Origin: Deltaproteobacteria bacterium
GTDB taxonomy: Bacteria > Desulfobacterota > Desulfuromonadia > Geobacterales > DSM-12255
NCBI GenBank assembly: GCA_021849045.1
Contig: JAJZTK010000020.1
Span: 1 to 40,838, forward strand
DNA: 40,838 bases
Reading direction: 5' to 3'
The notes under the pieces: generated by a model
Seen by the model: the letters and a program-made list of their open reading frames with translations, nothing else
Database searches by the model: none
Told to the model about the DNA's origin: nothing
Position numbers and translations under genes: made by a program
Shown: positions 1 through 40,838 of the stretch, one piece after another
Numbering within the stretch: position 1 is the stretch's first letter
Layout: each line of letters begins with the position of its first letter

Positions 1-432
1 CTGTTCTGGAAGCGCTTCAATGCCGGCGGCATCGTTTCCGGGTATGCCGTCGGGGTGGTCGCCTGTCTGGTGCTGATGTTCGTCTCCCCCAACATGACCT
101 ATCCGAAGAAGATCGCCGCCGATGCGGCGAAGACTGTCGCCGCCCTGGAGAAGAAGCAGGCCGGCGGGTCCGTGCTTGCCGACAAGGAGCTGAAGACCCT
201 GGAAAAGGCACGGGCCGACTACGCGCGAAACAGGGACGCTAAGTCGATGTTCGGTCTGGATACGCCGCTGTTCCCGCTCAAGAATCCGGGGATCGTCTCC
301 ATACCGATCGGCTTCCTGGCAGCGGTTTTCGGCTGCCTGCTGTTCCGCGACCAGCGGGCCGAGGACGCCTATGAAGAGGTGTATGTCCGGATAAAGACCG
401 GCCTGGGGAGGGCCGAGGCAGCGGAGCATTGA
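1..432 (+). CDS. Sodium/solute symporter, ActP-like acetate permease (C-terminal part)
   Basis: The reading frame is open from base 1 and ends at TGA 430-432, so only the last 143 residues are present. Two hydrophobic segments are visible (about residues 10-30 and 98-115). Between them is a hydrophilic stretch rich in Ala, Lys and Glu that looks partly coiled-coil, and a short charged tail follows. This pattern, with the FWKRFN start and the phrase GIVSIPIGFLAAVFGCLL, resembles the C-terminus of SSS-family cation/acetate symporters of the ActP type. Such proteins import acetate or other short monocarboxylates with sodium or protons across the inner membrane. It lies 51 bases upstream of a beta-oxidation operon on the same strand, so co-transcription is possible. 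The substrate is inferred from the family; another monocarboxylate is equally possible. Confidence 0.72.
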   Translation: MFWKRFNAGGIVSGYAVGVVACLVLMFVSPNMTYPKKIAADAAKTVAALEKKQAGGSVLADKELKTLEKARADYARNRDAKSMFGLDTPLFPLKNPGIVSIPIGFLAAVFGCLLFRDQRAEDAYEEVYVRIKTGLGRAEAAEH

Positions 433-483
433 GGAGCGGCAGTCGCGCGCGTCTGCCGGAAAGATCAGGAAGGAGAGTCATTC

Positions 484-1617
484 ATGTATTCGGAAGAACA
501 CAATATTTTCCGGGAGTCGTTCAGGAACTTCGTCCGGACCGAGATCACCCCCCATCTGGACGAATGGGAAGGCAAGGGGGCCATCCCCCGGGAGCTCTGG
601 AACAGGATGGGGGCCGAGTGGTATCTCTGCCCGTGGCTGCCAGAGGAGTACGGGGGGAGCGGAGCGGACTTCCTCTATTCGGTGATCATTGCCGAGGAGC
701 TGGCAAAGGGAGGGGCGGTCAGCTTCATGACGGCACTCCACAGCGATGTCATCGCCCCGTACATCATGCGTCTCGGGAGTGACGAGCAGAAACGGCGCTG
801 GCTCCCCGGCACCGCCTCGGGAGAGACCGTACTGGCCGTGGCGATGACGGAGCCGGACACCGGGTCGGACCTGGCCGGGATAAAGACCCGGGCCGAGCGG
901 GATGGCGACCACTATGTCATCAACGGCGCCAAGACCTTCATTACCAACGGCATCTACGCCGACCTGGTGATCGTCGCCTGCCGGACCGACCGCAACGCCA
1001 CCGGGACCAAGGGGTTAAGCCTCATCTGCGTGGAGCGGGACACCCCCGGCTTCACCCGCGGCAGGAAGCTGGAAAAGATGGGGCTGCGCTCGTCGGACAC
1101 GGCGGAGCTGTTCTTCGACGACTGCCGGGTGCCGGTGGGAAACCTGCTGGGGGAGGAAAACCGGGGATTCTACTACCTGGTGGAGCATCTCCAGCAGGAG
1201 CGGATCGTCTGCACCGTGCAGGCGCAGGCCATGGCGGAAAAGATGCTGGAGATGACGCTGGAGTACACCAGGGAGCGGAAACAGTTCGGCAAACCGATCT
1301 GCAGCTTCCAGCACAACGCCTTCAAACTTGCCGAAATGGCCACTGACATCCAACTCGGCAGGTGCTTCATCGACAGCCTCGTCCAGAAGCATCTGCGCCA
1401 GGAGAATGTGGTCAACGAAGCCTCCATGGCCAAGGCATGGATCTGCGAGATGGCCAACCGGGTGGCATACCAGTGCGTGCAGCTGCATGGCGGGTACGGC
1501 TTCATGGACGAGTACCCGATCAGCCGCTACTACCGCGACATCCGGATCTTCCCGATCTTTGCCGGCACGACCGAGATCATGAAGCAGATCGTGGCCAAGA
1601 ATATGGGACTGCTCTGA
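484..1617 (+). CDS. Acyl-CoA dehydrogenase, long-chain (LCAD)/isovaleryl type
   Basis: A 377-residue, full-length FAD-dependent acyl-CoA dehydrogenase that oxidises acyl-CoA to trans-2-enoyl-CoA and passes electrons to ETF. The start ATG follows an AAGGAGAG ribosome site. Family landmarks are AMTEPDTGSDL (about 120-130), FITNG (152-156), RKQFGKPI (265-272), and LHGGYGFMDEYPISR (334-348). At the position where short- and medium-chain enzymes carry their catalytic Glu (the YEGT motif), this protein has FAGT (Ala360). Glu239 in LQQERIV matches the alternative base position used by LCAD and isovaleryl-CoA dehydrogenase, so the enzyme should be active. It heads an operon with hydratase/dehydrogenase and thiolase genes, which supports a beta-oxidation role. 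The chain length of the substrate cannot be read from the sequence. Confidence 0.93.
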   Translation: MYSEEHNIFRESFRNFVRTEITPHLDEWEGKGAIPRELWNRMGAEWYLCPWLPEEYGGSGADFLYSVIIAEELAKGGAVSFMTALHSDVIAPYIMRLGSDEQKRRWLPGTASGETVLAVAMTEPDTGSDLAGIKTRAERDGDHYVINGAKTFITNGIYADLVIVACRTDRNATGTKGLSLICVERDTPGFTRGRKLEKMGLRSSDTAELFFDDCRVPVGNLLGEENRGFYYLVEHLQQERIVCTVQAQAMAEKMLEMTLEYTRERKQFGKPICSFQHNAFKLAEMATDIQLGRCFIDSLVQKHLRQENVVNEASMAKAWICEMANRVAYQCVQLHGGYGFMDEYPISRYYRDIRIFPIFAGTTEIMKQIVAKNMGLL

Positions 1618-1663
1618 GGGGGGAAATGAAGGTGACAAAGCAGAAATGGGAAGAGAGGGAACA

Positions 1664-3757
1664 ATGAGTTTCGTACGCTACGAACAGGACCGGGATGTGG
1701 CGGTCATGACCATGGACAACCCGCCGGTCAACTGCCTGTGTCACGAGGTGCGCAGAGGGCTTGCCGACGCCCTCGACCGGGCCGATCTCGACCCGGCCGT
1801 CAGGGCCGTGGTTCTGACCGGTTCGGCCAAGGCGTTTTCCGCCGGGGCCGACATCGGTGAACTGGATTCGCATCTCGCCTTTGCCGAGCCGGACCAGAAT
1901 GAACTGGTCACCTCCATCCTGGAGCGGATGTCAAAGCCGGTGGTTGCCGCGCTGAGCGGTCTCGCCCTGGGGGGCGGGCTGGAGCTGGCTCTGGGGTGTC
2001 ATTACCGCGTTGCCGCGCCCGGCACCCGGCTGGGGCTGCCGGAGGTAAAGCTCGGCTTCATCCCCGGCGGGGGTGGGACCCAGCGGCTGCCCCGGGCGGT
2101 TGGTCTGGAGCGGGCCCTCAACATGATGCTTTCCGGTGCCCACCACCGCGCCGAAGAGTTCAGCGCGACCCCCCTGGTGCAGGAGATCGTGGAGGGTGAC
2201 CTGGTGGCCGGTGCCATCGCCTTTGCCCGGCGGGTCGCTGACGAACGGCCGCTCTCCCGGCTGCGGGATTGCCGCGTCGACCACCCCCATGCCGCTCCCC
2301 TGCTCAGGTATGCCCGGAGTGCGGTGGCGTCGAACCGTAGCGCCCCGGCCGCGGCCCGGTCGATCGTCGAGGCCGTAGAGGCTGCGGTCAACAAGCCGTT
2401 CGACCAGGGGATGCAGACCGAAATCTCCCTGTTCATGGCGCTTTCCGCGAGCACGGAGGCGAAGGCGCTCCGCCACGCCTTCTTTGCCGAGCGAAATGCC
2501 GCCAGGATCGATGGCCTGGCGGCCGATACCCCGGTGCGCGAGATCCGCAGCGCGGCGGTTGTCGGCGCCGGCACCATGGGGAGCGGCATCGCCCTTTGTT
2601 TCGCCGATGCCGGCATTCCGGTCAAGCTTCTCGATCAGCGGCAGGAGCTGCTTGATAAGGGAATGGCCGCCATCCGCCGCACCTACGAGGCAGCAATGAA
2701 GCGGGGGCGGCTCAGCGAGGCCCGGTCTGCCGAACTGCTGGCCCTGATCCAGCCGACCCTTTCCTATCAGGAGATCGCCGGGTGCGACCTCGTGATCGAG
2801 GCGGCCTTCGAGGAGTTTCCCATCAAGGAGCAGATCTTCCGGCAACTGGACAGGGTGATGAAGCAGGGGGCGATCCTTGCCTCCAACACCTCGACCCTTA
2901 ATCTAAACCGGATTGCTGCCTGCACCGGCCGGCCCGCCGATGTCATCGGCACCCATTTCTTCAACCCGGCCAATGTCATGCCGCTGTTGGAGGTGGTGCG
3001 GGGAGGCGCAACCTCTGACGAACTGCTCGCTTCGGTCATTAACCTAGGGCGGCGGTTGCGCAAGACTCCGGTCGTTGCCGGCGTCTGCGACGGCTTCATC
3101 GGCAACCGGATGATCGATGCCTACCTGCGCCAGGCGATGTTCCTCCTCGATGAAGGGGCGCTCCCCTGGCAGGTCGACAAGGCGCTGGAGCGGTTCGGCA
3201 TGGCCATGGGACCGTTCAGGATGTGCGACATCGTTGGCAACGACGTGATGTGGGCGGTGCGCAAGCGCCACTATGTCGAGCAGCCGGAGCTGATCTGCTC
3301 CAGGGTGGCGGACCGGCTGTGCGAGCAGGGCCGGTTCGGCCAGAAGAGTGGCCGTGGCTGGTATCGCTACCTCCCCGGCGTCCGGGAGGCCCAGGCGGAC
3401 CAGGAGGTGGCGCTGCTGATTGGGGAACATTCCGCCGGCATCGGCCTCGTGCGACGAAAGATCGCCGACGACGAGATCGTCGGCCGGTGCATCTATGCCC
3501 TGGTCAACGAAGGGGCGGCTATACTCGAAGAGGGAATCGCCCAGCGGGCCTCGGATATCGATCTGGTCTACCTGGCCGGCTATGGTTTTCCGGCCCGGCG
3601 GGGCGGCCCGATGTTCCATGCCGACAGCGTCGGGCTCGGGGCCATTGTCCGCGCCATGAAACGGTATGCGCTGAACCCTTACGGCGATGCGCGTTTCTGG
3701 GAGCCTGCCCCGCTGCTGGCGCGGCTGGCAGCTGAAGGAAAGAAGTTCACGCCGTAG
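1664..3757 (+). CDS. Bifunctional enoyl-CoA hydratase / 3-hydroxyacyl-CoA dehydrogenase (FadB/FadJ-like)
   Basis: A 697-residue fusion carrying out steps two and three of beta-oxidation in the cytoplasm. Residues 1-190 form the crotonase domain, with the oxyanion region SAGADIGEL (59-67), Glu107 in GGGLELAL and Glu127 in LPEVKLGF. These are 20 residues apart, like the paired catalytic Glu residues of FadB. Residues 296-480 form the NAD-binding dehydrogenase domain with GAGTMG (301-306), SNTSTL (407-412), catalytic His431 in GTHFFNP, and Glu443. One or two C-terminal 3HCDH domains follow. The ATG at 1664 is preferred over one at 1646 because AAGAGAGGGA sits just upstream and the protein then starts directly in the crotonase fold. 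It lies 46 bases after the acyl-CoA dehydrogenase and 36 before the thiolase. Confidence 0.94.
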   Translation: MSFVRYEQDRDVAVMTMDNPPVNCLCHEVRRGLADALDRADLDPAVRAVVLTGSAKAFSAGADIGELDSHLAFAEPDQNELVTSILERMSKPVVAALSGLALGGGLELALGCHYRVAAPGTRLGLPEVKLGFIPGGGGTQRLPRAVGLERALNMMLSGAHHRAEEFSATPLVQEIVEGDLVAGAIAFARRVADERPLSRLRDCRVDHPHAAPLLRYARSAVASNRSAPAAARSIVEAVEAAVNKPFDQGMQTEISLFMALSASTEAKALRHAFFAERNAARIDGLAADTPVREIRSAAVVGAGTMGSGIALCFADAGIPVKLLDQRQELLDKGMAAIRRTYEAAMKRGRLSEARSAELLALIQPTLSYQEIAGCDLVIEAAFEEFPIKEQIFRQLDRVMKQGAILASNTSTLNLNRIAACTGRPADVIGTHFFNPANVMPLLEVVRGGATSDELLASVINLGRRLRKTPVVAGVCDGFIGNRMIDAYLRQAMFLLDEGALPWQVDKALERFGMAMGPFRMCDIVGNDVMWAVRKRHYVEQPELICSRVADRLCEQGRFGQKSGRGWYRYLPGVREAQADQEVALLIGEHSAGIGLVRRKIADDEIVGRCIYALVNEGAAILEEGIAQRASDIDLVYLAGYGFPARRGGPMFHADSVGLGAIVRAMKRYALNPYGDARFWEPAPLLARLAAEGKKFTP

Positions 3758-3793
3758 TTTCAAACATAAAAAGGGATAACAAGGAGGTCTTAC

Positions 3794-4972
3794 GTGAATG
3801 AGGTAGCTATCGTATCCACGGCCCGTACCGGCCTGGCCAAATCGTGGCGGGGGGCGCTCAACATGACCCATTCCGCCACCATGGGGGGACATGTGGTCCG
3901 GGCCGCTCTGGAGCGGGCCGGCGTCGAGCCGGGGGAGGTGGAGGATGTGGTCATGGGGTGCGCCATGCCCGAGGGGGCAAACGGCAGCAACATCGGCCGC
4001 CAGATCGCGCTGCGGGCCGGCTGCCCGGCCAGTGTGGCCGGCATGACAATGAACCGCTTCTGTTCGTCGGGGTTGCAGACCATTGCCACTGCCGCGCAAC
4101 GGATCATGACCGGTGAATGTGACCTGCTGGTCGCCGGCGGGGTGGAGTCGATCTCCTGCGTGCAGAACGAAATGAATCTTCACATGCTGGAGGAGGAGTG
4201 GCTGAAAAAGAACCAGCCGGCAGTCTACTGGACCATGATTGCCACAGCCGAGACGGTGGCGGGCCGTTATGGCATTGCCAGAGAGGTGCAGGACCGGTAT
4301 GCGGTCCGGAGTCATCAGAGAGCGGCGTCAGCACAGGCCGCGGGCCGCTTTGACGATGAAATCGTGCCGTTCGCCACCACCATGGCAGTCACCGACAAGG
4401 AAACCGGGGCCATTTCCACCCGGGAGGTTACCCTTGCCAGCGACGAAGGGGTGCGCAGCGACACCAACTATGAAGGGGTTTCGACGCTGAAGACGGTAAC
4501 GTCCGGCGGGGTGATCACGGCCGGGAATGCCTGCCAGTTCTCCGACGGCGCGTCGGCCTGCGTGTTAATGAACTCCAGGCTGGCCGAGAAAAGAGGTTTG
4601 CAGCCGTTGGGGATATTTCGAGGTTTTGCCGCAACCGGTTGTGAGCCCGATGAGATGGGGATCGGTCCGGTATATGCGGTGCCGAAACTGTTGGCAAAGG
4701 CGGGTAAAAAGGTTGAAGACATCGGCCTATGGGAACTTAACGAGGCGTTTGCGGTGCAGGTTCTGTACTGCCGCGACAAACTCGGAATTCCTGACGACCT
4801 GCTCAACGTCAATGGTGGGGCCATCGCACTTGGCCATCCGTATGGGTGTTCAGGTTCGAGGCTCACGGGGCATGCGTTGATTGAAGGCCGCCGACGTGGG
4901 GCAAAATATGTTGTGGTTACAATGTGCATCGGTGGCGGCCAGGGGGCGGCCGGACTGTTTGAGATATGTTGA
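3794..4972 (+). CDS. Thiolase (acetyl-CoA C-acyltransferase)
   Basis: A 392-residue thiolase that cleaves 3-ketoacyl-CoA with CoA to acetyl-CoA and a shortened acyl-CoA, the last step of the beta-oxidation set encoded upstream. All three catalytic elements are present: nucleophile Cys90 in NRFCSSGLQ, His348 in [10 protein letters not shown], and Cys378 in [10 protein letters not shown]. The start is GTG at 3794, six bases after a perfect AAGGAGG at 3781-3787; no nearby ATG gives a complete N-terminus. Length and motifs fit either the degradative FadA class or the biosynthetic acetoacetyl-CoA class. Its place behind a FadB-like gene favours degradation. Confidence 0.93.
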
Positions 4973-5032
4973 AAAATTCATAGATGTCAGGCCGGTCAAA
5001 GAGGAGTATCTGAACATTCCAACGATCCGAAT

Positions 5033-5057
5033 GACAGGGGTACATCGTGCCCCTGTC
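5033..5057 (+). terminator. Hairpin after the beta-oxidation operon
   Basis: A perfect 8-bp stem GACAGGGG/CCCCTGTC encloses a 9-base loop, 60 bases after the thiolase stop. No T-run follows, so it is at best a weak or factor-assisted terminator; mRNA 3'-end protection is another possibility. Confidence 0.4.
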
Positions 5058-5118
5058 CTCCCCCTGCACATCCCTGCCCGATATTCCATCCCACTGATGT
5101 ATGAACCTGCAATATTTA

Positions 5119-5138
5119 TGTTATAAGGATCGTGATCC
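5119..5138 (+). promoter_or_regulatory. Possible promoter with palindrome, for the PrpR-like regulator
   Basis: An extended -10 element, TG-T-TATAAG (5119-5127), overlaps by one base a 12-bp near-palindrome GGATCGTGATCC (5127-5138). There is no clear -35 hexamer. A transcript starting near 5134 would lead into the regulator start at 5239. The palindrome could be an operator, but this rests on pattern alone. Confidence 0.35.
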
Positions 5139-5238
5139 GGGAAGACTCGATGATTGCTGCGGAGACGCCGTACCTCGTCCTGTTCGGATCTTTCGCATCC
5201 GATCTGTCGCGCATCGTCTGTTGTGGAGGAGAAAGGCC

Positions 5239-6840
5239 GTGTCTGAAGTTATATTCCTGTCGCCGTACGCGAAGATGACGCAGATTGCCCACAAGACCCT
5301 CAAGGAGAGGGAGGTGGGGTTCGAGGTCATCGAAGTGCCGCCCCTGCAGTCCGAAGAGATCGTCAAAGGAATCGACAGAAAGGCGCAAGTCATCATTTCG
5401 CGGGGCGGGATGGCCATGCTGGCAAAGCATTACACAAACGTGCCGGTGATAGAAATACCGGTGACGTTATCGGATATCCTCGATGCCGTTGGCAGGATAG
5501 AGGGGGGCAAAGGCAGGAAAAAGGTGATCATCAGTACTGCCAATATTATCTGCGACCCCAAATATATCAGCGAGATACAGGGATTGAGCATCGATTTCAT
5601 TACCAGCGATGACTCTTTTGTCTCCTGCCAGAACTGGATCGACGAGAGGATTCGGTCCGAGGAACTGGCGCAGGGTGGCGGTTATGATCTGATCATCGGC
5701 GACGCCCTGGTCTGTGCCATTGCGACCAAGCACGGGATTGACAGCGTATTGCTGGAATCGAATGAGGAGTCGGTGGCCTTCGCCGTCGACGAGGCGATGC
5801 GGATCGTCGAAACTAACAGGCTTGGCAGCCAGCAGCTGATAAGGCGCCGCAAGGAGATCCTGGAGAATGGCTGGGTGGCCAATTACAGCTTTCGCGACAT
5901 CCTGGGACAGGGGAGCGATCTCGAGCGGGCGGTAACGATGGCCAGGCTTTTTGCCAAGTCGGACGGCAACGTCCTCATCGAAGGCGAAACCGGTACCGGC
6001 AAGGAGATGTTCGCCCAGAGCATCCATAACGAGAGCGAGCGGGTGTACGGACCGTTCGTTTCGGTGAACTGCGGCGCCATAAGCGACAGCCTGTTCGAGA
6101 GCGAACTGTTCGGTTACGACAGCGGGGCCTTCACCGGCGCCAGCAAGGGGGGGAAGAAAGGACTGTTCGAATGTGCGCAGAACGGCACCATCTTCCTGGA
6201 TGAGATCAGCGAGACCCCGATCAACATGCAGGCGAAGCTGTTGAGGGTTCTGCAGGAGCGGAAGGTGAGAAGGGTTGGCAGCGAAAAGATCATCGATCTC
6301 AACGCCAGGATTATCTGCGCGACCAACAAGAATCTCATGGAACTGGCCGATTGCGGTCAGTTCCGCAGGGACCTGTATTACCGGCTGAGCGAGTTGGAGC
6401 TGTATCTGCCGCCGCTGCGCGAGAGGCGGGATGACGTGCTGTCCATTGCGGAAAACTTCCTCCACCGGGAGGCGGGAAAAATCAACCGGAAGCTGTACTG
6501 GAAAGACAGGACAGCTTTTGCGCCACTCCTGGACTACGACTGGCCCGGCAATATACGGGAGCTGCGAAACTTCATCGTTAAGCTCGCCACCTACTCCGGG
6601 GATGGCGAGATTACCAGCACTGCCGTGAGTGACCTGTTCCGGTCCAGTTACCGGGAGGTGGCGCGCAAGAAAGAGAGCGAGTTGACCATCGGCATCTCCA
6701 GGGATCTGAAGGTGATGGAAAAGGAGATATTCACCAAGCTGCTTCAACTCTATGACGGCGACAAGGAGCGGTTGTGCCGGGAGTACGGCATCAGCAAACC
6801 TACCTTATGGCGCAAGCTGAGCTATAAAAAGAAACCTTGA
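5239..6840 (+). CDS. Sigma-54-dependent transcriptional activator with PrpR-type N-terminal sensor
   Basis: A 533-residue enhancer-binding protein in three parts. Residues 1-200 match the PrpR_N ligand-sensing domain (for example ISRGGMAMLA and VPVIEIPVT). Residues about 215-450 form the AAA+ domain with Walker A GETGTGKE, the sigma-54 contact loop GAFTGA, Walker B IFLDEI, and YDWPGNIREL. A Fis-type helix-turn-helix ends the protein (YGISKPTLWRKL). There is no phosphorylation domain, so activation is probably by binding a metabolite, as in PrpR. The GTG at 5239 is chosen because GGAGGA lies eight bases upstream and the product starts directly in the sensor domain; longer versions would add unrelated residues. 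It lies between the beta-oxidation operon and the large catabolic run, and probably controls the latter through the downstream palindromes and -24/-12 promoter. Confidence 0.92.
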   Translation: MSEVIFLSPYAKMTQIAHKTLKEREVGFEVIEVPPLQSEEIVKGIDRKAQVIISRGGMAMLAKHYTNVPVIEIPVTLSDILDAVGRIEGGKGRKKVIISTANIICDPKYISEIQGLSIDFITSDDSFVSCQNWIDERIRSEELAQGGGYDLIIGDALVCAIATKHGIDSVLLESNEESVAFAVDEAMRIVETNRLGSQQLIRRRKEILENGWVANYSFRDILGQGSDLERAVTMARLFAKSDGNVLIEGETGTGKEMFAQSIHNESERVYGPFVSVNCGAISDSLFESELFGYDSGAFTGASKGGKKGLFECAQNGTIFLDEISETPINMQAKLLRVLQERKVRRVGSEKIIDLNARIICATNKNLMELADCGQFRRDLYYRLSELELYLPPLRERRDDVLSIAENFLHREAGKINRKLYWKDRTAFAPLLDYDWPGNIRELRNFIVKLATYSGDGEITSTAVSDLFRSSYREVARKKESELTIGISRDLKVMEKEIFTKLLQLYDGDKERLCREYGISKPTLWRKLSYKKKP

Positions 6841-6854
6841 TCGTCGATGAAATA

Positions 6855-6878
6855 GGCTGTTTCAAAACTGAAATAGCC
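6855..6878. promoter_or_regulatory. Palindromic site or hairpin just after the regulator gene
   Basis: GGCTGTTTCA and TGAAATAGCC form a 10-bp stem with one G-T pair around AAAC, 14 bases after the regulator stop. Without a T-tract it is a poor terminator. Its core TTTCAAAACTGAAA (6860-6873) differs at only two of 14 positions from the core of the two palindromes at 7018-7057, so it may be a third, weaker copy of the same protein-binding site. Confidence 0.45.
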
Positions 6879-7017
6879 GTCGTGTTCACCTCGACCGCTC
6901 GCAACCCGCTTCCAGTAAGGCGGTAGCAAATTCCCCCGACCGGACCCGCCTGAAATCACCCTCGTTCAGATTGTGTAACGTAGCTGCCAACGCGCCATGA
7001 CGCCGTTTCCGTTGACA

Positions 7018-7057
7018 GTATTTCAAATTTGAAGTGCGTATTTCAAATTTGAAATAC
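7018..7057. promoter_or_regulatory. Two abutting 20-bp palindromes, candidate enhancer sites for the sigma-54 activator
   Basis: The right copy (7038-7057) is a perfect 20-bp palindrome, GTATTTCAAATTTGAAATAC. The left copy (7018-7037) shares its first 16 bases and then differs at three of the last four. The two abut with a 20-bp period, close to two helical turns, so a regulator could bind both on one DNA face. They lie about 240-275 bases upstream of the -24/-12 element, a usual distance for upstream activating sequences. Binding by the adjacent PrpR-like protein is inferred. Confidence 0.6.
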
Positions 7058-7293
7058 AAGCGTGCTTGGTACGACTGTCTCTTGGCCTGATTGGCTCAAG
7101 ATTTCCCCCGAGTTCTTTTCTGCAAAAAATTAAACCAGAAAAAGCAGTTTCCCTACGTATCCCGGATTGAAAGGTCTAAATGGCCCAATTTGGTGTAACG
7201 ATGTTATTTTGAGTTCAAATGGATGGCGATAGTCGGACTTCGCTTACTTCCATGGTGTTGTTCTGGTTTGACTCTGTCGTGTGATTTAACGTG

Positions 7294-7312
7294 CTCGGCA
7301 CGATAGCTGCTT
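7294..7312 (+). promoter_or_regulatory. Sigma-54 (-24/-12) promoter of the catabolic run
   Basis: The sequence CTCGGCACGATAGCTGCTT has GG at 7297-7298 and GC at 7309-7310 with exactly 10 bases between, as sigma-54 requires. Against TGGCACG-N4-TTGC it differs only at the T before GG and the first T of TTGC. The transcription start would be near 7322, giving a leader of about 126 bases before the gene at 7448. Confidence 0.6.
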
Positions 7313-7447
7313 AATGAGGTGGAAAGCAAACCAATGTTTGGTAAAATGTGGGCACTCTTGTGAGCACTGCTTTATTGCCGAGGGCGGCCACTATACGGTC
7401 AACGTCAAGCTGTCCCGGCATCTCCATCATGAAAGGGGAAAGAGATC

Positions 7448-8443
7448 ATGAAAATCTGCATCTACGGAGTCGGCTCGGTCGGCGGATTCATCGGGGCGCG
7501 GCTCGCGCATGCCGGGTTCGAGCTGAACGCCGTGGCCCAGGGGGCAACGCTGAAGGCGCTACGTGAGCATGGGTTGAGGCTGCAAAGTGACGGCGTCTTT
7601 CTCACGGAAAAGGTGCATGCCACCGACGACCCTGCGGAACTCGGCGTGCAGGATATCGTCATCATCGCGGTGAAAGCACCCGCCTTGAAGTATGTGGCAC
7701 AGCGGATCGCCCCGCTGATCGGACCGGACACCGTAGTCATGACGGCCATGAATGGCATCTCCTGGTGGTTTTTCGAAGGGTTCGGTGGCGAGCATGCGGG
7801 GACGCGCCTCGCCTCGGTCGATCCTGACGGCTCGATTGGGGCAGCGATTCCGGCCCGCAATGTGGTCGGGTGCGTGGTACACGGCAGCTTTTCCCTGAAC
7901 GAGCCCGGCTTCGTGCGCCACGGCTTCGGCAAGCGGTTGATCATCGGGGAGCCCGACGGCAGCGATTCCCCACGCCTGCGCAAGCTGGCGGAGATCCTCG
8001 GCGCTGCGGAAATGGTTGTCGAAGTTTCCAAGAGCATCCAGGCCGATATCTGGTTCAAGCTCTGGGGGAACATGACCATGAACCCCGTTTCCGCGATGAC
8101 GGGCGCCACCTGTGACCGGATACTGGACGATCCGCTGGTAAACCGGTTCTGCCTGGACGTCATGGCCGAGGCGGCGCGAATCGGCGCGAAGATCGGCTGC
8201 CCCATCACCCAGAGCGGCGAGTCGAGAAACGCGGTAACGCGTGAATTGGGCGCGTTCAAGACCTCGATGCTGCAGGACGTGGAGGCCGGTCGGGCCGTGG
8301 AACTCGACGCCCTGGTCAGCGTCGTGCGCGAGATCGGCCAGAAGGTCGGCGAAACCACGCCGAACATCGATGCCCTGCTCGGCCTCAGCCGACTCCATGC
8401 GCGGGTGCACGGCCTGTATCCCCGGGAGCCGGCCGGCTCCTGA
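7448..8443 (+). CDS. Ketopantoate reductase (PanE/ApbA) family 2-oxoacid reductase
   Basis: A 331-residue NAD(P)H-dependent oxidoreductase. The Rossmann motif GVGSVGGFIG (7-16) opens the protein. Lys204, Asn208 and Asn212 in WFKLWGNMTMNPVSAMTG match the catalytic Lys/Asn region of PanE. A fold-typical all-helical C-terminal domain follows. True ketopantoate reductase makes pantoate, but family members also serve as (R)-2-hydroxyacid dehydrogenases. Its place first behind the sigma-54 promoter, ahead of HgdC/HgdB-type, CoA-transferase and 2-oxoacid oxidoreductase genes, suggests reduction of a catabolic 2-oxoacid to a 2-hydroxyacid and not vitamin synthesis. That specificity is inference. The ATG follows GAAAGGGGAAAG. 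At 8443 the gene ends just before a G/C-rich intergenic repeat. Confidence 0.85.
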   Translation: MKICIYGVGSVGGFIGARLAHAGFELNAVAQGATLKALREHGLRLQSDGVFLTEKVHATDDPAELGVQDIVIIAVKAPALKYVAQRIAPLIGPDTVVMTAMNGISWWFFEGFGGEHAGTRLASVDPDGSIGAAIPARNVVGCVVHGSFSLNEPGFVRHGFGKRLIIGEPDGSDSPRLRKLAEILGAAEMVVEVSKSIQADIWFKLWGNMTMNPVSAMTGATCDRILDDPLVNRFCLDVMAEAARIGAKIGCPITQSGESRNAVTRELGAFKTSMLQDVEAGRAVELDALVSVVREIGQKVGETTPNIDALLGLSRLHARVHGLYPREPAGS

Positions 8444-8458
8444 CTCACCCGGTTGTAA

Positions 8459-8529
8459 GAACCCTCTAACCTCCCCTTACCCTCGGATAGAAGGTATCCC
8501 CCTCGTACGTTAAGAGGGGGCAGGGGGAG
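8459..8529. repeat. Imperfect G/C-rich intergenic inverted repeat
   Basis: CCCTCTAACCTCCCCTTA (8463-8480) is answered by TAAGAGGGGGCAGGGGGAG (8511-8529), an imperfect inverted repeat with a central spacer. It resembles the C-run/G-run palindromes scattered between genes in Geobacter-like genomes. It may act as an mRNA stabiliser or attenuator between the reductase and the activator ATPase. Confidence 0.5.
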
Positions 8530-8590
8530 CTGTGTGCCAACCAAGAGGAAATTGGGCGTAGTGATCAGCAAAGCGAAGGGATACGGAACA

Positions 8591-9373
8591 ATGTCCAAGC
8601 AGCTGTTTGTCGGCCTCGACATAGGGGCATCAAGAACCAAGGTTGCCGTCCTGGATCGGGTGGGAGCGCTGATCGGTCATGCGGTCAGGAAGTCCGGGGT
8701 GGACTTCACCGCGACCGCCTCCGCCTGTCTGGACGACTCGCTGGCAATGGCCGGCGCCACCCGTGCCGACATTGTCAGGGCCGTCTCCACCGGCTACGGC
8801 CGGGCCAATGTATCTTTTGTCACCGAAGAGAGCAGGACCGAAATCGGCTGCCTGGCCAAGGGGGGCTACCACTTCTTTCCGGAAGCGATCTCCATCATCG
8901 ACATCGGCGGCCAGGACAACAAGATCGTCAAGCTGGACAGCGGAGGCCGGCGGAGCAGCTTCAAGATGAACCGCAAGTGCGCGGCCGGTACCGGTGCCTT
9001 TCTGGAGGAGATGGCCGGTCGGTTGGACCTTCCCCTGGAACAGATGAACGACCTGGCCCGTCAGTCCGGGGATATGGTCAAGCTGGGGAGCTACTGCACG
9101 GTCTTCTCTGCCACGGAGGTACTGGAGAGCATCCGCCACGGCAGAAAGATCAGCGACATCGTCAAGGGGATCTTCCATTCGGTCGTCAAGCGGGTGCTGG
9201 AGATGGACTCCCTCACCGAACGGGTCGTCATGACCGGCGGGGTGGCGGCCAACAACCCCTACATCGTCGAGATGGCGGCAGAGATGATAGGCCGGCCGGT
9301 GGTGACGCCGGAGTTCCCCCAACTGGCCGGCGCCATCGGCGCGGCGCTCTACGCCATGGATGGAAAAGGGTAG
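8591..9373 (+). CDS. BadF/BadG/BcrA/HgdC-type activator ATPase (2-hydroxyacyl-CoA dehydratase activase family)
   Basis: A 260-residue ASKHA-fold ATPase of the family that uses ATP to push low-potential electrons into a partner enzyme. The phosphate-binding motif GLDIGASRTK (8-17), STGYGR (66-71), DIGGQDNK (104-111) and TGGVAANN (215-222) are all present. Cys130 in NRKCAAGTGAF and Cys169 in SYCTVFSATE match the two cysteines with which each HgdC monomer helps hold the [4Fe-4S] cluster bridging the dimer. Length fits single-domain HgdC (about 260), not a larger benzoyl-CoA reductase subunit. The ATG at 8591 (AAGGGA upstream) is preferred; an in-frame GTG at 8534 would add 19 residues not expected in the family. 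Its partner is presumably the next gene. Confidence 0.9.
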   Translation: MSKQLFVGLDIGASRTKVAVLDRVGALIGHAVRKSGVDFTATASACLDDSLAMAGATRADIVRAVSTGYGRANVSFVTEESRTEIGCLAKGGYHFFPEAISIIDIGGQDNKIVKLDSGGRRSSFKMNRKCAAGTGAFLEEMAGRLDLPLEQMNDLARQSGDMVKLGSYCTVFSATEVLESIRHGRKISDIVKGIFHSVVKRVLEMDSLTERVVMTGGVAANNPYIVEMAAEMIGRPVVTPEFPQLAGAIGAALYAMDGKG

Positions 9374-9379
9374 TGCCAA

Positions 9380-9463
9380 GTAGGTTGGGTTAGCGATAGC
9401 GTAACCCAACAAGCAACGCTGCTATGTTGGGTTACGGCGATACAACCGTCTAACCCAACCTAC
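9380..9463. repeat. 84-bp nested-palindrome repeat (GTAGGTTGGGTTA family)
   Basis: The ends are a perfect 13-bp inverted repeat, GTAGGTTGGGTTA (9380-9392) and TAACCCAACCTAC (9451-9463). Inside lies a second perfect 11-bp pair, GTAACCCAACA (9401-9411) and TGTTGGGTTAC (9425-9435). This closely resembles a short repeat scattered through many bacterial genomes, probably a REP/MITE-like non-autonomous mobile element. Here it has landed between the ATPase and its presumed partner without breaking either frame. Confidence 0.7.
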
Positions 9464-9500
9464 CGACTCCATGCCTCACGGGTTCAGGAAGGAGACAGTA

Positions 9501-10748
9501 ATGGCTGAAGAGGGCACGACAGTGAGAAAAAAGATCCAGGCCACCGACCGGATGAACAGGATCATGGCCGATTACTTCTACGGTCTGAACGAGGCGGCAA
9601 CCAGCGGCAAAAAGAAGATTGCCTGGTGCACCAGTGTCGGCCCGGCCGAGCTGCTAAGGGCCATGGGGTTCGACGTGTACTTCCCGGAAAACCATGCGGC
9701 CTTGCTGGGCGCCACGCGCCTCTCCACCGACATGATACCGGAGGCGAACGCCATCGGCTATTCTCCGGACATCTGTTCCTACCTGACATCCGACATCGGC
9801 GCCTACCTGAAAGGGGTCACCCCGCTGGCCAAGGCGTACCAGGGGATCAACTCCATCCCAAGGCCAGACGTGCTGGTCTTCAACACCAACCAGTGCCGCG
9901 ACGTGCAGGACTGGCTCGCCTGGTACGCCAGGGAGCTGAAAGTCCCCTGCATCGGCATCACCTCGCCCAAGAGCATCAACGACGTCACCAACCCACTCAT
10001 CGACGATGTGGCACGGCAGATGGAGGCCCTGATTCCCACACTGGCGGCGATCTCCGGAGCCAGGCTCGACATGGACCGCCTCCAGGAAACCGTCGCCCTC
10101 TCCCGGGAGTGTACCGAACTCTGGAGGCAGGTCCTGGAGACGGCCACCGCGTCCCCCGCACCACTCACCTTTTTCGACGGTACCATTCACATGGGGCCGG
10201 CCGTGGTGCTGCGGGGGACCCAAGAGGCGATCGACTATTACAAACTGCTCCTGGCCGAACTGGAGCAGCGGGTCACGGAGGGGGTAGCCGCCGTCGAGGG
10301 GGAGTCGTTACGGATCTACTGGGAAGGGATGCCGGTCTGGGGCCGCCTGCGGCAGCATTCTGAGCTGTTTGCCGGTCTCAGGACCAATGTGCTCGCCTCG
10401 ACCTACTGCAGCAGCTGGATCTTCCCCTCCTTCGACGCAAAGGAGCCCATCCGCAGCATGGCCAAGGCCTACCTGGAGCTCTTCATCGTCCGCTCCGACG
10501 CGTACAAGGAGACGTACCTCCGGGAGATGCTGCAGAAGTTCCGCATCGACGGGATCATCTACCACGACGCCAAGACCTGCCCCTGCAATTCCAACAGCCG
10601 CTACGGCCTGCCCAAGCGGTTGGAGGCGGCAACCGGCATCCCCAGTCTGGTCATCTCCGGCGACCTTAACGACCTGCGCTGCGTATCCGACGAACAGACC
10701 AGGACCAACGTGGAAGCATTCATCGAACAGCTTGAGGAGGGGAAATAA
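9501..10748 (+). CDS. HgdB-like 2-hydroxyacyl-CoA dehydratase/benzoyl-CoA reductase family subunit
   Basis: A 415-residue Fe-S protein of the HgdB/BcrC/FldC superfamily. Cysteines at 43, 92 and 132 (WCTSVGPAELLRAMG, SPDICSYLTSDIG, NTNQCRDVQ) are in the pattern that binds the [4Fe-4S] cluster in this fold. Further cysteines are at 150, 203, 303, 360, 362 and 394, including KTCPCNSNSRYG. With ATP-energised electrons from the upstream activase it would dehydrate a 2-hydroxyacyl-CoA or reduce another substrate. Classical dehydratases need two different subunits of this fold; only one is encoded here. It may work as a homodimer, like YjiM-type or double-cubane-cluster reductases, or its partner lies elsewhere. 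The ATG at 9501 follows AAGGAG and the stop falls one base before the next start. Confidence 0.82.
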   Translation: MAEEGTTVRKKIQATDRMNRIMADYFYGLNEAATSGKKKIAWCTSVGPAELLRAMGFDVYFPENHAALLGATRLSTDMIPEANAIGYSPDICSYLTSDIGAYLKGVTPLAKAYQGINSIPRPDVLVFNTNQCRDVQDWLAWYARELKVPCIGITSPKSINDVTNPLIDDVARQMEALIPTLAAISGARLDMDRLQETVALSRECTELWRQVLETATASPAPLTFFDGTIHMGPAVVLRGTQEAIDYYKLLLAELEQRVTEGVAAVEGESLRIYWEGMPVWGRLRQHSELFAGLRTNVLASTYCSSWIFPSFDAKEPIRSMAKAYLELFIVRSDAYKETYLREMLQKFRIDGIIYHDAKTCPCNSNSRYGLPKRLEAATGIPSLVISGDLNDLRCVSDEQTRTNVEAFIEQLEEGK

Positions 10749-10749
10749 G

Positions 10750-12837
10750 ATGCTGGACGCACTGTTCAGACCCCGGTCGGTTGCCATTGTCGGGGCCTCC
10801 ACCAAGGAGCTCTCCATCGGCAACGTCATTACCAAAAACCTGCAGACGTATGGCTACAAAGGGGCCATCTACCCGATCAACCCGAATGCGCCGGACATCC
10901 GCGGCATCAAGGCGTACAGGACCCTGGCGGAGGTGCCCGGGGAGATCGACCTGGCCCACATCATCCTCCCCGGCAGCCAGGTGCCCCAGAGCATGGAGGA
11001 GTGCGGCCGGAAGGGGGTCAAGGCGGTGATCATCAACTCCGCCGGCTTCAGCGAGATGGGGGAGGAGGGGGCGACGCTCCAGGAGGAGTTCCTCGCCACG
11101 GCCAGGAACTACGGCATCCGGGTATTCGGCCCCAACTGCCAGGGGATCATCAACTCCGATCCGGAACTGAAGGCCTACTGCAACTTCACCTTCACCTATC
11201 CGGAGCCGGGCTACATCTCGGTGGTGGCGCTCTCCGGCGGTGTCGGCGGGCTGATCATGCAGGCCCTTGACGATCTGGGGATCGGTCAAAGGCTCTACGC
11301 CTCCAACGGCAATGCCTGCGACGTCTCCATCTCCGAGATCGTCCGTTACTACGGAGACGATCCGGGGACCAGGGCCATTATCCTCTACACCGAAGGGTTC
11401 GCCAACCCGCGGGAGTTCCTGGAGGTGGCCAGGGAGGTGGCGGCGAAGAAGCCGATCCTGGCCATGAAGGCCGGCCGGACCGAAGAGGGGGCCAAGGCGG
11501 CCTCCTCCCACACCGGTTCGCTCGCCGGGGTGGATATCGCCACCGAACTGATCTTCGAAAAGACCGGCATCCTCTCCTTCAGTGACGAGGGGGAGATGGC
11601 GCAGGCTGCCATGGCCTTCGCTTCCCAGCCGGTCCCCAGGGGGAACCGGGTCGGGATCATCACCAACACCGGCGGACCGGCGGTCATCGCCACCGATGTC
11701 CTGGTTGCGTGCGGTCTGGAAGTGCCCAGGCTTGCGGACGCCTCCATCGCCAGGCTGGCCGAGACCCAGCTGCCGGAAGCGGCTCTGGAGAACCCCGTCG
11801 ACGTGATCGCCACAGCCGGCGGCCCCCAGTTCCGCGGTGCCCTGGATGTGCTTATGGAGGATGAGCGGATCGACAGCATCTACATCACCTTCGTCACCGC
11901 CCCGTTCACCGATACCGACGCCATTGCCCGTGAGATCGTGGCGGCAAACCGGCTGGGGAAGAAGTCGCTCGTGTGCAACTTCATCACCAGTGTCAGGATG
12001 GAGCGGTTCCAGAAGACCATGGGGATACTGAAGGATGGACAGGTCCCGTTCTACGCCAACCCGAGCGACGCAGCCAAGGCGCTGGGCGCTCTTACCAAGT
12101 ACGGTCGGATCAGGCAGCGGGACATCGGCCAGGCCGAGACCTTCAGCGGGGTGGACAGCGCCCGGGCCAGGGCGATCATCGACCAGGCAAAGCAGGACGG
12201 CTGCAGCGTTCTCAGTGCCAGCGACGTCTACTCTATCTTCGAGGCGTACGGTATCCCGGTGGCCGGCTGGCGGGTGGTGGATACCGCAGCCGAAGCGGTC
12301 GCCGCTGCGGAGCAGATTGGCTACCCGGTGGTGATCAAGGTGGACTGCGAGGAGATCGACCACAAGAGCGACATGGGCGGGGTAGCGATTAACCTGAGGG
12401 ATAGCGCCGCGGTCCGCGCCACGGTGGAGGATATGCAGGGACGCCTCGGTGATTACGGAAAGCTTCGCTTCTTTGTCCAGCAGTTCCTTCCCGGCGGGCG
12501 CGAGCTGATCATCGGCGCCACTGCCGAGCGTGAGCTGGGACACCTGGTGATGTTCGGCTTGGGCGGCATCTACGTCGAGGTCCTCAAGGATGTGGCCTTC
12601 AAGATCGCACCGGTCACCGCGGTGGAGGCCGGGGAGATGCTGGCGAGCCTGAAGACCGCGGCCCTCTTGGACGGCGTCCGGGGCGAGAAGGGGGTCGACA
12701 AGGAAAGGATCATCAACCTGATCCAGCGGGTCTCCCAGCTACTCATTGACCTGCCGATGATCCAGGAGATGGACATGAACCCGATCATGGCGTTTAGCGA
12801 CGGCGTCTACGCCGTGGACGGCAGGATCAGAATCTAA
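10750..12837 (+). CDS. ADP-forming acyl-CoA synthetase (fused alpha-beta, Acd type)
   Basis: A 695-residue single-chain NDP-forming acyl-CoA synthetase that interconverts acyl-CoA + ADP + Pi with free acid + ATP + CoA. The N-terminal CoA-binding Rossmann domain begins with RPRSVAIVGAS (7-17). A succinyl-CoA-synthetase-like domain carries the phosphorylated His254 in SSHTGSLAG. The C-terminal third is an ATP-grasp domain (about 480-695, with YPVVIKVDCEEIDHKSDMGG-like sequence). ATG follows GAGGAGGGG within the end of the preceding gene, only one base after its stop, so the two are translationally coupled. Neighbouring IorAB would supply acyl-CoA from a 2-oxoacid, which makes this the likely substrate-level ATP step. 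The specific acid is not determinable. Confidence 0.9.
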   Translation: MLDALFRPRSVAIVGASTKELSIGNVITKNLQTYGYKGAIYPINPNAPDIRGIKAYRTLAEVPGEIDLAHIILPGSQVPQSMEECGRKGVKAVIINSAGFSEMGEEGATLQEEFLATARNYGIRVFGPNCQGIINSDPELKAYCNFTFTYPEPGYISVVALSGGVGGLIMQALDDLGIGQRLYASNGNACDVSISEIVRYYGDDPGTRAIILYTEGFANPREFLEVAREVAAKKPILAMKAGRTEEGAKAASSHTGSLAGVDIATELIFEKTGILSFSDEGEMAQAAMAFASQPVPRGNRVGIITNTGGPAVIATDVLVACGLEVPRLADASIARLAETQLPEAALENPVDVIATAGGPQFRGALDVLMEDERIDSIYITFVTAPFTDTDAIAREIVAANRLGKKSLVCNFITSVRMERFQKTMGILKDGQVPFYANPSDAAKALGALTKYGRIRQRDIGQAETFSGVDSARARAIIDQAKQDGCSVLSASDVYSIFEAYGIPVAGWRVVDTAAEAVAAAEQIGYPVVIKVDCEEIDHKSDMGGVAINLRDSAAVRATVEDMQGRLGDYGKLRFFVQQFLPGGRELIIGATAERELGHLVMFGLGGIYVEVLKDVAFKIAPVTAVEAGEMLASLKTAALLDGVRGEKGVDKERIINLIQRVSQLLIDLPMIQEMDMNPIMAFSDGVYAVDGRIRI

Positions 12838-12855
12838 CCTAAGGAGAACCGATTC

Positions 12856-14193
12856 ATGGCTGCTCTGAACGCGCAGGATGTTTCAAGCTGGCGGGAGATC
12901 TACGCATCACGACTCACAACCTCTGATGAGGCGCTCAAGGCGGTCGAATCGGGAAACCGCATCTATCTGACCGGAAATGCGTCGGCACCCCTGGAGCTCC
13001 TGGCCGCACTGGTCAGGCGCGCTCCGCAGCTGAAGGACGTGGAGGTCTTCCAGCCCCTGACCATCTGTCCGGGTGACTATGTGGTCCCCGGGATGGAGAA
13101 GCACCTCCGGCCCAATGCCTTCTTCATCAGCCACACCATACGCGGGGCCGTGAACGAGGGGCGCGCCGATTTCACCCCGGTGTTCCTTTCCGAACAGCCG
13201 CTCCTGTTCAGAGACGGCCACCTGTCGCTGGATGTGGCGCTCACCCATGTCTCCCCGCCGGATGAGCAGGGGTACTGCTCGCTGGGTGCGGAGGCCGGGC
13301 TTGCCATAACATCCGTGGAAAGCGCCAGGACGATCATCGCCCAGGTGAACCGGCAGATGCCGCGGACGATGGGGGATACCCTTATGCACGTGTCGCGCAT
13401 GCAGTATGTGGTGGAGGCCGACCACCAGCTTGCGCAGCGGGCCATGGGGGATGAGGCCGACGAGGTGACGACGGAACGGATCGCGGCCCATATTGCCGAA
13501 CTGATTCCCGATGGCGCCACCATGCAGCTCGGGATCGGCTCGATCCCCGATGCCGTACTCAAGCATCTCCACGCCAAGAAAGACCTGGGTATCCACTCGG
13601 AGCTGATCTCCGACGGCGTAATCGAACTGGTGGAAAAGGGGGTGATCAACAACAGCCGCAAGACCCTGCACCCCGGAAAGATCGTCTGCGGCTTTCTCCT
13701 CGGTACCGATCGTCTGTACCAATGGACGAACAACAATCCGCTCCTGGAGATGCATCGTTCCGAATACGTGAACGACCCGTTCGTTGTCGCGCAGAACGAC
13801 CGGATGGTGGCGGTGAACTCGGCCATCGAGGTGGACCTCACCGGCCAGGTCTGCGCCGACAGCATCGGTCCCAGGCTCTATTCGGCCGTGGGAGGGCAAC
13901 TGGACTTCATCTACGGCGCCTCCCGCTCCAAAGGGGGGATGCCGATCATCACCATGCCGAGCAGTTCGACGCTAAGGAACGGGACCAAAGTGAGCAAGAT
14001 CATCCCGATGCTCAAGCATGGCGCCGGGGTGGTCACAAGCCGCAACCATGTCCGCTACGTGGTGACCGAGTATGGCGTTGCGTCACTGTACGGCAAGAGC
14101 ATCCGGCAGCGAACCCAGTCGCTCATCAATATCGCCCATCCCGAGTTCCGCGAGCAGATCACACGGCAGGCGAGGGAGCTGAACTACCTGTAA
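12856..14193 (+). CDS. Acetyl-CoA hydrolase/transferase family CoA-transferase (4-hydroxybutyrate/butyrate CoA-transferase-like)
   Basis: A 445-residue class I CoA-transferase. These proteins move CoA from a donor such as acetyl-CoA to a carboxylic acid through a glutamyl-CoA intermediate. Family signatures are LGIGSIPDAVL (225-235), GIHSELISDG (245-254, where Glu249 is my best guess for the catalytic residue by recalled alignment), GGQLDFIYGA (346-355), and VTEYGVASLYG (403-413). Length fits the Cat/AbfT group. ATG follows AAGGAGAAC, and the gene is 18 bases behind the synthetase in the same operon. In context it could activate a 2-hydroxyacid for the HgdB-like enzyme, or recycle CoA between acids. 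Confidence 0.87.
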   Translation: MAALNAQDVSSWREIYASRLTTSDEALKAVESGNRIYLTGNASAPLELLAALVRRAPQLKDVEVFQPLTICPGDYVVPGMEKHLRPNAFFISHTIRGAVNEGRADFTPVFLSEQPLLFRDGHLSLDVALTHVSPPDEQGYCSLGAEAGLAITSVESARTIIAQVNRQMPRTMGDTLMHVSRMQYVVEADHQLAQRAMGDEADEVTTERIAAHIAELIPDGATMQLGIGSIPDAVLKHLHAKKDLGIHSELISDGVIELVEKGVINNSRKTLHPGKIVCGFLLGTDRLYQWTNNNPLLEMHRSEYVNDPFVVAQNDRMVAVNSAIEVDLTGQVCADSIGPRLYSAVGGQLDFIYGASRSKGGMPIITMPSSSTLRNGTKVSKIIPMLKHGAGVVTSRNHVRYVVTEYGVASLYGKSIRQRTQSLINIAHPEFREQITRQARELNYL

Positions 14194-14212
14194 CCCGAGT
14201 TTTTGAGAAGGT

Positions 14213-14325
14213 CTCTTCCCCCTCCCTTGACGGGAGGGGGGCAGGGGGTGGGAGAAGGTGCAACGCGCCAACTTCGTGGCCACTTCCCCCCCACCCTCGC
14301 CCTCCCCCGCCAGGGGGGAGGGAAC
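14213..14325. repeat. Large G/C-rich inverted-repeat element (REP-like)
   Basis: Two related palindromic arms face each other. One is at about 14213-14258 (CCCTCCCTTGACGGGAGGG core), the other at about 14283-14325 (CCTCCCCCGCCAGGGGGGAGG core). A unique 24-base centre separates them. This is the common C-run/G-run intergenic element of Geobacter-like and many other proteobacterial genomes. It falls between the CoA-transferase and iorA, where it may lower read-through or stabilise RNA ends. Confidence 0.65.
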
Positions 14326-14376
14326 TTTTTGAGCCTTCTGCAAGTGGCTCTACCTTAAAAAGAAGGGATATCATTC

Positions 14377-16119
14377 ATGAAGAAGATAATTTCCGGTAAC
14401 GAAGCCATTGCTCTGAGCTTCGGGGATAGCGGCGGCGTCTTCGCCTCCGGCTACCCCGGCACCCCCAGCACCGAGACCCTGGAAGAGGTGGCCCGCCTGG
14501 GCGAGGTTTACTGCGAATGGGCACCCAACGAGAAGGTGGCCCTGGAATCGGTCATCGGCGCCTCCATCGCCGGCGGCAGGTCCCTGTCCACCATGAAGCA
14601 TGTCGGGGTGAACGTGGCCGCCGACGCGCTCATGACCCTGACCTACACCGGCGTCAACGGCGGTCTGATCCTGATGGTGGCCGACGATCCCGGTCAGCAC
14701 TCCTCCCAGAACGAGCAGGACAGCCGCAACTACGCGAAATTCGCCAAGGTGCCGATGCTGGACCCGGCCGATTCCCAGGAGGCCTATGACTTTGTCCGGG
14801 TCGGGTTCGAGATCTCCGAGCAGTTCGACACCCCGCTCATGCTCCGCACCACCACCCGGATCTCCCACGCCAAGGGGGTTGTGGTGCAGGGCGAGAAGCG
14901 CGCGCCGAAGGTCGGCGAGTGGGTGAAAGACGTCCCCAAATACGTGATGCTCCCCAATTACGGCCGGATCAAGCACCAACTGGTGGAAGAGCGCCTCCTT
15001 AAGCTGCAGTCGTTTGCCGAGACGACCCCGCTCAACCGGGTTGAAATGGCGGATACCGACCTGGGGATTCTCACCTCCGGCATCTCCTACCAGCATGTGA
15101 AAGAGGCCTATCCGAACGCCTCGGTGCTCAAGCTCGGCCTGGTCCATCCGCTGCCGGAGCGAAAGATCCGGGAGTTCGCGGCCAGTGTGAAGAGGTTCAT
15201 GATCGTCGAGGAGATGGATGGCATCTTCGAGGAGCAGATTCGGGCCATGGGGATACGGGTCGACATCGGCAAGGACCGGATTTCCTATTGTGGCGAGGTG
15301 AGCGAGGATATCGTCCGGGCAGCGGCCGGCGATGCCGTGACTGTGTGCGGCGCCCCCGTCGATGGGCTTCCCCAGCGTCCTCCCACCTTCTGCCCCGGTT
15401 GTGGCCACCGCGGGCTCTTCACGATCCTGAGCAAGCTCAAGGTTTTCGTTTCCGGCGATATCGGCTGCTATACCCTGGGTGGACTCCCTCCCATCAGTGC
15501 CATGCACAGCAGCATCTGCATGGGGGCGAGCATCAGCGCGGCCCATGGGATGGCCAAGGTCAACCGGATTGCGGGGAGGACGGAGAAGCCGGTGGCGGTC
15601 ATCGGCGATTCCACCTTCTTCCATTCGGGGATGACCGGGCTCCTGAGCCTGGCCTACAACGGCGGCAACGCGCTGGTCATCATCATGGACAACCGCGCCA
15701 CGGCCATGACCGGCGGCCAGGAAAATCCGGGCTCCGGCCTGGTGCTGGAAGGGGAGCCAGCAAAACAGGTTGACATAACGGCGATCGTGAAGTCGCTGGG
15801 GATCGACCATGTTGCCGCGATCAACTCCTACAACCTTGAAGAGACAGAGGCCGCCATCCTAAAGGGGTTGGAGACCCCCGGTCCGTATGTACTCATCGAC
15901 AGCAACCCCTGCATACTCCGGTATCGGGTGAAGAAGCCCTTGCTGAGCGTGGATACGGAAAAATGTACCGGGTGTCGCGCCTGTCTCAAGGTCACCTGCG
16001 TGGCGCTGGGGTTGGTGCCGGCCGGCGACAGGATGAAGGTGCAGATCGACCCCAACATCTGCAACGGGTGCGGTGTCTGTAGCCAGGTCTGTAAATTCGA
16101 CGCCATGTCCGTGGCGTAA
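14377..16119 (+). CDS. iorA: Indolepyruvate:ferredoxin oxidoreductase, alpha subunit
   Basis: A 580-residue thiamine-diphosphate and Fe-S enzyme subunit. It oxidatively decarboxylates aryl or related 2-oxoacids to acyl-CoA while reducing ferredoxin. The N-terminal half is the pyrimidine-binding domain (GYPGTPSTETLEE, EWAPNEKVALE). The TPP-binding half has PTFCPGCGHRGLF, GDIGCYTLGG, and GDSTFFHSGMTGL with DNRATAMTGGQ. The tail carries two [4Fe-4S] motifs, CTGCRACLKVTC and CNGCGVCSQVC. Length matches archaeal and bacterial IorA. ATG follows AAGAAGGGAT. The beta subunit starts 15 bases after the stop. The ferredoxin it reduces could feed the activator ATPase encoded upstream. Confidence 0.94.
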   Translation: MKKIISGNEAIALSFGDSGGVFASGYPGTPSTETLEEVARLGEVYCEWAPNEKVALESVIGASIAGGRSLSTMKHVGVNVAADALMTLTYTGVNGGLILMVADDPGQHSSQNEQDSRNYAKFAKVPMLDPADSQEAYDFVRVGFEISEQFDTPLMLRTTTRISHAKGVVVQGEKRAPKVGEWVKDVPKYVMLPNYGRIKHQLVEERLLKLQSFAETTPLNRVEMADTDLGILTSGISYQHVKEAYPNASVLKLGLVHPLPERKIREFAASVKRFMIVEEMDGIFEEQIRAMGIRVDIGKDRISYCGEVSEDIVRAAAGDAVTVCGAPVDGLPQRPPTFCPGCGHRGLFTILSKLKVFVSGDIGCYTLGGLPPISAMHSSICMGASISAAHGMAKVNRIAGRTEKPVAVIGDSTFFHSGMTGLLSLAYNGGNALVIIMDNRATAMTGGQENPGSGLVLEGEPAKQVDITAIVKSLGIDHVAAINSYNLEETEAAILKGLETPGPYVLIDSNPCILRYRVKKPLLSVDTEKCTGCRACLKVTCVALGLVPAGDRMKVQIDPNICNGCGVCSQVCKFDAMSVA

Positions 16120-16134
16120 GAACAGGAGATAATC

Positions 16135-16707
16135 ATGAATGTATTCAATATCGTTATTGCCGGGGTAGGCGGGCAGGGGGTGTTGCTGGCCTCCAGGGTG
16201 CTGGCTGAAAGCGCCCTTGCCTGTGGCATGGATGTCAAGCAGAATGAGGTCCATGGCATGGCCCAGCGAGGCGGGAGCGTCATCTCCTTCGTCCGGATCG
16301 GGGAGCGGGTCTACTCTCCGGTGGTCATGCCCGGCAGTGCTGATATCCTGATCTCTTTCGAGCCGTTGGAGGCACTCAGGTACAGTCACTATCTGAAGCC
16401 GGGCGGGAAGCTCGTGTTCAACAAGGTCACCATCAACCCCAGTACGGTCGCCTCCGGCATGGCCACCTATCCGGCCGATGTGGAGGAGCAGATCGCCCGG
16501 GCCTGCGCGGATGCCCATGGTATCGATGCGCTCGCCATCGCCAAGGAGGCGGGCAACGCCAAGGCCGTGAACATGGTCATGGTCGGTTCGGTCATGAAGC
16601 ATCTCCCCATCGATGCGCAGGTTGTGGAGGGGGTCGTCAGGGAGGTTTCCAGGGATAGGGGGGCTGACGTAAATTTGAAAGCCCTCAAGGGGGGCGCCGC
16701 AGCCTGA
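16135..16707 (+). CDS. iorB: Indolepyruvate:ferredoxin oxidoreductase, beta subunit
   Basis: A 190-residue gamma-type subunit of the 2-oxoacid:ferredoxin oxidoreductase superfamily, which binds CoA and pairs with IorA. The N-terminal phrase IVIAGVGGQGVLLASRVLAE and NEVHGMAQRGGSVISFVRIG are standard for IorB. ATG follows an ACAGGAG-like site directly downstream of iorA, so the two make one enzyme. Aryl-pyruvates are the usual substrates in archaea, and branched 2-oxoacids are possible. Ends 94 bases before the binding-protein start. Confidence 0.93.
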   Translation: MNVFNIVIAGVGGQGVLLASRVLAESALACGMDVKQNEVHGMAQRGGSVISFVRIGERVYSPVVMPGSADILISFEPLEALRYSHYLKPGGKLVFNKVTINPSTVASGMATYPADVEEQIARACADAHGIDALAIAKEAGNAKAVNMVMVGSVMKHLPIDAQVVEGVVREVSRDRGADVNLKALKGGAAA

Positions 16708-16801
16708 CAATAGGCGATTGGTAAACAAAAGGAGGGGCACTGTGACAGCAAACAAGAGTATAGACAGGATTGGAAAAGAAAAAAATCCAGCGGAGGGTCT
16801 T

Positions 16802-17941
16802 ATGAAAACAATCCAGGTAGTTTGCAGCATCATCTTTTTGTGTCTTGCCTGTTCATCAGTATCGTTTGCCGCGGATACGATCAAGATCGGCGCACTGTTC
16901 TCGGTGACCGGTCCCGCATCCTTCCTGGGCGAACCGATGCGCAATACCGTCCAGATGGTCGTGGATGAGGTCAACAAGGCGGGCGGGGTCAAAGGGCGCA
17001 AGCTGGAACTGATTGTGTACGACACTTCCGGAGATGCCACCAAGGCGGTACAACTGGCAACCAAAATGATCAAAAATGACAAAGTGGTCGCAATTATCGG
17101 TCCCAACACGTCCGGCGAGAGCATGGCTGTTATTCCGGTCGTTGAAAAAGAGCATATTCCGCTGGTGTCCTGCGCCGCCAGCATCAAGATTACCGAGCCG
17201 GTCAAAAAATGGGTTTTCAAGAGCACTCCGACCGATTCCCTGGCAGTAGCAAAGATCTATGAGCATTTGCAGAAAAGCAAACAGACCAATGTGGCACTTC
17301 TGACCGTTTCCGACGGCTTTGGCTCGTCCGGCCGCGAACAGCTCAAGGCCCTGGCGGGGAAATACGGTATCAAGATCGTCTCCGACGAAACCTACGGCCC
17401 CAAGGACACGGATATGACGGCCCAGTTGACTAAGATCCGCAGCTCCCAGGCCCAGGCCGTGATCTGCTGGGGTACCAACCCCGGCCCGGCCATCATCGCC
17501 AGAAATGCCCGCCAGCTCGGCATCAAACCGCCACTCTACATGAGCCACGGTGTCTCCTCAAAGAAGTTCATCGATCTGGCCGGTGACGCTGCCGAAGGTA
17601 TCAGACTCTCTTCCGGCAGGGCACTGGTGGCGGGCATGCTTCCCAACTCCGACCCGCAGAAGAAATCTTTGCAGACCTTTCTCAAAGACTATCAGAACCA
17701 CTTCAAGGCCGAGGGCGATACCTTCGGCGGGCATGCCTGGGATGCCGTCATGCTGATCAAAAATGCCATCGAGAGGGGTGGCGACAGTCCGGCAGCCATT
17801 CGCGACCAGTTGGAGAAGGCCAGAAATTTCTCCGGCATCGGTGGGGTATTCAATTATTCGGAAGCTGACCACGCCGGTCTGACCAAGGATGCCTTCGTCA
17901 TGATTGAGGTCAAGAACAAAGGCTGGACATTTGCGAAATAA
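16802..17941 (+). CDS. Branched-chain amino-acid-type ABC transporter substrate-binding protein (LivJ/LivK family)
   Basis: A 379-residue periplasmic binding protein. A signal peptide of about 23 residues (MKTIQVVCSIIFLCLACSSV then SFA) ends before ADTIKIGALFSVTGPASFLG, the usual mature start of the family. GPNTSGESMAVIPV and AAEGIRLSSGR are in place. It would deliver an amino acid, aromatic acid or similar ligand to the permeases encoded next. The ATG at 16802 is preceded by GGAGGG and gives a clean signal peptide. A GTG at 16742, in frame and with an even stronger AAAGGAGGGG site, would add 20 hydrophilic residues before it; it may be a false start or a short translated leader. Ligand identity cannot be read, but linkage to IorAB suggests an amino acid or 2-oxoacid precursor. 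Confidence 0.9.
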   Translation: MKTIQVVCSIIFLCLACSSVSFAADTIKIGALFSVTGPASFLGEPMRNTVQMVVDEVNKAGGVKGRKLELIVYDTSGDATKAVQLATKMIKNDKVVAIIGPNTSGESMAVIPVVEKEHIPLVSCAASIKITEPVKKWVFKSTPTDSLAVAKIYEHLQKSKQTNVALLTVSDGFGSSGREQLKALAGKYGIKIVSDETYGPKDTDMTAQLTKIRSSQAQAVICWGTNPGPAIIARNARQLGIKPPLYMSHGVSSKKFIDLAGDAAEGIRLSSGRALVAGMLPNSDPQKKSLQTFLKDYQNHFKAEGDTFGGHAWDAVMLIKNAIERGGDSPAAIRDQLEKARNFSGIGGVFNYSEADHAGLTKDAFVMIEVKNKGWTFAK

Positions 17942-18006
17942 CTGCGGAGTTACATGTTCTGAATGTCACGGTTCGCCCGTAACCGACTGTCGAAACGGAG
18001 CATATC

Positions 18007-18888
18007 ATGCAGTTTGACCAGCTACTGCAATACGCACTTTCCGGTCTGTCGACCGGGGCGATCTACGCCCTGATCGGCATCGGGTTTTCGATCATCTACA
18101 ACGCCACCGGCATCATCAACTTCGCCCAGGGTGAATTCGTCATGCTGGGCGGCATGCTGACGCTCTTTTTTCTGGAGCTGCTCAAACTGCCGATCTGGGC
18201 GGCGATCCCCTGTGCCGTAGCGGCAGCCACCGTAGGCGGGATTTTGTTCGAACGGCTCGCCATCAGACCGCTGCGGCAGGCAACCCCGATCAACCTGGTC
18301 ATCATCACCATCGGCGGCAGTATCCTGATCCGCGGTCTGGCCATGCTGCTCTGGGGGAAAGATACCCACGCCATTCCGCCCTTTTCCGGCGACGAGCCGA
18401 TCGCCATCGGCGGGGCTACCGTCCTGCCGCAGCATCTCTGGATACTCGGCATCACGGTGATCATCATTGCCATCAACAAGTTCTATTTTTTCCACACCAT
18501 CAGTGGCAAAGCCATGCGGGCGTGCGCCTACAACCGTCGAGCCGCCGGGCTGGTCGGCATTGACGTGCGCCGCATGGTACTGTTCTCCTTTGTCATCAGT
18601 TCGGCCATGGGGGCGGTGGCCGGCATCATCGTCGCGCCGCTGACCATGGTTGCCTACGACGTGGGTGGCATGCTGGGGCTGAAAGGGTTCTGTGCCGCCA
18701 TCATCGGCGGCATGAGCAGCGGCATCTCCACCGTGCTCGGCGGCCTGATCCTCGGCGTGCTCGAATCGCTGGGCGCCGGCCTCATCTCCTCCGGGTACAA
18801 GGACGCCATCGCCTTCATCATCCTGCTCCTGCTCCTGTTTCTGAGGCCGCAGGGACTGTTCGGCAAAGCAGAAAGCGAGAGGGTCTGA
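18007..18888 (+). CDS. livH: Liv-type ABC transporter permease (LivH)
   Basis: A 293-residue inner-membrane permease with about eight hydrophobic helices. Family phrases include GLSTGAIYALIGIGFSIIYN, ATGIINFAQGEFVMLGGM, MRACAYNRRAAGLVGID and FLRPQGLFGK at the C-terminus. It pairs with the LivM-like protein to form the channel. The ATG at 18007 follows ACGGAGC; the LivM start lies four bases after its stop. Confidence 0.93.
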   Translation: MQFDQLLQYALSGLSTGAIYALIGIGFSIIYNATGIINFAQGEFVMLGGMLTLFFLELLKLPIWAAIPCAVAAATVGGILFERLAIRPLRQATPINLVIITIGGSILIRGLAMLLWGKDTHAIPPFSGDEPIAIGGATVLPQHLWILGITVIIIAINKFYFFHTISGKAMRACAYNRRAAGLVGIDVRRMVLFSFVISSAMGAVAGIIVAPLTMVAYDVGGMLGLKGFCAAIIGGMSSGISTVLGGLILGVLESLGAGLISSGYKDAIAFIILLLLLFLRPQGLFGKAESERV

Positions 18889-18892
18889 CGCC

Positions 18893-19876
18893 ATGAAGAA
18901 AGAACTTCTCAAATTCGGTGCCTTTGCGCTGCTGATCATGCTGGCGCCCCTGGCCTTCAAGGGGGGCTATCTGATGACCGTCCTGGTGTTCGTCGGGATC
19001 AACACCATGCTCTCCATTGCCCTCAACCTTCTGCTGGGCTATGCCGGCCAGATATCACTGGGTCACGCCGGCTTTTTCGGCCTGGGGGCCTATCTGTCCG
19101 GAGTCCTGACCGCCACCTACGGCTGGAACCCCTGGCTGTCCATGGCGCTGGCCGCTGTTATCGTGGGCATTGTGGCGTACCTGATCGGGTTTCCGATCCT
19201 GAAATTGAAGGGGCACTACCTGGCCATGGCAACGCTTGGGCTGGGCATCATCATCTACATCGTCTTCAACGAGACGGTCGACCTGACCGGCGGCCCTTCG
19301 GGCCTTTCCGGCATTCCCAACCTTTCGATCAACGGCATCACGTTCGACTCGGATCTGAAAAACTATTATCTGGTCTGGATCTTCGCCCTGCTAATGGTGC
19401 TCTTCTCCCTCAATCTGGCCAATTCCAGGATCGGCCGGGCACTGCGCGCGGTGCACGACTCAGAGGTGGCGGCACGGGTGGTGGGTGTCAATGCCCGGCT
19501 GCTCAAGGTCCAGATCTTTGCCGTTTCGGCCACCTTCTGCGCCCTGGCCGGGAGCCTCTACGCCCACACAATGACGTTCATCTCACCCGCTTCGTTCGGC
19601 TTCACGTTCTCGGTCGAACTGCTCACCATGGTGGTCATCGGCGGGCTGGGGAGCATCTACGGGTCTTTCCTCGGTGCCGCGCTCCTCACCCTCCTTCCCG
19701 AATTTCTGCGTGCCGCGCACGACTACGACATCATCATCTACGGTGGCCTCCTGATGGTAATGGTCATGTACATGCCGGGGGGGCTGGTGCGGGGCATTCC
19801 CGAACTGTACCGGAAACTGCTCAAGTCGAAAGGAAAGACCGCGCTCAAGTCGGAAGGAGGGGTCGAGCATGCTTGA
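18893..19876 (+). CDS. livM: Liv-type ABC transporter permease (LivM)
   Basis: A 327-residue permease, second half of the transporter channel. The characteristic segments are LLLGYAGQISLGHAGFFGLGA (about 46-66), LKGHYLAMATLGLG, TGGPSGLSGIP and GGLGSIYGSFLGA. The C-terminal tail is charged. Its last eight bases overlap the start of the LivG gene, a sign of translational coupling. Confidence 0.93.
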   Translation: MKKELLKFGAFALLIMLAPLAFKGGYLMTVLVFVGINTMLSIALNLLLGYAGQISLGHAGFFGLGAYLSGVLTATYGWNPWLSMALAAVIVGIVAYLIGFPILKLKGHYLAMATLGLGIIIYIVFNETVDLTGGPSGLSGIPNLSINGITFDSDLKNYYLVWIFALLMVLFSLNLANSRIGRALRAVHDSEVAARVVGVNARLLKVQIFAVSATFCALAGSLYAHTMTFISPASFGFTFSVELLTMVVIGGLGSIYGSFLGAALLTLLPEFLRAAHDYDIIIYGGLLMVMVMYMPGGLVRGIPELYRKLLKSKGKTALKSEGGVEHA

Positions 19877-20624
19877 AGTTTCCGGCATCAGCCAGGTATT
19901 CGGCGGCGTCACCGCCCTCGATCGTGTCTCCTTCACCATTGCCAAGGGGGATATTACCGGAGTGATCGGCCCCAACGGCGCCGGGAAGACCACCCTCTTC
20001 AACATCATCACCGGCATTTACACCCAGACTGCCGGCAAGGTCCTGCTGGGTGGGGCGGATGTCTCCGGACTGCCGCCCGAGCGTCTGGCCCGGCTGGGAC
20101 TCGTGCGGACATTCCAGAACATCGAACTGTTCGGCGGCATGACCGTCCACGAGAACGTCATGGTCGGCATGCACACGAAGAGTAGCAGCGGGCTGCTGGC
20201 CTGCGGTCTCAAAATGCCCTGGAACATGGCGGAAGAACGCCGCATTCGGGAACACTCCCTGAACTGGCTGGACTTCACCGGGATTCCCGATCTGGCCGAC
20301 GTCACCGCCGGCAACCTCCCCTTCGGCAAAGGGCGCTTGCTCGAGATTGCACGCGCCCTGGCCGTTGAACCCCAGATCATACTGATGGACGAACCGGCCG
20401 CCGGACTCAACAGTCAGGAGACCCTGGAGCTTGCAAAACTCATCCAGCGGATACGGGAAACGGGCATCACGGTCGTACTCGTGGAACATGACATGGAACT
20501 GATCATGGATATCTGCGATCGGATCGTGGTGCTGAACCTCGGGAGAAAACTGGCCGAAGGGACGCCCCGCGAGATCCAGGACAACCATGAAGTAGTTGCG
20601 GCGTACCTGGGGGAGGACGAATAG
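19869..20624 (+). CDS. livG: Liv-type ABC transporter ATPase (LivG)
   Basis: A 251-residue cytoplasmic ATPase. Walker A is GPNGAGKTTLF (about 36-46), and the Walker B region is PQIILMDEPAAGL. The signature motif region NLPFGKGRLLEIARAL has FGKG where LivG proteins usually have LSYGQQ, a mild departure in the ABC signature. The H-loop is VEHDM. It works with LivF as a heterodimer. The start overlaps livM by eight bases, with GGAAGGAGG upstream. Confidence 0.92.
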   Translation: MLEVSGISQVFGGVTALDRVSFTIAKGDITGVIGPNGAGKTTLFNIITGIYTQTAGKVLLGGADVSGLPPERLARLGLVRTFQNIELFGGMTVHENVMVGMHTKSSSGLLACGLKMPWNMAEERRIREHSLNWLDFTGIPDLADVTAGNLPFGKGRLLEIARALAVEPQIILMDEPAAGLNSQETLELAKLIQRIRETGITVVLVEHDMELIMDICDRIVVLNLGRKLAEGTPREIQDNHEVVAAYLGEDE

Positions 20625-20626
20625 CC

Positions 20627-21370
20627 ATGCTCCGTGTCAACAATGTCAACACCTACTACGGCAAGGTGCACGCCCTGAAGGATGTTTCCCTGGCCCTGGG
20701 TGAGGGAGAGATCGTGACCCTGATCGGTGCCAACGGCGCCGGCAAGACCACCATACTCAACACCATTTCCGGGGTGACCCCTGCCGCCAGCGGTGAGATC
20801 AGCTTCCGGAGCGAATCTGTTACCGCGCTGGCGCCGGACCGGATCGTCAAACTCGGCATTTCCCAGGTGCCCGAAGGGCGCCAGGTATTCAAGCCGCTCT
20901 CGGTAGAGGACAACCTGGAAATGGGGGCGTACCTGCGCTACCGGAGTTCCGAGAAGACCGCGGCCATTCACAAGGACATGGACCAGGTATTCAGGCTGTT
21001 TCCCCGTCTTGAGGAACGTCGCAATCAGCTGGCCGGCACCATGTCCGGCGGGGAACAGCAGATGCTCGCCATCGGTCGGGCCATGATGGCCAAGCCGAAA
21101 CTGCTGCTCCTGGACGAGCCCTCCATGGGGCTTGCGCCACTGGTGGTCCAGGAAATCTTCCGGGTACTGGAACGGCTGCGGCAGGAAACCGGCATGACCA
21201 TCCTCTTGGTGGAACAGAATGCGAAGGCGGCCCTGAAACTGGCCGACCGTGGGTATGTGATGGAAACCGGCAAGGTCATCCTGGAAGGGATGGCAGATGA
21301 ACTGATGGAAAACGCCGAGGTCAAGCGTGCCTATCTGGGGAAAGAACAGAAAGCTGCACCGGGAACGTAG
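20627..21370 (+). CDS. livF: Liv-type ABC transporter ATPase (LivF)
   Basis: A 247-residue ATPase partner of LivG. Walker A is GANGAGKTT (about 34-42). The LivF-typical QVPEGRQVFKPLSVEDNLEMG, signature GTMSGGEQQMLAIGRA, Walker B LLLLDEPSMGLAP and H-loop LVEQNA are intact. It starts two bases after the livG stop with GGGGGAGGA upstream, so all five transporter genes form one unit. Confidence 0.94.
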   Translation: MLRVNNVNTYYGKVHALKDVSLALGEGEIVTLIGANGAGKTTILNTISGVTPAASGEISFRSESVTALAPDRIVKLGISQVPEGRQVFKPLSVEDNLEMGAYLRYRSSEKTAAIHKDMDQVFRLFPRLEERRNQLAGTMSGGEQQMLAIGRAMMAKPKLLLLDEPSMGLAPLVVQEIFRVLERLRQETGMTILLVEQNAKAALKLADRGYVMETGKVILEGMADELMENAEVKRAYLGKEQKAAPGT

Positions 21371-21422
21371 CCGGTGCGGGAGCAACCGGCGGGCAGCCAA
21401 ACATCAGGCAAGGAGCCATATT

Positions 21423-22232
21423 GTGGGAATCAAAGACATATTGGTGCATCTGGACGATTCCGATGCCGCGGAAAGCAGGCTGGACCTGGCCATCCTCTAT
21501 GCCCGGAAGCACGAGGCCAGTCTGCGGGGGATGTATCCGATTACCCAGGCCTATTACGAATCCCGCGGCATAGGCGAGCGGGCCAGTCTGGAGCGTGTCG
21601 AGACGATGTTCAGGGAGAAGACGGCCGCAGCCGGGATCGCCGCTGAATGGGTCTTCGCCGATTCATCGGTTATCGGGGCCAGTGTTTCGGACATCATGAC
21701 CACCCGGGCCTACTACTCGGACCTGGTCATCGTCGGGCAGACCAATCATCGCACCCCGGGGCTGAACGTCCCCACGGACCTCCCTGAGCAGTTGGTGATG
21801 ACCTGTGGGCGGCCCGTGCTCGTCGTACCCTATACCGGATCATTCGAAACGGCCGGCGACCGGATCATGATTGCCTGGAAGACGGGAAGGGAGTCGGTCA
21901 GGAGCCTGCACGACGCCATGCCGCATATCAAAAAGTCCCTCCAGGTCTCAGTCGTCGGTGTCAGTGCGGAGGCACTCCCCGCTGACACCGACAGCGATTT
22001 CATGAGCATCCGCGGCTATCTCGCCCGGCATGCGGTAACAGCGCGAACTGACCTGATGTGTGGCGGTACTCTATCGGTCGGCGACAAAATCCTCAACCTT
22101 GTCTGCGAACATACGGCCGACCTGCTGGTCATGGGGGCATTTGCCCCAAACCGCCGGGGAGCTCTCGCCCTGAGTCCGATTGCCCTGCATGTGCTCAGGC
22201 ACCTGACCGTCCCGGTTCTTCTGTCGCATTGA
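21423..22232 (+). CDS. Universal stress protein with two tandem Usp domains
   Basis: A 269-residue protein, about twice the length of a single Usp. Domain one begins VGIKDILVHLDDSDAAESRL and covers roughly residues 1-145. Domain two ends with DLLVMGAFAPNRRGALALSP, then ALHVLRHLTVPVLLSH. That final block resembles the nucleotide-binding GxxGxxxxx-GS region of Usp proteins but lacks the classical GS...T pattern, so ATP binding is uncertain. The start is GTG at 21423, seven bases after CAAGGAG; the frame is open further upstream but without a better site. It follows livF by 52 bases on the same strand and is probably the last gene of the catabolic run. Confidence 0.85.
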   Translation: MGIKDILVHLDDSDAAESRLDLAILYARKHEASLRGMYPITQAYYESRGIGERASLERVETMFREKTAAAGIAAEWVFADSSVIGASVSDIMTTRAYYSDLVIVGQTNHRTPGLNVPTDLPEQLVMTCGRPVLVVPYTGSFETAGDRIMIAWKTGRESVRSLHDAMPHIKKSLQVSVVGVSAEALPADTDSDFMSIRGYLARHAVTARTDLMCGGTLSVGDKILNLVCEHTADLLVMGAFAPNRRGALALSPIALHVLRHLTVPVLLSH

Positions 22233-22257
22233 GGCAATAAGGTTCATATCTAATGGT

Positions 22258-23331
22258 TTATGGCAAGGAAACTACAAAGGCGGTCATGGTGCTACTGCCA
22301 TGCTTCCTGTAGATCGTGAATTCCACTCCACACGGCAAGGTTCCACTTTCCAGTTCATAGCCGTTTTCTTTACGGTGTGAATTGTTTCCAACGGTTTTCT
22401 CGGTGCATATTTCATGCAGGAATTCCTTGAAGAACGAATCGGTCAGTGTGCTGCCTTTACGGGCAATAACCTGTATCGCTTTGATGGCCCCATGTTCGCG
22501 GAATACGCGAAATTCCCCGGTATCCGAAATATAGCGCTCCCAGCCGGGTGCGGTTGCTGCAAACGATGGGTCAGGTTGCGCATGTTGAACCGGGGATGGC
22601 AACCGCTGCGCGTTCAGCGCTGACCGGTGCAGCGCCGTTTCCTTGGGAGCGGGTTTGTGCCCCCAAAGCGAAACAGACTGTGTATTCCAAGGTGAGACAT
22701 TTCCTTTATGGAGTAGATAGTAGAGAGCAGCGCCAACAACAACCATCAATGCAAGGCCGACAGTATACCGGCTGATGTTCCTGACGAGAGTAGGATGCTT
22801 CGGCGCAACATTACCTTCAACCACTCCAATCAGATAATAGTGGGGTTGAATTTTGCTGCCGGTGGAGGTGGCTGCTGTTTCGACGATTTTTGGCGGATCG
22901 GCGGGGTGGGGCGCCGGTCCGGGAGTCGCTGATACCGGTGTTCCGGATGGAGGACGGCTTGTGGTCTCAGTAGAAGAGCCTTTGATTGTGTCCAGGAAAC
23001 AGGATGTCCGCTCCGGATCGGCCATGGCCAGATCTATCCTGCCGTCAAAATTGACGCTGCCGGAAACAGCGCCGGCAGCTGAATCGTACAGCAGGATGAG
23101 TCTTGGCGCGCTGTTCTGCAGCATGCTCCTGATATGGTGCGCCACCTTTTGGCAGGATATCCCATCGATGGTGTCCTGAAGATACACGGCAGCGGGGTGC
23201 TTTTCGAAGACGTACGCCATCCCGAGGTCAAAGCTGTCCGCCAGGGCAATCTTGCCCTGCACCAGCGGTTGAGCAGAGTCGATCAATGTCGACACGCGCT
23301 GATCATTGGAGATGACAACCAGGTTGGTCAT
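22258..23331 (-). CDS. Membrane protein with receiver-like N-terminal domain, function unknown
   Basis: A 357-residue protein I do not recognise as a named family. Residues 1-115 have the alternation of a response-regulator receiver (LVVISNDQR; PAAVYLQDTIDG with Asp53 where phosphorylation would occur; PRLILLYDS), but the usual acidic pair is reduced to Asn-Asp, so it may be degenerate. A Pro/Ser/Thr-rich linker (about 120-160) leads to one transmembrane helix (about 189-207). After a second linker comes a compact C-terminal domain (about 262-357) with Cys309 and Cys334, likely in the periplasm. It is the last of four minus-strand genes, 43 bases after the zinc-ribbon gene, and is convergent with the stress-protein gene (25 bases between stops). 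It could couple a cytoplasmic signal to an envelope component; this is speculation. Confidence 0.7.
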   Translation of the reverse strand: MTNLVVISNDQRVSTLIDSAQPLVQGKIALADSFDLGMAYVFEKHPAAVYLQDTIDGISCQKVAHHIRSMLQNSAPRLILLYDSAAGAVSGSVNFDGRIDLAMADPERTSCFLDTIKGSSTETTSRPPSGTPVSATPGPAPHPADPPKIVETAATSTGSKIQPHYYLIGVVEGNVAPKHPTLVRNISRYTVGLALMVVVGAALYYLLHKGNVSPWNTQSVSLWGHKPAPKETALHRSALNAQRLPSPVQHAQPDPSFAATAPGWERYISDTGEFRVFREHGAIKAIQVIARKGSTLTDSFFKEFLHEICTEKTVGNNSHRKENGYELESGTLPCGVEFTIYRKHGSSTMTAFVVSLP

Positions 23332-23374
23332 AAGCTCTCTCGGTATAAACGACCTGATACCCTACCTCGAAATG

Positions 23375-24283
23375 CTATAGATCGTTGAAAAAACGCAGAT
23401 CATACTTGCTGCCGGAAATGATGAACTGATTAGAAAGTTTGCTGGGTAAGTCCTGCTTGATATCTTTAAGTCTGGAGGCATATTCATTCTCAAATACTTT
23501 AATGTCACTTGTTTTGCATGTAGGTAAGGCCAGCGAGTCGATGACAATAGAATTTAGTTGTTTGTATGTTTCATACAGATGTTGAAGTTTATGAAACGAC
23601 GCATCATATGTTTTGGGATGTGTTGCAAGTTTCAGCATGAGGCCATCTATTTCATTCTTTACCATGTCAAGGTTCTCTTTTTCATCACCTTTGACAATAT
23701 GGCTTATGGTGGCTGGTTCGAAACTGTTCACCCCTTCAGTAGAATATCTCAAACAGATGTTTTTGCTCAGTTTGATGCCGGAATTTATTCCATACACAGT
23801 CTGCACATAGTTGGTCAGATACTCTTTTTCCAAATCCGTATGGAAAACCATGCGACCGACCAGCAGCGTCAAACATACCAGGAAGGCCAGGCCAACCATG
23901 GCTGATGTTAACCATCGCGGCCGTGAACCAAGCCAGGTAACGAACCGTTCAGCCGTTCTTCCCCTGCTGACGGAGTCCTGTTTCCCTTCAATCGCAGAGT
24001 CCGACTTGTTGGCTCTCGAACCAGTGATCCTTTTTTCCGTCTGTACGAGCATGAAGCGTGCAAAGCGACTTTTGCATGACGTGCAGTGATCCGAGAAGGC
24101 CTGTGTATTGCCGCAGTTGGAACAGTATACCCTTGCCTCGCGATGGTCTGGCCGGGTGTCGACTCTGGCTTTTATGACAAAAACCATCGAGCATCGTTGG
24201 CATGTTGCCTGGAGGGAGTCCCAAGGTATTTTGGGAATATCGATCCGGCAGCCCCCCCGGCAGTTTGGGCATGGCAACTTCAT
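23375..24283 (-). CDS. Double zinc-ribbon membrane protein, function unknown
   Basis: A 302-residue protein. The N-terminus has two zinc-ribbon-like clusters: CPNC...C with CQRC (Cys5, 8, 12, 28, 31), similar to MJ0042-type ribbons, and CSNC with CTSC (Cys54, 57, 67, 70). A basic, Ser-rich linker follows, then one transmembrane helix (about 126-146). The remaining 150 residues are charged and helical and should lie outside the cytoplasm. Base composition is more A+T-rich than the catabolic genes. It begins seven bases after the HD-GYP gene stop, so the two are surely co-transcribed. No function can be assigned. Confidence 0.72.
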   Translation of the reverse strand: MKLPCPNCRGGCRIDIPKIPWDSLQATCQRCSMVFVIKARVDTRPDHREARVYCSNCGNTQAFSDHCTSCKSRFARFMLVQTEKRITGSRANKSDSAIEGKQDSVSRGRTAERFVTWLGSRPRWLTSAMVGLAFLVCLTLLVGRMVFHTDLEKEYLTNYVQTVYGINSGIKLSKNICLRYSTEGVNSFEPATISHIVKGDEKENLDMVKNEIDGLMLKLATHPKTYDASFHKLQHLYETYKQLNSIVIDSLALPTCKTSDIKVFENEYASRLKDIKQDLPSKLSNQFIISGSKYDLRFFNDL

Positions 24284-24290
24284 CGAGACA

Positions 24291-26444
24291 CTACCTTCCT
24301 GCTACGCTGATCTCTGAGTCATCTAAGTCGCTGGCCGACAGCCGGGTCGCCGTGTCCTGGTTTATTGTCCTGAAGAATGCCTGGACAACGACAGGGTCGA
24401 ACTGTTTTCCCGCTTCCTCCCCCATGTATTCCAGAACCCGGGGAAATTCCCACCCCGGACGATAGGGCCGATCGGAGATCAGTGCGTCGTAAACATCAGA
24501 CACCGCCATGATACGGGCTCCCAGAGAGATTTTATCGCCTGACAGCCCGGCTGGATAGCCATGTCCATCGAACCTTTCGTGATGTTGAACGATCAAGGGG
24601 ATGAGGTCGTGATATGCCTCGATAGGCATAAGGATTTCCCGACCTTTCTCCGGGTGTTTTTTTATGAGGGCATATTCGTCGTCGGTCAGCTTCCCGGCCT
24701 TGTCCAGGACTGCTTCGGGAATGCCGATCTTGCCGATGTCGTGAAAAAGCCCCGCTTTGTGGATCAAGTCCAGTTCGGGTTCCGTGAGTTCCATTTCCCG
24801 GCCGATAGCTACTGCCAATCTGGTCACCCGCTCCGAATGACCGGCAGTCCACGGTGACTTTGCGTCGACTGTATTTGCCAGGGCTTTCATTGCTCCCAAA
24901 TTGAGTCGGTCGAGGTCCTCGATCAGGAAAATATTTTCCAGTGCCACTGCTATCTGGTCTGCAACCTGACGTGACTGTATCAGGACTTCGTGAGTATCCA
25001 CTGGTAGTTGCCGATAACCTAAGGTGAGTACTCCTGCGACTCTATTTTTGATAAAAATCGGTAGCAGCAGAAATTCAGTTGCTCCTTCTGTAGTCAACGG
25101 TGCAAGCAGTGAGGAAAAATTATCATGCTCATGTACGTGGATACTCTCGGCAGCCGTTTGCAATGTTTCCAGATCGTTACTGGTGAAAACCGTGACATGC
25201 CGCTTGCTGGCAGAGGAAAAGGGAGAGGTTGGAGAATCGTATATCGTAACTGCAATGTCGATTATTTCGGTGTCCATCAGAGAGAGGCCCATGGAATCAC
25301 AGAGGATGATTTCGCGCAGTTCCGGCATGACTGCCTTTACGATGCTCTCCTGACAGTTTGAACCCAACATGCTGCGGACAATCTTTCCCATTCTGTCAAG
25401 AGAATTGAAGTTTCTCCCAAGTTTGATTGACATCGTATTGAATGAGTTGGCAAGGTCCTCAAATTCGTCTCCGCTGGAGATGGTAACCTGGGTGGTTAAA
25501 TCACCATCGCTGATTTTTTGCGCACCTTCTCTGAGAATTGAAAGAGGAATCAGACTTCTCCGAATCTGAATACTGCTGATGAATACCACTATTAATAGAG
25601 TAAGAAACACGACGAGGTAGAACGTTTTGAGGAAAGCCTTGACCGGCTTGAAGGCATCCTTCTTGGATTGGGCTACCACAACGGTCCATCCGTCTGCGCC
25701 GAAGTTGGATTTGAGAAATACCGACCGGTAGCTGATCAGATGCTCTTCAGCGCCATCGTTCCATTCGAAATGACCAATCTGTGATCGACTGAGTTTTCCC
25801 AGGACCGAATTGATGAGCCCTGATGCAATGTTGGTGGTGCTGAAAAGCGGTGTTCCGTTCGGGTCGAGAATGCAGATATTGACGGCTGGCGGAATACCGT
25901 CTTCTACCAGCTGCCACAGGTATTCGGGATTGATCTCCCCGACAAGCATGTTTTGTCCGGGCTGTTTCTGGCTCTTTGATGTGACTATGAATATACGCGG
26001 TGTCTGCTTTGCATTATTTTGCAGATACAAAAAGGGGGTGCCTGCTTCCAGCTGTTTTTTCCCCGTGGTATCCAGGTGAGGAGGGGGGATAGGAGCGCCG
26101 AATATTGACTTATGAGACGTCTCTCCTCTGAACAATGTCAGCCCGAGAAACTTTTGGTGCGTCTTCTCCTGCGTCAGCTTGTGCAGTTCTTCGGAGCTGT
26201 ATTTCCTTGGAACTAATGCAGAATTTATCTCGGCATCAATAAGAAACAGCCCTTCATGGATTGTCGAGTCGACATTCTTGGCTGCATGGCGCAGGCGTTC
26301 AAAGTTTTCATCCCTGACCTTGCCGGATATCTGCCCGAGGGAAATGAACGTCAAAATACAGACTGGAACGAGGGCGCATAAAATGAATAGTGCGAACATT
26401 CTCTGGGCGAACAGGCTGCGAACATATGACACATTTTTTTTCAT
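24291..26444 (-). CDS. Membrane sensor HD-GYP phosphodiesterase (Cache-like, HAMP, GAF, HD-GYP)
   Basis: A 717-residue signalling protein. Helix one (about 15-37) and helix two (about 285-305) enclose an extracytoplasmic sensor region of Cache type. A HAMP segment (about 305-355), a GAF domain (about 365-510) and an HD-GYP domain (about 525-690) follow. The catalytic signature is complete: HSERVTRLAVAIG, HDIGKIGIP, HPEKGREIL, HHERFDGHGYP, and DVYDAL. It should therefore hydrolyse cyclic di-GMP or a related dinucleotide in response to a periplasmic and a cytoplasmic ligand. The gene begins 11 bases after the pseudopilin stop and is followed seven bases later by the zinc-ribbon gene, suggesting control of an envelope or pilus function. 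Confidence 0.9.
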   Translation of the reverse strand: MKKNVSYVRSLFAQRMFALFILCALVPVCILTFISLGQISGKVRDENFERLRHAAKNVDSTIHEGLFLIDAEINSALVPRKYSSEELHKLTQEKTHQKFLGLTLFRGETSHKSIFGAPIPPPHLDTTGKKQLEAGTPFLYLQNNAKQTPRIFIVTSKSQKQPGQNMLVGEINPEYLWQLVEDGIPPAVNICILDPNGTPLFSTTNIASGLINSVLGKLSRSQIGHFEWNDGAEEHLISYRSVFLKSNFGADGWTVVVAQSKKDAFKPVKAFLKTFYLVVFLTLLIVVFISSIQIRRSLIPLSILREGAQKISDGDLTTQVTISSGDEFEDLANSFNTMSIKLGRNFNSLDRMGKIVRSMLGSNCQESIVKAVMPELREIILCDSMGLSLMDTEIIDIAVTIYDSPTSPFSSASKRHVTVFTSNDLETLQTAAESIHVHEHDNFSSLLAPLTTEGATEFLLLPIFIKNRVAGVLTLGYRQLPVDTHEVLIQSRQVADQIAVALENIFLIEDLDRLNLGAMKALANTVDAKSPWTAGHSERVTRLAVAIGREMELTEPELDLIHKAGLFHDIGKIGIPEAVLDKAGKLTDDEYALIKKHPEKGREILMPIEAYHDLIPLIVQHHERFDGHGYPAGLSGDKISLGARIMAVSDVYDALISDRPYRPGWEFPRVLEYMGEEAGKQFDPVVVQAFFRTINQDTATRLSASDLDDSEISVAGR

Positions 26445-26455
26445 ATCGATTCCGC

Positions 26456-26929
26456 TCAGAAATCTGATGCTATTCCGATAAAGCCGCCGTTAGCGGCCCT
26501 GATGATGTCATCCTGGCTCACAGGGGCGTTCAGATTCGGCTTGCTTTGCCCGTCCTCTCCCATGCTGTAGAGGTCGTAATCCGTATTCAGCGGGTTAAGG
26601 AATTTGTCTTTACGAAGGCTCCCCTTGCCTTTAATGCCCCCATCCGCAATGTTCAGATATTGATAAGGGTGTTGCCATGGATCGGTAAGTGTCCCGTAGT
26701 CGTTGCCAAGATCATTAAGTGTAGCCGGATACCGGTTATGATCATTTCTGTAGGCATTGATTGCGGTTGACAACATCTGGATTTCGGCGATGGCGTGCGA
26801 AATTTTTGCCCTTTTGAGATACAGATTATAAGCCGGCACGGCAATTGAGGCGAGAATTCCCAGTATTGCTACGGCAACGATCGATTCGATCAGCGTGAAC
26901 CCTCGACGGTCACGCTTGAACGCCCTCAT
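26456..26929 (-). CDS. Type II secretion/type IV pseudopilin (GspG-like)
   Basis: From the ATG at 26929 the product has 157 residues. A short basic leader (MRAFKRDRRG) is followed by the prepilin-peptidase site G/FTLIESIVAVAILGILASI, with Glu at position +5 of the mature protein and a long hydrophobic helix. The globular part has the GspG-like run AINAYRNDHNRYPATLNDL and DPWQHPYQYLN, but the usual C-terminal aspartates that bind calcium are only partly recognisable. A GTG at 26965 would extend the leader by 12 residues; neither start has a strong ribosome site. It is the first gene of the minus-strand operon. No other secretion or pilus gene is nearby, so it must serve machinery encoded elsewhere or a separate small assembly. 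Confidence 0.83.
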   Translation of the reverse strand: MRAFKRDRRGFTLIESIVAVAILGILASIAVPAYNLYLKRAKISHAIAEIQMLSTAINAYRNDHNRYPATLNDLGNDYGTLTDPWQHPYQYLNIADGGIKGKGSLRKDKFLNPLNTDYDLYSMGEDGQSKPNLNAPVSQDDIIRAANGGFIGIASDF

Positions 26930-27028
26930 CCCATCATTGGTTATCGCCACACGCAGGGTTTTCACGGGATTTACCGATATTCTGATCTCATTTCCGGAGA
27001 GTCGATCCCCGGGAACGTTAAGTTATCA

Positions 27029-27050
27029 GTTTACATTGTTTCAGGTAAAC
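27029..27050. promoter_or_regulatory. Dyad in the upstream region of the pseudopilin operon
   Basis: GTTTAC (27029-27034) and GTAAAC (27045-27050) form a perfect 6-bp inverted repeat with a 10-base spacer, in the 236 bases between the pseudopilin gene and the end of the response-regulator gene. I see no convincing promoter hexamers. It could be an operator. Confidence 0.3.
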
Positions 27051-27165
27051 ACAAAGGTGAATTCTACTCTGAGTACTATTCGGAGGGGATCTGCGAATGC
27101 TTAAACGGGGTGTGACAACACCTTAAGAAAGAAGGATTTATTTTGTTGCGGATAATAACGGGTGA

Positions 27166-28548
27166 CTACCCCTCCATCCCCAGCCGTTTCATCTTCTCCA
27201 CCAGGGTGGTACGGTTCAGGTGGAGGAGTGCAGCGGCCCGGGCCTTGACCCCCCTGGCAATGGCCAGTGACTCGATGATCATCTTCCGTTCGATGTCGTT
27301 TACCACCCTGACCAGGTCGATCCCCTGCTCGGTCACGCGGGGAGCGAGCAATTCGGCCTGGCCGTAGAGTTTGCTGATGTTCGCCGGCAGATCCAGGAGG
27401 GTGATCTGTTCCCCCTCGGTCAGCGCAACGCTCCGTTCCACGGCATTTTCCAGTTCGCGCACGTTTCCCGGCCAGTCGTAGCGCTCCATTGCCTCCAGGG
27501 CTTCCTTGGCGATGGTGAGGTTGGGGCGCGCCATTTCGTCGCAGTACTTGACCATGAAGTGTCGCACCAGCGGCAGGATGTCAGAGACCCTTTCCCTGAG
27601 CGGCGGGATGACGAGCGGTATGACGTTCAGCCGGTAGTAAAGGTCTTCCCGGAAGGTTCCCTTGCGCACCTCCTCCTCCAGATGCTGGTTGGTGGCGGAG
27701 ATGATCCTGATATCGATCTTGATGGGGCGGGTGGAGCCAATCCGCTCGATCTCCTGCTCCTGGAGGACCCGCAGGAGTTTGCTCTGCAGCTGGAGCGGCA
27801 TGGTGCCGATCTCGTCCAGAAAGATGGAGCCGCCGTTGGCTGCCTCGAACTTGCCGAGTTTGTCCTTGTGAGCGCCGGTGAACGACCCCTTCATATGGCC
27901 GAACAGCTCGCTTTCCAGCAGGGTTTCGGGGATGGCACCGCAGTGGACGGCAATGAACGGCTTGTCCTTGCGGTGGCTATTGAAGTGGATCGCCTTGGCC
28001 ACCACCTCCTTGCCGGTCCCGGATTCACCCATGACCAGGACCGTGGAGTCGGTCTTGACGATCCGCTTCATCAGGTTGAAGACCGTCTGCATGGCCGGCG
28101 AGTTGCCAACGATGTTGGCGAACTCGTATTTGTCCAGGAGCTGCTTCCTGAGGTAGACGTTTTCCGAGAGGAGTCGACCCTTTTCCACCGCCTTGCCGAT
28201 GATGATCTTCAGCTCGTCGATATTGAGGGGCTTGGTGATGTAATCGTAGGCCCCCTCCTTCATGGCGCTGACGGCCGTTTCGGCGGAGGCGTGACCGGTG
28301 ATCATGATGACCTCGGTCTGGGGCGAGTCTTCCTTCACCTTCTTCAGGATGTCGATACCGCTGAAGTCGGGGAGGAAAAGGTCGGTGATGACGATACTGA
28401 ACCGCTCCTGGGTCAGCAGTTCAAAGGCTTCCGCCCCGGTGCCGACCCCCTTCAGGTAGCTGTCGCCACCTTTGGCCAGGAGCAGCAGCAATGCCTTGCG
28501 GCTCGCCTCCTCGTCGTCCACCAGCAGGATGTTGATCTTCTCCCTCAT
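27166..28548 (-). CDS. NtrC-family sigma-54 response regulator (REC-AAA+-HTH)
   Basis: A 460-residue activator. The receiver domain has Asp11/Asp12, phosphorylation site Asp56 in VITDLFLPD and the conserved Lys in TKPLN. The AAA+ domain begins near residue 143 (IVGNSPAMQTVFNLMKRI) with Walker A GESGTGKE, Walker B IFLDEIG and YDWPGNVREL. The sigma-54 loop reads GSFTGA, a tolerated variant of GAFTGA. A Fis-like HTH closes the protein (HLNRTTLVEKMKRLG). No histidine kinase is adjacent, so it is an orphan here. It is divergent from the slipin gene, with 110 bases between starts, and its targets are unknown. Confidence 0.92.
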   Translation of the reverse strand: MREKINILLVDDEEASRKALLLLLAKGGDSYLKGVGTGAEAFELLTQERFSIVITDLFLPDFSGIDILKKVKEDSPQTEVIMITGHASAETAVSAMKEGAYDYITKPLNIDELKIIIGKAVEKGRLLSENVYLRKQLLDKYEFANIVGNSPAMQTVFNLMKRIVKTDSTVLVMGESGTGKEVVAKAIHFNSHRKDKPFIAVHCGAIPETLLESELFGHMKGSFTGAHKDKLGKFEAANGGSIFLDEIGTMPLQLQSKLLRVLQEQEIERIGSTRPIKIDIRIISATNQHLEEEVRKGTFREDLYYRLNVIPLVIPPLRERVSDILPLVRHFMVKYCDEMARPNLTIAKEALEAMERYDWPGNVRELENAVERSVALTEGEQITLLDLPANISKLYGQAELLAPRVTEQGIDLVRVVNDIERKMIIESLAIARGVKARAAALLHLNRTTLVEKMKRLGMEG

Positions 28549-28658
28549 AACTTCGCTTCATAGCACGATTGACGCTCCCTTGGCAAGGCCGGTTTGACGC
28601 CGCGTCAGAGGGGGCTATACTTTTGGGGCAGCTATCATTGCAGTGTTCGGAGGAGTAA

Positions 28659-29423
28659 ATGATCGACATCGCCAGTATTGTCCCGATGATCTTTTTCGTG
28701 ATCGTTGCCATTGTCATTGTTTCCAACGCCATCAAGATCCTGCCCGAGTACGAGCGGGGGGTGCTGTTCCGTCTGGGGCGCCTGAAGGCGACCCGCGGCC
28801 CGGGGCTGGTGATCATCATTCCCGGCATCGACCGGCTGGTGCGGGTTTCGCTGCGGATCATCGCTCTTGACGTGCCCCCCCAGGACGTGATCAGCCGCGA
28901 CAATGTGACGATCAAGGTCTCAGCCGTGGTCTACATCCGGGTGATGGAGGCGGAAAAGGCGATCGTCCAGGTGGAGAACTACCTCTACGCCACGAGTCAA
29001 CTGGCCCAGACCACCCTGCGCAGCGTGCTGGGCCAGGTAGAGCTGGATGAGCTCCTGGCCAACCGGGAGAAGATCAACAAGGAACTCCAGGAAATACTGG
29101 AAAACCACACCGGCCCATGGGGGGTGAAGGTAACCACGGTGGAGGTGAAGAACATCGACCTGCCGCTGGAGATGCAGCGGGCCATTGCCAAGCAGGCAGA
29201 GGCCGAGCGCGAGCGGCGGGCCAAGATCATCCATGCCGAAGGGGAGCTGCAGGCATCGGAGAAACTGGCCCAGGCAGCCCAGGTGCTTGCCGAGCACCCG
29301 AGTTCCATGCAGCTCCGTTATTTGCAGACCCTGACCGAGATCGCTGCGGAGAAGAATTCCACCACCATCTTCCCGGTCCCCATCGACCTGATCAAGCTGT
29401 TCGTGGACAAGAAAGAGGGGTGA
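28659..29423 (+). CDS. Slipin (stomatin/prohibitin-like SPFH membrane protein)
   Basis: A 254-residue SPFH protein. One N-terminal hydrophobic segment (about 4-24) anchors it; the SPFH core follows ([40 protein letters not shown]). A helical stretch comes next ([20 protein letters not shown]) and a tail typical of slipins ([15 protein letters not shown]). Such proteins form membrane microdomain scaffolds and are often paired with an NfeD protease; no NfeD gene is next to it. ATG at 28659 follows CGGAGGAG. Confidence 0.92.
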
Positions 29424-29432
29424 GGGTTCAGG

Positions 29433-29461
29433 GTTCGGGGGGGAAGCCCTTTGCCCCGAAC
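29433..29461 (+). terminator. Hairpin after the slipin gene
   Basis: A perfect 8-bp stem GTTCGGGG/CCCCGAAC closes a 13-base loop that itself contains GGGAAGCCC. It begins 10 bases after the slipin stop. No T-run follows, so termination would be inefficient or it may stabilise the transcript. Confidence 0.4.
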
Positions 29462-29496
29462 GGTGTTACACCTTGTGGCACGGCAGTTACCTGCTA

Positions 29497-29505
29497 TGCT
29501 GTAAT
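29497..29505 (+). promoter_or_regulatory. Possible extended -10 promoter of the ferritin gene
   Basis: TG-C-TGTAAT has the extended TG and five of six -10 bases; no good -35 is present. The start would be near 29512, about 24 bases before the ferritin ATG, with the AAAGGAGG ribosome site between. No Fur box is obvious. Confidence 0.35.
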
Positions 29506-29535
29506 CGAGCATTAGACATTAAAGGAGGATATTTC

Positions 29536-30054
29536 ATGCTGTCCAAGAAAATGTACGCTGCCATCAACAAGCATATGAATACCGAACTCTATTCGGCATA
29601 CCTCTATCTGAACATGTCGTCCGCCGCCAATGCCATGGGGTTCAAGGGGGCTGCCACCTGGTTCAACGTCCAGTACCAGGAGGAGATGGTCCATTTCATG
29701 AAGTTCTATAGCTACCTCAACAGCCAGGGGGCGCAGGCAGTGATCGAGGCGATGACCGCGCCCACCAGCAGTTTCATGTCGCTCCTGCACATGCTGGAGG
29801 AGACCCTGCAACATGAACAGCACATCACCCGGTGCATCAACGAATTGACCGACCACGCCGTTAGCGAGAAGGACCACGCCTCCCAGATCTTTCTGCAGTG
29901 GTTCATTACCGAGCAGATCGAGGAGGAGGAAAACGATCGGGAGATCATCGGCAAGCTGAAGCTGATCGGCGACAACGGTTACGGCCTCCTCATGCTGGAC
30001 AACGAACTCGGGCAGCGGGTTTTCGTCCCGCCTCCCGATGCCCCGCAGGCTTAG
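29536..30054 (+). CDS. Non-haem ferritin (FtnA type)
   Basis: A 172-residue four-helix ferritin that oxidises Fe2+ and stores it as ferric mineral in a 24-mer cage. Ferroxidase ligands are in place: Glu17 (NTELYSAYLYL), Glu50 and His53 (YQEEMVHFMKF), Glu94, and the EQIEEEE region (126-132). No haem-ligand Met at the bacterioferritin position is apparent. ATG at 29536 follows AAAGGAGG; upstream extension of the frame lacks a ribosome site and is not used. A DUF1450-like gene begins 11 bases after the stop. Confidence 0.94.
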   Translation: MLSKKMYAAINKHMNTELYSAYLYLNMSSAANAMGFKGAATWFNVQYQEEMVHFMKFYSYLNSQGAQAVIEAMTAPTSSFMSLLHMLEETLQHEQHITRCINELTDHAVSEKDHASQIFLQWFITEQIEEEENDREIIGKLKLIGDNGYGLLMLDNELGQRVFVPPPDAPQA

Positions 30055-30065
30055 TGACACTGCCC

Positions 30066-30284
30066 ATGAAGATTCGTTTCTGCGAGCACAACAAGGGAAA
30101 GTCCAAGGCCTGCAAACGGCTGATGAAAGAGTTTCCGCAGCTGGACGTGAAAATCAAGGACTGCATCAAGAAGTGCGGACCGTGCCACAAGACGCCGTTC
30201 GCCGTGGTGGACGGGAAGAAGGTCTGCGCCGTTGACGGTGACGAGCTGTACCGGAAAATCGTGGCGGAAATGAAACGGCAGTGA
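30066..30284 (+). CDS. Small DUF1450-like (YuzB-type) cysteine protein
   Basis: A 72-residue protein, RFCEHNKGKSKACKRLMKEF then DCIKKCGPCHKTPFAVVDGK, with cysteines near residues 6, 16, 33, 37, 40 and 54. The C-x2-C pattern and thioredoxin-like TPFAVVDG fit the DUF1450 family, whose function is unknown; a redox or metal-binding role is a guess. The ATG at 30066 is the first sensible start; no strong ribosome site is visible, so it may depend on coupling to ferritin translation. A terminator follows. Confidence 0.75.
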   Translation: MKIRFCEHNKGKSKACKRLMKEFPQLDVKIKDCIKKCGPCHKTPFAVVDGKKVCAVDGDELYRKIVAEMKRQ

Positions 30285-30315
30285 TGCGATAGCCGTCGCT
30301 GCCTGAAACGAACGA

Positions 30316-30355
30316 AGCCTGCCGGCCAGTATTGGTCTGCAGGCTTTGCATTTTG
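30316..30355 (+). terminator. Rho-independent terminator after ferritin/DUF1450 genes
   Basis: AAGCCTGC (30316-30323) pairs with GCAGGCTT (30340-30347); inside, GGCCA and TGGTC extend the stem around a GTAT loop. TTTGCATTTT follows on the plus strand. Its outer stem shares sequence with the terminator at 31545-31575. Confidence 0.75.
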
Positions 30356-30473
30356 TGGGGCTCTTCCGGGGATGTTGTTTATTTGTGTCTATTAAATGCG
30401 GAGTTGGTAAACATTTAAACAACGTCCCGTAGACTCTTCCCGATTGGGCTGCGCCTTCTTCTCGACTGATTGC

Positions 30474-30502
30474 TTGACATGATGTAGCCAAGAGGCTACA
30501 GT
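30474..30502 (+). promoter_or_regulatory. Sigma-70 promoter and operator of the toxin-antitoxin pair
   Basis: TTGACA (30474-30479) and TACAGT (30497-30502) are 17 bases apart. Between and overlapping the -10 is a perfect dyad TGTAGCC-AAGA-GGCTACA (30483-30500), which suits autorepression by the antitoxin or the complex. The expected start, 6-8 bases after the -10, falls at or beside the toxin ATG (30509), and no ribosome site is present, so the toxin may be made from a leaderless mRNA. Confidence 0.65.
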
Positions 30503-30508
30503 GAGCCC

Positions 30509-30817
30509 ATGGTTGAAATTCGCAAAACAGAGCTCTTTGCCAAATGGCTCGATAATCTGCGTGACATTCAGGCCAAGGCCCGTGTCCTTGTCAGGATTGA
30601 ACGGCTTGCTTCAGGAAATGCGGGAGACGTTAAGCCTGTTGGTGAAGGTGTCTCGGAAATGCGAATCGCCTATGGTCCCGGTTATCGAGTTTATTTCATC
30701 CAACGTGGCAGCGAATTGATCATCCTGTTGGCTGGTGGTGACAAAAGCAGCCAGTCTCGTGACATTAAGTCTGCAATTCTGCTTGCACAGAACTTTATAG
30801 GGGTTGAACATGACTAA
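30509..30817 (+). CDS. RelE/ParE-superfamily toxin (HigB-like, HI1419 type)
   Basis: A 102-residue, basic, small toxin of the group that usually precedes its antitoxin. Recognisable blocks are [49 protein letters not shown] and [16 protein letters not shown], typical of the addiction-module killer family HI1419/DUF891-like proteins. These act as ribosome-dependent or mRNA-cleaving toxins. The ATG at 30509 has no Shine-Dalgarno. Its last eight bases overlap the antitoxin start. Base composition is more A+T-rich than the neighbouring metabolic genes, in keeping with acquisition. Confidence 0.9.
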
Positions 30818-31103
30818 AACAGCTACCAGTCGATATGATGTTACCGAACATCTCCGCACACCGGAAGAGATGGCGGCCTACCTTGAAGCCTCCCTTGAAG
30901 AGGCCAATGGCGATGCGGCGTTTATTGCCAAGGCACTTGGTGACATAGCACGTGCTAGAGGGATGTCGCAGGTAGCGCGTGATGCCGGCCTTTCTCGCGA
31001 AAGCCTCTACAAGGCACTTTCAGGTGAACGTATTCCGGGTTTTGATACGATTTTAAAAATCGTTTCGGCTTTGGGACTCAAACTCCACGCAGAAGCCCGA
31101 TAA
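30810..31103 (+). CDS. HigA-like XRE-family antitoxin
   Basis: A 97-residue DNA-binding antitoxin for the toxin just upstream. The N-terminal part ([19 protein letters not shown]) would grip the toxin. The helix-turn-helix is [20 protein letters not shown], followed by [21 protein letters not shown] at 30810 has AGGGG upstream and overlaps the toxin stop by eight bases, so translation is coupled. It probably represses the promoter at 30474-30502. Confidence 0.9.
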
Positions 31104-31206
31104 ATGGGCCATGGGGGCATCCATGATGGGAAGTTCAAGGCTCAATCTTGCCACACCGGAAGCCCGCCCCCGCTTTCTCTCCTTTTCGCTCACTTAAGAG
31201 TTAGAC

Positions 31207-31368
31207 TTAGCCAAGTGTCAACCTGTCAAGCCCGACCCCACCTGCCCCCCGCATGGGGGAGACGCCGATTGTTTGAGCAAAGGCATTCTGCGAAATGTCG
31301 AGTTCATCGAGTATTTTTTTCAAGAACACCCCGGGGTGTATAGGAGGGAGACCGTTTTTTGTCGCCAT
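31207..31368 (-). pseudogene. Truncated HigA-type antitoxin remnant
   Basis: A 53-residue frame, starting ATG at 31368 after a good AAGGAG site. It reads MATKNGLPPIHPGVFLKKIL, then DELDISQNAFAQTIGVSP. This is the N-terminal third of HigA/VapI-type antitoxins, including the PPIHPG opening and first HTH helix. After GVSP (about 31255) it runs into unrelated residues (MRGAGGVGLDRLTLG) and stops, where a real HigA would continue with the recognition helix and about 50 more residues. It is therefore broken. Its start is placed right behind a toxin-gene remnant, as in true higBA operons. Confidence 0.75.
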
Positions 31369-31379
31369 GAGATTGCTCC

Positions 31380-31471
31380 TTAATGGTAGTCGGTTATTTC
31401 AACGTCAGTTGCTTCGCCGTTGCAAAGAGCTGTTCGGTTTCCTTGTTCGCAAATGATGCAACTGTAAACAA
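31380..31471 (-). pseudogene. HigB-type toxin remnant with a large internal deletion
   Basis: On the minus strand one frame reads VASFANKETEQLFAT, like the start of HigB (MI-SF--KETE-LF-TG). A second frame, shifted by one base, takes over at about 31424 and reads NGEATDVEITDYH then TAA, the characteristic end of HigB. The 60-70 residues that should lie between are missing. The bases CAACGG at the junction could have belonged to both flanks, which suggests deletion between short direct repeats. The TAA overlaps the ribosome site of the HigA remnant, as in intact modules. The original start codon is not clear (TTG 31471 is in frame). Confidence 0.7.
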
Positions 31472-31480
31472 ATTGTTTAC
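31464..31480. promoter_or_regulatory. 17-bp palindrome, probable old higBA operator
   Basis: GTAAACA-AAT-TGTTTAC is a perfect dyad with 7-bp arms, directly upstream of the HigB remnant on the minus strand, where the autoregulatory operator of such modules lies. It is better preserved than the genes it would have controlled. Confidence 0.55.
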
Positions 31481-31544
31481 GCGGATCAAGCAAAGAAAGC
31501 GGGGGGGGGGCAGGGGGGGACCGATTCAGAAGGGTAAGACAAAA

Positions 31545-31575
31545 GAAGCCTGCCGACAGGAGATCGGCAGGCTTC
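31545..31575 (-). terminator. Rho-independent terminator of the PpiC-type foldase gene
   Basis: GAAGCCTGCCGA (31545-31556) and TCGGCAGGCTTC (31564-31575) make a perfect 12-bp stem with a 7-base loop. Read on the minus strand it is followed by TTTTGTCTT, and it lies 32 bases after the foldase stop. Confidence 0.88.
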
Positions 31576-31606
31576 GTGCTGATGCAGGGGAGATGGTTCG
31601 GACAGG

Positions 31607-32659
31607 CTACAGCTTCTCGATGGTCACCTTTTTCCGCAACCCGGTGACGAATTCACCGATGGACTTGTTCACCTTCTGGTTCTTCAGGTAGCTGCGTAAC
31701 TTGTCCTGAACCTCCTCCAGCGGGGTGGTTTTCCCTTCTTTCTTTTCGGTCACCTTGATGATGTGAAAGCCGAACTGGGTCTCAACCACGTCGCTCACTT
31801 CGCCCGGCTTGAGGGCAAAGGCGGCCTGCTCGAAGGGGGGGACCATCTGTCCCTTCTTGAAGAATCCCAGGTCGCCTCCCTGGACGTTGCTCGGGCAGGT
31901 GGAACTGGTTTTGGCCAGTTCCGCGAAATCCTTGCCCGCCTTGACTTCCTTCAGAAGCGCCTCGGCCTTTTCCTTCGCCTTTTTCTTGTCGTCGGCGCTT
32001 GCCGCGGCATCCACGCCGATCAGGATATGGCTGGCACGCACCTCCGGCTCCTCGACGAGCCGCGCCTTGTTTTCTTCGTAGAATTTCTTCACCTCGTCGT
32101 CGGCAATCACGACCTTATTGGCGATGGTCTTTTCGATGTAGTTGACAGTGATGGCGTAGCGGCGGATCTGGTCCGTCAGCTCCTTTTCCGTCAGCCCTTC
32201 ATTTTTGAGGTAGGTATCGAATTCGGCCGGGGTGGCGAATTTCGCCTTGCTCTGGGCCAGTTTGAAGTCGACCTGTTTTTCCAGGTCGTCGATCTTCATC
32301 TTGCGCGCTTCCTGGTAGATCAGCTCGAAATCTATCAACTGGTCCAGTGCCCTCTCTGTGGCCTGTTTCTTGATTTCATCGGGAACCTGCTCCGGGAGTT
32401 GGCCTTGGGATTGGGCCTGGGCGATCATGTTCTGTACGGCCATCTCCAGTTCGCGGCGGGTGATGGCGGCCGCACCGACCTTTGCCACTGTGTCGGTGGG
32501 CGACTTTCTGGCGGCCGAGGCTGTTTGTCCGGCCGCTGTGGCGGGGACGGGAGATTCCTTCACGTCAGCGCCGGCAGCATGCGCGGAACTGCTCTGCAAG
32601 GCTGTAAGTGTCAGGGTCAGGCATGCCATGGAGGTCAGGAATTTTCTGCAAACGATCAT
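31607..32659 (-). CDS. Periplasmic peptidyl-prolyl isomerase, PpiC/SurA-like
   Basis: A 350-residue secreted foldase. A signal peptide of about 28 residues (hydrophobic LTSMACLTLTLTAL, cleavage after AHA) is followed by an Ala/Pro/Thr linker, then a SurA-type N-terminal helical domain (about 55-200). One parvulin domain (about 208-310) has RASHILIGV, GKDFAELAKTSSTCPSNVQG-like sequence, GGDLGFFKKGQMVPPFEQAA, and QFGFHIIKV. The helical C-terminus completes the chaperone lobe. It would help fold outer-membrane or periplasmic proteins, including multihaem cytochromes. ATG follows AAAGGAG, and a strong terminator follows. It is divergent from the LytS-type kinase gene. Confidence 0.92.
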   Translation of the reverse strand: MIVCRKFLTSMACLTLTLTALQSSSAHAAGADVKESPVPATAAGQTASAARKSPTDTVAKVGAAAITRRELEMAVQNMIAQAQSQGQLPEQVPDEIKKQATERALDQLIDFELIYQEARKMKIDDLEKQVDFKLAQSKAKFATPAEFDTYLKNEGLTEKELTDQIRRYAITVNYIEKTIANKVVIADDEVKKFYEENKARLVEEPEVRASHILIGVDAAASADDKKKAKEKAEALLKEVKAGKDFAELAKTSSTCPSNVQGGDLGFFKKGQMVPPFEQAAFALKPGEVSDVVETQFGFHIIKVTEKKEGKTTPLEEVQDKLRSYLKNQKVNKSIGEFVTGLRKKVTIEKL

Positions 32660-32758
32660 TCAGCGACTCCTTTGTTAATTGAAATTGTCAGGAAGACCGA
32701 ATCCTACCATTTTTCAGGAAACCGGGAAAGTGCAAAGACTGACTATCGCAAAATCTCC

Positions 32759-32786
32759 TTGACACGGAGAAATCTTCAAACATAGT
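32759..32786 (+). promoter_or_regulatory. Possible sigma-70 promoter of the LytS-type kinase gene
   Basis: TTGACA (32759-32764) and CATAGT (32781-32786) are 16 bases apart. The predicted start lies within a base or two of the ATG at 32794, and no ribosome site is seen, so a leaderless message or an upstream promoter must be considered. Confidence 0.4.
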
Positions 32787-32793
32787 TTCAGCC

Positions 32794-34485
32794 ATGATCA
32801 ACCTGCTCATAAATCTTCTGGAACGACTCGGGATATTCGCCATAGCCTTTATCCTTATCATGCGTTTCGATATATTCAAGCGGCTTCTGACGGGCAAGGC
32901 CAATCGTTATGAGAAGCTGTACCTGTCCGTTCTCTTTGGTCTTTTCGGTATTGCCGGGACCTACATGGGGGTGCCGATCCAGAATGCCATTGCCAATTCG
33001 CGCGTTGTCGGGGTTGCCCTTGGCGGCATCCTGGGAGGGCCTTTGGTCGGTTTCGCGGCCGGGATGATTGCCGGGGGGCATCGCTACCTGATCGATATCG
33101 GCGGCTTTACCGCGATTGCGTGCGGTGTGGCTACCATTATCGAGGGGTTGGCCGGCGGCCTGATCTATCACCGGCTGAAGCGACGGCCATTCGATCCGGC
33201 CATTGCCTTTGCCACCGGCATAGCAGTGGAGACCATGCAAATGGTCATTCTCCTTATCTTGGCAAAGCCCTTTCCCGCCGCGGTTAATCTTGTGAGCGTG
33301 ATCGGCGTTCCCATGATCCTGGTCAACTCGATCGGGCTGGCCCTGTTCGTGGAGCTGGTTGCATCGGTGTACAAGGAAAAGGAGCGTTTTGCGGCCTTTC
33401 AGGCGCAGACCGCGCTGCGTATCGCCCTGCGCACCCTGCCATTTTTGCGGAGCGGTCTTACCGGTGCATCCGCATCCGAAACCGTACGAATAATCCTGGA
33501 GATGACCGATCTGGATGCGGTGGCGATCACCGATGAATCGAACATTCTGGCATATGCGGGTGCTGAAAACGATCACCACCGACCCGGCACCCCGTATGTA
33601 CACGCTTCTACGCGGGCAGTCCTCACCTCGGGACAGATAGCTGCGCCGCTTACCCGCGCGGAGATCGGCTGCTCAGGTGCAAACTGCCGTCTCGGCTCCG
33701 CCATTATCGTTCCGCTGGGAAAACAGGGCAGGGTTATCGGTACCCTGCAGTTATTCCGGTTAAAGGAAAACGGCATCACGTCACTCGACATGGAGCTTGC
33801 CAACGGACTGGCACATCTCTTTTTCAACCAGTTGGAGATTTCGGAGCTGGAGGAGCAGCGCAAGCTGGTCAAGGATGCGGAGATCAGGGCGTTACAGGCG
33901 CAGATCAACCCACACTTCCTCTTCAATGCCATCAACACCGTCATCAGTTATATCCAGACCAGTCCCGACACCGCCTCGGGGTTACTGGTGAAGCTGGCCG
34001 ATTTCTTCCGCGCCAATATCAACCCGGGATCCGGTCATGTCACCCTGGCTGCCGAACTGGAGCACTGCCGGGCCTACATCGCCATTGAGTCGGCCAGATT
34101 CGAAGAGCGGATCAGGGTTTCATACGACATCGACCGGGATGCCTGTGATTGCCGGCTTCCGCCACTCATTCTCCAGCCTCTCGTTGAAAACGCCATCAAG
34201 CACGGTATTCTTCCCCGGGAGGAGGGGGGCGAGGTGGTTATAGCGGCTCACCGGGACGGGGAACATGTGTGCATCGAGGTCAGGGACGATGGCGTGGGCA
34301 TCCCACCGCAACGGCTTGCCACGTTGTTTGCGGCTGAAGTGGCCCCATGCTCCGGGGATGGAGCGGGTATAGCACTCAAGAATGTCAATGCCCGGCTGAT
34401 CGCCCATTATGGCGCAGATCACTCTTTGCGTATTGACAGCACTCCCGGAAAGGGGACGACGGTGTCGTTCAGGGTGCCGCAATAA
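32794..34485 (+). CDS. LytS/BtsS-type membrane sensor histidine kinase
   Basis: A 563-residue sensor. Residues 1-192 hold about six hydrophobic helices of the 5TM-LYT type (GTYMGVPIQNAIANSRVVGV is the family signature region). A GAF domain (about 220-345) includes the paired cysteines of IGCSGANC (293, 298). The kinase core has His374 in INPHFLFNAINTV, the N-box VENAIKHG and DDGVGIP. This is the class that senses pyruvate in E. coli (BtsS, YpdA) and cell-wall state in Gram-positives. The stop is five bases before the LytTR regulator and the pair precedes a CstA-type transporter, which favours pyruvate or a related ligand. Confidence 0.92.
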   Translation: MINLLINLLERLGIFAIAFILIMRFDIFKRLLTGKANRYEKLYLSVLFGLFGIAGTYMGVPIQNAIANSRVVGVALGGILGGPLVGFAAGMIAGGHRYLIDIGGFTAIACGVATIIEGLAGGLIYHRLKRRPFDPAIAFATGIAVETMQMVILLILAKPFPAAVNLVSVIGVPMILVNSIGLALFVELVASVYKEKERFAAFQAQTALRIALRTLPFLRSGLTGASASETVRIILEMTDLDAVAITDESNILAYAGAENDHHRPGTPYVHASTRAVLTSGQIAAPLTRAEIGCSGANCRLGSAIIVPLGKQGRVIGTLQLFRLKENGITSLDMELANGLAHLFFNQLEISELEEQRKLVKDAEIRALQAQINPHFLFNAINTVISYIQTSPDTASGLLVKLADFFRANINPGSGHVTLAAELEHCRAYIAIESARFEERIRVSYDIDRDACDCRLPPLILQPLVENAIKHGILPREEGGEVVIAAHRDGEHVCIEVRDDGVGIPPQRLATLFAAEVAPCSGDGAGIALKNVNARLIAHYGADHSLRIDSTPGKGTTVSFRVPQ

Positions 34486-34490
34486 ATCCG

Positions 34491-35237
34491 ATGGTAGTGC
34501 GTGCGTACATCATTGATGACGAAGCCCCTGCCAGGAGGGGGCTTCGGTTCCTGCTGGAAAAGGTCGGCGGCGTCGAGGTGGTCGGAGAGGCTGCCAACGG
34601 CACCGAAGCGCTCAAGGGGATACGTGAAGCCAAGCCCCACGTAATATTTCTCGACATCCAGATGCCGGGGCTGAGCGGGCTGGAACTGGCCCCGTTCCTG
34701 TGCGAACTGCCGCTAAAGCCGCTGATCGTCTTTGCCACGGCGTGCCAGGAGCATGCAGTTCAGGCATTTGAGGTCGATGCGATCGATTATCTGCGCAAAC
34801 CCTTTACCCTGGAGCGGGTTGCCAGGACAATTGCCAAGGCGGCCAGGATGCTTGCGTTCTCGACGGTTCCCCCGGCGCCGGAGGCCCGGGATGCCGCGGA
34901 ACCCTGCCGCAAGGTTCCCCTTTGCCGGGGCGAGGCCATCATTCCGACCGCACCGGACAGGATACTGTTTGCCCATGCCGAAGAAGGGGAGGTGATCGTC
35001 CGGACCGTCGACGGCAGATACCGGACCCGTTTCACCCTGAACGAACTTGAGCAAAAGCTTGCCCTTGCCGGGTTTCTCAGGACTCATCGCGGTTTCCTCG
35101 TCAATGTCAACCATGTCCGGGAGGTGCTCCCCTGGTTTAACGGCAGCTACAAGCTGATTATGGACGACCGGGAGCGGTCCGAAATCCCGGTGAGCCGTTA
35201 TAATGTCAAAGATCTAAAAAGGCATTTTGATCTGTAA
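34491..35237 (+). CDS. LytTR-family response regulator (BtsR/YpdB-like)
   Basis: A 248-residue regulator with a receiver domain (acidic pair Asp9/Asp10, phosphorylation site Asp55 in IFLDIQMPG, Lys in YLRKPF). A spacer of about 25 residues and a LytTR DNA-binding domain (about 145-248, with FLRTHRGFLVNVNHVREVLPW and IPVSRYNVKDLKR) follow. It is encoded directly behind its kinase. The four repeats in the next promoter region are its likely targets. No strong ribosome site is seen; a GTG two codons downstream of the ATG is an alternative start. Confidence 0.92.
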   Translation: MVVRAYIIDDEAPARRGLRFLLEKVGGVEVVGEAANGTEALKGIREAKPHVIFLDIQMPGLSGLELAPFLCELPLKPLIVFATACQEHAVQAFEVDAIDYLRKPFTLERVARTIAKAARMLAFSTVPPAPEARDAAEPCRKVPLCRGEAIIPTAPDRILFAHAEEGEVIVRTVDGRYRTRFTLNELEQKLALAGFLRTHRGFLVNVNHVREVLPWFNGSYKLIMDDRERSEIPVSRYNVKDLKRHFDL

Positions 35238-35240
35238 TTC

Positions 35241-35309
35241 ACCATTCATCCCCGTTATTGGACCATTCATTCTACGTATCGCTCCATTCGAAGATTTTCC
35301 CCCATTCTT
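35241..35309 (+). promoter_or_regulatory. Four direct repeats upstream of cstA, likely LytTR binding sites
   Basis: CCATTC recurs at 35242, 35263, 35284 and 35302, that is at steps of 21, 21 and 18 bases. The first two are identical as ACCATTCAT. LytTR regulators such as BtsR and YpdB bind direct repeats one 21-bp step apart. GGCATT at 35221 may be a fifth, weaker copy at a 20-base step. Confidence 0.6.
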
Positions 35310-35334
35310 CCGGAAAAATCCTTTATCCTGATTT

Positions 35335-35340
35335 TACTAT
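35335..35340 (+). promoter_or_regulatory. Possible -10 box of the cstA promoter
   Basis: TACTAT (five of six) has no -35 match at 17 bases upstream, where GGAAAA is found. The last CCATTC repeat ends 27 bases upstream of it, close to the -35 region. That fits an activator-dependent promoter. The leader to the ATG at 35434 would be about 85-90 bases; nothing else is recognised there apart from the AAAGGGGAAC ribosome site. Confidence 0.45.
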
Positions 35341-35433
35341 GAAACGAGACCGCGTTTCGTCCATGCTCCATGGACGTTACCGGATCATCGTCGAGGCCGC
35401 AGGGGTAGATCAACCCGGAAAGGGGAACAACAG

Positions 35434-37251
35434 ATGAATGCATTAACGCTTATTTTTGTGGCACTCTGCGTCTTTGCGATTGCCTACCGGTTTTACGGCG
35501 TCTTCATCGCCGACAAGGTGATGAACCTGCGTGACGACCGGTCAACTCCCGCCGTCACCATGGCAGACGGGCACGATTATGTGAAGACCAACAAGTATGT
35601 TCTGTTCGGTCATCATTTCGCGGCGATCGCCGCCGCCGGCCCGCTGCTCGGTCCCGTGCTGGCCGCCCAGTTCGGTTTTCTGCCGGGTGCACTCTGGATA
35701 CTGATCGGTGCGGTGCTGGCCGGAGCGGTTCACGATTCAATCGTGCTCTTCGCCTCGGTACGGCACAAGGGGAAAAGTCTCTCCGTTATCGCCGAGAGCG
35801 AGATCGGCAAGGTAGCTGGCAAAGTAGCCTCCATTGCCATCCTCTTCATCCTTATCCTTACCCTGGCAGGCCTTTCCATCGCGGTCGTCAACGCCCTGTT
35901 CAACAGCCCCTGGGGCACCTTCACGGTTTTTGCCACTATCCCCATCGCCATGATCATGGGGATTTACATGCAGAAGATCCGACCCGGTGACATCAAGGGC
36001 GGGAGTCTCATCGGTGGGGTTCTTCTCATCCTCGCGCTTCTTGTCGGGCCGTATATTGCCGCCGATCCTACCCTGGCTGCCATGTTCACCTTCTCCAAGA
36101 AGCAGCTCGCCCTGCTCATCCCGGCCTACGGCTTTGCCGCTTCGGTGCTGCCGGTCTGGTTCCTGCTGGTGCCGCGGGATTACCTCTCCACCTACCTGAA
36201 GATCGGGACCATCGCCATGCTTGCCCTGGGGATCATCGCCGTCCATCCACAGTTGCAGATGCCGGCCATTACCCCATATGTCGCCGGTGGTGGCCCCATC
36301 ATCCCGGGCGCCGTCTTCCCGTTCATCTTTATCACCATCGCCTGCGGTGCCCTGTCGGGCTTCCATGCCATTATCGGTTCCGGAACCACCCCCAAGATGC
36401 TCGCCAGCGAACGGGATATCCTCTTCGTCGGCTACGGTGCCATGCTGACAGAGGGGTTCGTCGCCATCATGGCACTTGTCGCCGCCTGTGTCCTGGTCCC
36501 GTCCGATTACTTCGCCATCAACTCCCTGCCCAAGGTGTACCAGACCCTGGGAATGACTCCGGTCAATCTGCCCGCACTGGCCACCGCCGTTGGCGAGCAG
36601 GTGCAGGGGCGGCCCGGCGGCGCAGTATCTCTGGCGGTCGGGATGGCCTATATCTTTTCCGCCGTCCCCTTTATGAAAGGAATGATGGCATACTGGTATC
36701 ACTTCGCCATCATGTTTGAGGCGGTGTTCATCCTGACCGCAGTGGATGCCGGTACCAGGGTGGGGCGCTACCTCTTGCAGGAGATGCTCGGCAAAGTTCA
36801 CCCCCGTTTTGCCGACAATGGCTGGGCTCCCGGCATTATCGTTACCAGCGCCATATTCACCTCGGCGTGGGGCTATCTGGTATACACCGGCGATATCTCC
36901 ACCATCTGGCCGCTGTTCGGTATGAGCAACCAGCTCCTGGCCACCTGTGCGCTGATCGTCGGCACCACCATGCTGATCAGGCTTGGCAAGGCGAAATATG
37001 CCTGGGTGACCGGCGCCCCCGGTCTCTTCATGATGCCGATCTGCATGTGGTCGGGGTATCTCAATATCACCAGAAACTACCTACCCAAGGGGCTTTACCT
37101 GCTGGCGAGCATGTCGGTGATCCTCATGGTGCTGATGACCATCGTCTTTGTCGAGGCGTTCCGGCGCTGGTACGGTCTGCTGCAGATCCGCGACATGGTG
37201 ACGGATTCCTTTGGCGACAAGGTGTTGATAACGGTCGAAGAGCGGGACTGA
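35434..37251 (+). CDS. cstA: CstA-family transporter (carbon starvation protein; BtsT-like)
   Basis: A 605-residue inner-membrane protein with about 16 hydrophobic segments. The CstA N-terminal domain is clear (YRFYGVFIADKVMNLRDDR, GHHFAAIAAAGPLLGPVLAA, GAVHDSIVLFASVRHKGKS), as are GFHAIIGSGTTPKML and WPLFGMSNQLLA near the end. E. coli homologues BtsT and CstA take up pyruvate, and CstA also peptides. The length is shorter than E. coli CstA (about 700) and close to the compact form common in other bacteria. The LytS/LytTR pair immediately upstream matches the BtsSR-BtsT arrangement, so pyruvate uptake is the best guess. Confidence 0.92.
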   Translation: MNALTLIFVALCVFAIAYRFYGVFIADKVMNLRDDRSTPAVTMADGHDYVKTNKYVLFGHHFAAIAAAGPLLGPVLAAQFGFLPGALWILIGAVLAGAVHDSIVLFASVRHKGKSLSVIAESEIGKVAGKVASIAILFILILTLAGLSIAVVNALFNSPWGTFTVFATIPIAMIMGIYMQKIRPGDIKGGSLIGGVLLILALLVGPYIAADPTLAAMFTFSKKQLALLIPAYGFAASVLPVWFLLVPRDYLSTYLKIGTIAMLALGIIAVHPQLQMPAITPYVAGGGPIIPGAVFPFIFITIACGALSGFHAIIGSGTTPKMLASERDILFVGYGAMLTEGFVAIMALVAACVLVPSDYFAINSLPKVYQTLGMTPVNLPALATAVGEQVQGRPGGAVSLAVGMAYIFSAVPFMKGMMAYWYHFAIMFEAVFILTAVDAGTRVGRYLLQEMLGKVHPRFADNGWAPGIIVTSAIFTSAWGYLVYTGDISTIWPLFGMSNQLLATCALIVGTTMLIRLGKAKYAWVTGAPGLFMMPICMWSGYLNITRNYLPKGLYLLASMSVILMVLMTIVFVEAFRRWYGLLQIRDMVTDSFGDKVLITVEERD

Positions 37252-37313
37252 ATGCTCTTGCCGTGACGGAGCAGATGGCGTTTCGTCACGTTATTGATGC
37301 CTGAAACGCACCC

Positions 37314-37348
37314 GGGGGCTCTCTTTCCAGAGCCCCCATTCTTTTTTC
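37314..37348 (+). terminator. Rho-independent terminator after cstA
   Basis: GGGGGCTC (37314-37321) and GAGCCCCC (37330-37337) form a perfect 8-bp G/C stem with an 8-base loop, then ATTCTTTTTTC. Confidence 0.92.
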
Positions 37349-37400
37349 ATCCTTTCTGATCCCCTCGAAAACCCAAAGTTCCGCCGGCGCAAAAACATGG

Positions 37401-37429
37401 TTGACAAAACTGAACCAATCTGTTTTATT
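37401..37429 (+). promoter_or_regulatory. Possible sigma-70 promoter of pyruvate carboxylase
   Basis: TTGACA (37401-37406) and TTTATT (37424-37429) are 17 bases apart (perfect -35, four of six at -10). An A+T-rich leader of about 115 bases (37440-37510) follows, unlike the rest of the window; I find no riboswitch fold in it by eye. Confidence 0.45.
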
Positions 37430-37553
37430 GCCGCGACATTTGTGACGTAACTATTTAAAATAATTGAATAAATTTTAGTTATGCTAAATTTTGAACGTCT
37501 CGGTATGTCCCATTTACAGTTTCGATAAATCAGATGGTTCAGGGAGGTTTTGA

Positions 37554-40500
37554 ATGCAAAAAAGGACGTTCAGGAAGGTTATGGCTGCGAACCGGGGAGA
37601 GATCGCCATCCGAATTTTCCGGGCCTGCACCGAGCTCGGGATCGGCACGGTGGCTATCTACTCGGAGGAGGACAAGCTGTCGCTCCACCGCTACAAGGCC
37701 GACGAGGCCTATCTGATCGGGAAGGGGAAGAGCCCCATCGACGCCTACCTGGGGATCGACGAGATCATCTCCCTGGCGGTGAAGGCCGATGTGGACGCCA
37801 TCCATCCCGGCTACGGCTTCCTTTCCGAAAACGCCGAGTTTGCCGAGAAGTGCGAAGCGGCCGGCATCGCCTTTATCGGTCCGACCGCCGAGATGCAGCG
37901 GGCCCTGGGGGACAAGGTGGCGGCCCGCAAGGTTGCCGTGGCTGCCGGTGTCCCCACCGTTCCCGGCACCGAGGAGCCGATCGAGCGGGAGGAAGAGGCC
38001 CTCAAGTTTGCCAAGGACCACGGCTACCCGATCATCATCAAGGCCGCTGCCGGCGGTGGCGGCCGGGGGATGCGGGTGGCCCGCACCCGGAAAGAGCTGC
38101 TGGAGGGGCTGGTGGCCGCCCGGAGCGAGGCCAAGGCCTCGTTCGGCAACCCGGCGGTCTTCCTGGAGCGGTACCTTGAGAACCCCAAGCATATCGAGGT
38201 GCAGGTCCTGGGGGACAACCACGGCAACCTGGTCCACTTCTTTGAACGGGACTGCTCCATCCAGCGCCGTCACCAGAAGGTGGTGGAGTTCGCCCCGTCC
38301 CTCTGCCTGACCCAGAAGGTCCGACAGGAACTCTGCACCGCGGCTCTGAAGATCGCCAGCCAGGTCAAGTACCGCAACGCCGGCACCGTGGAGTTCCTCA
38401 TGGACCAGCAGGGGAACTGGTACTTCATCGAGATGAACCCCCGCATCCAGGTGGAACACACGGTGACCGAGATGATCACCGGCCGTAACCTGGTGCAGAA
38501 CCAGATCCTGGTGGCCGAGGGGCACAAGCTCTCCGACCCTGAGATCAACATCCCGAGCCAGAGTTCCATCGACATGCGGGGGTACGCCATCCAATGCCGG
38601 ATCACCACCGAGGACCCGGCCAACAACTTCGCCCCTGACTTCGGGGTCATCACCACCTACCGTTCCGCTGCCGGTTTCGGGGTCCGGCTCGACGCCGGCA
38701 ACGCCTACACCGGTTCCCATATCACCTCCCATTACGACTCTTTGCTGGTGAAGGTGACCAGCTGGGGGCTCTCCTTTGCCGATGCCGCCCACATCATGCA
38801 CCGCTCACTCCAGGAGTTCCGGGTGCGGGGGGTGAAGACCAACATCGGTTTTCTGGAAAACGTCGTCACCCATCCGGTCTTCCTCCACGGAAACTGCGAT
38901 ACCTCGTTCATCGAAAAGCACCCTGAGCTGCTCCTGATCAGGGAGAAAAAGGACCGGGCCACCAAGGTGCTCACCTTTCTGGGGGACGTGATCGTCAACG
39001 GCTCGTCCGGGATCGTCAAGCCGCTCAGGTCCTCGGAGCTTATCGAGGCACGGGTTCCGGAGGTGGACTACACCAAGCCGCGGCCTACCGGCAGCCGCGA
39101 CCTGTTCATGGAGCTGGGGGCCGAGGGGCTGTCCAAGCGGATCCTTGAGCAGAAGAAGCTCCTGATCACCGACACCACCATGCGGGATGCCCACCAGTCC
39201 AACCTGGCCACCCGGGTGCGGAGTTACGACCTCTTGAAGATCGCCGAGCCGACCTCCTACCTGGGGGCAGGGCTCTTCTCCCTGGAGTGCTGGGGCGGTG
39301 CCACCTTCGACGTCTCCATGCGTTTCCTGAAGGAAGACCCCTGGCAGCGGCTCCACAAGCTTTCCGAGGCGATCCCCAACATCCTGTTCCAGATGCTCCT
39401 GCGGGGGTCCAACGCCGTCGGCTATACCAACTATCCCGACAACGTGGTGCAGCGGTTCGTTGAAGAGGCGGCGGCTTCGGGGATCGACATCTTCCGGGTA
39501 TTCGATTCGCTGAACTGGACCAAGGGGATGGCGGTGGCCATGGAGGCGGTGAGAAAGACCGGCAAGATCTGCGAGGCCGCCATCTGCTATACCGGCGACA
39601 TCACCGACCCGGCGCGGAACAAGTACCCGCTGGAATACTACGTGAACATGGCCAAGGAGCTGGAGCAGATGGGTGCCCACATCCTGGCCATCAAGGATAT
39701 GGCCGGACTCCTGAAGCCGTTTGCCGCCTTCCAACTGGTAAAGGCGTTGAAGGAGAACATCGGCATTCCGGTCCACCTCCATACCCATGACACCTCAAGC
39801 AACGGCAGCGCCACGCTCCTCATGGCCTGCCAGGCCGGGGTGGATATTGTCGACGCGGCCCTCTCGTCCCTGTCCGGGCTCACGGCTCAGCCGAACCTGA
39901 ACGCCCTGGTGGCGGCCCTTCACGGCACCGAATGGGACACGCAGTTGAACGAGGAGGGGCTGCAGCAGTTGGCCAACTACTGGGAGACGGTGCGGGAGTA
40001 CTACGCCCCCTTCGAGTCGGGACTCAAAAGCGGCACCGCCGAGGTCTATCACCACGAGATCCCGGGCGGCCAGTACTCCAACTACAAGCCCCAGGTGGCC
40101 GGACTCGGGCTCCTGGACCGCTGGGAGGAGTGCAAGGAGATGTACCACAAGGTAAATCTCCTGTTCGGCGACATCGTCAAGGTGACCCCTTCGTCCAAGG
40201 TGGTGGGGGACATGGCCATGTTCCTGGTGAAGAACAACCTGCAGCCGGAAGATGTCTTCACCAAGGCGGATGAACTCGCCTTCCCGGAATCGGTGGTCGG
40301 CATGTTCAAGGGGATGCTCGGCCAGCCCTACCAGGGGTGGCCGGAGGAGTTGCAGCGGATCGTCCTCAAGGGTGAGCAGCCGATCACCTGCCGCCCCGGC
40401 GAACTGCTGGAACCGGTCGACTTCGACGAGGAGCGGCTCAAGCTGGAGGAGAAATTCGGCCATGCGGTGGACGACAAGTCCCTCATCTCCGCCATCCTCT

Positions 40501-40838
40501 ACCCCCACGTCTATCCCGAGTTCGACAAGCACCGCCAGGAGTACTCGGACACCTCGGTGATCCCGACCCCGATCTTCTTCTACGGTCTGGAGCCGGGCCA
40601 GGAGACCTCGCTGGACATCGAGCCGGGCAAGACCCTGATCATCAAGCTGAACGCCATCGGCAAGGTCCACCCTGACGGCACCCGCCACATCTACTTCGAG
40701 CTGAACGGCAACGCCCGGAGCGTGGTGGTCCGCGACCAGTCGGTGCAGTCCGACGAGGCGGTGCGGGTGAAGGCGGACAAGGGTAACCCGAACCATGTCG
40801 GCGCGCCCATGCCGGGCAAGGTGCTGAAGGTCAACGTC
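37554..40838 (+). CDS. pyc: Pyruvate carboxylase (runs off the window)
   Basis: The frame is open from ATG 37554 (AGGGAGG at 37541-37547) to the last base, giving 1095 residues of an expected 1150. The biotin carboxylase domain comes first (MAANRGEIAIRIFRAC; AAAGGGGRGMRVA; HIEVQVLGD; EMNPRIQVEHTVTEM). The carboxyltransferase domain starts near residue 525 (DTTMRDAHQSNLATRVRS), with GGATFDVSMRFL, IKDMAGLLKP and HLHTHDTSSN. The tetramerisation region and the start of the biotin carrier domain follow (HVGAPMPGKVLKVNV). The AMKM biotinyl-lysine motif must lie just outside the window. It makes oxaloacetate from pyruvate, ATP and bicarbonate. Its position behind the pyruvate-type sensor and transporter forms a pyruvate-centred block. 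Confidence 0.96.
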   Translation, partial: MQKRTFRKVMAANRGEIAIRIFRACTELGIGTVAIYSEEDKLSLHRYKADEAYLIGKGKSPIDAYLGIDEIISLAVKADVDAIHPGYGFLSENAEFAEKCEAAGIAFIGPTAEMQRALGDKVAARKVAVAAGVPTVPGTEEPIEREEEALKFAKDHGYPIIIKAAAGGGGRGMRVARTRKELLEGLVAARSEAKASFGNPAVFLERYLENPKHIEVQVLGDNHGNLVHFFERDCSIQRRHQKVVEFAPSLCLTQKVRQELCTAALKIASQVKYRNAGTVEFLMDQQGNWYFIEMNPRIQVEHTVTEMITGRNLVQNQILVAEGHKLSDPEINIPSQSSIDMRGYAIQCRITTEDPANNFAPDFGVITTYRSAAGFGVRLDAGNAYTGSHITSHYDSLLVKVTSWGLSFADAAHIMHRSLQEFRVRGVKTNIGFLENVVTHPVFLHGNCDTSFIEKHPELLLIREKKDRATKVLTFLGDVIVNGSSGIVKPLRSSELIEARVPEVDYTKPRPTGSRDLFMELGAEGLSKRILEQKKLLITDTTMRDAHQSNLATRVRSYDLLKIAEPTSYLGAGLFSLECWGGATFDVSMRFLKEDPWQRLHKLSEAIPNILFQMLLRGSNAVGYTNYPDNVVQRFVEEAAASGIDIFRVFDSLNWTKGMAVAMEAVRKTGKICEAAICYTGDITDPARNKYPLEYYVNMAKELEQMGAHILAIKDMAGLLKPFAAFQLVKALKENIGIPVHLHTHDTSSNGSATLLMACQAGVDIVDAALSSLSGLTAQPNLNALVAALHGTEWDTQLNEEGLQQLANYWETVREYYAPFESGLKSGTAEVYHHEIPGGQYSNYKPQVAGLGLLDRWEECKEMYHKVNLLFGDIVKVTPSSKVVGDMAMFLVKNNLQPEDVFTKADELAFPESVVGMFKGMLGQPYQGWPEELQRIVLKGEQPITCRPGELLEPVDFDEERLKLEEKFGHAVDDKSLISAILYPHVYPEFDKHRQEYSDTSVIPTPIFFYGLEPGQETSLDIEPGKTLIIKLNAIGKVHPDGTRHIYFELNGNARSVVVRDQSVQSDEAVRVKADKGNPNHVGAPMPGKVLKVNV

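Follow-up and report, generated by a model that had tools for sequence, protein, structure and literature searches.

What switches on the catabolic genes that begin at position 7448 of this Geobacter sequence, and is the switch encoded in the DNA beside them? A preliminary description of the window (the whole stretch analysed, 40,838 nucleotides) proposed that a PrpR-like activator, a small family of palindromes and a -24/-12 promoter make up an inducible control unit for the genes from 7448. This proposal is supported by conservation of the sites, by recurrence of the tandem motif beside related activators and by the presence of rpoN in the window's genome, with corrections or qualifications that concern the start of the activator, the role of the weaker palindrome copy and the kinship to PrpR. 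From these sequence comparisons, we consider it highly probable that this locus has a dedicated sigma-54 switch of its own, of the one-component type, which acts through tandem enhancer sites and the promoter at 7296-7311 to drive the run from 7448 (Table 1).

Table 1. Features of the proposed control unit and its target genes, in window coordinates
Feature	Position	Strand	Sequence or basis
Sigma-54 activator, one-component (most likely start)	5239..6840	+	Pfam, motifs, 98% identity to G. argillaceus copy
Site 3, weaker; candidate enhancer and/or transcript 3' hairpin	6860-6873, in hairpin 6855..6878	.	TTTCAAAACTGAAA; 12/14
UAS site 1, candidate	7018..7037	.	GTATTTCAAATTTGAAGTGC; 18/20 copy abutting site 2; 14-bp core identical in G. 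argillaceus
UAS site 2, candidate	7038..7057	.	GTATTTCAAATTTGAAATAC; perfect 20-bp palindrome
-24/-12 element, putative sigma-54	7296..7311	+	CGGCACGATAGCTGCT; one spacer change in G. argillaceus
Operon 5' leader, conserved	7313..7447	+	8/134 positions changed vs 92/414 upstream of promoter
First target gene, ketopantoate-reductase-family (2-hydroxyacid-type) dehydrogenase	7448..8443	+	Pfam ApbA/ApbA_C
Rest of probable target run	8534..16707	+	Acyl-CoA dehydratase activase, HgdD-type dehydratase component, ADP-forming acyl-CoA ligase, acyl-CoA:acetate CoA-transferase, IorA, IorB

Results

In the activator, a PrpR_N domain is followed directly by an AAA+ domain (Pfam). The PrpR_N match (PF06506) reaches 2.9e-27 and 95.8 bits against a cut-off of 29.1, that to Sigma54_activat reaches 6e-65, and the Walker A motif (GETGTGKE) and GAFTGA loop expected of the AAA+ domain of sigma-54 activators are both intact. 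The C-terminus (GISKPTLWRKL) is a putative Fis-type HTH: Pfam HTH_8 gave no match there at 1e-3, but the segment aligns with the end of Escherichia coli PrpR and resembles other activators in following the GISRTTLWRRL pattern. Within the frame 5101-6840, translation most likely starts at GTG 5239, which replaces the ATG 5101 given earlier; GGAGGAG precedes it, and the tblastn alignment to G. argillaceus begins there. The resulting protein has 533 aa, compared with 528 aa in E. coli PrpR and approximately 630-690 aa in most other PrpR_N activators found.

The name PrpR-like holds for domain content but not for identity with PrpR itself. The activator scores 357.9 bits against the PrpR equivalog TIGR02329 (NCBIfam), below the cut-off of 499.2, no methylcitrate-cycle (prp) genes adjoin it, and prpD has no match in the window's genome; PrpR proper is therefore ruled out. 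The protein is also narrowly distributed. Among 13 genomes of the family, it was found at a strict E-value only in the window's own and in one of the same genus (98% identical, matching G. argillaceus), and no closer orthologues were found elsewhere among 395 genomes of the phylum at E<=1e-110.

The CoA-transferase of the target run is of the butyryl-CoA:acetate type, and IorA and IorB are indolepyruvate oxidoreductase subunits. Judging from the translations, we take the genes after them to encode a branched-chain-amino-acid-type ABC transporter. The genes from 7448 to 16707 are presumably co-transcribed. The HgdD-type component stands alone with its activase (window 8534-10748), with no second homologous subunit seen adjoining, unlike HadBC.

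Direct reading bears out the palindromes as they were described, including the abutting near-copy at a 20-bp period and the weaker relative after the activator gene. Sites 1 and 2 form a single 40-bp block of two palindromes, 20 bp from centre to centre, with the half-site TTTCA and a 4-bp spacer. When the 607-bp intergenic sequence is simulated with a first-order Markov model, about 0.1% of the versions contain a perfect palindrome with arms of 10 bp, the tandem copy not counted. The window holds four matches to TTTCAAATTTGAAA at <=3 mismatches (0.78 expected; 0/100 shuffles reach four), and the fourth, at 3758 with three mismatches, is probably due to chance. The earlier statement that no further copy of the palindrome lies in the window was right.

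Across the 4.33-Mb genome, the 14-bp core occurs exactly once, and its single one-mismatch copy is the adjoining site 1. Two-mismatch cores number six, that at 6860 included; the reversed control pattern gives three. The TTTCA-N4-TGAAA places elsewhere in the genome (L006, L091-L094) and the two-mismatch places lack good sigma-54 partners, and most lie within long open frames. Thus, the regulon appears to be confined to this locus.

The proposed promoter lies ~240 bp downstream of the palindromes and has the GG-N10-GC spacing first noted (GG at 7297-7298, GC at 7309-7310), within CGGCACG-ATAG-CTGCT, two mismatches from TGGCACG-N4-TTGCW. It shares 12/17 bases, counted by eye, with the Geobacter sulfurreducens RpoN consensus TTGGCACGGTTTTTGCT (PMC2725144). 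As sigma-54 matches of such quality are no commoner in the 40-kb window than chance predicts (9 against 6.85 expected), the call is based on position, orientation, conservation and neighbours and not on the match alone. No other such element in the 607-bp intergenic region has GG as well as GC, and this one is oriented toward the operon. An IHF-like site between enhancer and promoter was not found at <=1 mismatch. A sigma-70 promoter was considered and rejected: the region offers one weak match on the + strand (7320-7347, 9/12) and one on the minus strand, and G. argillaceus does not keep the TTGACA at 7012.

In the leader between promoter and first gene, the two Geobacter species agree at 94% of positions, compared with 78% for DNA upstream of the promoter. 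A riboswitch and a leader peptide were both rejected for this stretch, as no Rfam family reached its gathering score and the small frames are not conserved.

Conservation was tested directly between two close genomes, that of the window and that of G. argillaceus (locus L011; L176 is the same locus in genome G007). The preliminary description had staked its reading on palindromes conserved beside orthologous activators, and not one of the 30 half-site bases of the three sites is substituted in G. argillaceus, compared with 92/414 (22%) of the remaining positions in the alignment up to the promoter (Fisher p = 7e-4). At site 2 the outermost pair has changed from G..C to A..T, on both sides, with pairing kept. 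By sequence and conservation, the sites look like enhancers upstream of a -24/-12 promoter. A 209-bp repeat element separates sites from promoter in G. argillaceus, lengthening the distance from ~240 to ~440 bp with both ends conserved.

The preliminary description also suggested looking for the core beside orthologous activators in related genomes. We scanned about 45 PrpR_N activators, from the phylum and from named genomes, for pairs of TTTCAAAWTTGAAA 18-23 bp apart and <=700 bp from the activator gene, with 73 other activators, taken regardless of sensor domain, as the comparison set. Tandem TTTCAAAWTTGAAA at 19-22 bp, together with a sigma-54 element, was found at a few diverged loci: L023 and L157 match in 26/28 letters each, and L164 in 22/28. 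Anaerovirgula, of the Bacillota, and genome G052 carry such pairs, and G129 has a looser one. In the comparison set of 73 other activators no locus had a tandem score >=22, and permuting the motif 60 times as a control never gave as many loci. Counting strict TTTCA-N4-TGAAA matches in the flanks without the tandem requirement gave only a weak enrichment; the tandem scan was informative.

All three have a sigma-54 element directed at the adjoining operon (TGGCACGATTATTGC in L023, TGGCACGCTTCCTGC in L157 and TGGCACAAAATATGC in L164). The order in L023, from Anaerovirgula multivorans, is that of the window: activator, tandem sites, TGGCACGATTATTGC and an operon starting with a D-2-hydroxyacid dehydrogenase gene. 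L157 and L164 have the tandem sites between the activator gene and a gene run that diverges from it and has its own sigma-54 element. The neighbouring genes encode a transporter of the sodium:sulfate-symporter family in L157 and, in L164, an FAD-dependent oxidoreductase, PrpF and TctA. The tandem motif is missing beside about 42/45 of the PrpR_N activators scanned, and we therefore regard it as a feature of a PrpR_N subgroup; such scarcity is expected if DNA specificity diverges quickly.

Eight loci without the motif (L012, L040, L137, L141, L148, L154, L158 and L171) also have a perfect TGGCAC-N5-TTGC just downstream of a PrpR_N-type activator gene. An activator followed by a sigma-54 operon is thus a common layout.

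Discussion

We propose that the activator would sense a small metabolite through its PrpR_N domain, presumably an inducer from 2-oxo/2-hydroxyacid catabolism and most likely an intermediate of the pathway that the run encodes. Activator dimers would bind the tandem palindromes, which, with centres 20 bp apart, should lie on about the same face of the helix. The dimers could then assemble as an AAA+ hexamer and loop over about 240 bp, with ATP driving the change of the RNA polymerase-sigma-54 complex at 7296-7311 from its closed to its open form. Opening of this promoter would turn on the 2-hydroxyacyl-CoA/2-oxoacid catabolic run.

Alternatively, the palindromes could be the operator of another, unlinked factor, such as a repressor of acyl-CoA metabolism, with the sigma-54 element a chance match or served by another activator. 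The frequency of sigma-54 matches of this quality in the window is in keeping with this explanation, but the genome has the motif at this locus alone, and the tandem motif with adjacent sigma-54 elements recurs beside PrpR_N activators of three other lineages and not beside the 73 others, and we judge it very unlikely. Less likely still is a role of the inverted repeats purely as RNA, in which 6855-6878 would end the activator transcript and 7018-7057 would form a long hairpin that blocks read-through or stabilizes the end. Both stretches can fold (-19.2 for 7016-7060; -13.8 kcal/mol for site 3, and -19.5 in G. argillaceus, where changes in one arm are matched in the other). Against this, neither repeat has a T-run on the + strand, the terminator scan calls neither, each tandem copy is itself palindromic, which a single hairpin does not need, and in two related loci the tandem lies upstream of the activator gene.

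The third site is where a dedicated sigma-54 switch and an RNA structure could coexist. Its 10-bp hairpin begins 15 nt past the activator stop codon. The arms are GC-rich and covary when the two species are compared, with changes on both sides preserving pairing. It is a real possibility, if somewhat short of an even one, that sites 1 and 2 are the only enhancers and that site 3 is a transcript hairpin sharing the core by chance, a variant compatible with the switch that we prefer. The position directly after the stop codon and the covarying arms favour this variant, but in G. argillaceus the core of site 3 equals that of site 2 in 14/14 bases, a match that a hairpin alone would not need. Site 3 could mark the end of the transcript, serve as an enhancer or do both.

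The kind of control unit proposed here is known. PrpR of Salmonella and E. coli (prpR-prpBCDE) likewise combines PrpR_N and AAA+ with a C-terminal HTH, putative in the present protein, beside a sigma-54 operon. However, E. coli PrpR is only 35% identical to this activator, and the prp operon is divergent from prpR whereas the target operon here follows its regulator in the same orientation. TTTCA/TGAAA (TGAAAC) half-sites occur in the E. coli prpR-prpB region too, but in a different arrangement and without this palindrome. Sigma-54 activators with their own enhancers beside catabolic operons have been described genome-wide in Clostridiales (PMC6615313). Among these, LeuR-hadAIBC likewise pairs an activator with an operon for 2-hydroxyacyl-CoA dehydratase that has a UAS and a -24/-12 promoter of its own; the comparison covers layout and gene content, and the Geobacter set differs in having a single HgdD-type component, an ADP-forming ligase and IorAB. 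One-component EBP regulons of Desulfovibrio vulgaris, as presented in the main text of PMC4641369, are similarly small and dedicated (one to four operons, activator-specific motifs), and that text mentions neither PrpR nor the TTTCA motif.

What appears to be new is an enhancer sequence specific to this locus and common to a few distant relatives. In our estimation there is a slightly better than even chance that a PrpR_N subgroup spanning the window's phylum and Bacillota has its own undescribed enhancer code, two TTTCAAAWTTGAAA 19-22 bp apart by a sigma-54 promoter, that predicts target operons, here the 2-hydroxyacyl-CoA run with a ligand other than 2-methylcitrate. In the literature searched, the sole match to the exact motif strings was an unrelated plant-virus paper. 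The general understanding of sigma-54 control is unchanged by this locus. For an amino-acid/2-hydroxyacid fermentation-type cluster in Geobacter, these results point to a likely regulator with likely enhancer sites and promoter, and the tandem motif offers a means of finding targets for some PrpR_N activators related to this one.

Enhancers usually lie 70-150 bp upstream, and their position can vary widely (PMC3844500). As enhancer action by looping allows variable distance, the longer spacing between sites and promoter in G. argillaceus fits the proposed switch, and the repeat lying there provides a natural test of enhancer distance. This ~209-bp repeat has inverted ends (TACTTTGTCA/TGACAAAGTA) and looks like a non-autonomous mobile element, with 82 matches in the G. 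argillaceus genome G007 and 25 in that of the window.
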